Both the position numbers and the translations under genes were made by a program. DNA of 64,000 nt from Dermatophagoides farinae. Taxonomy: Eukaryota; Arthropoda; Arachnida; Sarcoptiformes; Pyroglyphidae. The notes under the pieces were generated by a model. That model had not been told where the DNA came from. It saw only the letters and a program-made list of their open reading frames with translations, and made no database searches. Position 1 is the first letter of the stretch. Every line of letters starts with the position of its first letter. Positions 1-64,000 of this stretch are shown piece after piece. Where the stretch lies: contig NC_134677.1 of the NCBI RefSeq assembly GCF_024713945.1, positions 682,001 to 746,000 on the forward strand, read 5' to 3'.

Positions 1-129
1 CAAATTTTTTTTTTCTCACAACACAGATCGATTTTGAGTGTGTGGGTGTGTGAAAATTATTTTTTTCGAATCCAATTATTAGGTTGATTATTTTTGTTTT
101 CATTTACAAAAAAGACAAAGAAAAAAAAT

Positions 130-1021
130 TTAACAAGCACAATTATCATTTCGTTGTTGATTTTGATCCTGTGAAAGATTAATTTTATCAGGAAATTCAG
201 AATTATACAATTCAACTTCAGTTTCTTGGGCTAAACCATTTTTGGCTACAGTTGAAAATGCTTGATCAACATTAATGGCTTCTTTTGCGCTTGTTTCAAA
301 GTATGGAATGTTATTCTTACTTTGACACCATCCTTGTGCACGTTTAGCTGAAACCTTATTATTATATGGGGTGGAAAAAAAAATTCAATTAAAATGTCAA
401 TTTCAAATCAAACAACTAAACTTACGGCACGATTATCCAGATCAACTTTATTACCAATAACAACGAATGGAAAATTTTCCGGATCACGTGGTGATGCTTG
501 AATCAAAAATTCATCACGCCATGAATCCAATGATTTAAATGAACCAGGTGATGTTACATCATATACAAGTACACAACAATCGGCACCACGATAGAATGCA
601 ACACCCAATGATTGAAATCGTTCCTGTCCTGCTGTATCCCAAATCTAATAGAACAGAAAAAAAATTTGTAACATCAACCAAATTGAATTGAAAAAAACCA
701 GTAAAAACAAACCTGCATAGTAACAAGACGATCATCAACAATAATTTCTTTGGTGAGAAAATCTGCACCAATAGTCGCTTTATATTGATTGGAAAATTTA
801 TGATTTACATATTGATTCATTAACGATGTTTTCCCCACACTATAGCAATCAATGATGATGAAATCATCAATTTAAAAAAAAGGAAAAAGAAAAAACAACA
901 ACCAGGAAATTCGTCAATTAAAAAAAAAAATAAACGGCAATAAAAAAAATTACACGATTATAACATACCCACTATCACCAAGAATGATTACTTTTAACAA
1001 TGCCTTTTTACGTGATGCCAT
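130..1021 (-). CDS. Rab7: Rab7 small GTPase, 4 exons
   Basis: Exons 1021-969, 839-713, 644-426 and 354-130 join in phase to 207 residues, the usual Rab7 length. The protein opens [18 protein letters not shown]. It carries the P-loop GDSGVGKT (split by intron 1), switch [11 protein letters not shown], the guanine-base motif NKVD and the ETSAKEA loop, and ends in CAC, a CXC-type double-prenylation signal. The stretch [10 protein letters not shown] followed by [20 protein letters not shown] is diagnostic of Rab7. In this family the GTP-bound form sits on late endosomes and lysosomes and recruits tethering and motor effectors. All introns are GT-AG. The start is the only ATG giving the canonical N-terminus. 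Confidence 0.97.
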
Positions 1022-2618
1022 AATGATGATGATTTATTTGTTTATTTATTTTTATTACGATGAAATAGCCAGGAAAAAAACAGAGAAAATGAATTCAATT
1101 ATTTAATTATCGATTTGATGATTGATGAAGAATAAATCCAATATAATGATTATCGATGATTGACCAGAGAATTTTTTTAAAATTTATCTAAAATAACGAA
1201 GAAAAAGAATAATTAGTCAATCAATGTGTTTATGTAAATACAGAAATGAATGTTTGTTGCTCTCATTCAAATGTGTATATGGTAAAGTCACATACAACAC
1301 ACACACACCAGAAACATTTTCAAAAAAAAAAAAAAATTGATAACCATCCACATCAAATATGTACACTATCGACTAAAAAAAAAATCAATCAAATGAAATG
1401 AAAAAAAAATCAGCCATCTATAAACTATATATCAATGGAAGTAGAAGAGAAAAAAAGATATGAAACAAAAAAAAAATTTTTTGTGGGTGGTTCATTCATC
1501 CATTCGAATCATCCGAGCACCAGATTTTTTCTTCGTTTTTTTTGCAATGATTTCACACAAACCAATCGGTTCATTTTAATCAATATTGAAATGAGGAAAA
1601 AAAAATTTACCTGAAAAGGAATTTGATGAACAAAAAAAAAACAAAAAGGCAACAATAATGACACTAACACAAACACACAGAGAGAGAAACAATTAATTCA
1701 ATGGCAGATTTGATGATGATGATGTTGTTGTTGATGACTAATGGAATCAAAATTACCCACAATCAATCAACCAAAACAAATAGACGATGAAATATGATGG
1801 TGATGATGATGATTCAATTTTTATTGTATTTGAATGATTTTTTTCTGTTTTGTTTTGTTTTTTTGTTCCGTTCAATCAAAATTCATTAATTTGTCAATAA
1901 TTGGGGCCAGCAAATAATAATAATAAAAAAAAATAAATAAATCACTACGAAGATGAAAATAAATGATGATGATATCTTTCACTTTGAAATAGGATCAGTA
2001 TAATTATACAGATGATGATGATGATGTTTACCAGCATCAGGATCTTTCTATCTATATTTGTCACACATACACAAAATATTTGTTTTTCTTTTGATGATCA
2101 ATATATACTTCTACTACCCACAAAAAAAAAACATTTGTGAGAGAACCAAACGAGATTGGCATTCAATTTTTTTTCTGGTGACGGCGTAGTTTTTTTTCAC
2201 TGTTTCACTTTCTCTTGCTCTTTCTATTTGTTGTTGTATGTGAATTGGATTGTGTGTATCAAAAAAAAAAAAAAAAAATGAAACGCAATGATCATCATCA
2301 TCATCGAACGTCGTCGTAAGCAACAACAATAGCACAATGGGAAAAAAAAGAGCAGCAGCAGCAGCAGCAGCAGCTAAAAATTAAACAATAACAATCGACC
2401 GTACATAAATGACGTGACAAAAGAATGTTTTATTCTGGCTATTTTTTTTTTATTTCAAGAATTAAAATTCTTGTTCATTATAAAGCATAGAAAATATGTA
2501 AAAGTTTCAATTTCATTTTGCTTCTGACTGACATTTGGTGACACCGGTCATTACATTTGTTCGGTTTCGGTAACATCATCATCAAATCAATGAATAATCA
2601 ACAAAAAAATTCATCACG
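1022..2618. other. Intergenic region between divergent Rab7 and TPRA1 genes
   Basis: No coding exon is supported here. The stretch holds A/T homopolymers, CA and GAT/ATC runs, and an imperfect CAG run near 2351-2374. It must contain both promoters, because the flanking genes are transcribed away from each other, but no specific element can be assigned by eye. Confidence 0.6.
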
Positions 2619-4373
2619 ATGATGGCGAATAATAAAGATGTACATTTATTACATCGTTTAAATTCAAACATGACCAATTTGATTACAAATAATCATGATA
2701 TATTTGTAGATGATTTGCATTTTTGTAAAGTGATTCTTTATAAAGAAATCAATGATACCAGGTAATTATTATTATACTAATATATAATTCATTGATTCAT
2801 TTAAATTTTTTTTCCTTTAAAATTTAGCATTCACATATGGGACCTAATTATATTCATTCCGAATATTCTATTCCTTCTTTATATGATATGGCATTCACAA
2901 TCGGCTAAAGATCGTGTACGACAATTGAAAAATTTTCCAATTTTAAGAAATTTCTACATTTTCATCTATTTATGTATCATTATATCATCAATACGATGTA
3001 TAATTTCATCGTTGATGAAAGTACATACATTTGGTGGCGATCTTACCGACAAGGTAAACAAACGGCTACACATTGTTTCACAAAATATATTCATTTTTTT
3101 TCTTCTTTTCTTTTCATTAGATATTCTGGGTGATTGTACGATTTTTTCTACTTTCCACCGAGATATCTGTACTTGTATTCGGTTTATTTGCTGGTCATCT
3201 TGATGTTCGACAATCAATACGTCGTATATTGACCATTACATTAATGTTATCATTAATATATTCAATATGTCAAGGTTCATTTGAAATTATTGCTCCAGAT
3301 TCATCATTCTATATACATTCAAAATCATATTATTTATTTGGACATGGTGGAATGATATTCTGGTTTGGCACTTGTTTTCTTTCATTCATCATTTATTTGA
3401 TCGTTGTACTATTACCATGGTCACCATGTCGTCATCGTCTTTTGTTACCAAGTAAGTTTGACAGCTGTAACAAACAAATGATTTGTACATTTATTATTAT
3501 TATTTTTTTGATTATACAGCCAAAAAATCATTCTATTTTTATGCAGCAACATTATCGACACTGAATCTGATACAAGCAATCGGTGCATTATTGTTCTATT
3601 TAAATGTACCAGAAGGATTATGTATTGTGGATGCAACAACATATTTATATTTTACATTCTTCACACCACTTGTTTATTTTATATTTTTATCACCATTTTT
3701 AGCTGCTAGTACTACGAATCAAGTTTCATCAGCATTAGTTACAACAACAGCCGGTATTGAATCATCTACACATCATCATCATTCAAATTCGAATCGTCCT
3801 ATTGTACCATTAACACGGCCAACAAATCTATTCAATCAAAATGTTCGTGGTGCAGTGAATTTTTCTTATCGGCCACAAATTGATGATGATGAATTATTGG
3901 ATAATGAAGATGAATTTGCCAATAGTTTTGGAAGTTTTACAGGTGGTGCATTACATTTTGATCATTATGATGGTGGTCCATATGCACAACAACAACAACA
4001 ACAACATGGTAGCCATGGATATCTAGTTTATGGTGGCAATGGCAATAGAGGAATTCCAAGAGATTTTTCTACATTCTCAATACAAACTACAGCCAGTAAT
4101 ATAAATTCACCAAATGTTTCCGGTTTGTTGGAGAATCAAAATATTGATTTAAATCGATCGGAAAAAAATCGACGTGATAATGATGATCAATCGAAAAATG
4201 ATGATGATGATGATGATGATGATCGTCGTGTTATTAATACAACTGAAATGATAAATACCAAAGATCATTTATTAATTGAATCTCATATGCTTCAAGAACA
4301 AAAACCTAGATTAACAAATGATAATCAATGTGATGATGAAAAAATTCAAAAATCAGAATGCACAGAACAATGA
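2619..4373 (+). CDS. TPRA1: TPRA1/GPR175-like seven-pass membrane protein, 4 exons
   Basis: Exons 2619-2761, 2828-3053, 3121-3451 and 3520-4373 join in phase to 517 residues. Several hydrophobic segments span roughly residues 50-310, followed by a long soluble tail. Family-specific stretches include LPTKKSFYFYAATLSTLN, FYLNVPEGLCIVDATTYLYF and FFTPLVYFIFLSPF, which match the conserved EGLCxVDATTxLYF region of TPRA1 (adipocyte-associated transmembrane protein 1). The family is a conserved orphan receptor-like group of uncertain function. The tail is mite-like in composition: Gln, Asp and Asn runs and an acidic run near residue 460. Two adjacent ATGs (2619 and 2622) could both serve as start. 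AATAAA signals lie near 4627-4646. Confidence 0.9.
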
Positions 4374-4742
4374 ACGAATATATAGAATATTATTTTATAT
4401 ATGTGTAATATAAAGACCTGGCGCCAACTATCGTTACAAGATTGAAACTCATATCCACTGAAAAAAATAATGTAGATGGCAGCACGGTGTTTATCATCGA
4501 TGCATTTTCCAAATTAAAAATTCTTTTTTTGTTTGTTTGTTTGTTTTTGTTTTCGAAAAAAAAGTCAACAACATTTCTTTGATCTTGAAATTATAATTAA
4601 TTAGAATTAAAATTAAAATTATGAATAATAAAATAAATTTAATAAAGGAGAGTGAAAAAAAAATTGCATAAATTTGAAAATTGAAATTTCACGATTATAT
4701 TATTCGTTTTTGTTTATTTGCGTAGTTTTTTTTGTTAAAAAA
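4374..4742. other. TPRA1 3' UTR and spacer to the SMYD gene
   Basis: A short same-strand spacer with A/T-rich sequence, several AATAAA-like polyadenylation signals (about 4627-4646) and an in-frame upstream ATG at 4674 belonging to the next reading frame. No separate gene is seen. Confidence 0.5.
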
Positions 4743-6867
4743 ATGGCCACCAAACAAATGTTACGTATTATTACAACCGGTGATGAATCGATGAATGATG
4801 AGGAATCCAAATTCTATGGCAACAGCAATGACGAAAAATCATTAGATAATTGTAGTTTACAGCAAATATTTGATCATTATGATTTTTCCTTTACATTTAT
4901 CCGGAATAATTTGTTTTGCGATTCGAAAATCGATTACAACAACGACGACAATGATGATGGAAAAATTAATTTCAACATTTTATTGAATAAATTTTTCAAC
5001 AAAATCAAATCAATGCACGGATCATTAGCAAAAAAGTTTCAAATGATCGATCATGATGTCAAACAAGTTATAGCCAATGTTAAACGGATGAATGAAAAAA
5101 ATGACATCAAAGCCATTCAATTTTATAATTGTAGTATACGTGAAAAAGATTATCATACAAAACTTTCATATATTAATCAGGTTTGGATGTTTTATATATT
5201 TCAAAAATTTCATTTCATTTCGTTTCGTTTTTTCTTAGGCAATGATTTATGGATCAAACAACAACAATGATGATGAATGGAATCTATTGCGCAATAGCGT
5301 TCGGCAAAGAGCAACGGTTTTCTTTCGAAATCAAGATTATGTAAATGCATCACATGATTTAGAATGGCTATTATTAACACAGAATCGTAATCATCATCAT
5401 CATCATCATAATCATGATGATTGGAAATTATTAAAATTTGCCATAATCAGTTTTTATCGATTAGCAACAAAATCATTGTATATTGCCGATTATCAAGGAA
5501 AAAAATATGCTAAAAAAAATATTGAAAAATCGGAATATTTTCTACAGCAATTAAAAATTCTTTCACAATTGAATCCAACAAAATATCAGATGGATCTACG
5601 TTTTGTTTATGGACAATTGAATATTCTGAATGAGAAAGGTGAACACAGACATTTTGATGATTTACGTGAACAAATCCACCATAATGAACCGGATAAGGTA
5701 AGAGTGATTATTGTGTGGGTTTATATATGATGTGTATATATTAACCAGTCGTGTTTTAAATTTTAGCAAGAATTTAAAAAATTAAATCCTACCAATATAT
5801 TCGCTGAATCCAATGCCGCCAATACTGTATTGATTGATGATCATGGAAATTTGATGGCTGGCCGTACAATAAATGAAAAGGAAAAAATTTTCTATGAAAT
5901 GATTATGACTAGAATACCGCCAACAACGACAATGAAAAATGATGATTATAAATATTGTGCAAATTGTAATCGTCGTCTTGGCTATAGATTTTATCCATGC
6001 GCTAAATGTATTGAAGTTGTTTATTGTGAACAATCGTGTATGAAAATGTCCAATGATGATAATCATCATGAAAGAATTTGTTGTTTATCACCACAATATT
6101 TAATTGAATCATTGATTGAAAACGATGATGATGATCAACAAATGGCCATTTGTTATGATTTATTTGCTAAATTACCATTGAGAAAATTGATACGATTATC
6201 AAAAAAATATTCAATAACACGTGCATATCATAAACTATTGAAACAGAAACGTGAAGAAGAATATCCACTATTTGCATATTATAATATGCTCTATCACTCA
6301 TGTGGATCATTGGATTTAAATCAAATCGATATTGATCAAAAATATTATCAAAAAATTTTGATAAAATCATTACAATTATCATTAATAATGAAAAATCAAT
6401 TTAACTTAACTAAATTTGATTTAAATGTCCACGATGATGGCGATGATGATGATGATGGTCAATATGGACAAGCCGAATTAAAAGATTTGATCCAAATAAT
6501 CCCATTGATAATGGTCACATTGACCGTATTGGATGGTTATTATTTGAATCAATTTATAAAACAAAAAATGACAATTTGGAAATTGAATGAACAACAACAA
6601 CGAAAACAATTAGTTGGCATTGGTTTTGGTACATTTGGTTTACAATTAATCAATCATCATCATTATAATCATGCATCATCGATGATGAATGTATATCGTC
6701 GATTTACAAATAATGGAAAATTTGAATATATTGCCACCAGACGTATTGAACAAGGTGAACGTTTACAATGGTTATCAACATCAACAGCAAAATTTTCAAC
6801 TTCAGATGGTGATGATGAACAACATAAACAAAACAAACGACAACGACGTGTTCATTTTGAACTATAG
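4743..6867 (+). CDS. SMYD4-like MYND-finger protein with degenerate SET domain, 3 exons
   Basis: Exons 4743-5180, 5239-5697 and 5767-6867 join in phase to 665 residues. A tetratricopeptide-like helix pair lies near residues 155-185 (RQRATVFFRNQDYVNASHDL). A degenerate N-terminal SET portion (AGRTINEKEKIFYE) follows, then a complete MYND zinc finger near 363-405: YCANC, then CAKC, YCEQSC and a final HHERICC. The C-terminal part aligns with the SET core, but the invariant NHSCxPN is replaced by NHHHYNHASSMMN, and the closing ERLQWLS lacks the catalytic Tyr. Arthropods carry many SMYD paralogues, several presumed inactive, so a protein-binding role is inferred. An in-frame ATG at 4674 would add 23 mostly hydrophobic residues; I prefer 4743. 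Confidence 0.82.
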
Positions 6868-7620
6868 TCATACATACACATACACATACATTTTGAATGT
6901 TTCAAAGAGAAAAAATTTTTTTTATTTTTTTCGTCGAAAAAAAGGGTTAATAAATTTTCAAAATTTCAATTGTGCTGCTGATGCCTGACATTTTTTTTTT
7001 TGTTCATTTTTTAAAATGAGAAAAAGATTCAATGTGTGAGTGTAAAATTTGTGTGTTTTGTAAATTTATTACAAATTTTTTTTTTTCAAAATAAATCATT
7101 GATTGATTGATTGATTTTTAATTCTGTTCTGTTTTTTTCATTTTCATTCGTGGACAACACAACAACAATAGGTAGTGGTCATTGTACAAAGAAGGCACCG
7201 AAAAAAATATGATTCTGCAACAACAACAACAACAAAAACGGAATTGTGGACAAACAACAGAGATAAAAATCGAAAAAACACTGGACAAGTGTTGGTGAAC
7301 AGAATTTTTTTTTTGTTTTGTTTTGATGTTGTTGTGGCCTAATATATAATGATGATGATAATGACATAATAATTCAATGAAACTGACTTTTGCTGTGACT
7401 TAATAACTGTTACTGTGAATTAATGAATTATATATCGATTCATTAGATTCCAGAGAGAGAGAAAGAGAGAATTACATGGTTTTGCACCGAGATTTTTTTT
7501 GTTTGTTTTCATTCATTCATTTATTTATTTGTTGTCTAGCGACTAGATGTGTGTGTGTGTGTGTGTGCTGTGTGTTACAAATGGAATTATTCAATTTTTT
7601 TTTGTTTCTGTGGTTTAAAC

Positions 7621-7654
<34 letters not shown>

Positions 7655-7963
7655 ACAAGCAAAACCACACAATATACATAGCAAAGATTTATTTGACTAA
7701 ATATAGATGGATGGATATAGATGAATCAAGAGAGGCAAAAGAAGCGGAAGAACAAGATGATGATGATGATGATGGTGTAATCTGATCATCATAATCATCA
7801 TCAGTAGTAGTAGTAGTAGTGGTAAAAGAACAACAAGAAAAAAAAACATAAATTAACCAAAAAACAAAAAAAAAACAAAAAGACGGAAATTCAACTAACA
7901 AAAACTTTTGTCTGTGTGTGTGTGTGTTTGTCTGTAATAAATATAATAAATAGAGATACAAGG

Positions 7964-7994
<31 letters not shown>

Positions 7995-8378
7995 GGTATT
8001 TCAATTTTTCAGCTCTAGATTTTTGCTTTTTGTTGTCATTTTGACCGAAAAAAATATAACGATGATGATGATGATGATGATGACATAAATTTTATTTCAT
8101 TTTTTTCACAATAACAATAACAACAACAACAACGGAAGTCAATAATAACGCAATGATTCATTTCAGATTTTTTTTTTTTTGGTTATTTTGGGTCAAACAA
8201 TAATAAAGAAAGATAACAAATTTGACTCATAATTTAATCATCATCATCATCATCATCATCAGTATTTTGTACTGAATAGTTGTAGTTTCAATTCAGATTT
8301 TTTTTTTGTTTTCACAATTATCACAGAGCTCGTTTGTTTTTTCTTGGTAATCAAGAAAAAAAGGCAACAAAAAATGAT
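6868..8378. other. Intergenic region between convergent SMYD and calcium channel genes
   Basis: Contains the SMYD polyadenylation signal (AATAAA at 6950-6955), a 30-base A tract (7622-7651), a 28-base T tract (7967-7994), GT and GAT/ATC microsatellites, and the presumed 3' UTR of the minus-strand channel gene. No coding segment is supported. Confidence 0.55.
7622..7651. repeat. 30-base poly(A) tract
   Basis: Uninterrupted A run in the intergenic region. It has no flanking element that would mark it as the tail of a retroposed sequence. Confidence 0.9.
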
Positions 8379-11300
8379 TCAATGACGATGTTGTTGATTT
8401 GCATTTTGATTGCCACCACCGCTACCGGCACCACCACTACTAGCAGCATTATTACGTGCTCTTTGTTCCAATTGTAATAGACGTTGTGCAGCACGATCCA
8501 TTTCTATTTTTTTTTTTTTGGAAAAAATTTTCAAAAAAAAAAAAAATCCACGACCACACTACCACCACTTACCTTCAGGTGTTAAATCACAAGCTTCAGC
8601 TAGCTCTTGTTGTGCAGCACGAATCACTGCCGAATCCAAATATTTACCCAATCCTTCTTCACGTAATATACGATCAACTAATGCATCAGCAGCACCGGAT
8701 GGTTTGCCACCACCACTATTTGTTCGTTGTAATGGTTGCCTATTATTATTGATTAAAATTAAATTACTATCAGAATGTACAATTGGTTTCAATGTTGTTG
8801 ATGACGATGTTGAAAATGATGACCGAGGTGATGGTGATTTACTTTGCGATTTTGATCGTGGTAGTTGTTGTTGTGGTGGTTGTGGTTTAGATTTCGCTTG
8901 TTGTAAATTTGTTGATGTTAACGATGATGATGAATGATGGCTGTGGTGGGAAGGCACTACTATCATTAAATCATTAAATGAAGCGGTTAGAAAGCGTTTC
9001 GAAGCATCGGCTAATAAGGTAGATATCTCTAAATTACGATTTCTTGTTAATTCTGGCTTTTGTTGTTGTTGTTGTTGTTGATGAGGAGATGGAAAAATTT
9101 TTAAATCACCAATTGTATGATGATTATCACCAATTGAAAATGAATACCGACATCTTCCAGTTGCTGCTATCACATTTTTGGTTGATAAATCATCATTATC
9201 ACCGACAGTATCAAAATTTGATGTAGATGAAGATTTTTTTGTTGTCGATGATGATCGATGACCATGACCATGACCATGATCAGCGCTAACCGAACGTTGA
9301 CGATTAATAATTTTACTTGCACGTCGATACCAGCTTGTTTTTCGTTCTCGTTTTGATGGTTGTTGTGTTGCTGTTGTTGTTGTTGTTGTTGATTGATTAT
9401 CATCATCATCATTGTCAACATCATCCACATTTAAAATTGGACATTCATGACTATCTTGTTTACGTAAACAACCAGAAAGACGACGTCTAATTGATGATGA
9501 ATTTGATAATTTTCTTTCATATTGTTGTTGCTGTTGATGATAATGATGATGTTGATTATTACCAGAAACAATTGAATTATCATTCATTATTTCATCTAAT
9601 AAATTTATAGAACAAAGATCAATATTGTTATTCGATTGTATCGATTGTGATGATGATGACGGTGATGTATCCATATCAACAACAATATCAGGTGGTGGTG
9701 GTAGTTGTCGTTTTTCATCATCATCATCAATATTTTCATGTACAATAACAGAAACTGTTTTCATTTCTAATTGTGATTCATTGCTTTTTTTTCGATTATC
9801 GGTTCAAACGGACAAAAATTGATTGATTGATTGATTCATGGATAGGAGGATGGTGATGGGATGAAAAATTGATTAGGAATTTTTTGTTTTTTTTTTCTCA
9901 GTAAAAAAAAATAAACATTTTCATCACAGAAAAAAAGGACATCACATGCCACTACACAATCAACGTTTGTTTTTTCATGCAATCAAACCGAAAAAAAATC
10001 TAAAATTTGGTCAGTGAATAAATCAAAACAGAAATTTAACATGCAATTTATAAAAACAAAAACAAAAAACAGACTTCAATACCGAAGCAAATTTGTTGAT
10101 GCTGATTGCGGTAAATGCATTATTGATACTGATGATGATGATGATGATTTCATCATTTCCGGTTTATTATTACCATTTTCGATTGATTCTGATCTTCCTG
10201 TATGATCGATAATTGAATTATTATTATTACGAAATAATGGTGGTGGTGGTATCAATGGCATTGATAATGGACTTAATGGCAATGATGATGATGATGATGA
10301 TTGAGGTGGTGGTAATGGTATCATGGTTTCATCGAAAAATTCATTATTACCACCATCATTATTATTAATACAAACAGAAGGCACTAAAGCAGATGTTGAT
10401 GATGATAATGGTAATAGATTTGGATATGGATAATAATGATGATGATGATAATCGACAATATCACAGTATTCATAAACATAATAATAAAATGGATGATGTT
10501 GGTGATGATGATGATGATGATGATAAATTGGTGAATAATAATTTCTTGCCATCGGTAATAATGATGAATATGCACGTGGTGGTGGCCTTGGTGGTGCTAC
10601 CTGTTGTGGTTGTTGTTGTTTCATTTTCGACGATAATAATTCAATATTATAATCATCAATTGGTGGCGATGATGGTTGATTGAAATTTCTCAAATTCTCA
10701 TCATCATCATCATCATCAACAGCAATGTTGTTCGAAATCATCATAGTTTTATTATGAACATTGTAATATAAACGTGGATGTAGATGTATTGTTTTGCTGT
10801 TGTTGATGGAAATTTTTTCATTTTTTCCATATAATAATTTATTATGATTCATATCCGTTTCAATTATCCGGTAATTATCATTATCATCATCATTATTATT
10901 TTTTTCGCTCACATTAGCGTAATTTTGATTGCTTAATAATAAATATATATAAATATAAATAAGCAGCAGAACCACAAGGCCAAAAAAAAAATTGAGGAGA
11001 AAAAGGAAAAATTGAAAAAATCAGATGCAAAATACATACACGCCGACGCAAAGATGCTCAACAACAACAACAACAAATAATTACCATCCAAAAAAAAAGC
11101 AAAATTCGTTGTGCGTGCTTGTATGTTTGTGTGTAATCAACCACCGTAATGAAATAAAAAAAAACAGGAAATCAAAAAAAAAACGAAACAAAACAAAACA
11201 AAACCAGAAAACGAAATGCAAACCAAACAACAACCAACGAAAAAAAAAAAAAAAAAAATCGGAAGCCACAAAAAAAAGTTCCAAACACAATAATAATTTG

Positions 11301-13137
11301 ATGAAACGAAAAAAAAATCTTCTTACCTATTGCTGTTATTACGGCCATTATCATTATTACGTGGTTGTCGACCTGATTGAACTGTATGAAATCAAATTAA
11401 ATCAAAACAATTGATTAGAATTACTTTCGATAGAAAAAAAAGACATTGGTTTACCTCGTGAAAAAACAAATTCATGATCATCTTTACCGTCGCTTTGATG
11501 AAATGTGGCCGGTGCTTTACGTAATTTCACCGTCGATAATTGTGACCATACATTACCGAATAATGTATGATTACGACGATGCATTGGTTCCCAATCTGGT
11601 CCGTTTTCAAAATTATCTTCATCCAAATTACCGGATACGGCACGACGAATTTCTGGGCCAAATTCATGTAAGCTACGCAAACCAGCCTGTAATGCTACCG
11701 TATCTTCGAGATCACGATTATTCATACGTTCACGTTCTTCTTTCTTTTTCTTGAAACGACGAAAATAATCCTGTATCAAAAAGGTGGCATAAAATTTTCC
11801 CACAGTAACTTCATCATCCGTTGCCGGTGGTACAACTTGATCCAATAATTTTGGACTAGTACGTTTCCATATTTTGCGTATAACAGCACGCAATTCTTCA
11901 TTTGCTTCGTCAATATTACCATCGGTTTTAATTTTCAACGCTGTACGTACGATGGCAAATAATGTTGCATTAAACATAACGGTACCATCACTATTCAATG
12001 GCATATTCATCGATACTAATCGTTTACAGGCAACTCTATGTGGACAAAGTTTTCCAAAACCAAGTGGTGGTGATATTTTACGTAACAATGTAACAACATC
12101 CAAATGTTTGATACGTCCTTTAGCATCAGGATCATATTCCGACCATAGCCGTACAAATTCATCCAAATGATGTGGACCAAGTATTGACCAATCACGTGTT
12201 AGATAATCAAAATTATCCATAATAACAGCAACAAAAAGATTGATAATCAAAAATGAACACAATATATAAAATGAAATAAAATACGGTATGGCCAACATTG
12301 AACCACAATTTGCATTACGATCTTTAGATCCTTCATCTGACAGTGGATCACATCGTACATCACGTGTATCGGCACAATCCATCATTATTTCTTGCCATGC
12401 TTCACCAGTAGCCGAACGAAATAGTACCAAAATGGCTTGAAAAAATGTTTGAAAATTATTATTTCTTGTTATACTGGTTTCATCATCTAGGCCAATTTTT
12501 CCAAAAACTTGCATTCCAATCACAGCATAAATGAAAAATAACATTAATATCAGCAATGCAACATATGGTAGGGCCTGTTTTTTTTGTGTATCAAAATCAA
12601 ATGAGAAAATGAAATGAATAAGAGAATTTCAGAAGAACCTAACCTGAAATGATTTCAAAAATGTCCACAACAATGTTCTGATGCCTTCACCACGGCTTAA
12701 TAATTTTACTAGACGCATTACACGAAATAGTCGTAAAAATGTTGGTCGAACAGTGGCTTTTCCTTTGGATTCATGTGGCTATAAAATGAAAAACAAAAAA
12801 CAAAAAAAAAAAATTTAGCTAGTCCGAATCTAAGCAATTTGTACAAGAAAAAAAAACAAACAAACAAACATTGATTTGTTCGAAAACAATATCGATTAAA
12901 CTGCCCAATACGATAAAAAAATCGAAACAATTCCAGGGATCACCGAAATAATTCTAAATGTATCGGAAAAAAAATTTAGTTCATGGTCATTAAGGGTCAC
13001 ACACACACACACACAAACAAACATACCTTAAAACGGAAAGCAAATAATTTCAATACAAATTCCACTGTAAATAATGCAGTAAAAATTATATTCAATACAT
13101 TAAGCACGTATGAATATGATTCTGGTTGATTATTATA
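8379..13137 (-). other. Calcium channel domain IV and long C-terminal tail
   Basis: Exons 13137-13027, 12953-12870 and 12778-12644 give IVS2, IVS3 ([13 protein letters not shown]) and IVS4 ([19 protein letters not shown]). Exon 12574-11455 holds IVS5, the pore ([12 protein letters not shown]), IVS6, an EF-hand-like region, pre-IQ and IQ ([18 protein letters not shown]). Exons 11381-11327, 10931-10083, 9783-8573 and 8503-8379 encode about 740 mostly low-complexity residues (Asn, Asp, Ser and His/Tyr runs). They end in a conserved distal domain ([30 protein letters not shown]) that crosses the final intron. Confidence 0.92.
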
Positions 13138-15225
13138 CTATACATATGAATGAATGAATGAATACGATGTGTACGTGCATGTAGTATAGATTACACCATT
13201 GGGAATGAATGTTTTTTGGTAAATAAAAAAAAAACAAAAATAAAAATCAAATTCATTTATTACACACACACAAACAGATTCAGAAACACAACTTACCCGC
13301 ATTGCCAATGTAATTGTATTGAGTAAAATCATTGCAAATATTAGATATTCAAAATAATGTGATGTCACTAGCCACCATACTTTATATTGGACACGTGCTA
13401 GAATAATTGAGAGAGAAAAAATAAATGTGAAAAAAAATTTTGTTTTAAAAAAATAAAGATTTCTTGAATGAAAAAAATCATTCCATTCCATTCATTCATT
13501 TTTGATGAATTTTTTCTTTTCGAAAAAAAATAAGAAGAAAATTGCCCAGAATCATCATCATTTTTTTTTTATATTTACGAAAAGAAAAATTACAGACATT
13601 TATTACAGAAAAAAAAATGTAATTCCGGAAATGGTGGCAAGTTTCCAAGTGGATCAACTGCAAAATTATAGTGCATTTTGACATTCATGTGTGTGTGAGT
13701 GTGTGTGCGGGTATTCGGTTATTCATATATAACCGAATTATTATTATTTACTACCGAGCTACAATTTACTGCGGTGGTTATTTATCACACACACACACAC
13801 AGACAAAAACATTTGGGACAAATTTCATATGTTGGATGATGAAAGAAAATGAAAAAAAAAACAACAAACCTTTTGGTATATAACGCCGTACAGGACGAGC
13901 TTTCAATGCAAATTCAATACAATTTCGTTGATTTTTATCCAATTCACAATTTTTATATTCCTGTTCACCTTCATTCTGGAAAGTAACGATAACGAAACCG
14001 ACAAAAATATTGACCATAAAAAATGCAATGACAATAATGTAAATTATATAAAATATGGCCACATATGGACGATTATTATAAACAGGACCATAATTTTCTG
14101 CATGTGAATCAATAGATCGATGTAATAGACTGTTTTTTTTTTGTAGACAATGAATGACAAAGAATGTATGTTTGTTATCTCTGTATTTTTTTTATTTTCA
14201 AATCAAAATCAATCTGATCACTTACTCTGGCCATCCTTCAAATGTTGATACAGTACAAAGTGTTAACATTGCTGCACCGATATCATCAAAATGAAATTTA
14301 TTTCTATCCCATTTACGTTCCGATATTTCGGGATTGCCTTCATCATCATATGAAATGAAATATCCTCTATGATTATTTTTTTTTGAAGGAAGAAAAAAAA
14401 TTCAAAATTCAAAATTCAAAATTTTGGTCAAACAATTATATGGTAACAAACTTACTGGCATTCTTCTTCAACACTTTTCGATATATCCGTACATTCAAAT
14501 AGTGTTCCCTTTATAAGCGAGAGAGAGAGAGAGAGAGAGAGAAAGAAAACAAAAATTAAAGATTCATATCGATCAATCGATTATGTGTGCGTGTGTAGTT
14601 GTCGTGTGTGATCAAGTGATGAAAAATTGACAACATTTAACATGCAATATTAGCAGCAGCAACGGTGAAAGTTGCTGAAATGATGCAAAAGGTGACGTAA
14701 ATTAATTAGTGCTATATTTATTCACACAAAACAAGTTTGAAATGTATGTGTGTAAGTTGGTGATGAATTGTTGCAAAAAAAAAAAAAAATTTCAAATTCA
14801 TTTCATTCAATCAAATGAAACGAGTGAATGAATGAATATAAGAAAAGAAAAATGAAAAAAAATAGAATTTCGCTTCAGGATAATGTTCGGCATTTTGAAA
14901 ACATTGAAAAAAGCAAAAAGAAAAAGTTTTCAAACTTATGTACGGGCTAAATGTTTCACATGAATATTTTTTTTCTGGTGGTTTTACGACGACAACGACA
15001 ATAGAAGAATATAAAAATTGAATTTTGAATCAAATTGAATTTTCGTGATGAAAAAAAAGAAGAAAAATGCCACAGATGAAAATACATAAATAGCGAGCAT
15101 AAAATAAATATTATGCCATACACACACACACACACATGAATAATAGTCAAATTCAGTTTTTTTTACTCGAATTGAATTTCTATGAAAAAAAACCAATATG
15201 GCACGGGCGGCAAGTAAATCAAAAT

Positions 15226-15256
<31 letters not shown>

Positions 15257-18200
15257 GTGATGCTGGTGGTAGCGTTCATTGATTTTGATTTGATTATGAT
15301 TCACAAGCTTGAATCGAAACAGAAATAACGATGATGGTTAAATTTTGTCCAAAACCAAAACCAAAAAAAATGAAAATGAAAATGAAAAACAATCGGCGCA
15401 AGAAATAAATAAAGTTTTTTTTCAAACTCAAAAACTTTTGTTTTCGTTTTTTTTCTGAAATTCAACGATTAAGATGCAAAAAAGGCAAAAAAAAGCGAGA
15501 AAGAAAGTAAAATCGATTTCAATAACAATGGTTGATTATGATTATTATATGACCATTTCAAAGCAAAAAAAAGAAAAAAGAAAAAAAAGTTCAAATGTGG
15601 ACGCTACACTGACATACAAACACACAGAAAAAATAAATTGATTTTCTCTCTCTCTCTCTCTCTCTTTACCCAAATCACCATTATCGTTATTGTCGTTTTT
15701 TTTCATTCCAATTGTGTTTCTGTCTCGGTTGGCAGATAGAAAGAAAGAATAATGGTCCGAAAAAAAAAGAATTCTAGCCGCTATTTGCACACAAATGAAT
15801 GGAAAGAGAGAGTGAATCTTTTTGTCTGTTTTGTTGTTGTTTTTTTTCTTCGTTTTCGTTTGCAAATAAAAATTTTTCGAGAATTAAAAACAAAAAAAAA
15901 GTCAAAGAATTTTTCAATGAATAAAAATCAAATAAGATTATTCAATGAAATGATAAAAAAAGAAAAAATGTCACCAGAAAAGGAAAATTGATCTTTTTTT
16001 CCCTTTTATCAATTAGTTGATTGATTTTTTTTTTCGTTTCACTAATGCCCGGAATGCGTGGGCGATAAAAGTGAAAAGTTTCCAAATGATGATGATAATA
16101 ATGACCAAAAGATCCTGAACAACAAAAAAAATCAGTAATTTTCTTTGTTTCATATCACAATGGTGGTACACTAGTGTTCCAGCCATTATGACATCATTTG
16201 GGAATTTGAACGATGTGTGCGATTCTAAAACCGAACAAACTTTTTATTCTTATAAATAGCCACAACACACAGACAAAAGAATCGAAGAATTTCAGCTAAG
16301 CCGATAAACGAAACGAAATAAAAAAAAATAAAAGTTTTTCCGGTTTTTGTTGTGGATCAATTTTTTTTTGTTGTAGTAGAATGAACATGTATAAAATAAA
16401 GTTCACCATGAGTGGTGGTTGTGTAGGTAGTGGGCGTTGTTTAATAGTTTTACAAATGCAAAAAAATACCCGAAAGCGCACAAGCGTCATAAAGAGATAG
16501 ATGTGTGTGTGTGTGTAACATGCAAAAAAAATTTTTCAATGATGAAAATTCAACCTGAGAATGAATTTGAAATAAATCAGTATTAATTGATTATATCAAT
16601 ATTACCTTGAATAATTGCACGGCAACAACGGCAAACATGAATTGTAGTAGATATGTAACCATCAAAATTTGTCCAATCATTTTAATAGCAACCAATACTG
16701 ATTTGACAACAAGCTTTTGATTGATTGATTGATTGATTGTTGTTGTTAACACATACACAGACAGACAAGTGGAAAAAACACGTGCAAAATAACAAAAAAA
16801 AACATTCACAACACGTGGACAATGTGAAAGTGAAAAAGTGAATATCAAATGGATGAGTGTAAGAGTGAATGTGTGGATTCATTGATTGTGACAAATGAGT
16901 GACAAATGATTTTTGGGTTAGAAGTTGGATTGGAAATGGAAAGAAAAAGAAAAGACAGAGAAAAACAATGAGAGAATGAAGCAAATTTTTTTTTCTACAT
17001 AAAAAAATTCTTTCTCGAATCGCACTCACACACACACACAAGAATACAAATATATCAAACACGCGTGAACAACAACAATCGTGATTAGTAGTGGCCATTG
17101 TGATTTACATTATATAATAATTACATGCAACGTGTGTGTTTTGTCGTTGATAAGAAAAACAAAAAACGAAAAAAAACAAAAATAAAGCAAAAGCAAGCAA
17201 AAAACAAAATTTTTTTCTGTTTTGTCGATTGAATCAGTATGTTTTGTTTTTTTTTTTTTTTAAATTTTTTTTTTACCTTGAATAACTGACAGCCAATTGC
17301 AGCAAACATAAAATTGAGCAAGAATGTCACCTGATTGATGGATTTGAATAATTTTTTTAAAAAATGAAATATGGCCAACCAAACAAACAAACGGAAAAAA
17401 ATTAAAATGAAAACGAAAACGAAAAATTGGCGAACAAAAACAAGAAATAAAAATCAAAAAAAAAAAAAAAAAATGAAATGAAATGAAAATGAAACAAAAT
17501 AAAATCATCGTTTGTGTTGAACAAATACCTACCAACATGATATTACCAATGGTTTTAATGGCCACAATTACACAGGATACGACATGCTAAACGTGTACAC
17601 ATTTATTTCATTAATAAAATTTTGTCCCAAGATAAAATGAACAAATAAAGAAAAAATGAATGACTATGTGAATGTGTAAACCATTCATTTATTTTATCAC
17701 TCACACAAACACACGCTTAAACGCCCATTCATTATACAGAAAACTCACTTTTTTTCACATCACACACGAACATTCACTTCACTTCACTTTACTTTACTTT
17801 ACTTTCAAGAATCTCTCCATAAGAATTTTCGGATATGCAAATTCTTCTTATTATTATTTTTTGTTGTTGTTGTTGTTGTTGCATATCCAGAATTTTCTGG
17901 CTACATTCTATCTACATTGAAACTATCTCATTATGATTATTATTGCAAAATATTTATTTGCAATAAGTAGTGAGAGAAAATTGACCGAAAAAAATGGGCA
18001 ATAATAATAAATTCACCAAAAAAAATAGAGAGAAAAAAAAACGCAAACATCTCATACCTTGAGACCTTTAGCACGATTTATTGCACGCAATGGTCTTAGC
18101 ACACGTAATACACGAAGAATTTTGATTACAGAAAATGTACCATTGCTAGATGTTGGTAAAATAAAAATAGTTAGACCATGAAACAAAAATTATGAATTAT

Positions 18201-21200
18201 GAAAACAAAAACAAAAGAAAAACTTACGAAAAAAAGAACGAAATCAATGAACAACAGACGACAAGAATATCAAGCAAATTGAAATAGCTACGACAAAAAC
18301 TTCCTTTATGCAATATAACACCATAAGCGATTGTCTGAGGGAAAATAATGTTAACCATCAATGAAATTGGAAATCATTGGATTACCTTGAGCGATATTTC
18401 AATGGTGAATATTGTGGTGAAAAAATAATCAAAATAATTTAAAATCTGCAGAAAAAAATTTTCAAATCAATCAAAAAGAAAAAACAAACAAACAAACACA
18501 TACAATATTACGATAAGAAAAGGCATTCAATGGATCTTCAGCTGCCAACATTGTGCTACTGATTATAATACACATGAGAACAACATTACCAAAATAATTA
18601 TGATTTATAAATCGATGACAGGCAACACGGAATCTGAAACAAACGAAAAAAAAAAATTTTTTGATTTAAATTCATTCAATTTCAATTTCATTTCATTACC
18701 TATTTGTATGTGAAAATATAAAAAACGACCGTGATTTCGGTATCGGTGGTATTTTTTTCGTTATATTCACCTCCGAAAGACGTTTAGGTAATGCACCAAC
18801 AACAATTTTCATTCCATTATCTTGTTTATCATCATCATCATCATCTTCGTCAATTTCACCTTCACCAACAAGATTTGCACCAATTTCTATTTCTTCATCT
18901 TCGTCATTTTCATCAACATCATCTTCATCTTCATCATCCATTTCATCATCATCTTCATCGTCATCATCATCATCAGCACCATAATCTTCATCATGATCAT
19001 CATTGACATTATTATTTTCAGATTTTGGATCATTAATCATCATTTTGTTGGATGATGATATTTCTAAATCTAATGATTTACCACTAAGCTCTTCATTAGT
19101 TGTTTCTTTTTGTTGTTGTTGTTGTTGTAACATTTGTAATTTTTTTAATCGTCTTCTACGACGTCGTCGTCGCCGTCGCCGTTGTAATTTTTTCAATCTT
19201 CGCTGTTCTTCAATAGCTTCTGGTGTCATCATCAACATTCCATCTTCTTCTTCTTCCAATTCTTCATCTTCTTTTTCTATTGTTAAACTTTCAGCATCAG
19301 CCAAATTATCCACAGCAATGGCCAAGAAAACGTTGAGCAAAATATCTGATGGAGATGAATTCAAAATCAAATTGAAAATTAGAAAAAAACGAGAAAAAAA
19401 ACTTACAATTGCCGCAAATGAATAAAATGATAAAATAAACACAGGCCAAAATGCCGGGTTTGGAAACACCGCCATACGCTTTGATACCATCATACATGAC
19501 CACATTCCAATCTTCACCGGTCAATATTTGAAATACCGTTAATAATGATTGCCAAAATGAATCGAAATTATGTCGTGGTTTTTGTTCGGGAAAATTAAAT
19601 TTTCCACCAAAAACTTGCATTCCAAGCAATGAAAAAATCACAATAAATAAGAATAATAGCAATAATAATGAGGCAATTGCACGCATTGAATTGATTAATG
19701 ATGCAACCAGATTTCGTAATGATAACCAATATCTAGTAATAAAAACAAAAGAAAAAAAGGGTAGAACATGAATGAATCGAGAATATTCTGGACATTTCCT
19801 GTTTTTCATTCGAGAAAAACAACTTTTTGTTTTTTTTGTTTTGTTTTTTTTAGACAGGAAAGTGGAAAAAAACTAATGTGCTAAGATGATGGATGAATGG
19901 ATCATTAATATTTTCATTTCATTCTATTCAATGGTGAAATGTTTCAATGTTCTCATCATCATCTCATTTCAAGTAAATTTTCATTGTTTTCAATTTAACG
20001 ATCTTAAAACATGAATGAATGAATGAATATTCTGTATGTATACAATAAGTGTAATTGCCACACACAACAGAACACAACAATTCTAGTACCAAAAAAAATG
20101 GCGAAAAAAAGTTAATTAGATGAAAAAAAAACTCTTCATCATCATCGTCAAGATCTATTTTTTCCGGAATTTACTTTTTTCGGGCTATCTATTTATCCTG
20201 CACACAAACACACACTCATAATAATAATGATGAACTTTTCATCAATAATAATAATAATGATGGTGATCATCAATGTTAATGATACTTTTTTTTGGGCATT
20301 CCAAAACATTTAACACTCACACACACACACACTTGAATTTGACCATTGTCTCAATGATCAATTTCTGTATAGAAATAAAAATACTATATATATGGAAAAC
20401 TGAAATTTTGATTCCACGAATAAAAAAAATGATGATGATAATAATACTTTTCCGTCAATGGGGGTGGGGAGTGTGGGAAAAAAATTCAACCAGTAACACT
20501 TACTTGGTCACTTTGAAGATTCTTAGTAAACGTACACAACGTAATACAGATACACCCAATGGTGGCATTACGTCTAAACAAATGGGAAAAAAAATTTAGT
20601 TGTCAATTACTGAAAAAAATGACCAAAATTACCTGAATATGTTAATATTGATTCAATAATTGAACTGATAACAACAAAACAATCAAAACGATTGAATAGT
20701 GAGAAAAAATAACCTTTCAATCCTAATGAATACATTTTCAATAACATTTCCAACAAGAATAATGTAACAAAAACAACATTGGCCACTTCTTGAAAATCGT
20801 CCAACCATTGTGGTTGATTATAATGTTCGGATGCCAATGTTAATGTATTCAAAAATACTAACACAATTATTGTCCAATATAATGCTTGTGATTTACATAT
20901 CTTACGACAAGCACGACGCATACGACGATTAATGCGTGATAATTGCATTCTAAAATAAATTGAAAAATGAATAACAAAATTATTTTAATTTGTATGCACA
21001 AAAAATCATTCAATACAACAACAAACTTTTTCATTGTCCAATATGATGGTTGCTTTTCCTGGTTTCCATTATCATCATCATCACATTCAATCTCGTTTTC
21101 TTCATTGTTTTCTAAAAAAAAGTGAAAAAATTGAAAATCAATTTTTTTCACATGGAAAGAAACAAAAAAAAAGTCAATTGATTAAATGAAGCGTGTGAAA

Positions 21201-24200
21201 GAGCAAAAAAAAAATTTAAATAAATTGTTTGCGCGTGTGTTTGTGTGTGTGTGTGTGCGTGCCTGGAAAGGTATCGATGACTATGAAAAGATATCGGTTT
21301 TTTTCAAGTCATTACCCAATCTCCTGCTGCTGTTGTTGTTGATCAGAGCAAAGTTGAGAAAATTCTTAAAACAACAATAAATTATGACGATGGAAAAAAA
21401 CTTTGTGAATAAACTCATTTTTCAAAGTGTAAAAAAATGTGAAAAAACTTTCTTTTGGGTAAAAAAAAAATTTCAATGTTTTTAAAAAAAAAAAAACACA
21501 CACGGTTATTATTATTATACAAAAACTTACGTCCACGTTCACGGCCACGATTACCACCAACACCGCCACCAACACCACCGCTGCCACCACCACCACCACC
21601 ACCAACGGTATCTTTATCATCTGGATCAATATCTTCAGCTTGTGTAATCCAATCCAAATAACCACGTAAATCTTCTTCAATTTGTTGTTTTTCTCTCAAT
21701 TTATGAAAATCACCACGTGCTTTAGCTTTTTCTCTTTCTTTTGAAAATTCACTATTCAATTTGGGAAAATATTGATGATCAATAAATCAATAAAATAGTA
21801 AGCAAGCAATAATACTACTTACCCGCTTAAAACACCCAATACAAGATTCATAACAAAAAATGAACCCAATATAATCAGACTAATAAAATAAATCCAAGGC
21901 CACGAATTTCCGACGGAATCGTTGATCTTTTTGTTTGTTTGTGCACGATGAAAAGTTGAGCGAATATTCCGGAAATGTGAAATTGGAAAACAAAAGAATT
22001 ATAAAAAAACAATAATCAGGAATTAATCAGAAATCACATTGATAAAGATTATGTTGAAATTGAAAAGTTTTTCAATGAAAAAAAAATCAACATTGACAAC
22101 AACATGATGAATAAATAAATATAAATACAATCTCTGATGCAATCACATCCATTCGTACTTTTCTGAAGATTAATTTCAATTTCAAATTTACTATATTTCT
22201 ATATTTTGGCTATAGAATTTCTTTTCTTTTTCATCATCATCATCATCATCATTTTCGCTTGGTTTGTTTTGGTTGAATGGTAAAGAAAAAAAAATCTTAT
22301 TGACGGGTTAGTAGTAGTTGTGGTATATCGTTGGGTTTGTCAATCATCATCAAACGCACACACACACACAATTTATTGTTGACAAATATTTCAGCTGAAC
22401 AAACAGCCCTAACCAATTTTTCTCAGTTGTCGATGATGATGATGATGATGAAAATGAAACAAAATAAAAAAAAAATCTGGGTCAAGTAGGCTATTTCTAT
22501 TTTTTCATGAGAAGAAAAAAATGATAAATTTTTTCTGACAGCACACACACACACACAATTCCAGATTGAGAATTTCCAAGATGTGAAAATTAGCTTTTTT
22601 CGTTTTCGTTATTGTTGTTGTTTGTTTGTTGATGACAATGATTAGATTTCAATTTCAATTTCATTATTGGGTTCTGGTTTGTATCAATCAATCGATTCAT
22701 TTATTGATAAAGCCACTTACATAGTAAAGAACATCGGTCCAACCTTCCTGTAAAAATTGAAGAAAAAAAATAAGTAATAAAAACATAATCATGACATTTA
22801 ATCGATGGAAAAAAATAATAATAATAATATCGATTTCCATCAATGACAAACAAATCAATGTTGCAAAATTACTACTTACATTGGTGACACATTGAAATAC
22901 TGTCAACATTGCTAGGCCAAAATTATCGAAATTTGTAATACCATCATTTGGTCCTTCATAATATTCACGGCAAACATATGGATCCGGTGATTCATCAATA
23001 TCGTGGCATTGATATTCACCACCACAAAGCATTGGTTCTTTCATCATTTCATCTATTTGGGTGGCAAATGGAAAAAAAGAAAACGAAAAAAATTAATTTT
23101 TTTTTCTCGGTTCAAAATTGAATCATTTGGTCAATGTAATTGTGAAAAACAATTTCAAAAGATCGTCACAAGGGATTGATTTGAAGAAAAAAAAATAATC
23201 ATCATTATTGCCAAGAAAAAAAAACAAACTAATGATTATTACCAGCAATTTTTTTTCTCATATATCGTCCCATTTGATGTTTTGATTAAACACAACCATC
23301 ATCATCATCAGCATCATCATCATCTTCGTATTTAATTACTTCTCATTAAACAAACACAGAAACTGAGAAATGTAAACAAACAAATAGCTTTTTTCATCTA
23401 CTTTCTCGTTTTTTTTTTTTTTGTTTTCACAAAACATCAATCGAACGGTTGAAAATGAAATTCTCAATAGATAGAATTCTAATTCTTCACTTTCACTTTA
23501 TTTATTTATTTTGTCGTCGAATGATTGTGAAAATTAACTATTTCCACCGGCATGCACACATTTGTGTGGAAACGAGTTAGAACGACAAAAAAAAGGCTCA
23601 ATGTGTTAATGTTTGTGTGTGTGTGTGTGTGTGTGTGATTCCAATGAAACTTACTGGTAATATTATTGAAACAAGTACGATGCATACGGCCAACAAATAA
23701 TTCCAGACCAATAATGGCATAGATAACGATAACAAATATCACAAGTAATGCAATATGTAATAAAGGCACCATTGCTTTGATGATTGAATTGAGCACAACT
23801 TGTAGACCTGAAACGGAATGGAATGGGAAAAAATTATAACATTAATTAAATTAACAAAATGAATGAATTTAAAATCAATTTTCAATTCAAATTATTAATG
23901 TGTACGTGATATACGACAAATTGTATAATGGGCAATACGTGTTTTGGCATAAATCCTAATCAATCTGAACATTCAACAACACCAACAACGCCAACGACGA
24001 TTAATCAACAGAAACGACAACGACGACAACGACATCGAAAACAATTTGAATCATCATCATCATCGATAATTTATTCAGAAATCAATCAAAAATCATTTGA
24101 ATTTTTAAATGGTGGCAGTTCTAGTACTACTAGTATTAATAGTAGCAACGGTGGTGGTGGCAAAAATTTACGACGTACAAATGAATTATTACGTTATCTA

Positions 24201-27200
24201 TTACAATGTGAATCAATCGATGAATGGTCAAAATTAACATCATCGACATCGAAATTTCGAAACAATCCATTATTTCGTGATCAAACATTAACAAAAACCA
24301 TTACAAATAAACCAATAATGCAGATAAAAACTGATCAAGCATTTACAAAGCGAAAAATTCAACAAATGCGTTCCAATCTGGATCGATTACCGCCGGATAC
24401 AGCGTTAATAATAATGCCACCATTTTCAAATTTTGATATGATCATACCAGGTATATATCAAACCGGTACTACCGGTTTGATCATAGAAACCATGCAAGAA
24501 TCACGTATTCGAATGATTATTAATGCAACATATGAAATGCCATTATTGAAACAATCGGATATAATAACATTTCGTGTACCAGTGGAAGATGATTGTCAAG
24601 AACCAATACAACAATATTTTGACGATGTTGCCGATCTGATGGAAGCCATTCGATTACGTGGCCATTCATCCGTCATACATTGTATGGCTGGTGTATCACG
24701 TTCAGCAACATTAATATTAGCTTATATGGTGAAATATACAACATTCACATTGTATGAAGCATTTTTGCATATAAAATCCATACGACAACCAATCAGGCCA
24801 AACATTGGTTTCATTCAACAGCTAATACAATATGAAGCACGTGTGAATAATGGCAGAAAATCTGTGGATATGGAACAAATAGAACAATATTCAACAGTAG
24901 CAGCAGATCAACAAGAAAAAGTAAAAATTTTGGTACCAAAATTTTATCGTTTACATTATCCAGAATTATATGAATTGGAAATTCGTCGACAATTAAACAA
25001 TTCAAATTGTACTGATCAAAATAACGCCAATAACAATACCACCTAATAACAATAAATAATACAAACAAACGATCGATAATGATGATAAATAAAAAAAAAA
25101 TACAGAAAATTCGAAACATTCGAATGAAGCTGTTTTTCTTTTCACATATGACGTAATCAATTTTCAGTTTTCAAATTTCTTAATTTTTTGAATCAAATAT
25201 TGAATTCAAGAATAAGAAAAGAAAAATAAACACACAAAACCGACATGACGACGACGACGACGACAACAACAACAAAACGAACACGACGATGGCTTTGGCA
25301 ACTATTCTTCGATCAATCATTATTGATTTATTGATAGCTATTATATAAAAAAAAGAAAGAAAATTTATATGTTATGTTGTCATCATCATCATCATCATCA
25401 TCATTTTTTCGGGTTGTGATGTTCCAAATTTGTTCCAGAATTTTTTCTTTCTTTTTTTTATATTCTTTTGCTGTTGAATGTGTATTATTATTGCCATAAT
25501 GATGATGATGATGATGATGGAAAGAAAAAGGAAAAAAAAATACTGGTGGTGGTAGTAGTAGTAGTAGCGGGGGGGTGGTTGACAAATTTATTTTATTCTT
25601 TTTTTTCATATATGAAAAAAAAATATTGTCGAAAACCGAGAAAAAAAAATGTCAACGATCATGATGATGTTGAAACTTATGTTATTGATGCCGCTACCAC
25701 TACAACACTAATGAATATATCCGTTGACCGACGAGATGGGCCAACTGGACCAAAAAAAAAAAGATCATCATCATCATCGTCGTCGTCGTTTTGTGTAGTT
25801 TTATGCACATTTGCAATATTGGATGATGAATGTTTTGTGTGTGGGGGAGATTGGAACGCACACACACACACACACACACACACGGGCAAACGGATGGATT
25901 TTTTTTCTGCTGTTATTGTTGTTGTTGTTGGATCTGATATTTGACTCTCATATTAAATGGTTTGAATTTTTTGAGAATTTTTTTTCATCTCTCTCCCCTC
26001 TCTCTCTCTCGATCAACAAACAAACGATGAACAATGAGAAAAAAAAATTTTTTCTCAAAAAAAAGGAATTTTCTGCTATTTGTTGTTTATCATTTGGTTG
26101 GTCATTTCATTTTCGTTTTATATTCCAAAATTTTTAGTTTCTTCGTTTTCGTCGTCGTCGTCGTTGTTGTTGTTGTTGTTGTTGTTGATGATCCAAATGT
26201 AATACATAAATAAATAAATGTTCCAACGAGAGATAGATAAAAAAAAAGAGATACAGTTTTTTATTTTGGTTTGTAATGTCAATGTATCTCTTCTTTCTTT
26301 TTTTTTCTTTCTCAATCATCAATCATCATTCAGTTGGTCATTTTTAATGGTAGAAGCAATATATAGAGAATGAAGAGATTCTTGTGTCCGAGTTTGTTTG
26401 TTTTTTTTTCTCTTCGTATTCCCATGATCATTTCGTGTAAAGAAATCAAATCATTCAATATTCGATATTCCCGGTGTGTGTGTGTGTGTGTGTGTTTGAA
26501 TGTTTGAGTTTGTTTTTTTGCCCGGTAAATTCTGTCGTCTGTGAATAAAAATGTCTTCATCATCATCATCTTTTCTCTCTTGATCTGTAATACTGGATGT
26601 TGAAATTTGAATAAAAAAAAATTCATGACCCAAATAAACTAGTGGGCATTGAGAAAGAAAAAAAAAGTTTTTTTTTTCACGAGAAATTTGATATAATAAT
26701 CACCAAGCTACATACACACACACACAAACATGCATGCATAGAATGAATCGATAATTCTAGCGCCACCAATTTTTTTTCCCTGTTGTCACGGGATTTGTTG
26801 TTGTTCACATGATGATGTTGATGGATTTTTGTGTATGAATCAAATGGACAAACAAACAAACAGCCAAAAATCAACTGACCAGTTTGTTGAACCATATGGA
26901 ATAGTTGGAATTTTTTTTCAAATTTTCAATTCACTAGAAAACAATAGAATCGTACAGAATTTTTCATTGTTTTTTTTCAAGATTCTTGACATCGGTTATT
27001 TTTTTTTGTTGTGAAACGATTTTTACGCCATTTTGTTCATTCGTTTCATCCATTCATTGGTTGAATGGATGGTTGTTTCCTGTTGTTGTTGTTTTTTGTT
27101 GTTGTGATCCATTTGGAAACTTTAAGCGTTTTTATTTCGGCACTTTCACTTTGAAAAACCAAATGGTCCATTTCCTTCTAGTTTTTTTTCTCTCTTCTCC

Positions 27201-29290
27201 ATGTGTGTTTTCAAACTTGATGGATGCGATTTTTTTTTCGATTTTTGATATTCAACAACAACAATGTAACGGACAAAATTTTGAACTTTCTATTAAAATT
27301 CTTTTCTTTGGTTCCATTTTTTCGACACCATCCGTTAAATTGTTACATTTGAAATGAATTGAATCCATCATCATAATGATGATGATGATGATTTCCATTT
27401 CACATTCATACATTGTTCGTGTGTGTGTGTGTCCATTACAGAGACAAAAATAAATGGATACACAAGAATTGACCCACAAACCGAGACATACACACACACA
27501 CACACACTTACACTGGAAAATCATCAAACTAGCTGCTACTATACAAAAACAAACAGAAAAAAACGGGAGATTTTTGTTTTCCAAATGCCATCGTTTGCCT
27601 TGATTATTTGGAAACAAGTGAACAACAAACGACAACCATAAAGCTTAAACAAACATCAAACTGTAAAAGTGAAACCAAATGAATTGAATCGAATGAGAAA
27701 AAACCACCACCAACACCACCACCAACACCAACACCACCAGCAGCAGCACTCTACATCAGTAAATCCATTGAGCAAACATTTGATGTTTGGTTTGCAAGAA
27801 AAAAAAATTTTTTTTTCTTTACATGTCTGATTTCCAAGACCAAAAAAAAAAAAAAAAAAAATGAAAATAAAATAGTAGTGGCAATGAAGAACAGGAATAT
27901 TCTGGCAATTATTCACTTTCATTCTTGATGGCAGTTTGTTTGTTTTATAAATTATTATTCTATTTAGCTTTTAGCTAAATAAATTTAAAAAAAAAATTTC
28001 TCATTCAAGTACAAAGAGTAGTACATTAATCTAATCTAATCTAATCAAATCTGGACTAATTTCTTTTTTTTATTGTTTGAAGAATATTCTTTGCAAAATG
28101 TAAAAAAAAACAACAAATACTTACTTGGCACACCTGATACAAGACGTAGTGGACGTAAAACACGAAATGCACGTAATGCTTTAACATCGATACCTTCGGC
28201 CGAAATCTGTTGCACTACGGTCGATATTAGACTGATGTGTGAATTGTGGGTGGGTGGGGGCCGAAGGGTGGAGGAAAAAAAAGAAATGATCATTTATTAA
28301 TTTTTAACAAAAAAATAATGGATTGTGAGTGGTTGGTGTGAGGCGTGGGCGGATGGGTGGGCGGTTGGTTGGTTGGAAAACGCAAAAAAAACAAATATTG
28401 AATTGGTTTATTTATTTGGTCTATTTGTCTATCTGTTATCTTGGCAAACAAACAGCAAAAAAAAGCAAAAAAAAACAATAACGAATCATCATTATCATCC
28501 AAAGAATTCCCGTATGGACGTGACTTTTTCTCGGTTTTTTTTCTTGGAGAATCAATTTCTGAAATTGAAAATAAACAAAAACGAAAACGAAATCACCGCC
28601 CAACAAAAAAAAATCGTGTGTGTGTGTGTGAAATGAAAAAAAATGAAAAGCAATAACAAAACGACCAAATGAAACTAATAAAATTTCAATTTTCCATCTC
28701 CAAAAATCGAATCGAATGTACTTTTGGATTTTTTTTTGTTTCGTTTCGTAATAATCAATCAATCAAAAATATACATTACCCAATAACGACAATAATGAAA
28801 TCCAATAGATTCCAAGCGCTACGTAGATAGGCACTTTGATGTGCAATGAAACCATAGGCCAATATTTTCATTATACATTCCAATGTGAAAATCACAAGAA
28901 AAACGTATTCAATTTTTTCCTGTTATAAATGAATGGAATGAATTTCATTTTTTTTCAAATAAAGAAAACAAAAAACAACTTACTAGAACCAAATTTGTAT
29001 CATTGGAATCACCACCAGGATATGGTGTATAAACACCTAATGCAATACAATTCAAACAAATGGTCACTAGAATAAGCCATTCGAATGGCGTAATCATTGG
29101 AAAGAAAAAAATGAAAAAAAATTTCGAAAAAAAAGACAAAGAAAATTATGGAAAACAATCATTCTGAGAAGTGAAAAAAAATTTGAAATTTGATTCTGTT
29201 TTCATCGGTTCGATGTTGTCATTTGTTGTTCTCTATTGTTTTCAAAAGTCAATAATAATGATGATCATTATCGTAATAATAACACACACA

Positions 29291-29358
<68 letters not shown>

Positions 29359-30773
29359 AAAAAGGCCAAATTGAGGAGAATGCTGAAAAAAAACAATGAT
29401 TATCAAATGAATGTATTAATCAAAGAAAAGAAGAAGAAGAAAAAAAAGGATGCATTGAATCGAAATAAAAAGGAATGTTTCGGAAACAAAAAGATTCTAT
29501 TCTATAGTCCTATTCTGGTCTGGTTCTTTATATTTAATGATGATGATCATGATCATCATCATCATGACAATGGGAAATATCTAATTTTTTTTCCATTCTA
29601 TTCATTCTCTATCTATTCTGAATCTTGATGACAAGAATCTTTCCGAAAAAAAATAACAAAAACAACAAGCAAAGCTATAGGAGAAAAGATTTGCATAAAA
29701 TTGTCGTCGTTGTCGTCGTCGTTGTTTTTTCGAGATCTTTTTTTTTTGATTATCGATTATTTTCTTGTTTTGTTGTTTTTTGTATTTAGATCTTGAAAAT
29801 GTCTCTCTTTGTTTTTCTGCTTTCCTATTTTATGTTGGCCTAATGTTTTTCAACGATCAATACTATAGTACTGTAAAATGAAAACAACAAAACAAAGATG
29901 AGAAACTAAATGAGAAATGCAAATCTGAAAAAGATGAGAAAAAAAAGTTTTGTTTTGTTTTTTTTTTGCTTTATGAAAAGGATATTTCCATTCAACAATA
30001 TTGATACAAAGCCGACGTATTGGATTCTTAAGACGAAGACAATAAAGAACACGTTCAGCTTTTTCCGGCACTTTTGGCACTTTACGGACAATTCGTTTTG
30101 GTTGTTGTTTAGCTGCAGCTGCTGATGTTGATGTTGCGGTAGCTGGTGTTCCAGGAACCGCAGTAGTAGTTGTGGCTGAGGCTGAGGTTTGTGTTTGAGG
30201 TACAATTGTTACGGTTATTGAATCATTACCAGCACCACTAGGCCTTTTGATCAATGATGGCTGTGGTGATTGTGGTTGTGGCGAGGTTGATGGCTGCGAC
30301 GGTGTTGATGGCGGTTTATTCGATGTTGGTTGTTGTCCACCAGCACCACCACCACTGCTACTACTTGATATTATCGTTGGCCATGATGGTTTTGTTAATC
30401 GTATCGGTGGTGTCAATTTTGTTGGATCAATCTGCTGTTGTTGTGCTGTTGCTGTTGCGGTAATCGTTGATCCATTAAAGGCATTTGGTTGTATAAGCAT
30501 CGGATTCGCTGCTGGTGTTGGTAATGATGGTGTGTTGTTTGATGATTGTGTTGTGATTGGATGGAATCTTGATGATTGATTATTCTGTAACGATGATGAT
30601 GATGACTGTGGCAGTGGTTTTGATTGATTATTAACAGAATATATTGATCCATGTTGTTGTTGTTGTTGTTGTTGTTGATTATCTACCGTAGCTGATATCG
30701 TATTGATGATCGGCATCGTACTACTATTGTTATAACTGTTATTGTTGACGATAGATTGATTTGCGGCAAACAT
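8379..30773 (-). CDS. L-type voltage-gated calcium channel alpha-1 subunit (Cav1 class)
   Basis: Coding exons on the minus strand: 30773-29986, 29089-28984, 28919-28780, 28231-28125, 23807-23655, 23052-22880, 22747-22721, 21926-21823, 21751-21531, 21111-21027, 20949-20633, 20573-20504, 19732-19407, 19345-18700, 18633-18504, 18445-18386, 18334-18228, 18145-18058, then cassette 17586-17533 plus 17330-17277 or alternative 16713-16606, then 14508-14456, 14366-14226, 14129-13870, 13397-13297, 13137-13027, 12953-12870, 12778-12644, 12574-11455, 11381-11327, 10931-10083, 9783-8573, 8503-8379. They total 8,001 nt with all phases matching: 2,666 residues. The pore glutamates sit in NEGW (about 490), TGEDW (837), FEGW (1313) and TGEAW (1605), the EEEE locus of high-voltage-activated Ca channels. 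The AID, the IQ motif [10 protein letters not shown] and the distal tail EEGLGKYLD identify the L-type class. It is expected to carry Ca2+ current for muscle contraction and neuronal signalling. The start is the first ATG of the first exon; an upstream noncoding exon is possible. Confidence 0.96.
14509..16605 (-). other. Calcium channel intron downstream of the IIIS5 cassettes (2.1 kb)
   Basis: The intron between cassette B and the IIIS5-pore turret exon is long for this gene. It carries a GA tract (14519-14541), CA tracts near 15120-15136 and 15227-15254, and a CT tract near 15645-15665. It may carry splicing-control elements for cassette choice, but none could be singled out by eye. Confidence 0.6.
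16606..16713 (-). other. IIIS5 cassette B (single 108-nt alternative exon)
   Basis: One exon, phase 0 at both ends, with a good acceptor (CAAAAG) and donor (GTAATA). It encodes the same 36-residue segment as cassette [19 protein letters not shown] then [18 protein letters not shown]. It retains both the Thr and the Gln of the vertebrate dihydropyridine site. It lies 563 bp downstream of cassette A in the direction of transcription, with no equivalent of the internal intron. Skipping or including both cassettes would keep the reading frame, so exclusivity must be enforced by splicing. Confidence 0.87.
17277..17586 (-). other. IIIS5 cassette A (two exons, 17586-17533 and 17330-17277)
   Basis: Two 54-nt exons, phase 0 at both ends, encode [18 protein letters not shown] and [18 protein letters not shown], together 36 residues covering the IIIS4-S5 linker and IIIS5. 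The first matches vertebrate Cav1 closely (HVVQCVFVAIRTIGN). The donor is the GTAGGT immediately after ATGTTG. At the position of the dihydropyridine-sensing Gln of vertebrate Cav1.2 this cassette has Asn; the Thr four residues earlier is kept. Confidence 0.88.
18700..21111 (-). other. Calcium channel domain II and II-III loop
   Basis: Exons 21111-21027, 20949-20633, 20573-20504 and 19732-19407 give IIS1-S6, including the IIS4 sensor ([15 protein letters not shown]) and the filter ILTGEDWN. Exon 19345-18700 encodes the end of IIS6 ([20 protein letters not shown]) and a long charged II-III loop. That loop has a run of 11 Arg, then poly-Gln, then about 60 residues dominated by Asp and Glu. The intron at 19406-19346 is only 61 bp. 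Confidence 0.92.
21531..21751 (-). other. I-II linker exon with beta-subunit interaction domain (AID)
   Basis: The exon reads [16 protein letters not shown] then [19 protein letters not shown]. It matches the Cav AID consensus QQxExxLxGYxxWIxxxE (about residues 555-572), the site gripped by the cytoplasmic Cav-beta subunit. It continues into a Gly-rich stretch and a short Arg-rich tail. Confidence 0.95.
21823..23807 (-). other. Calcium channel domain I S5-pore-S6, including a 27-nt microexon
   Basis: Exon 5 (23807-23655) encodes IS5, exon 6 (23052-22880) the turret and pore helix ([16 protein letters not shown]), exon 7 (22747-22721) only EGWTDVLYY, and exon 8 (21926-21823) IS6 ([20 protein letters not shown]). 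The microexon begins exactly at the domain I selectivity-filter glutamate, so its omission would remove the filter while keeping the frame. Confidence 0.92.
23808..28124 (-). other. Calcium channel intron 4 (4.3 kb), host of a nested gene
   Basis: The intron separates the IS4 and IS5 exons. Besides the plus-strand phosphatase gene at 23928-25046 it holds microsatellites (CA at about 25859-25882, ATC/GAT runs near 25380-25403 and 25500-25518, GT at about 26474-26495) and homopolymers. No extra channel exon was recognised. Confidence 0.85.
23928..25046 (+). CDS. Atypical dual-specificity phosphatase, intronless, nested in channel intron
   Basis: A single 372-codon reading frame. The first ~130 residues are low-complexity (Ser, Thr, Gln, Arg). 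The dual-specificity phosphatase core spans about 165-320: [15 protein letters not shown], a candidate general-acid Asp in [10 protein letters not shown] (221/222), and the catalytic signature [13 protein letters not shown] with Cys252 and Arg258. The core resembles the DUSP14/18/21-type atypical phosphatases, which act on phosphoproteins such as MAP kinases; substrate is unknown here. The N-terminus MGNTCFG offers Gly2 and Cys5 as possible lipidation sites. It lies antisense to, and wholly inside, intron 4 of the calcium channel gene. Its lack of introns among intron-bearing neighbours may indicate retroposition. Confidence 0.9.
   Translation: MGNTCFGINPNQSEHSTTPTTPTTINQQKRQRRQRHRKQFESSSSSIIYSEINQKSFEFLNGGSSSTTSINSSNGGGGKNLRRTNELLRYLLQCESIDEWSKLTSSTSKFRNNPLFRDQTLTKTITNKPIMQIKTDQAFTKRKIQQMRSNLDRLPPDTALIIMPPFSNFDMIIPGIYQTGTTGLIIETMQESRIRMIINATYEMPLLKQSDIITFRVPVEDDCQEPIQQYFDDVADLMEAIRLRGHSSVIHCMAGVSRSATLILAYMVKYTTFTLYEAFLHIKSIRQPIRPNIGFIQQLIQYEARVNNGRKSVDMEQIEQYSTVAADQQEKVKILVPKFYRLHYPELYELEIRRQLNNSNCTDQNNANNNTT
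29090..29985 (-). other. U12-type AT-AC intron (calcium channel intron 1)
   Basis: Read on the minus strand, the intron begins ATATCCTTTTC at 29985, an exact match to the U12 5' splice-site consensus ATATCCTTT, and ends ATTAC at 29090. Joining AA with G gives Lys in VEWKPFEWL, the conserved sequence entering IS1; no GT-AG pair restores this. A CCAAT with candidate branch adenosines lies at 29100-29096, close to the 3' end as expected for minor-class introns. Minor introns in voltage-gated Ca and Na channel genes are established knowledge. Confidence 0.87.
29283..29350. repeat. CA dinucleotide microsatellite inside channel intron 1
   Basis: Nearly uninterrupted CA repeat of about 68 bp with a single CATA interruption near 29297. 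It lies within the AT-AC intron of the calcium channel gene, about 200 bp upstream of its 3' splice site in the transcribed direction. Confidence 0.95.
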
Positions 30774-33347
30774 ATCGATATTATTGCCGCAAAACAAACA
30801 AACAAACAAATCTAAGATAATGATGGTGTGGATGTATTGACTGATAAAAAATAAAATTTGCGAAAAAAAAATCCAAATGAATTTTGTGTGCTGCTGTTGC
30901 TGCTGATCTATAGCGATCGTAATCTTTTACGCATTCTTTTCCTATAGAATGATGATGATTCTGTAGTACGATTTTTTCGATACATTTGAATTTTTACATT
31001 TGAAAATATCTATTTTTCATTTATCAGTAGAAGGAGATTATTATCGTTTGATAAAACATTTTTTATTTTCGCATTTTTAAAATTTTCTAAATTCTATAGA
31101 ATTTGAAATTCTTTCTGGATTGTCATGATTTCGTTGAATAGACGTTTCTTGTCAGATAGCTAAATATGGAAAATGGAATGGGAAAAAAACAGAAAGAAAA
31201 AAAAACAACATTAATATCCATTGTGGTTTTTTTTATATAATAACATTAAAGATTTGTTTTTGGCAAACAAAACAGAGGAAAAAAACTGAAAATGATTTTT
31301 TTCTTTCCATCTTCGTACAAATATCATATCATTATCATTATAATCACCATGATGATGATGATGATGACTGAGGTTTTTTTGTTTCTGTTGTTTTTTCATT
31401 TTTTTTTCGTGGATCACATGTGTGTGTGTGTGTGTCAACCAAAGAGATTCACAGAATCGAGAAAAAAAATCCATCTCAACAATGATGATGATGATGATGA
31501 TGGAATTTCATTCATAATTATTATTATCCTTATGGTGTGTAATCATAATCATCATCATCGTCATCCATTTGGTTGATTGGATTAGAGTGAATGGAACCAT
31601 AACAGAATCATAAACCACACAGACAAACAACACACACACAATTGGGTACAATAACAACAAAAAATAAATGTGTATAATTCGACCTTTCATAAAGACCGTA
31701 GAAAAAAAAACACTAATCTAGAGCTGAATCGTCTAAAAAAAAGTTGAAGATTCAAGTAATTTTGGCATCATCATTATGACAATAAAAATAACAAGTTTTA
31801 TTTGTTTGTTACAATCACACATCATTAAATGGGATGGTATCAATGCAATGATCATCATCATCATCTGATTTTGTGAAATGGGAAAAAAAGAAAAAAAAAC
31901 CAAACGTTCTGGTTTTTTTATTTGGTTCCATTATTTTGATCAAATTGAAGTTTTCTTTTTTTTTGTTTGCAATTATCACATTGCCTGTCATCATCACCGA
32001 TGATTGAAAATTGAAATTTTGTAATTTTTTTTCCTTTGCTAAATATTTATAAACATGTCCATCATTGTCATCATCATCATCATCATCATCATCAATAACC
32101 AATAATCAGTGATCAATGAATGTTACAATTGTGTTTGTGTGTGTGTCAATATTTTCAAAATAACCGTATTCTTTCTCATTTATCGGATTCTTTCACCAAA
32201 AAGAAAAAGAAACCATATCGATTGAAAAACGCCGCAAACGAGAGATTTTTCTGACATTTTGAATAAAAAGAGAGAATTAACCAAAAAAAAAAAAAAAAAG
32301 AGAAAAACGATTCAATCATCATTTCAGCAAATGCAGTTGAAAAATATCAAAACTGACAACAACAACAACAACAACAACAAAAAAAACTTTTTCTCTTTCT
32401 ATATATCGTTTGACGTAATAAATAAATAGCGAAAAAAAATCAATCAATGCAAATATTGAATTTGAAATTTCGACCTATTGAATTCTTCGTTTTTTTTACA
32501 CACACACACACACACACAAAAAAAATAATTCAAAGAATTCAATGATTTGAAATCAAGAAAAAAAACGATTGATTCTGCGGTCGATATATATGTGTATGTG
32601 AAACATGAAAACAACGGCAAAAATTTACCACAATCGATAAACACTGAAAACTGAATCTTTTCTATGATTTATCGTCATTATTTGTGTGTCTGTGACATTG
32701 AAATGAAACAACAACAACAACAACAACAAAGAAAAAAAATGTACAAACCAATATGGTACATGTGGAATTTTATGATTATGATGATCATGATGATCATGTC
32801 ATTATGGGCAGATAAACAAAATAAAAACGGTGTAAATGACATGAAAAATAAAGAATAACAAACACACAGAAGTCATTATCATTAAATGGATCGATGACAG
32901 AACGAGAAAGAGAAAACCATAATGAAAAAATTGTTACAAATGACAAAAAAAATTTTTCCCGATTATAATTCTAGTTTTTTTCTAAACCAATGGAATCGAA
33001 TAAAAATTCTGAAATGAAAAAAAAAATAAAAAAAAGTCACAGAATCGATTTTACACACAACCAGAGAAACAAAACTATACGATATATAAATCATACATCT
33101 GCATTTGAAGTTTGTTTTGCATTTTTTTTTTTTTTTTGACGGTGGTTGTGATGGTAGCAGTAGTAATTTTTGAAAATCAAAAAACAATCGATTGTTGTTC
33201 ATTCAATCTGTATCGATTACATCGATATCGAAAACAAAATTTTTGGCTCCACCTTTTTTTTCACCGGTAATTTTCACAGAAGAAAAAAAACCGGTTTTCT
33301 TCTTTTGGTTCTTGTGACTGATAATTCAATAATGAGAGTGAAAAAAA
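30774..33347. other. 5' flank of the calcium channel gene and repeat-rich spacer
   Basis: No coding exon recognised. It holds ATC/GAT runs (about 31350-31366, 31480-31502, 32068-32094), short CA/GT tracts, an A tract near 32283-32299, and likely the channel promoter and any noncoding first exon, which cannot be placed from sequence alone. Confidence 0.5.
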
Positions 33348-33794
33348 ATGGCAAATAATCATTCATTTGCTTGTCAGCTTTCTACAATCAATCAAGATAT
33401 TGGTAATTTGAATAAAAATTCAAAAATGGTTCGTTTTGTCCACCATCTAAATGCAACGGATTTATTAGATGATACGGAAAAATCAATTTTCGGTCCAAAT
33501 CTGATGATTGATGAAAAGATCATCATCTTTTTGATTTGTATCACTTTATTCATGTTTTTTTTAATTTGTTTCATTTTTTGTTGTTTACGTTATGTGGACA
33601 ATACAAACACCAACAACACGAATCATGATGATTCATCGAATCAAATTTCGGGCCGTAATATTCATCCCGTATTACCAACTGGTGCATCAAGATTATCGAA
33701 TGATGATTATTGTCGCCGTTGTAATAATCAACCATCGGATCATCAAAAAAAAGTCAACAACAACCAACAAAAACGTAAAGAAACATCCATCTGA
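33348..33794 (+). CDS. Putative small single-pass membrane protein (unrecognised)
   Basis: A 148-codon reading frame with ATG at 33348, standing alone in a repeat-rich region. It has no family signature I recognise. Residues about 1-58 are polar and contain an N-glycosylation sequon (LNATDL). A strong hydrophobic segment follows (IIIFLICITLFMFFLICFIF), with Cys-Cys at its end. The tail is polar and Asn-rich, with a CRRC pair (DDYCRRCNNQ). There is no cleavable signal peptide, so a type I/III single-pass topology is inferred. Unlike the repeat-derived frames around it, its composition is not simple-sequence. AATAAA occurs at 33902-33907. It could be one exon of a longer gene, or spurious. Confidence 0.45.
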   Translation: MANNHSFACQLSTINQDIGNLNKNSKMVRFVHHLNATDLLDDTEKSIFGPNLMIDEKIIIFLICITLFMFFLICFIFCCLRYVDNTNTNNTNHDDSSNQISGRNIHPVLPTGASRLSNDDYCRRCNNQPSDHQKKVNNNQQKRKETSI

Positions 33795-36700
33795 ATGATT
33801 GGATAACTGGATTTGCATTTTTTTTTTTTTGGGGGACGGAAAAAAATTTAATTTTTCATTTTTTCTTTTGATTTCAAAATTTTAATTTTTTTTTCAAAAT
33901 GAATAAAAATTGTTTCTTTTTTTTAAAAAAAAAATCAACAATTTTGGTTATTGAGCACGCGCTCATTACATGATGACATGTATCTCAAATATCATCATCA
34001 TCATGATGATGTGAATAACAACAGAGACAACAACAACAAAAACGAACCACTTTTTGGAGCATTAAATCACAAAAAAAAATTGACAATGATTATCGACCAC
34101 ACGAATTGACGAATGAAGATGAAAAACTAATTAAGTTTTTTTTTCTCACTTGATCCATCCATCCATCCATCTATCTTATCTATCATACAGAATAACTCAC
34201 TCTGTGTGTCAATTATTTTTCTGTTGTTGTTTTTCCAATGAATTTTCTCGAGTAAAAAAAAAGACCACACTGTTGGTTGCTGTGTAGCTTTTTTACACTT
34301 TGTTTCGTTTTTTTTTGTTCTAGTTTCCTAGTACACACACATAACAGCAACAAAAAATAAAAAAGATCATCATCATCAGTGTGAGTGTGTGTGTGATGAC
34401 ATTTTCATCATCGTCATCATCATTAACATCAGTTATATTGGGTCGATGATTGTAAATGATGATAACCGCATCATGCATATACACATTATAATGGTAATGT
34501 GAATAAGAAAAAACAATGAATGAATGATGATAATGATGATAATATTATAACCAAATTGAACGTAGAATTTGACATGACAAAAAGTCAGACATGAAAAGAG
34601 GAAAAAAAAATTCATTCATTCAAAAGATTAAAGTTTAATGATTCTCTAATGATGATGATGATGATGATGGAAATTTTATTTTTTTTATAACGAAGAAAAA
34701 AAAGAATCGGAATTTTTTCCCATTTTTTTCTAAATTTAAGAAACAAAAAACATAAATCATTGTAAAAATGATAATCTCTGATCTCAAAAAAATCTTTGAT
34801 TTTCTTCAACAAATCGCACAGACACAAAATGAATTCATGAACATTCTATTCGCGTTTTCTTTCATTCTTTCTTTTTTTTCTGTGTCTTAATTTTCTAATT
34901 CTAAAACTCACAGGAAATTGCATTATTGCTGTATACAGTGTGTACAGCAATAAAAAAAAGTGGAATATAAAGAAATTAAAGCCAATTTAGAATTCAATCT
35001 ACCACTATTTGTATGGTCTGTCTGTTATCTTGCTAGTTTCATTTTGATTTCGACAACAGAAAAAAAACAGCCACACACACACTGAACAAGCAACTTATTT
35101 AAGAACTAGAAAAAGGAAATATAAATTTCTGTCCCTCTGGAACAAAAAAAAACCAATTAGCCTTATTCAAGAATTTGGTTTGTCTGCAGAAGAATTTCTT
35201 TTTTTTCTTTTTTTTTTTGCTGAATTGACTGACAAACAAACATCATCATAAAATGTTATGGTTATGTTGCTGTAAGTAGAACAATTACACATGATAATAA
35301 TCTCACACAAATATTCGACCAAACAGAAAAAAAAATTAATTTACATAATAAATTGTGAAAAGAAACTTGAAACAAGCGAAAAGATTCTCGAATTTTTTCT
35401 TCTGCTGCCTTTTTCCCCTCACACACACACACACACAGAAATTCCATACAAAATTTTCCCATGGAAACTGGAGAAAAAAAAATATGAGCCACCACAATAA
35501 TGGTGAAACAAAAAAAATGCAATGCAGTGAAGCTAACCTCATTGGGTAGCTATATGTGAGGCAAAAAAAATGGGAAATTTGATCAAACGATAATCATCAT
35601 CATCAGATGATAATGATTAAAAACAATTTCAAGTCAAGAATAAAAAATGATAATTGATTTTATCCAAAATCACACTGGATCACATTTCATCATCTGATCC
35701 AATGTGATCTAGTGATACTGATTCTGCTCAACAATGATTTTTTGTTTTCGGGAGAAAAAAAAATAAAATAACAACAGCCAAACATTGAAATCAAAATGTG
35801 ATTTCTTTTTCTTGTTGTGGTTTTTATTCCGTGTTCTGTATTCACTATGATCGGATTCGATTTAAACACACAATAAATCGATTCGATTTGTGATTTGATC
35901 GACAGCTTTTGAAATATGAGAAGAAAACATGTGGTACATTTGAAGGGAAAAAAACAGAATTTCTCTCTTTCTCTGGTAAACAGAATTCAATACGAAAAAA
36001 AAGAATAAATTTTAAGCAAATAGAAAATATTCTTATTGTATCGACCAAATTCTCGTCATGTGATTCATTCATTCATGATATTTTGTTTTTAGTTTTTCAT
36101 ACGAGCTTGTTTGTTTGTTTAAGTGCATCTATCAATTTTTTTTATTGTCCATGTAAATGTCAAATTGAACATCGACAACAACAACAACAACAACAAAATT
36201 TTGGCCAACGGGAAAAAACTAATCGTCATCGTTGTCCAGTTTTTTTTCTAATCGCAAATGTATTGATTTAATGGAAATTGTTTAGTTTTTATCCATTGTT
36301 TCAATCGTTCATTTTGGACATTTCCGACATTTTTTTACAAAAAAAACACCAATATACCACTGAAATGTGGGGAAGATTTGTTTTTCGTTTTTGATTGGAC
36401 AAATTTTTTTTTGTTTGTTTAAATTTCATCAAAGCCGGTTAAAAACATTATTCGATCACACACACAATGATGCACGGTTTTTTTCGAATCAAATTTCAAA
36501 ACATTGAGTTTTTTTTCATGAAAAAAAATGAAAATGTAAAAACAAATACCGGATAAATGCTAAAATCTAAATTCACATGACTAGCCCAAGAGATGTGAAA
36601 AAAAATCAAACAATCACAGAATCAGAATTGGAAAAAAAAATTGAATGAAAAAAAAAATGATTGTCATGATTGTTATGAACGTGATGGGAATCATTTACAG

Positions 36701-39700
36701 TATTTTTATATGGCAGTATAAAAATGTCAATGACATCATCATCAACATCATCATAGGAAACTTTTATGAAGCGGCAAAATTATCACTAAATCAATTGAAT
36801 GTCCAATATTGAACACATTCAATGTGCTTAATGTTATTATTATGGTATAGATTAGAATTAGAATTTTTCAGATTGTAAAACAATAACCATTCATTTCTAT
36901 ACATATGAAACATCTATACACACAGTAGAAAAGTAGTAGTGGTAATGGAGGTAGTGATGAGATGATGATGATGATGGTCAATAATTTATCATCATCTTGT
37001 TATAATGATAATAATAATAATTTTTCAATCAAACGAAAAAAAATGTACAATTTCAACAATTGATAAATGAATCAATCAATAAAAGTAATCGATTCACTTC
37101 AGTTCCATTATTTTATTGTTATTTCGGTAACTTGATCAACGGGTAGGGTACTGATTCAAAATGACCGATTCATATCGAGAGAGCAAAAAAAAAATCAATT
37201 TTTCTAATTGATTTCTCATTCGTGATGATGATGATGATGTTCAGAAACTGAATGAAAACAAAAATGGGCGCTGATTCCTATCTCTTTTTTCTTGACTTGA
37301 TCAATTTATTTTGTTTGAAAAATGAACCAAACATAGAAAAATTCGGGTTCATTCATTCATTCATTCATTTATTCACTTTGTTGGTGAACAACAACATCCG
37401 ATCATTGAAAGTTAAAAGTTTGTTTTAGTGATACATCAAGATTTATATATATAGTTAACGACGATGAGTGAGATAATGAAGATAGTAAAGAGCCAAGCGA
37501 AAATCTCTAAAAATCTCCTCATTCTTGGTAAGAGAGAAAGGAGAAAAAAAAATTCTTACTGTAAGTTATAAACAAAGAAGAAGAAGAATATTCTGAATGT
37601 CGGCTGCCAAGGCAGACACACACACACACACACAATGTTTCACTTAACTCTTTCACACACACACACACACAATACAAGCAAACAAAACAAAACAAAAAAA
37701 ATTTTTAATCGTAAAGTTTCCGAAAAACAAAAACAAAGCCACACAGCCAAAACAAAAAAAAAAAAAAACGATACAAACGGACACATAAACAATTCACTTG
37801 GTTTTTTTTTTGTTTTTCTTCACCATTTCAGTTATTTCCTACACCAACAAAAAAAAAGTTTCATTTCAAATTATCTTGTCTCCAAGTCTTTCTGTGATGT
37901 TTGCCTTCTCGTCTTTTTTTTTTGTTTGTTATACAAATGTCGCGTTTTCAATTGCAGAACAAACACAAATCGAAGAAAAGTGTGCGTGTGTTTTGTCTCT
38001 TGTATCAATCTTTTTCAATTTAAATCAATTTTTAAAAGAAGCCATTCATTTGACATTTGAATAAAATGAATGAATGAAAATGTGTCTGAAATAATGACAA
38101 ACAAAATTTTCACATCACAAAATGAATCTCATTAATCGGTAGATTGAGATTTTTTTTTGTTTCATTTTTCAAACAAAAAGTAATGATTCAATCAGATAAT
38201 CAGACAGCCTGGCAATTAAATAAATTGTTTATTGGTTGTAAAATTGACTATATTAGTGCATGTGTGGGGGGAGGTTCACAATTTGATTATTAATCAAAAT
38301 CAATATATATATATGAATGGTCCAAAATATTTCTTGTTTTCTGGGATTATGTTTTTGACAATCAATTTTTTTTCTGGTCGTTGTTGTTTTTTTTTATATT
38401 GTAACAATTGTGTCATTTATATGAAACAAACAAACAAAGAAAAACGAGAAATTATTTTTCGCTTGTCATCACACACACACACACATACACACATCAGAAT
38501 CGTGTAAGCAAGTATTCACAGAATCAGTAAAGAATTTAGTGAATAACACACAAATGTAGCTGTTGTTGTTGTTGTTGTTTGTTAAAATAAGCAAAATTAA
38601 AAATGATGATGATGATTGTCCAATGGACACCGCCACTATATCATAATCAATGTGACAGATCAGAAAAAAAATCACCAATAGCCAATTATCTAGATTAACA
38701 AATATTTCACTATTTCTTTTTTTCTCTCATAAAACGAACAGAAAAAAAAGAAACAAAAACAATTCTCTCTCTCTCTCTCTCGTTCGTCCACTTGAACGAC
38801 TCATCATGCTGACTGGCAAACCAAGTTATCATAATTACAATTGATGATGTTGAACAAAAAAAAAATGATGCGAACAAAAAAAAAACAGTGACAAAGTATT
38901 TTCCATATTTTCCCATGTACATGTTTGTTTGTTTGTTTGAATTGTGAGAGAGAGAGAAAAAAAAGTCAAAGCCAGAATAACAACCAGAAAAAAAACATCA
39001 AGAATCCACTTGAATCGTGATTGTATCCAAAGAAGGAATCGTTGGCTACTGGAAAAAAATACATGAATTTTCTCTGTCCATTTTGTCTAAACTAAACAAG
39101 ACACACACACACATACACGCTACATATTTAGTAGCGGCTGAAAAAAAACAATAAAAAAGTTAGTCAAAATTTCAAATCAAACATGGCGACAATATTTTTT
39201 TTCCAATACATAATTATCGATGACCAGAAAAAAATGATAAAAATAGAATCTAGATTCTAGAATCTGACCAAAAGACAATTTTCTCTCTCCATGTGTGTTT
39301 GTGTGTGTGTGTGAACAGAATAAAATGGACAAATATTTAGAATCACCAAAAGAGATATGGCCAATAACCAAAAATAAAAGGTTCCAAATTCATTATTTTT
39401 CATTCATTCATTCATTTATTTATTCGTGTTTCACTAGGAATTCAAGAAAAAATGAGAAAAAATGAAGAAAAAAATTCTTAGTCTTTTCTAACATACAAAT
39501 ATTCTTTCTCCCTCTCTCTTGTTTTTTTTCTGGTTAGAATTCTGTATGTGTATTTTTGTTTGTTTGTCCATTGTTTTTTTTTCTCTCTCTCCCTCTCTTT
39601 CTTTCTATCACACATACACGCACAAAGATGGAAATGGAAACTTTTTCTTCATCATTCATAGCACACACACACATTTAGATTCTCGCAGGCTTGAAAACCA

Positions 39701-42381
39701 CGACGATCACCAAGCCACCACCATCAAAACATACACACCGAAAAAAAAAATACCCGAGGATCCTTTTTAGACAGAACCCAAACTACCACCACCATCGATG
39801 GACAACCTAACCATTCATCCGTTCATCCATAAATCATAGATTTTTTTTTCTTGGCTTTTATTTTCATTTTTTTTTTTCGTTCACAAAAAGTGGAAAAAAA
39901 ACCCGAATCAATCTAAAGAATGATGATTGAGAATATTTTTTATTTTTATTATTCTTCATCATCATCATCATCATAATCAATCCGTTCAGCTAAAAAAGAG
40001 AGAGAGAGAGAGAATTCAACGTGAACCAGCTGTGTTTTACGTATCAATTAATTTTTTTTTGTTGGCAATATCAAAAAAAAAGCAAATAAAAAATTTCCGA
40101 ATCTAATAGATCTGATCTAGAATTTGTTTTTGAAACAACACAAATATTGATTTTGATCATCATCATGACCATTTCCATGCACAATAGTTTTATCGATAAC
40201 AATGAAATCGAATCGAATGGAAAAATGAATTTTTTTTTCGGCTGAAATTTTTTTTTTCATTTTCATTTTCTTCTTTTTTTTCCGTTTCAATGTTTCCATA
40301 GAATTGATCATGGTTTTCATTATAGTTTGAATAAATGATGCGGCAATAATATTCAACATGGTACACAGGGTCACACATATGGATACAAGAAACAAGAAAA
40401 AAAAACATGCACGCAAACACACACACATAGATGACATGACAGTGAAGAAGCAGCAGATAGATTAGTATACTGAAATGATGGATCCATGTCAATGTAGATC
40501 TATTTTTCATTTTTTTTTCTGATGATGATCCAAAAAGCAAACAATAATACTTCAAACAAACAAAAGAAATGATCAAACAACAACAACGACGACAACAGAT
40601 AGCCATAAATAATGACACAGCAGGAATCAAATTCAAGTCATCATAATCATCATCATCATCATCATGGCAATGATGTATTTTTTTTCCTAACCCATCACTA
40701 TCATCATCATCAATGTAATAAAAATCATCCAAGCAAAAATTGTTGAAATAATAAAAGCAGCATCAGCAGCAAACAAAAAAAAAATTATCACCATTTTTTT
40801 GTTGTGGAAAAATATTTCTTTCTTAATGGATACCACGAAAACATACACACACACACACACAAACACACAATGATCATAGATCAATTCTGTGAATTTTTTT
40901 CAATGGTAAATGAATGAAAAAAAGGCTTAAGCAGTGAGAGAATGGAAGAAAATGGCTGTTGTTATTTGTCAGTTTCATTGTCATCATTAGAATCGGAATT
41001 GGAATTTTTCTGTTTTTTTTTCTTGCAAATTCACTCAATCGTTTTTCTTTTTGTTTTTTTTTTCTTGAAATCAAACGGACGGAAACGGATTTCTTTTTTT
41101 TTTTTTTTTTGATGAAATGAAACAATTGTCGTTGCCGACATAGTGTTGAATTGAAAATGACCGTTTGGGAAAAAAACCCAATTCTCAATTCAGAATCACA
41201 CACACACACACACACATGACAAACGGAAAACTTTTTTTCTGTTATTCTATCGAATCTCAAAGAATCGTTTCACTTCCTTTTCAGATTTGTTTGTCCAAAT
41301 GTTTTTTTTCTATTAACATCATCGTTCTGGTCGAAATAGTCGAGTTTTTTTTCCGATATCCAATCAAAGAACAACAACGACGACAATGATGATGATGATG
41401 ATGACAGCTGGTTTCTCATTCATTCATTACACGAATTTTGGTTTCGTGTAATAATAATATTTGGGAATTGTTAAAACGAAAACAGGAACAGGAAAAAAAA
41501 CCGTTGTGTACCAGATTCACAGAATACACACACACACACACAATATTGAACCAACAGAAAAAAAAATCGATAACCCTAGCAACATTTATTTCATTAAATC
41601 ACATCATCATCATCATCATCATCAGCGTTGGTGAACGAGCATGCAAACAAATTGAAAATTGTGTCTGAACAGTAAGCAAATCAAAAAACAACAACAACGG
41701 CAAACATTGATCCATGATATTCATTGTGAAACATTTACCAAAAGATTTTCTCTCTAATTCTGTCGAGTCAGAAAATGAAATGAGATGCAAAAAATAAAAA
41801 TAAAAAAGAAATTCTGATACAAATCATGAATGAAACATGCGTATGTGACAGAAATCAAAAATGGTGAATAGAATAAACGAAACGAAAAGAAAAGAAAAGT
41901 GAGAAAAATTAATTCAGATTCTCATTGATATTCACAGAAGAAAAAAAAATTGCGGGGGCAAGCAAATTGAATCCATAAATTCTTTTTTTTTCTGTATTTG
42001 AATTCTAGTAAAATCCACAGAATAATAATGTTAACTTTGTCAATCGTTACATTGATCGTTGATTGAATTGAATAATCAAATATAAAAGACTGTTGATGAA
42101 TAAGAATCAAGAAATCTAGAATTTCATTAAAGCGAAAAATAATTTTTTTTTGTTTTGTTTCCAGAAAAAGAATCCAACTCAGCTAACCAGATTAGTAATC
42201 AGAATTATGCAAATTATTCAATTACAAATGTCGAAAACATGAAAAAAGATTTTCTCTCTCTCTCTCTCTCTCTCTTAACACAAGCAAAAAAAGACGCCAA
42301 GAAAAAAAAATCAGAAAGAATCTCTGACAACAACAACTAAAATCATTGGATTAATTTAATTTAATTCTCGTTTTTCATTTC
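33795..42381. other. 8.6 kb noncoding, simple-repeat-rich intergenic region
   Basis: No supported gene on either strand. It contains many CA/GT, CT/GA, GAT/ATC and CAA runs, A/T homopolymers, an 11-bp perfect inverted repeat at 34923-34953 and an imperfect hairpin near 35671-35716. All open frames here are short and built from repeats (for example alternating Cys-Val or His-Thr from CA/GT tracts). Confidence 0.6.
34923..34953. repeat. Perfect 11-bp inverted repeat (hairpin)
   Basis: TTATTGCTGTA at 34923-34933 is repeated in inverse complement as TACAGCAATAA at 34943-34953 around a 9-base loop. It is too short for a typical miRNA precursor. The role is unknown. Confidence 0.6.
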
Positions 42382-43866
42382 TCAAGATCGAGTAAATCTA
42401 ATATAATTTTGAAATAGATTCATAAAGATAAATACATTGAATATGAATTTAATCAAAAAACGGAAATTCGTGTTATGTGTAAACGTGAATAAATTGCCGC
42501 AACGAAAACCGATCCGATTATCATTCAATTGATCATGTAATTCAATCATTTTAAATTGAAACAAAGCATTGCGATGATGATGATTAAATTTTATCCAATT
42601 ATTGTAAAGATAAAATCGAACAATCTTAATCAATTGTCGTGAATATTGATTCAATAATGCCCATGATGTGTAAAATATTCCAGAAAGGACGATTGCAAAA
42701 CAGAATATTCCTAAAGAAACATAGAAAAGAAATGAATCCATTCGGCAATCGATTAATAGATAAAATAATAAATTCAACATAATTGTAGTAAATGAATAAA
42801 ATATATGGAAAATCTTTGATAATTGCAGCGAAACTTGTATAATTTCTTGATTAATCGATGTTAATTGTCGATGAAAGATGAATGAATCACGTATGAAGAC
42901 AATATGGCTATAATTACGAAATATTCGATAATAATCCATTCGTTTCATTATGAATTGTCTATAAAGACGGCGATATCGTAATTTCCACCATACAATCATA
43001 TGGATATGATATTGTGATACAATAGAACCGAATGAATAAATCTGAATAGACGAAATGTTTTGAAATGATTCCCATAAAAACCATTTGATCATGAAACCGA
43101 AGGTGATAGTATGAACAATTTTCATATAATAAAATGTAATGTTTAATATAGAATCCGTAACCAAAACTGATGGAAACAAAATTATTGACAATTGATACAA
43201 TGTTAATGATGCGTTGAGTATCATACAATGACCACGAAATGATTGAAAATAACAATAATCATTACGACATTGTTTCCGTCTTCGTCGTTGTTGTTTAGGT
43301 TGATGATAAAATTTTTCATATTCCAAATGAAAACGAATGATCGGTTTAAACATTATTGCCGTTTTTTGTTTATTTGTAAAGATTTTCATATAGTCCATGA
43401 CTAGCAGGTAAGACAAAAGAAATGGAAGTGTAAAACGAAAATCAAATCAGAGAGTTTTTTGAAAAAAGAAAAGAAAAAGAGACTGAATGTGCTTACACAT
43501 TATTAGAAAACTAACGATAAGAACAAGTATCGCTAATGAATATATACGATAATTTGGTTCGGAACCAATTAATGGTATTATTGTTGTAACGATAAAATCA
43601 AATGGTAATAAAATCGTCGCTGTTAAACGAAACGAGAAAATAGTATGGAGGAAAAATATGCAGAAAATTATTCGTTTTAAACGTTTTCGATCATAATGAC
43701 AACGGTAAATATTTTCAATGGAATTGTAACCGATCAGATTCACCAGATACATTGATCTAATTAGACGGCCAGATGGATTAACTAATAGCCAATGATTTAA
43801 AATGTTTGAAACCATTTTACGTAATATGCGATAATAGTTTCTAGCCATTTTTGAATTTTCACGCAT
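42382..43866 (-). CDS. Gustatory-receptor-like membrane protein, copy 1, 2 exons
   Basis: Exons 43866-43497 and 43400-42382 join in phase (Phe codon across the junction) to 462 residues with about seven hydrophobic segments and no signal peptide. The C-terminus reads IGFRCGNLFTFTHNTNFRF followed by a last membrane segment with FNVFIFMNLFQN. Its placement and pattern recall the C-terminal TYhhhhhQF signature of arthropod gustatory receptors, but it is divergent. I infer a chemoreceptor-like, probably cation-conducting protein. The neighbouring copy 2 is a close paralogue sharing exon structure and phase. A downstream start at Met7 (MARNYYRI) is possible. The His/Asn-rich insertion (NHHHRN) is one residue shorter than in copy 2. 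Confidence 0.7.
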
Positions 43867-44602
43867 CTAAACACGGTAAACACTTGAAAACAAATGAAAC
43901 ACCGAGGAAAAGAATTTGGAACAAAAGTTTCAAAATTCTTTATTCTGAGGAACAGCAAAAAAAAGATTGATTCGGTAAAAATCATTTGATGAACATTTTT
44001 CAGTAAAATTCTTTCATTATGTAAAGTTTTTTTGTGCTAACAATAAAATTATCGTTAGTAATTGAAGGAAAACCAAGTTCAGAAATATTTCGAATATGTG
44101 AATTGACAAACAAATTCATAGATCATATCTTGTTAAACTTTAATGTCTTTTTCTCTTAATGTAAAAAAGGGTTTCATATTCTTTGTTCTGAGGAATAGCA
44201 ATAAAAATTGTCATTATCGAATCGGTGACCGATGATGATCAGCTAGAATAATTTAATGAACATTTTTCTGTGGAAATTTTTTTTCATAATGAAAGTTTTT
44301 TTTGCTAACAATAAAATTATCGTTATTCATAAAGGCAAAATTAACTTTGGAAATATTTCGAAATTTTTTTTCAGAAATATTGTGTTTTCAAAAAAAAACA
44401 TTTTGCCAAAAACAAGAAAAAAAACAGTTAACAATATGTAAATTGACAAATAAATTAATCGATCATATTCCTGGTAACTTTCAATGTTTCTCTCTCGCCT
44501 CAAACAAGTAAAAAAAGACACCAAGAAAAAAATCTCTAACAAAGACAACAACAACAACTAAAATTATTGGATTAATTTAGTTTACTTCTTGTTTTTCAGT
44601 TC

Positions 44603-46087
44603 TCATGAACGAATAAATCTAATATAATTCTGAAATAGATTCATGAAAATAAATACATTGAATATGAATTTAATCATAAAACGGAAATTCGTGTAATGTG
44701 TAAACGTGAATAAATTGCCACAACGAAAACCGATCAGATTATCATTCAATTGATCATGTAATTCAATCATTTTAAATTGAAACAAAGCATTGCGATGATG
44801 ATGATGATGATTGAATTTTATCCAATTATTGTAAAGATAAAATCGAACAATCTTAATCAATTGTCGTGAATATTGATTCAATAATGCCCATGATGTGAAA
44901 AATGTTCCAGAAATGACGAATGAAAAACAGAATATTACAAAAGAAACATAGAAAAGAAATGAATCCATTTGGCAATCGACTAATAGATAAAATACTAAAT
45001 TCAACGTAATTGTAAATAATGAATAAAATGTATAGATAATCGTTGATGTTTGCAGCGAAACTTGCATAATTTGTTGATTAATTAATGTCAATTGTCGATG
45101 GAAGATGAATGAATCCTTTCTAAAGACCATACGATTACGAAATATTCGATAATAATCCATTCGTTTCATTATGAAGTGTCTATAAAGCCGGCGATATTGT
45201 AATTTCCACCATACAATCATCTGGATATAAAATTGTGATGCAATAGTACCGAATGAATAAATCTGAATAGACGAAATGTTTTGAAATGATTCCCATAAAA
45301 ACCATTTGATCATGAAACCGGCGATATGGCCGGTGGCATGACCGATTATCATTGAATAAAATGTAAAATTAAATATAGAATTTGAAATCAAAATTGATGG
45401 AAACAAAATTATTGATGATTGTAACAATGCTAATGATACATTGACTATCATACAATGACAACGAAATGATTGAAAATAACGATAATCATTACGAAATTGT
45501 TGTCGTCGTAGTCGTCGTTGTTGTTTTGGTTGATGATAAAATTTTTCATATTCCAAATGGAAACTAATGATTGGTTCAAATATTATCGTCGTTTTTTGTT
45601 GATTTGTAAAGATTTTCATATAATTAATGACTAGTAGGTAAAACAAAGGAAATGGAAGTGGAAAACGGAAATCAAATCAAAGAGTTTTACAAAAAAGAGA
45701 CCAAATGTGCTTACACATGATTAGAAAACTAACGACAAGAACGAGTATAGCAAATGAATATATACGATAATTTGGTTGCGAACCAAATAATGGCAATATA
45801 GTTGTGGCTATAAAATCGAATGGTAATACAATCGTCGCTGTTAAACGAATCAAGAAAATTGTTTGTATGAAAAATATGCAGAAAATTATTCGTTTTAAAC
45901 GTTTTCGATCATAATGACAACGGTGAATATTTTCAATCGAATTATAGCCAATCAGATTCACCAGATACATTGATCTAATTAGACGGCCAGATGGATCAAC
46001 TAATAGCCAATGATTTAAAATGTATGAAACCATTTTACGTCGTAATAGGCGATAATAGTTTCTAGCCATTTTTGAATTTTCACACAT
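44603..46087 (-). CDS. Gustatory-receptor-like membrane protein, copy 2, 2 exons
   Basis: Exons 46087-45715 and 45630-44603 join in phase to 466 residues and are highly similar to copy 1 throughout (for example DPSGRLIRSMYLVNLIGYNS, WALLNQYSRQLIKIVRFYLY and MIELHDQLNDN are shared nearly unchanged). Start-to-stop length is the same as copy 1 (1,485 bp) because small indels in exons and intron cancel. Differences cluster in predicted loops and in the intron, and both frames are open, so both copies look functional. Family assignment rests on topology and the C-terminal pattern (GFRCGNLFTFTHYTNFRF) and is tentative. Confidence 0.7.
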
Positions 46088-46528
46088 CTAAACACGGTAA
46101 ACACTTGAAAACGAATGAAACACCGAGAAAAAGAATATGGAACAAAAGTTTCAAAATTCTTTATCTTGAGGAACAACAAAAAAATCATCATTATCGAATG
46201 AATGGTCAATGATAATCAGCTAGAATAATTTGATGAACATTTTTCTGTGGAATTTTTTTTCCATTATGGAAAATTTTTTTTGTGGGCTAACAATAAAATT
46301 ATGGTTATTCATAAAAAGAAAATTAATTTTAGAAATATTTCGAAAATTTTTTTTTCCGGAAAAATTGTATTTTCAAAAAACAAATGTCAATATGTAAATT
46401 GACAATTGAATTAATACATCATCATATCATATTCCTGGTAACTTTCAATGTCTTTCTTTCTCTCTCTCTCAACCCAATTTCGATCAATGTAAAAAAGGGT
46501 TATTTTTATTTTCTCAATTATTTCATTA

Positions 46529-46559
<31 letters not shown>

Positions 46560-47517
46560 ATTGTATTTCATGCACACGGATGAAAAAGTCAAATGTTTAT
46601 TGCCCAAAAGAAAAGTAGTAGCAGTATGAAAAGAAAAACTGTTGTGGCTGTTGTCTACAGATGACAATTTTCTTTCATTGTGGTGGAAACGAATAAAAGA
46701 AATGAGAGGAAAATTGTTGTCATTTTGTTTAATTAAGTTTCTAGAATATTCATATAAGAAGATTCTCAGTTATTCTTGACTGGATGATGATGATGATTTT
46801 CATTTAATAATATTATGGATTGTAATAAAAGTTTTTTTTCTCATTTTCTTTCATTTTCATTATTATTTATTATTTATTATTATTATTAAATTCGTAAACA
46901 ATCATAAAAACCAAAGGAAATTGAAGAAATAAATGAAAACATTAAAAGAAATGAAAAAAAAGACTGCGATGTCAACTAACTAAATAATGTCATAAACCAC
47001 GTTATTGAACAAAAAAACAAAAAAAAAACACACATCAAATGATGAAAATGAACGACAATGAATGAATTTTATTTACCGTTGGTTTTGAAATGAAAATTTA
47101 GAATTTTCATCATCATCATCATCATCATCATCGATATATTGTACAAGCCATAAAAATATGGTTGTTTTGTTTGTTTGTTTGGAAATCAACCTGAAATTGG
47201 ATCAGGTTTTCAATGACATTCCATTCTCTCTTTCTTTGTCTTTGGCTTTTTTCGCCCATCATCGTCATCATAACTAGATAATAATGATAATGATAATAAA
47301 CCAAAATGAAATTTTCGTCTTTTTTTTCGTGTCGTCCATATAATTATTGCTAAATGGAATAAATTCTTTCTCTCTCTCTCTCTCTCGTTCTTTAAATACA
47401 TTTTTATGAGTGATGTCTAATTTTTTTTTCCATTCATTCACTCTCTTTATATTTGTTGCTGCTAATATTCTACGGGTTATTATTTTTTTTTGTTTGTTGC
47501 CGCTAGTTGTTGTTTTT

Positions 47518-47519
<2 letters not shown>

Positions 47520-47580
<61 letters not shown>
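47520..47580. repeat. GT dinucleotide microsatellite, about 61 bp
   Basis: An uninterrupted alternating GT run, one of the longest microsatellites in the window. The alternating purine-pyrimidine tract is a potential Z-DNA former and is likely polymorphic. Confidence 0.95.
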
Positions 47581-47582
<2 letters not shown>

Positions 47583-50500
47583 CTAAATTAAAATCTGGAA
47601 AAAAACTGTATGTGAATCGGTGGAATAAAAAAAAATTCCATAAGGAATATTTACCACTAATAAACAAATAATGATTACACGATTCTCAACCAACTAACCG
47701 ATTCAGACAGACACTGTTCTCTTGGGACATGAAGAATTCACACACATACACACACACACACACTCAAATAAAACGATTCTTGCACTAGCTCAGAGAAAAA
47801 AGTGATATAAATGTTTCAGTTAATTATAATCAGAATTATATTTCATTTCATTTAAAGTGAACCAGAAAAAAAAATTCAAAAATGAAACTTACTGGAAAAG
47901 AAAAAAGTTGATTATTGAAATGATGATGATGATGACGAAGATGATTCTACTTCGTTTTATTTCAGTCGGTAATGATGATTTTTTTTTTGGTCGGTTAATT
48001 AAAAAAAAAATTGAAATTTCGAATGAATCAGAATAACAACGGAATTGAAAACAGAAAAACCAACCATAAACAAATTGAAAAACACAAACACATGCACACA
48101 CACACACACACACACACAGTCCACTCAAAACAGAAACACAGGCACAAAAAGTGTTAAAAAAAAAAATTTTTTCTTATGATCATTATGAATTCATCATCAT
48201 TAGCCAGACAACAAAAAAAAGAAGATTTCGAATGTTTGGAATCCTTTTGTTGTTGTTGTTATTGTTGTTGTTGTTGATGTTGTGGTTGTCATCAAGATTG
48301 TTACAATTTTTTTTTCTTGAAAATTTTGTGAAAACTTTTCTTGATTTTCTTATTTTATTCATTCTTCCATGAATACTGCTGGTGATGATGATGATGAATT
48401 CATTTTTTAAATCAACAACAGCCACCGCAGTAGTAATAGTAGTAGTAGTAATAGCAAAAAATCTAAATTTAACAAATCATAACAACAACAAAGTTGAAAT
48501 GATGATTTTTCTTTTCAAATAAAAAAGAGACGATGATGATGATGATGATATTTTGATCGTCGTTGTGTTCAACACATCATTCACATTGTTTTGGTTGTTT
48601 TTTTTTTGAAAAAAAAATTTTATTATTTTGGCACCGTATTCAAAACATTAACATTTTTTTTTGGCAGTCACAATAACAAAAAGCACAAATGATGATGATG
48701 ATGATCGTCGTCGTTGTTGTTGTCGTTGTTGTTGAAATAAAGATTCAAGCAAAAATTTTTACAGAATTTGAATATTTTGGGCGTCACACGCTGTTGCAGT
48801 TGCTGCTGATGCTGCTACAACGGCGAAAAAATTTTCAAATTTCTTTGTAATTATAATGATGAAAAACCCTGGAAAGAAGAGAAACGAACAACAACAAAAA
48901 AATTCTTGAATTAGTCAGCATAGTTGTGCAATGTGTGTGAATGTTTATTTTATGATGAAGAATATTCCTCGATTGTTTGTGTGTGTGTGTGTGTTTTGTA
49001 TGTATTATATTAAAAATTAAAATTCTAGGTTATCGCGTTCAGTGTTTGTTTGTTTTTGTTCTACATTTAATTTGGCGCGCGCGTTTCATTTTTTTCGGAT
49101 TCTCTATCATCATCATCAGGTTGAATAAACCAGAAAAGTCAAATTTTTAGAAAACAAAAAAGACCGGAACAGAATACAGAAAGAAAAAACTTACCGAAAA
49201 ATTCATTGATTTTGTCGTCTTCGTCGTCATAGTACCTGTTACAAATGAATTTCTAAATACAAAAAAAAACACAGCGAAAAATGTAAACAAAATTCAATGT
49301 TAAGTAAAATTTTGTTGTTCTGTGTGTGAATTTTTTTTTTCTAATGATGAACAGAATTTAAATTGAATTTCATTTTAAATTAATTTGAAAATAGAATCGT
49401 TGATTCGTTGTTGTTGTTGCTGTTGTTGTTTTTTCATCTTTAAATCCACACATAATCAATTCTGGAGAATCAAACACACGAACTTGTCAGTATGACGCTA
49501 GGCGTCATTCTGAAATTCTAAAACTAGAAAAAAACCATCGTACAATTTATATGCCGGAATAATGTGAAATATTTTTTGCCAGTTTCTTTCAGTGTGTCTG
49601 CGTGTGTTTGTGTGTATATATATTCACCGAAATTCATGAGAAAACGAGAAAAAAAAATCAAACACCGTACGCAGACATGCGTGCAATGTTGTAAAAAAAA
49701 ACAAAACCAGAATGAATCGCGATCGATTGATTCTTATTCATTTCATTTTTTTTTTTTTTTGAATGAGAATTCAAAACAAACGCAAACGCAAACATAAAGA
49801 ATCATAGACAGACGAAATAAACAAAAACCAACAACAGACACACACACACACACGGCATCATGGCACTTATTAGAACGAAAAAAAAACTACAACACAGGAA
49901 TCAGAATAAAAAATAAAAATAAAGAATCAAAATCTACAAAAGAGGAAAAGTATCAAATTAATAAAATTCTTTGGTAATAAATAAACAAGCCGACACAAAA
50001 TATCTGATATCCGTCTCAAAAAAAAAAAAAATTCTGTTGTTTCACTGCTGCTGCTACGAAATTCTATACTAACTAGAGGAAATGGATTCGGAATTAATTT
50101 TTTTTTCAAATTCTACATTGCCATCATTATCATCAACATCATCATCATTATTATTATGGAATATCAATGTATAATTAACATTAATTATCAAGAATAATTA
50201 ATTAATTAATGTGTGTGTGTGTATATATATGTAGAAATGTTGGGTGTGTGAATGTTGAATTTCATCGAGTCATCATAATAATAATTACCATTATCAATTT
50301 TTTTTCTACATAATGTTTGTCAATATAAATCTTTTTGAACGGATAAAAAAAATACAGTTGATGATTATTATCAACAACGACGACGACGACGACAATGATG
50401 ATGATGATGATGAGTGATTATTATCATCGATTGGCCAAAATAAGTATCGATCGATGAATTTTCAAATAATTTTTTGTGTATTTAGATCATTCACTTCACT

Positions 50501-52208
50501 ACTCTCACTATAGAAAAAACAAATGAAACAAATTAATATTGATTGATTGATTGATGAAATGATAATAAGTTTGTTGATTATCGACGATGAACTCAACACT
50601 CAACAAAAATCATTCGAATTCGAATGTTTTTTTTTGTTGTTGTTGTTGATTCAATAACGCCATCTATCGGTAATGATTTCAACCTTGATGAAATTTAAAA
50701 TGTGAATTTTGTTTGTCGTTACTTACGTTTTACACTTTGATTGAATTTGACAAATCAAACAAAAAAAAATTTACGAAATCCAACAGAAAATTCCATTTTC
50801 ATCTCCTATGGTTCATATATCAGGTTCAAATTTAAATCTAAAAAAAAACAAAAAACAAAACAAAACAAAAAAAATCAATTAAAAAGCTTAAATGTATCAC
50901 ATCACATCATTTGTTTTGTATGGTGAGATTACAAATTTTTTCTATATCTCATTTCAACACAATATCTGATTACTGATTACTGCTTGTACGATTAAATAGA
51001 TATAATCGAGATTGAAAATAATCTTTTTTTCCAATCATGAAGCAAAAGCAAAAGCAAAAAAAAAACAAACAGAAAAATCCTTTTTTTCGTTCCTTCGTTT
51101 GTCCAACAAAAAAACATACTCACTCATAATCCGTGAATACAAAATAAGCACACACACAATTGGAATTTGGATGAATTTTTGTTGTTGTTGTCCATAAACA
51201 CCGCTTTTTTCTGGCAAAAAAAAAAAATTACATTTCATATGCAAAACCATCACCACAACACCATCACCACCACCATAATAATGATAATAATAATAATGAC
51301 CACATAGAACATCAACCAAATGGAGAATCATAAATTTTCCTCAAAATCTCAACACTTGAAACTTAAGAAATTTTTTTTTTTTAGTTATTTTTTCTCTGCC
51401 TTTTTGGACATTAAATATACAACACAAAGATAAAGACGCGGCGACAAGGCTGTTGGATGCTGATGCTGATGATGAAAAATACCGAATTTATGCATTGATT
51501 TTTGTTGTTGTTGTTGTTGTTGTTGATGGTCAATCTCCACATAATAACTTCGAAAAAAAAATGGTTATTATGTACCATTGATGATGATGAAAAGAAAAAT
51601 CCATCTATGTGTGTATGTGTGTGTGATGTATGCAACTTGTTGCTTTTATTAACAGGTAATGCACACACACACACACACACACGAATTTGGTGACTTTGTG
51701 GTGTTCATGCACAAAAAAAAGCCGCTTGCTTGCTTGCAAGCAAATAAATAAACCAAAAGAAAAAGAGGCGACAAAAAAAGATGATGATGACTATTGAATG
51801 AGATAGTGTATGATGTAGAAACTTGGTTAATTCAAGACAAGGCAAAACTTTTTTTTTTCTTAGTTATGGATCATTACGACGACCTTAGCCTTTTCTTTTT
51901 TTTCATTTTTTTTCTTGGTTAATTTGAAGAAAAAAAAATTTCAATAAATTATATAATAAGTTTTGGGCTTTATTTTTCTATTTTTTTTTGTGACCAGCGA
52001 CTAAAATAAAAAAATGACCATTATGATAATCGGACAATCGGAATATTCAACAACAAGTCTGTCTATATATAACTAACTTTGAAATTTTTTTTTTTGTTTT
52101 TGTTTTTGTTTCAATCATCATCCTATAAACGATATGATTTGGTTTTTTGTTTTTACCTTTCTCTCTCTCTCTCTCTCTCGTTTTCTATCGCGTTCGCATA
52201 TTCGCATA

Positions 52209-52209
52209 T

Positions 52210-52246
<37 letters not shown>
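52209..52246. repeat. CA dinucleotide microsatellite
   Basis: A run of about 19 CA units upstream of the zinc-finger gene, close to a CT-rich tract at about 52162-52180. Confidence 0.9.
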
Positions 52247-52248
<2 letters not shown>

Positions 52249-52375
52249 GACATAATCTTTGCCTTTTTTAACACACAAAAAAAAATGGCTTAAACGATGT
52301 GTTGATATGATGTAATACGATGATGATGATGAACATACAACTCTTAACATACAAATTCTACGTTGTGGTTTGTCT

Positions 52376-52438
52376 CAGTTAGTCAGTCAGTTAGTTAGTT
52401 AGTTAGTTGGTTGGTCGGTCGATCGATCGATCGGTCGT
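52376..52438. repeat. Drifting tetranucleotide repeat upstream of the zinc-finger gene
   Basis: Successive four-base units change stepwise: GTCA, then GTTA, GTTG, GTCG and GATC. All stay in a four-base register, and the tract ends about 60 bp before the start codon at 52500. It resembles a decayed (AGTT)n or (GATC)n microsatellite. Confidence 0.75.
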
Positions 52439-52499
52439 ATTAGTTTTTTTGGATGTTGTTGTTATAACTATAAAGATCAGTTGTGATCAGTGAATCATC

Positions 52500-53339
52500 A
52501 TGAATTGGTTTCGTCCATGGTTAATTCATAATAATGATAATCATCAACAACAACAACAATCGAATGTAAATTCAACAAACAGCACAACATCAACATTAAT
52601 GATGACGGAAGAAATTGATAAATTTTTTCAACAATTTTATAATTTCACCACCAGTACCACCCCTAACAACAACCACATGACCACCACCACCACCACCAAT
52701 AATAATATTTCCTATTACTCATTCTATTATAATTATTATTATAATCAACTTTTAATGCAAAATTATTGTAATTCATTATCGATAAATGATGATGATCATA
52801 AACAACAACAGAATCATCATCAAGTAATGTTTCCGGAAAGAAAATCAATAGATAAATTAATTAATGATGAACCACAGCCGCAGTCACAGTCGCAGTCGCA
52901 GTCGCAGTCGCAGCCGCAGCCACAGCCACAGCAGCAGCAACGTTTTAAAAAATTCATCTGCATTGAATGTAAAAATGGTTTCAGTAATCGTAGCCAATTA
53001 AATAGCCATATACGTACACATACTGGTGAAAGACCATTTGTTTGTGATTATCATGATTGTCAAAAATCATTCACACGTAATGAAGAATTAACTAGACATC
53101 GTCGTATACATAGCGGTATTCGGCCATATCAATGTCAATGGTGTGATAAACGTTTTGGACGCAAAGATCATCTGAGGAAACATGAACGTACACATGAACG
53201 ACGTTTTCGTTCGACATTTTTACTCAATTATCATCATCATTCATCATCATCATCATTATCTACGAAAGAAGCAATATCATCAATCAATAACAATGATGAT
53301 CAGATCGATAATCATCTTTTCCAGCCAAAATCATCATAA
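52500..53339 (+). CDS. Three-finger C2H2 zinc-finger transcription factor, single exon
   Basis: A 279-codon frame starting MNWFRPWL. The first 150 residues are low-complexity (Gln, Asn, Thr and Tyr runs, then a Gln-Ser/Gln-Pro repeat coded by a CAGTCG-type hexanucleotide array near 52876-52930). Three contiguous C2H2 fingers follow: about 154-174 (CIECKNGF, HIRTH), 182-204 (CDYHDCQKSF, HRRIH) and 212-232 (CQWCDKRF, HERTH). They are joined by TGERP- and SGIRP-type linkers typical of sequence-specific DNA binders. Finger 2 with its longer C-x4-C spacing followed by RNEELTRH recalls the EGR/KLF class, but I cannot name the orthologue. The C-terminus is a short Ser/His-rich tail. A second exon is not excluded. 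Confidence 0.87.
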   Translation: MNWFRPWLIHNNDNHQQQQQSNVNSTNSTTSTLMMTEEIDKFFQQFYNFTTSTTPNNNHMTTTTTTNNNISYYSFYYNYYYNQLLMQNYCNSLSINDDDHKQQQNHHQVMFPERKSIDKLINDEPQPQSQSQSQSQSQPQPQPQQQQRFKKFICIECKNGFSNRSQLNSHIRTHTGERPFVCDYHDCQKSFTRNEELTRHRRIHSGIRPYQCQWCDKRFGRKDHLRKHERTHERRFRSTFLLNYHHHSSSSSLSTKEAISSINNNDDQIDNHLFQPKSS

Positions 53340-54378
53340 TCATCATCATATTTATCAGCAAAAAAAAAAAAAAAAAATTTTTTTTTTTTACTTTTATTTA
53401 AAACAGAAAGAAATTTTTCCAGAAATAAAAATTTCAAATTACTTTTTTCTTATTGAAATTTCCAGAAATATTTCTTAAACAAAAAAAAACATTTATTAAT
53501 CGACACCATAAATTCATTCATTCATTCATTCATCGATGATGATGATTATTATCGAGAACCACCCTTCACATCTTTTTTCATCATCATCATCATCATCATA
53601 TAATAATGGAAATGTGAATGAATGATTACCGAACAAAAAAAAAAAAAAAAAAAAATTCTCGCCATCTCATGTGTGTGTGTGTGTAGGTAAATTAAGTTAG
53701 CCAAAAAAAAAAAAAAAAATCATTCATTCATTTTTCTGATCAATGTCAAATCATTCAGGCAATAGATAGAGAAGTACGCCTTTTTGAACCAAAAAAAAAT
53801 ATAAAATAAATCTTGCCCTTTTTTTCTGCTCCTCGTGATACAATAACAACAACAACAACAACAACAACAAGTGTGTGAAAATGATGAATTGATCCACCAA
53901 TCAATGAGAGAGAGAGAGAGAGAATGTGCAAAGAATCACAACTCACACACACACACACACAAAGACATTATTTGACCATAATAATGATAATAATAATAAT
54001 AAAAAAAATGTTCATTAATTAGACACCTAGTTTTAATCAAGTTTACCTGTCAGAAAAATGAAAAGAAAAACTCATGGTTAGTATTTTCACACACACACAC
54101 ACACACACGCCAAGAAAAATAAGAGATACACCACATTCTGATGATGTTATTTATGTTTTTTTTTTTACTTTGGTGGGCACACACACACACACCGTACACA
54201 TATTGTGTACAAAAGTCAAATTCTTTATATTGCAGAAAAAAAAATTTTTTTATTTATTTGACACTCCTTTATCAATGAGAAATGATGTGATGGATTAATG
54301 TGGTTTTTATTCATTTCTACAAATAATAATAATAATAATGTTTACCGAATTTTTTTTTGTTTTTATTTTGTTTTGATT
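53340..54378. other. Intergenic region between convergent zinc-finger and mL41 genes
   Basis: Probable 3' UTRs of both genes plus A-rich tracts (53639-53655, 53703-53719), CAA, GA and CA microsatellites. No coding exon is supported. Confidence 0.55.
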
Positions 54379-54945
54379 CTATTTCAAATTTCCAAAATAA
54401 CTTGTATGTGTAAATAGATCGGAACCAGTTTTTAGGGCTTTATTTTTTGCATCAATCACATGACGTTCATCATAAACAGTCCATGATTCTGGTATTGATT
54501 GTTTATTCTGATATTTACGTATTATTTCCGTACCATATGTAGTATTGAATAAATCTTCAGCTGTAAATTCAGATTGATGAATTTCCGTTGAACGATATGA
54601 TACATATGGTTTTAATTGACAATTGTCCAAATCTTTTGGCACAATGATTTCTGGTTCCATTTCGGGAACATATTCAAAATGACGACCAAACCATACACCG
54701 GGATAACGTATACGCATATCATCTATAGCAATAGGAAAATCATATTCCTTTTCCAATAATTCTTTCGGTAATTTATTATGTTCAAATATTCCACGTTTAT
54801 TTGGTATTGGAAATTTTCGAAAATTTCTTCTTCCATTACAAATGGATGATGTATTAATACGCATACATTGTATGATGGTGAATTTCAGCTGAATATTACG
54901 TGATGCTATGATGGTGACGACGTTTTTACATCCATGCCAAAACAT
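54379..54945 (-). CDS. mRpL41: Mitochondrial large-subunit ribosomal protein mL41
   Basis: A 188-codon single-exon frame starting MFWHGCKN. The N-terminal ~45 residues are basic and hydroxylated with no acidic residue, consistent with a mitochondrial presequence. The core matches mL41: GVWFGRHFEYVPEMEPEIIV, then CQLKPYVSYRSTEIHQSEFT and AEDLFNTTYGTEI (compare PELIVPDLTGFKLKPYVSY in animals). mL41 is a metazoan component of the 39S mitoribosome. The protein is longer than human MRPL41, mainly at the N-terminus and in the C-terminal half. It starts 322 bp from the divergently transcribed lysyl oxidase gene, so the two may share a promoter region. Confidence 0.92.
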   Translation of the reverse strand: MFWHGCKNVVTIIASRNIQLKFTIIQCMRINTSSICNGRRNFRKFPIPNKRGIFEHNKLPKELLEKEYDFPIAIDDMRIRYPGVWFGRHFEYVPEMEPEIIVPKDLDNCQLKPYVSYRSTEIHQSEFTAEDLFNTTYGTEIIRKYQNKQSIPESWTVYDERHVIDAKNKALKTGSDLFTHTSYFGNLK

Positions 54946-55267
54946 TTTCTTTCATCAAATTAACAAACAAAAATCGTGATTGGAAAATTGTGATTTTTTT
55001 TTTATTTTGATTCAAATGAATAAAACACATGTTTTTTTTTTGGTTCATTTGGCGAGGCCATTCATATAATACGAAAACAACTGTTGCACGTGATCGATTT
55101 GAAATTTTTTTTTGTTTTTTTTTTAAATTCCAAATGACAAAAACATATGAAAATTTCAATTTCGTTTGGAAAAAAATGTTTAAATATTTAAATTTAAAAA
55201 ATTATCCACGAAAAGAGGCAAGTTTTTGTATTTGTTTTTTTTTCTCGATCGTCAATTGAATCAATCA
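54946..55267. promoter_or_regulatory. Divergent promoter region between mL41 and the lysyl oxidase-like gene
   Basis: 322 bp separate the two start codons, and the genes point away from each other. The interval is T/A-rich and must hold at least the proximal promoters and 5' UTRs of both. No TATA box or initiator could be assigned with confidence. Confidence 0.5.
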
Positions 55268-56644
55268 ATGATGATTAATTTTATTCTATTTTTTCAATTA
55301 TCCATTTTGATGACGATTAATTCACAATTATTTAATGATAATAGAATCGATAATAATAATCATCACGACGAAGGAATGATTCGTCTGGTCGGTGGTCGAA
55401 CAATGTTCGAAGGTAATGTGGAAATTAATCATTTCGGCCAATGGGGAATGATTTGTGATGATGAATGGAACATGAATGATGCCAATGTAGCATGTAAACA
55501 ATTGGGTTTTGTTCTTGGCGCAATTATGGCAACGAATAATAGTCGTTATGGTCAAGAAAATGGTAAGTGAAAAAGAAATTTGATTGTCAAAAAAAAATGA
55601 TTCGATTTTTTCTTTTAAATTCAAAGAATTAATTTGGATGGATAATGTCATGTGTGATGGCCGAGAATCGTCAATTTCTTCATGTCGATTTAATGGCTGG
55701 AATATTCATGATTGTAAAACCGATGAAGCAGCTGGTGTTATATGTCGTGTACGTTTCGATCAACCACAGCAACCATTATGGCCAATTCCGATTCCGAAAC
55801 CGACGTTGATGGTAAACAGACAAATGAAAATGCCAGATTTACCAGATTTAGAACCAGATCCAAAAGAAGTTGAAAAATCTGCATACATTGAATCAAGATC
55901 AATAATGTATTTACAATGTGCAATGGAAGAAAATTGTCTCTCACAATCGGCATATGAAATTGATAAAAATGATCCAAGTAAGTGGATGATGATGATTATT
56001 TTTTTTTTTGAATGTGAAATAATTCTTGAAACATTTTTTTTTGTTTTTTGTTCATAGCATGGATTTTTCATACAAGAATCTTGTTACGATTCACGGCAAG
56101 TATACGTAATGTAGGCAATGTTGATTTTCGTCCATTTAGACAAAAAAATCAATGGATTTGGCATTCATGTCATCGTCATTATCATAGTATGGAAATATTT
56201 GCTACATTCAATATAATCGATCATGATGGAAATCCGGTAGCACAGGGACATAAAGCTAGTTTTTGTCTTGAAGATAATGAATGCCATAATGGTGTTGATG
56301 CCAATTATGTTTGTGCCAATTATGGTGATCAAGGTATTAGTGTCAATTGTGGTGAGTGAAATCAATGATTCTTGAATTTTTATTTTCAATTTTAAATTCA
56401 ATTTCATTTACTTTGTTTCATATATTCAGTGGATATCTATAAATCCGATTTAGATTGTCAATGGATCGATATAACTGATATTGTACCGGGATCATATCAA
56501 TTGAAGATAATAATTAATCCAGAAATGAAAGTGGCAGAAAAAACATTTGATAATAATGCTGTATTATGTTCATTTGATTATCATGATGGTCATCGTAATC
56601 ATAGATCAATAGTAGTCACTAATTGTACATTAAGTTCATTGTGA
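55268..56644 (+). CDS. Lysyl oxidase-like protein with one SRCR domain, 4 exons
   Basis: Exons 55268-55562, 55627-55977, 56058-56351 and 56430-56644 join in phase to 384 residues. A signal peptide covers about 1-19 (MMINFILFFQLSILMTINS). One SRCR domain (about 39-142) has its cysteines in CDDEWNMNDANVACKQLGF, MCDGRESSISSC and GVICR. The catalytic domain has the copper motif WIWHSCHRHYHSMEIF (248 onward), then GHKASFCLED and DCQWIDITDIVPGSYQL. The two residues that form the lysine tyrosylquinone cofactor are present: Lys281 and Tyr317, 36 apart as in human LOXL2. It should oxidise peptidyl lysine to allylysine in extracellular collagen-like matrix. It has one SRCR where vertebrate LOXL2-4 have four. 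It ends about 250 bp from the convergent Bicaudal D gene. Confidence 0.94.
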
Positions 56645-56894
56645 AACTCATTGGTTTGACTAATTTTTTTAAAATTCATTTATTATTATTGCTTTTTATA
56701 TAGTTGCCAAAATCAATCAATCGATTGTTATAAATGCAAATTTTTTTTTTGTTAATATATTATTTATATATATAGTAAATATCGATTTGATGCATGCGAA
56801 AAAAAAATCACAGGTCCCAAGAAAAATGAATGATGAATTTTTTGAATATGAATATATAATGGATGATCATCTGTTCGATTCTCAAACTATCCAA

Positions 56895-59712
56895 TCAATT
56901 AGGACGTCGTTGATTGTTGCTGTTGCTGTTATTATTAGTTTTCGATATTAGACGTTGATTTAAGCTTCTCATATTGATTTTAGGATTTCGTCTGGTTTCT
57001 ACAAGTTAGAAGTTGTATTTTGGATGGATTGATGAGTTAAAAATTAAAATATTTTTTCGGAAAATAAACAAAAAAAAACCATATATAATTACCATTCTGT
57101 GCTTTGCCCATCGATTGTCTTTCTTTATCCATTTCTAATTCTTCAAGTTTTTCAGTCAATGCCAATTTCTGTTGTATGGCAATTCGTAACAATGAATTCA
57201 ATGTTTTTTTCTCCTCTTCTGATGCTTTATATTTCCGTTGTAATTCATCAATTTGTGAAACATAATCTTCACATCTAGCTGCAAACATTGAACGTAATGA
57301 TGCAAAGGTGGCAGCATCTTCTTTCAGGGCCTTGAATAAAAAAGAAAAGAAAGCAAATTAAAAATGAAATTTTTTTTTCGCTTCATTTGGTTGTACCTTG
57401 AGTTCATTTCTTAATTTTGTCATCGTTTCAGTCACCACAGCTTTTTCAGTCTCATATTTTGATTTTAGATTTGCCAACGCCACTTCAGCCGTCTGTTTGT
57501 TTGTCTTTAGTACGGTTCGTAACGATGCAATCTGTTCACGTTTAGTGGATAATAATGATTTCAAACGAACAATTTGATCCTGCAGATCATCAACATCTTG
57601 AACGGAAACCATCGATGTTGGCTGTTCATTATTGTTAACATCATCATGTTTTTGTCGAAAATTTCTATTTTCAATAGCTTTATCGATGGCCATTTTCAAT
57701 ACTTTTATCTGATCCTTTACCGTATCCAATAGATTATTACATTCAACGGTTTTTATATCATCCAATATTCCATATACTTTATTCAATTTTTCTTTTAACT
57801 GATCAATCGATCGATTTGGATCGAAATTTGGCTGTAAATGATTGAGTATTACACGATCCGGTGTTACACCATTTACTATTATTATTGATTAACAAAACAA
57901 AACAAAATAGAAAAAAATTCAAATCATCATCAACAAAAATTCATTTCAAATCACTTACTCAAACAGATATGATGATATAATGAAGCCAATTCTTCAGATA
58001 CTAATGACAATTCTTCAAATGTTTGATTAGAATTTGAATAAAATTCATTAATCATTTTAGCTAATATTTCACAATCATTTTCATATTGTTTCGTTTTCAT
58101 TTGATAATCATTTATAGAATTTTTCATTTGTTCCAATTCATTTCGATAACCATTCAGATCGATACTGGAAATTTTTGATTTAATCAATTGTTTAATATTT
58201 AACAGATCTGGATCAGTCATATCCATCATTGTAGTGTTTGAATCATCTAGATTTAAGTTGTTTAATTCTTCGAAAATTTTTTCAATTTTCACCGTTTGAA
58301 TTTTCAACTCTTCACGTGCTTTTTCCAACATTGTTTGTGTATCATTCAATCGTTGATTTAGTTGATGTTTTTGACTATCCGATTCTTCTAGCATACGTTC
58401 GAATTTTTTAATCTCATTTATATGCACTTCACTGAACAACGATCCTTCTAATGATGGTGGCTGTGTTAAATAATTATCCGATGAATTGAGAAATTCATTT
58501 TCTAATTTTTTCAAGGCACTATTATTACCACCACCATTGCCACCATCATCATCATTATCATCATCCATGCCAATGGTTCCATCAAAGTTTTCCGTTTCAT
58601 CATCTATTTGAAAATATAGTGTGTTTAAAAATCAATCAATCATCATATAACATCAAATAACACATACAATCAAATTTTAATCCAGTAAATCCAACAAAAT
58701 TATTGATATTCAGATAGGATTCGGAATTTAGTTTTTTATCCAATTCTTTTTTGATTGCATATTTTTGTTCACGTTCCAATTGTAATGCTTCTAATGCTTC
58801 TTTTGTCTACAAGAATTTTTTATTTTTTAAATATGGTCAAATGATCAATCAAAAAAAAAAAATACTGACCTGTTTTTCTGCAATACTTTTCAATTTAGTA
58901 CATTCTTCAATCTGTGTTTGAAGAATATCAATTTCACTTTGCAAACGTTGTATTTCCAATTTGAATGTTTCAAAATCAATTTGTGATGATTTCAACGATG
59001 ACACCTGTTTCTGTAATGAAATATTTTCCTCTTCCAATTCATTCAACTCTAAATGCAACCTGGATTCACGTTGTTTCGATTCTTTTAATTCATCCAGAAT
59101 TTTTTTCCTTTCTCTTTCGTTGATTTCTTTTCGTTCCATAAGTTTAATATTTTCCTGGCCAAATTTATCACGATCATCTTTAACATTTTGTAGTTCATTT
59201 TTTGCATATTTCAATTCTTTGCCCAATTCAATCACTGTACGTATGAAATGTTCTTCTTTTTTTGCACTTTCCAATAATAGCTGTTCTTCTTGTTCAATTT
59301 CCGATGTGGCTGATACACGTTGTATTGTTTGTAATTTATTTAAGGCCTGTGAACAGAAAATGAAATGAAAACGTCGATCGTTTGATTGAATGAATCTCAC
59401 CTCTTTTAGATCTTCAAAATCTTTATTTTTTGAATCATATCTACTTTCAAGTTCATCATATTTTTTCTGCAATTCTTCTTTTTCATCCTAATGGAAATGA
59501 AATAGAAAAAAAAAAATTATCATCGTCAATGCATACACACGTGTTTTTTTTTGATGGTGTTGCCATACCAACAACACTAGACCATATTGAGCTGATTGAA
59601 TTTTTTCCGCCGTAGCTGTTTTCAATTCTTCATTTAGCTGTTCAATACGTTCTTTAAGATTTTGTATTTCATTATCACGTTGTTGGATAGAATCGTTTGT
59701 ATCCATTATCAT
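56895..59712 (-). CDS. BicD: Bicaudal D dynein adaptor, 8 exons
   Basis: Exons 59712-59569, 59487-59401, 59346-58870, 58806-58668, 58603-57959, 57875-57397, 57330-57093 and 56998-56895 join in phase to 770 residues, close to the fly and vertebrate lengths. The protein is mostly coiled coil. Diagnostic stretches: [20 protein letters not shown] (the CC1 box with AAxxG-like AQYG that binds dynein light intermediate chain), [65 protein letters not shown] and the cargo-binding C-terminal segment [20 protein letters not shown]. BicD links dynein-dynactin to Rab6 vesicles, RNA-Egalitarian and nuclear-pore cargo. Exon 5 carries an Asp/Gly/Asn-rich insertion. A second ATG at 59706 is equally possible. 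All introns are GT-AG. Confidence 0.97.
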
Positions 59713-60834
59713 TGATTATTATTACAAACACACATACACACACCTACACCAATACTACATTACATCAATTCAAAATGGAAAAAAAAAATTCCGGAATACC
59801 GGAAATTTTTTTTTTTATTACGAATCAGGTAACAGATTTTTTTGAAGCAGAATTTCTTTTTCAGTTGTTGATTGTTTTTTTTTTGTTCGTTTCTGTTTTG
59901 CTCTATCTTTTTCTCAATATGAATTCAATGACGACGACGACGACGACGACGATGGAAACATTTTGTTGTTGTTATTTTGAACCATTAAATCGAAATAGGA
60001 AATTCAATCAAAAAAAAAAAAAAAAAAAATGAATAAATCAATGAATTCATTCATAAATTTATTATATTTTGATTGTTTGATTGATTAATGCCGATAACAG
60101 AAAAAAAATATGACAACAACAACAACAAAAATTGACAACGACGACAATGAGAGAATTGAATCTCACCAATATAAATGGTAAATGTATTCAAGTGTGTGTG
60201 TGTGGTGCGTCTGTTGTGATGTGTCAACAAACTGCGGCGGCGTTGGTTGTATACATTTTCACCATTTTCACAATGTAATACTCGTCTTCGTCGTCGTCGT
60301 CGTCGTATCAACAACAATTTCTTTTTTTTTATATTAAAAAAAGACAAAATTCGTATGTGGGGCTACCCGTTTATTATATAAAAAAAAAGACAAGCCCAAT
60401 TCATTTTCACCAATACCAGTTTATATATCAATGTCTCGATTTCATTTTTTTTTTTTCAAAGTTTCGATTAAATTGGGAACAAAAAATCTACAGACTTTTT
60501 TTGTTGTTGTTCATCTGACCCATATATATATATTATTAAAAGATCATTCCAATCAACACCATAAGATGGTGATGGTGGTCATCATTTGAAATAGGAATTG
60601 TGTTTGAAATTTATTCTAAACGAAAAAAAAAATCAAAAAAATTCGAATACAGAAATGAATGTCTGAAAAATGGAATGGCAACAGAAAAAAAAAATTTTGT
60701 TTGTTCGATAAATATGTGAATACTTGAAAAAAATGATTAGATGCCAAATGAATACAAAATGTCCACTGGTATTATAAAGAAAAAATCCCCTACAGAAATA
60801 TCACAGATAAATTTGACAAAAACAATCTCCAATT
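59713..60834. other. Spacer between BicD and the LRR gene
   Basis: Contains the BicD 5' flank and the 3' UTR of the upstream minus-strand LRR gene, with CGA/TCG runs near 59931-59950 and 60286-60305, GT and A tracts. No coding exon is supported. Confidence 0.55.
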
Positions 60835-62752
60835 CTATAATTCGGTTGTAGGTTGTTGATGTTGTTGATGATGAGCAGTAGCTTGTTGTTGATTGAGCGG
60901 ATAATGAACAGAAAATTCTTCCATTGCTGCATTTATATTGGCAGGTGATTTATAGAAATCATTATATGTAGAAATAAATACAAATTCTGGCTTCGGATAG
61001 AGATCAAAATGATTATTACTATTACGTTGATTTTCATTATAATACAATTGATTCTTGACAAAACCGGATAATTGATTACGACATTGTATGACCAACAATA
61101 TGATTACACCACTGATGATCAACATGCCAAACATGGCGCCAATAATGATCGGTATGATTGATTCCAATAGGAAACAGCCAAATTTATCTTTATGCAATTT
61201 AATAATGAATTTATCTTTCAATGCGAATGGTGAATAACAGCGAACATCCAATGCATTTTGTTTCATTATAATTTCACTGACATTTTCATTCAATAATGTG
61301 GCCAAATTAAATATCGGAAATGTTATATTTTGATTGAGAAAATAATCCGGATTACTGCTGACGGTTTTGTTGAACATACGAATCAGATGAAAATTTAGCC
61401 ATTCAAGGCTACAATTACAATTGAATGGATTGCCACGTACGTCTAGATAGAGATCAAATTTTTTATATTTCGTTATCAAATCTATTTGTAGATTTTCAAA
61501 ACTATTATTGGATAGTATTAACGATGAAAGTGAATAAAGATTATCGAACACATTAGCATCGATATGTTTCAATGCTTGATTATTGGATAATTCAAGTATT
61601 TCCACATTTTCAATACCATCAAATGCATCCACATGAATTTTCTGTATGTTTTCATAAAAAATTATCAATGAAATGAATTTCGAATGTATATAAAAAAAAT
61701 GCACATGACTTACAGCTAATGACGAAGTATTGGTTATATAAAGTCGTTTTAAATGTTTTAAATGATAAAATGATTTTGGATGTATAAATGGAAATGGATT
61801 CTGGCCAATATTCAATACTTGAATAACATTTTTCGGTAAAAACGATGCCGATGGTATGGCCTATGAATTTTGAAATGAAAAAAAAACAAACAGAATTTAA
61901 TTCAAGTCAAGTTTTTCCACTCGAAATACTAACCATCAATGAATTATTATTTAGATTAAGAATTGTCAAATTATTAAGACCATTAAAACAATTTGGACTT
62001 AATGATGCAATATGGCATGAGCTTAAATCCAATACGGTTAAATCATATAATGCAATGAACCAATTATCATCTAAATGTTCAAATTCATTGAAACTTGCAT
62101 TCAAATGAATCAATACCGGTGTGTTGGAGAAAAGATTTGTGGTGAATTTTGTGATCAAATTATTACTAATATTCAGATTGATAAGATTTCGTAGACCAAC
62201 AAATGTGTTTTCATTCAATACTTTCAATAAATTGTACGATAGATCAAGTATTTGTAATGTATTAAGATTTTTGAATATAGTATCATTAATCATTTCAATA
62301 CGATTATAGCTTAAATCTAATATCTTCAATTGATTCAAACCATTGAATGCTTTTGGTCGTAATGTGACCAGCGTATTATTTTTCAACAAAATAATCTGCA
62401 ATTCATTATTATAACGGAAATTATCATCAACAATTGTTGATATTAAATTCGATGATAGATCCAGATAGATGAGATTTTTATAAACATCAAATGCAGAATC
62501 AATACGACGAATATTATTCTGTGGTAGATATAATTTTTTCAATGCTGGATTCAATGTATGTGGTACATATTCTAATTGTGAACTTTCACTACAATTAGTG
62601 ATTAATAATGTTTCAATACAATCACAACCACGAGGACATGTTCGTGATGCATTGCTACCATTAATGATGATCAATAATATGGTGATGATGATGATGATGA
62701 TGATGATGGAAATTTTAGACAACCTCATCATTGTTGATGAAGATTTTTTCAT
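60835..62752 (-). CDS. Leucine-rich-repeat single-pass membrane protein, 3 exons
   Basis: Exons 62752-61934, 61860-61714 and 61641-60835 join in phase to 590 residues. A hydrophobic signal segment covers about 12-32, mostly Ile. A Cys-rich LRR N-cap follows (CPRGCDCIETLLITNC), then about 12 repeats of the LxxLxLxxN type (for example LKILDLSYNRIEMI, LQILDLSYNLLKVL, LTVLDLSSCHIASL). The C-cap is NPFNCNCSLEWL with later Cys about 456 and 476. One transmembrane helix lies near 483-507, with a ~80-residue cytoplasmic tail rich in Asn, Gln and His. The layout fits arthropod LRR cell-adhesion/receptor proteins (connectin or chaoptin style), but there is no Ig or TIR domain and I cannot assign an orthologue. 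Introns fall between repeats. Confidence 0.9.
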
Positions 62753-64000
62753 GATTTTAATGAAATATAGGAATGTAGTGCGATTTATATATGATAAAGA
62801 TGAAATTGGTCAATCCAAACAAATTACAACCATAATATACCAACAACAAAAAACTCACTATGATTGTCTTGGTTTTTTTTTTCACAGAAACTTTTCCGAT
62901 TTTTTAGATTTATTTAAAAAAAAAAATTTCTCGAAAAGTTTCTCCAATTTTTTTTCCACTTCTCTTATTTTGTTGTTGGTCATCATTCTTTTTTTTAAAA
63001 AATTTTTTTTTTGTAAAAAAATTTGGAAAATTAGGGAAATTTGTCGTTTTTTCTTGTTGATGGAAGATTTACATGATGATAACGATGATCATTTATCCAC
63101 ACACTCAATTTGGATCAAGTTCATTTACACACACACAGTGAATGTTTGGATCATCGTTATCATATATAATGTACGTCAATGTTGTATTTATTTTCCCTTT
63201 TTCGTCATTTCTTTTTTTTTTCTTAAATTGAAAATTTCGATGATCCCATTTCATTCAAGGTTCATTAATTTGTTATTCATCACCACCATCATTTATCACA
63301 TTGAATACCTTGTTCGATTTACAACTTTCGATTCATCAATATCATTATTATTATCATGAATTAAATACAAGATGGTGACCGATCCACCGGATCAAACTTG
63401 TTCCATCAGGTTCCATTATTATCATAATCACTGGATCAAATCGATATCGATTGATGGTTGTCTTTGATTATAATGTTTGTTTATTTTCATTCAAATATAA
63501 TTATCATATCGGTATCGATGAAATATTGAATGAATAGCTCAAAATTAATATACAAAACAACAATCAATCAATCAATAATGATGATGGTAAGTGGGAAAAA
63601 AATGACGAAATAATTTATCGTTTTCCATTTCTGTTATTTTGTTCATGGACATTTTTTGATTTTGATTCTCTCGACGTAATAATATACATACATCCGTCGC
63701 ACAACAAACAATCGAAAACAATCGATCTATCGATCGAACGTTTTTTTTTATTTTTCGTTTCAAATATCATGTCATGTTGTGGGAATTTTGACGAAAAACA
63801 AAAAAATTATATATCTAGAATATATATATAAAATGACACCATCAAACGACAGAAACATCGACACATCGATCAAATATTGACATGTTATCTATATATTCTC
63901 AAGTTCACACATACATAGTTTCCAGATATTATTATTATTGATGTGGCCAAAAACAAGACAAGAGGAAAAATTTCACTTTTTATTACGAAATACCAACGCA
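62753..64000. other. 5' flank of the LRR gene to the window edge
   Basis: AT-rich sequence with T tracts, ATC/GAT runs and short palindromic ATCGAT clusters. No exon is supported on either strand. The LRR promoter is presumably here. Confidence 0.5.

Follow-up and report, generated by a model that had tools for sequence, protein, structure and literature searches.

We found that the gene for the alpha-1 subunit of an L-type (Cav1) calcium channel, carried on the minus strand of the analysed window (the whole stretch of 64,000 nucleotides of Dermatophagoides farinae contig NC_134677.1), contains two cassettes for one and the same stretch of domain III, the first divided by an intron and the second an intact exon (Table 1). 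These very probably arose by tandem duplication and serve as mutually exclusive exons in the gene for the pore-forming subunit of an arthropod Cav1 channel. Each mature mRNA would take either cassette A, as two small exons spliced together, or cassette B, as a single exon, and the two resulting channels would differ at 14 of 36 residues in the helix that couples the voltage sensor of domain III to the pore and lines the III-IV fenestration. Exclusivity would probably be set by regulatory proteins or RNA structure at weak donors rather than by a built-in incompatibility, and the intron of A would most likely have been acquired once the duplication had taken place.

Table 1. The two cassettes, their introns and the flanking constitutive exons (positions in the window; a slash marks a splice junction).
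Feature	Position	Strand	Junctions and remarks
Constitutive IIIS4 exon	18058..18145	-	donor AAG/gtatga, phase 0
Cassette A, first half (A1), 18 codons	17533..17586	-	tttag/CATGTC...ATGTTG/gtaggt
Intron inside cassette A, 202 nt, between the equivalents of Leu933 and Val934 (Cav1.1)	17331..17532	-	contains U tract
Cassette A, second half (A2), 18 codons	17277..17330	-	aatcag/GTGACA...TTCAAG/gtaaaa, weak donor
Intron between cassettes A and B, 563 nt	16714..17276	-	
Cassette B, intact 36-codon exon	16606..16713	-	tcaaaag/CTTGTT...TTCAAG/gtaata; acceptor after (CAAT)n stretch
Intron downstream of B, 2,097 nt	14509..16605	-	
Constitutive turret exon, 53 nt	14456..14508	-	acceptor ttataaag/GGAACA, donor CCA/gtaagt

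Recognisable channel exons lie between about 30.0 and 11.4 kb of the window, the outer ends of the gene being approximate. When compared with PDB sequences, cassette A and its flanks matched Cav1.1, Cav1.2 and Cav1.3 at E values of 1e-46 to 1e-52 across all 77 residues, and the first 11 sequences were all Cav1.1, Cav1.2 or Cav1.3, ahead of Cav3, Nav and Cav2 (best 60 of 66 matches). At the strict threshold used, all 11 PDB matches of a piece covering P-loop III and S6III are L-type, as are all nine matches of a domain IV piece. Judged by this kinship, the nearest relatives being L-type chains, the gene with both cassettes is L-type (Cav1), in agreement with the identity proposed in an earlier note on this DNA. 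Four pore motifs lie in order on one strand, EGWTD (I), TGEDW (II), TFEGW (III) and TGEAW (IV), and we take their glutamates to be the EEEE selectivity-filter ring of a four-domain channel.

In the 62.4 Mb of genome searched (22 contigs; G+C of the window 0.297), a 77-residue probe including cassette A found at least 12 places among the best candidates scored, five in the Cav1 gene and seven in other four-domain channels; no second Cav1 gene is apparent among these seven, their channel labels being assigned by reading. A DNA probe around B returned, genome-wide, only B itself and one 31-base match elsewhere on the same contig. Related loci sought through a conserved C-terminal Cav1 exon gave 71 pattern matches in a genome contig collection and 20 in a viral contig collection, and none was confirmed in either.

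The first Cav1 intron that we read, at 29985-29090 (minus strand), resembles a minor-spliceosome AT-AC intron: its candidate junctions, exon GAATGGAA/ATATCCTTTT ... GATTAC/GCCATTC, keep the frame (EWKPFEW), and we recognised no clear U12 branch site in it. For the fly, the accessible text of PMC2831892 lists a GT-AG U12 intron in Ca-alpha1D (intron 3) and an AT-AC one in the T-type gene. Nested within the Cav1 intron that separates the IS4 exon from the IS5 exon, but on the other strand, lies a reading frame of 372 aa (23928-25043, plus strand) in which a dual-specificity phosphatase domain is recognised (Pfam DSPc, E 1.4e-31).

Both cassettes, A as the sum of its halves, encode 36 residues in 108 nt, are in phase 0 at both ends and are flanked by GT-AG introns, and each aligns to residues 916-951 of Cav1.1 (His916 to Lys951, numbered after entry 5gjv), that is, the S4-S5 linker and S5 of domain III. 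This bears out the earlier reading of A and B as one and the same 36-residue IIIS4-S5 linker/IIIS5 segment, equal in size and phase and furnished with proper splice sites, and lying between the IIIS4 exon (which ends at 18058) and the turret exon (which begins at 14508). The statement that the frame is kept with both cassettes or with neither is likewise correct, each being 108 nt long and in phase 0.

The likeness of B to the S5 of Cav1.1 is far beyond chance. Its ungapped BLOSUM62 score against Cav1.1 916-951 is 106, whereas the 3,549-base region, copied 500 times by a first-order Markov model, gave at most 41 (mean 19.1, sd 5.6). Elsewhere in the window, the S5 segments of the channel itself excepted, the highest-scoring 36-mer reaches 30. 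Taken alone, B matched 11 distinct PDB sequences at E <= 0.01, all of them L-type. We also scanned 25 Cav1 exon stretches, among them neither IVS3 nor the N-terminal exon, for look-alikes up to 5 kb away that score at least 38 across 18 residues or fewer (a 9-residue exon is too short for scoring), and the sole convincing nearby duplicate is A/B; the remaining hits are between the four homologous domains, acidic and of low complexity, or hydrophobic and at the threshold.

A and B have 22 of their 36 residues in common and differ at the remaining 14. Cav1.1 shares 28 of the 36 residues with A and 23 with B, and over the first 18 residues it differs from B at nine and from A at four. In a three-way comparison of the 36 sites, all three sequences are the same at 21, A alone agrees with Cav1.1 at seven, B alone does so at two (Gln939 and Val947), A and B agree against Cav1.1 at one, and all three differ at five. 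Each cassette thus agrees with Cav1.1 where its partner does not, B at two sites and A at seven, so neither was recently copied from the other.

At the nucleotide level the cassettes differ at 9, 8 and 21 of the 36 first, second and third codon positions, respectively; ten codons are identical, 12 differ synonymously and 14 change the residue. The method of Nei and Gojobori gives pS 0.72 and pN 0.24, hence dN of about 0.30 and dS of about 2.5, near saturation, and eight of the ten shared fourfold sites differ. Since synonymous sites are near saturation, the duplication appears to be old, and since replacements have stayed low meanwhile, both copies have probably long been under selection, unless most of the synonymous change fell on the branch of just one of them; this argument concerns one 36-codon pair with nearly saturated synonymous sites, under an assumed mutation model and with no outgroup DNA. 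In simulations where one copy drifts neutrally from present-day A under an assumed A+T-rich mutation model (2000 runs), an outcome with no stop and 14 replacements or fewer was obtained in 83, 69, 43, 10, 0.2 and 0.0% of runs at 0.05, 0.1, 0.2, 0.3, 0.5 and 0.75 substitutions per site, so that the neutral model is not rejected at 0.2 (P 0.43) or 0.3 (P 0.10). Taken as a whole, the way in which A and B have diverged speaks for two functional alternatives and against an exon with a relic beside it.

That one cassette is nonetheless a decaying relic which is never spliced in, most likely B, as the more diverged copy and the one with a weak acceptor, seems improbable to us. B does lie further from vertebrate Cav1.1, with a few unconservative changes (His916 to Leu, Gln919 to Lys and Thr936 to Tyr), its donor (gtaata) is weaker than 15 of the 19 other donors read in the Cav1 gene, its acceptor follows a (CAAT)n stretch, and the simulation leaves room for neutral evolution as far as about 0.3 substitutions per site. 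However, neutral drift of 0.5 substitutions per site or more on that branch is rejected, and B has neither stop nor indel and has kept its frame and splice sites intact despite the near-saturated synonymous sites, as well as Gln939 and Val947. Moreover, the weakest donor is that of A2 (gtaaaa), which falls below all 19 others, and not that of B; the donor of A1 is weaker than 14 of the 19. The acceptor of B is pyrimidine-poor, and so are several other acceptors of the gene. Even less likely, and in our view hardly tenable, is that both cassettes are expressed non-exclusively, as ordinary in-frame cassette exons of which some transcripts contain both or neither. All combinations are in frame, so nonsense-mediated decay would spare double or zero inclusion, and we see no steric, U12 or frameshift barrier against them. 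Yet in the established topology of Cav channels a second S5 would add a membrane pass and a missing S5 would remove one, which should leave the pore loop and S6 behind it inverted. Because of this added or lost pass, products with two cassettes or none should not form channels even though the frame is kept, and it is from this topology that we infer the exclusive use of A or B.

A further alternative concerns the age of the pair, and is compatible with the preferred reading of A/B as mutually exclusive exons, so that the likelihoods of the two are not to be added. Exons 15 and 16 of Drosophila Ca-alpha1D, also an arthropod Cav1 gene, are annotated as mutually exclusive (PMC4174434, accessible text), and A/B might derive from the same ancient duplication, in which case the pair would be an old arthropod feature and only the splitting of A would be new. 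We regard this as possible, with more doubt than conviction. The near-saturation of synonymous sites, indicating an old duplication, would agree with it; as to the fly, the available portion of PMC9741552 counts two tandem events in Ca-alpha1D, out of ten independent ones across the Cav genes of human and fly, each at a different exon, and also cites an exclusive exon in cockroach para. On the other hand, the channel region encoded by fly exons 15 and 16 is not given in the accessible parts of PMC4174434 and PMC9741552, nor did we find it in those of PMC12370356, PMC7235277, PMC11828482, PMC5660682, PMC2831892 and PMC3303723.

As to how a choice between A and B would be enforced, the accessible text of PMC5740500 describes as built-in exclusion devices a mismatch of U2 and U12 sites, steric crowding (less than 50 nt) and a frameshift upon double inclusion, none of which a pair must have in order to be exclusive. 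None of them fits the cassettes, whose sites are all GT-AG and, by eye, without U12 donor motif, which are separated by 563 nt, and whose lengths are divisible by three. The earlier claim that a dedicated splicing mechanism is implied is reasonable in this light, given that the three mechanisms described in that portion of PMC5740500 do not apply. Because these devices are inapplicable and the donors weak, control by splicing proteins or RNA structure appears probable, and the weak donors of A2 and B would suit regulated exons.

The earlier note had also proposed folding the introns to look for competing base pairing, a known though not obligatory mechanism of exclusion. Nothing stands out clearly among six intron pairs compared with 30 Markov shuffles each, for which 4, 25, 23, 1, 25 and 8 shuffles were equally or more stable, the pair with a single shuffle as stable being the A-B intron with the intron downstream of B. 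Of 86 inverted repeats, the 25 longest consist for the most part of simple repeats (A/T, GA/CT and CA/GT). In the intron downstream of B, a GA tract of 23 nt (15643-15665) is, as RNA, perfectly complementary to the CU tract (14522-14544) that immediately precedes the turret exon; both are simple repeats, and they could pair in the RNA. The U tract in the intron of A might likewise pair with an A tract just after the A2 donor. We mention both potential pairings as leads only.

For the intron inside A, loss or gain in one copy had both been envisaged in the note. Gain in A is favoured here, and loss less so, because all 11 other S5 segments that we read in the genome are without an intron at the matching place. 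These 11, the only S5 segments looked at, comprise B, domains I, II and IV of Cav1, six segments in the Cav2, Cav3, Nav and NALCN-like loci (L003, L004, L008, L009, L011 and L014) and a second stretch of L011. Most likely, then, the intron was gained in A after duplication, since a single gain is simpler than the alternative, a gain in the Cav1 ancestor followed by loss from B. Human L-type genes have an undivided exon of about 36-codon size here, which we mention as background and have not used as evidence.

Mutually exclusive exons are well established in Cav genes, and what appears new, as far as we have checked, is the site of A/B, along with the splitting of one member; by titles and the beginnings of abstracts, we found no report in the openly licensed literature of exclusive exons at IIIS5 of an invertebrate Cav1. 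Vertebrate Cav1.2 has the exclusive exons 8/8a (IS6), 21/22 (IIIS2) and 31/32 (IVS3), whose choice alters dihydropyridine sensitivity, and its drug-binding regions other than IS6, IIIS5 among those named, lie in constitutive exons (PMC3596553, accessible parts). These pairs resemble A/B in belonging to the same gene family and in being tandemly duplicated exons for membrane segments. However, A/B aligns to the IIIS4-S5/IIIS5 stretch of Cav1.1 and not to IS6, IIIS2 or IVS3, and the same parts of PMC3596553 mention no split member, whereas A is split by an intron.

Exclusive exons in an invertebrate Cav gene are also found in Drosophila cacophony, which has the pairs IS4A/B and I-IIA/B; the IS4 pair is 33 residues long with 13 differences, and changes both activation voltage and localization (PMC11828482, accessible text). 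Unlike A/B, though, cacophony is a Cav2, the exons concern the domain I voltage sensor and the I-II loop, and one exon stands against one exon. A precedent for a set of two exons that is mutually exclusive with an alternative set is human CUX1, but this is a transcription factor gene, and the available portion of PMC5740500 describes no intron-acquiring duplicated exon there. Nor did we find an example of a split exclusive exon in the accessible part of PMC2257972.

Two related four-domain channel genes of the same genome, which serve as controls, also contain adjacent duplicated exons. The para-like sodium channel gene (L011; contig C9, about 3.094-3.097 Mb) has two adjacent IIIS3-S4 exons (..SRLEGMR and ..SRFQGMR), presumably the known mutually exclusive pair. 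In the NALCN-like gene (L009/L034; contig C5, about 2.171-2.175 Mb) adjacent duplicated pore exons carry either E (LSLEGYND) or K (LSFKGWLD), a difference in the domain III filter; an E/K pair of NALCN exon 31 has been described in chelicerates and myriapods (PMC4436565, accessible text), and the pair seen here would fit an animal of either group. The gene names and the IIIS3-S4 label are our own reading of the sequences. The known para and NALCN pairs, which these resemble, are exclusive exons of related four-domain channels, as A/B would be, but they concern other genes and segments, and here both members are single exons as far as read. A scan of 44 loci for duplicated exons flagged the NALCN pair at a cut of 33 bits and missed both A/B (32.7 bits) and the para pair; at 30 bits, in the three loci concerned, all three pairs appear, along with some low-complexity and cross-domain hits.

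Concerning what the swap may change, the accessible text of PMC10761187 gives Val932, Thr935 and Gln939 as the nifedipine contacts in S5III of Cav1.1. At these positions A has Met, Thr and Asn, and B has Leu, Thr and Gln. Half of the six nifedipine contacts encoded by constitutive exons are changed as well (Phe1008 to Cys, in the domain III pore helix, Met1057 to Val and Met1366 to Ile), the other three being kept (Ser1011, Phe1060 and Tyr1365), and for this reason we do not claim a dihydropyridine switch by the Asn that A has for Gln939. The position of Ala1369 is changed too, and the drug pocket is altered outside the cassettes (14226-14366, 13870-14128 and 11405-12577, minus strand).

Cassette A otherwise has the usual L-type linker and S5. 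In B, Thr935 and Gln939 are kept, the linker has diverged, and the end of S5 is Cav2-like, with Val-Val-Ala at 944-946 versus Cys-Ile-Gly; over its last ten residues B is the same as human Cav2.1, the corresponding stretch being FACIGVQLFK in Cav1.1 and FAVIAVQLFN in the Cav2 of the same genome. From the residue positions compared, the swap is predicted to touch both voltage-sensor coupling and the III-IV fenestration, and gating, together with the ligand contacts at IIIS5, would be expected to vary with cell or stage. We tentatively entertain, without quite leaning towards it, a broader picture in which one gene would give two channels by swapping IIIS5 between a Cav1-like A and a Cav1/Cav2 hybrid B, with different coupling and a different III-IV ligand fenestration, exclusivity having survived the insertion of an intron.

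If this is true, splicing has to decide between a unit of two exons and one that is a single exon, and the split cassette would test how exclusivity persists when one member of a pair becomes two exons. Searches that compare single exons by similar length could misjudge such split members: either half of A falls 18 residues short of B, and a length difference of 20 residues was allowed in one search method for exclusive exons (PMC5740500, accessible text). IIIS5 links the voltage sensor of domain III with the pore and carries the dihydropyridine contacts Thr935 and Gln939, and A and B would thus offer natural, ready-made chimeras for probing a Cav1-to-Cav2 change at its end. Where an animal has a single gene for each Cav type, mutually exclusive exons offer it an important route to calcium channel diversity.
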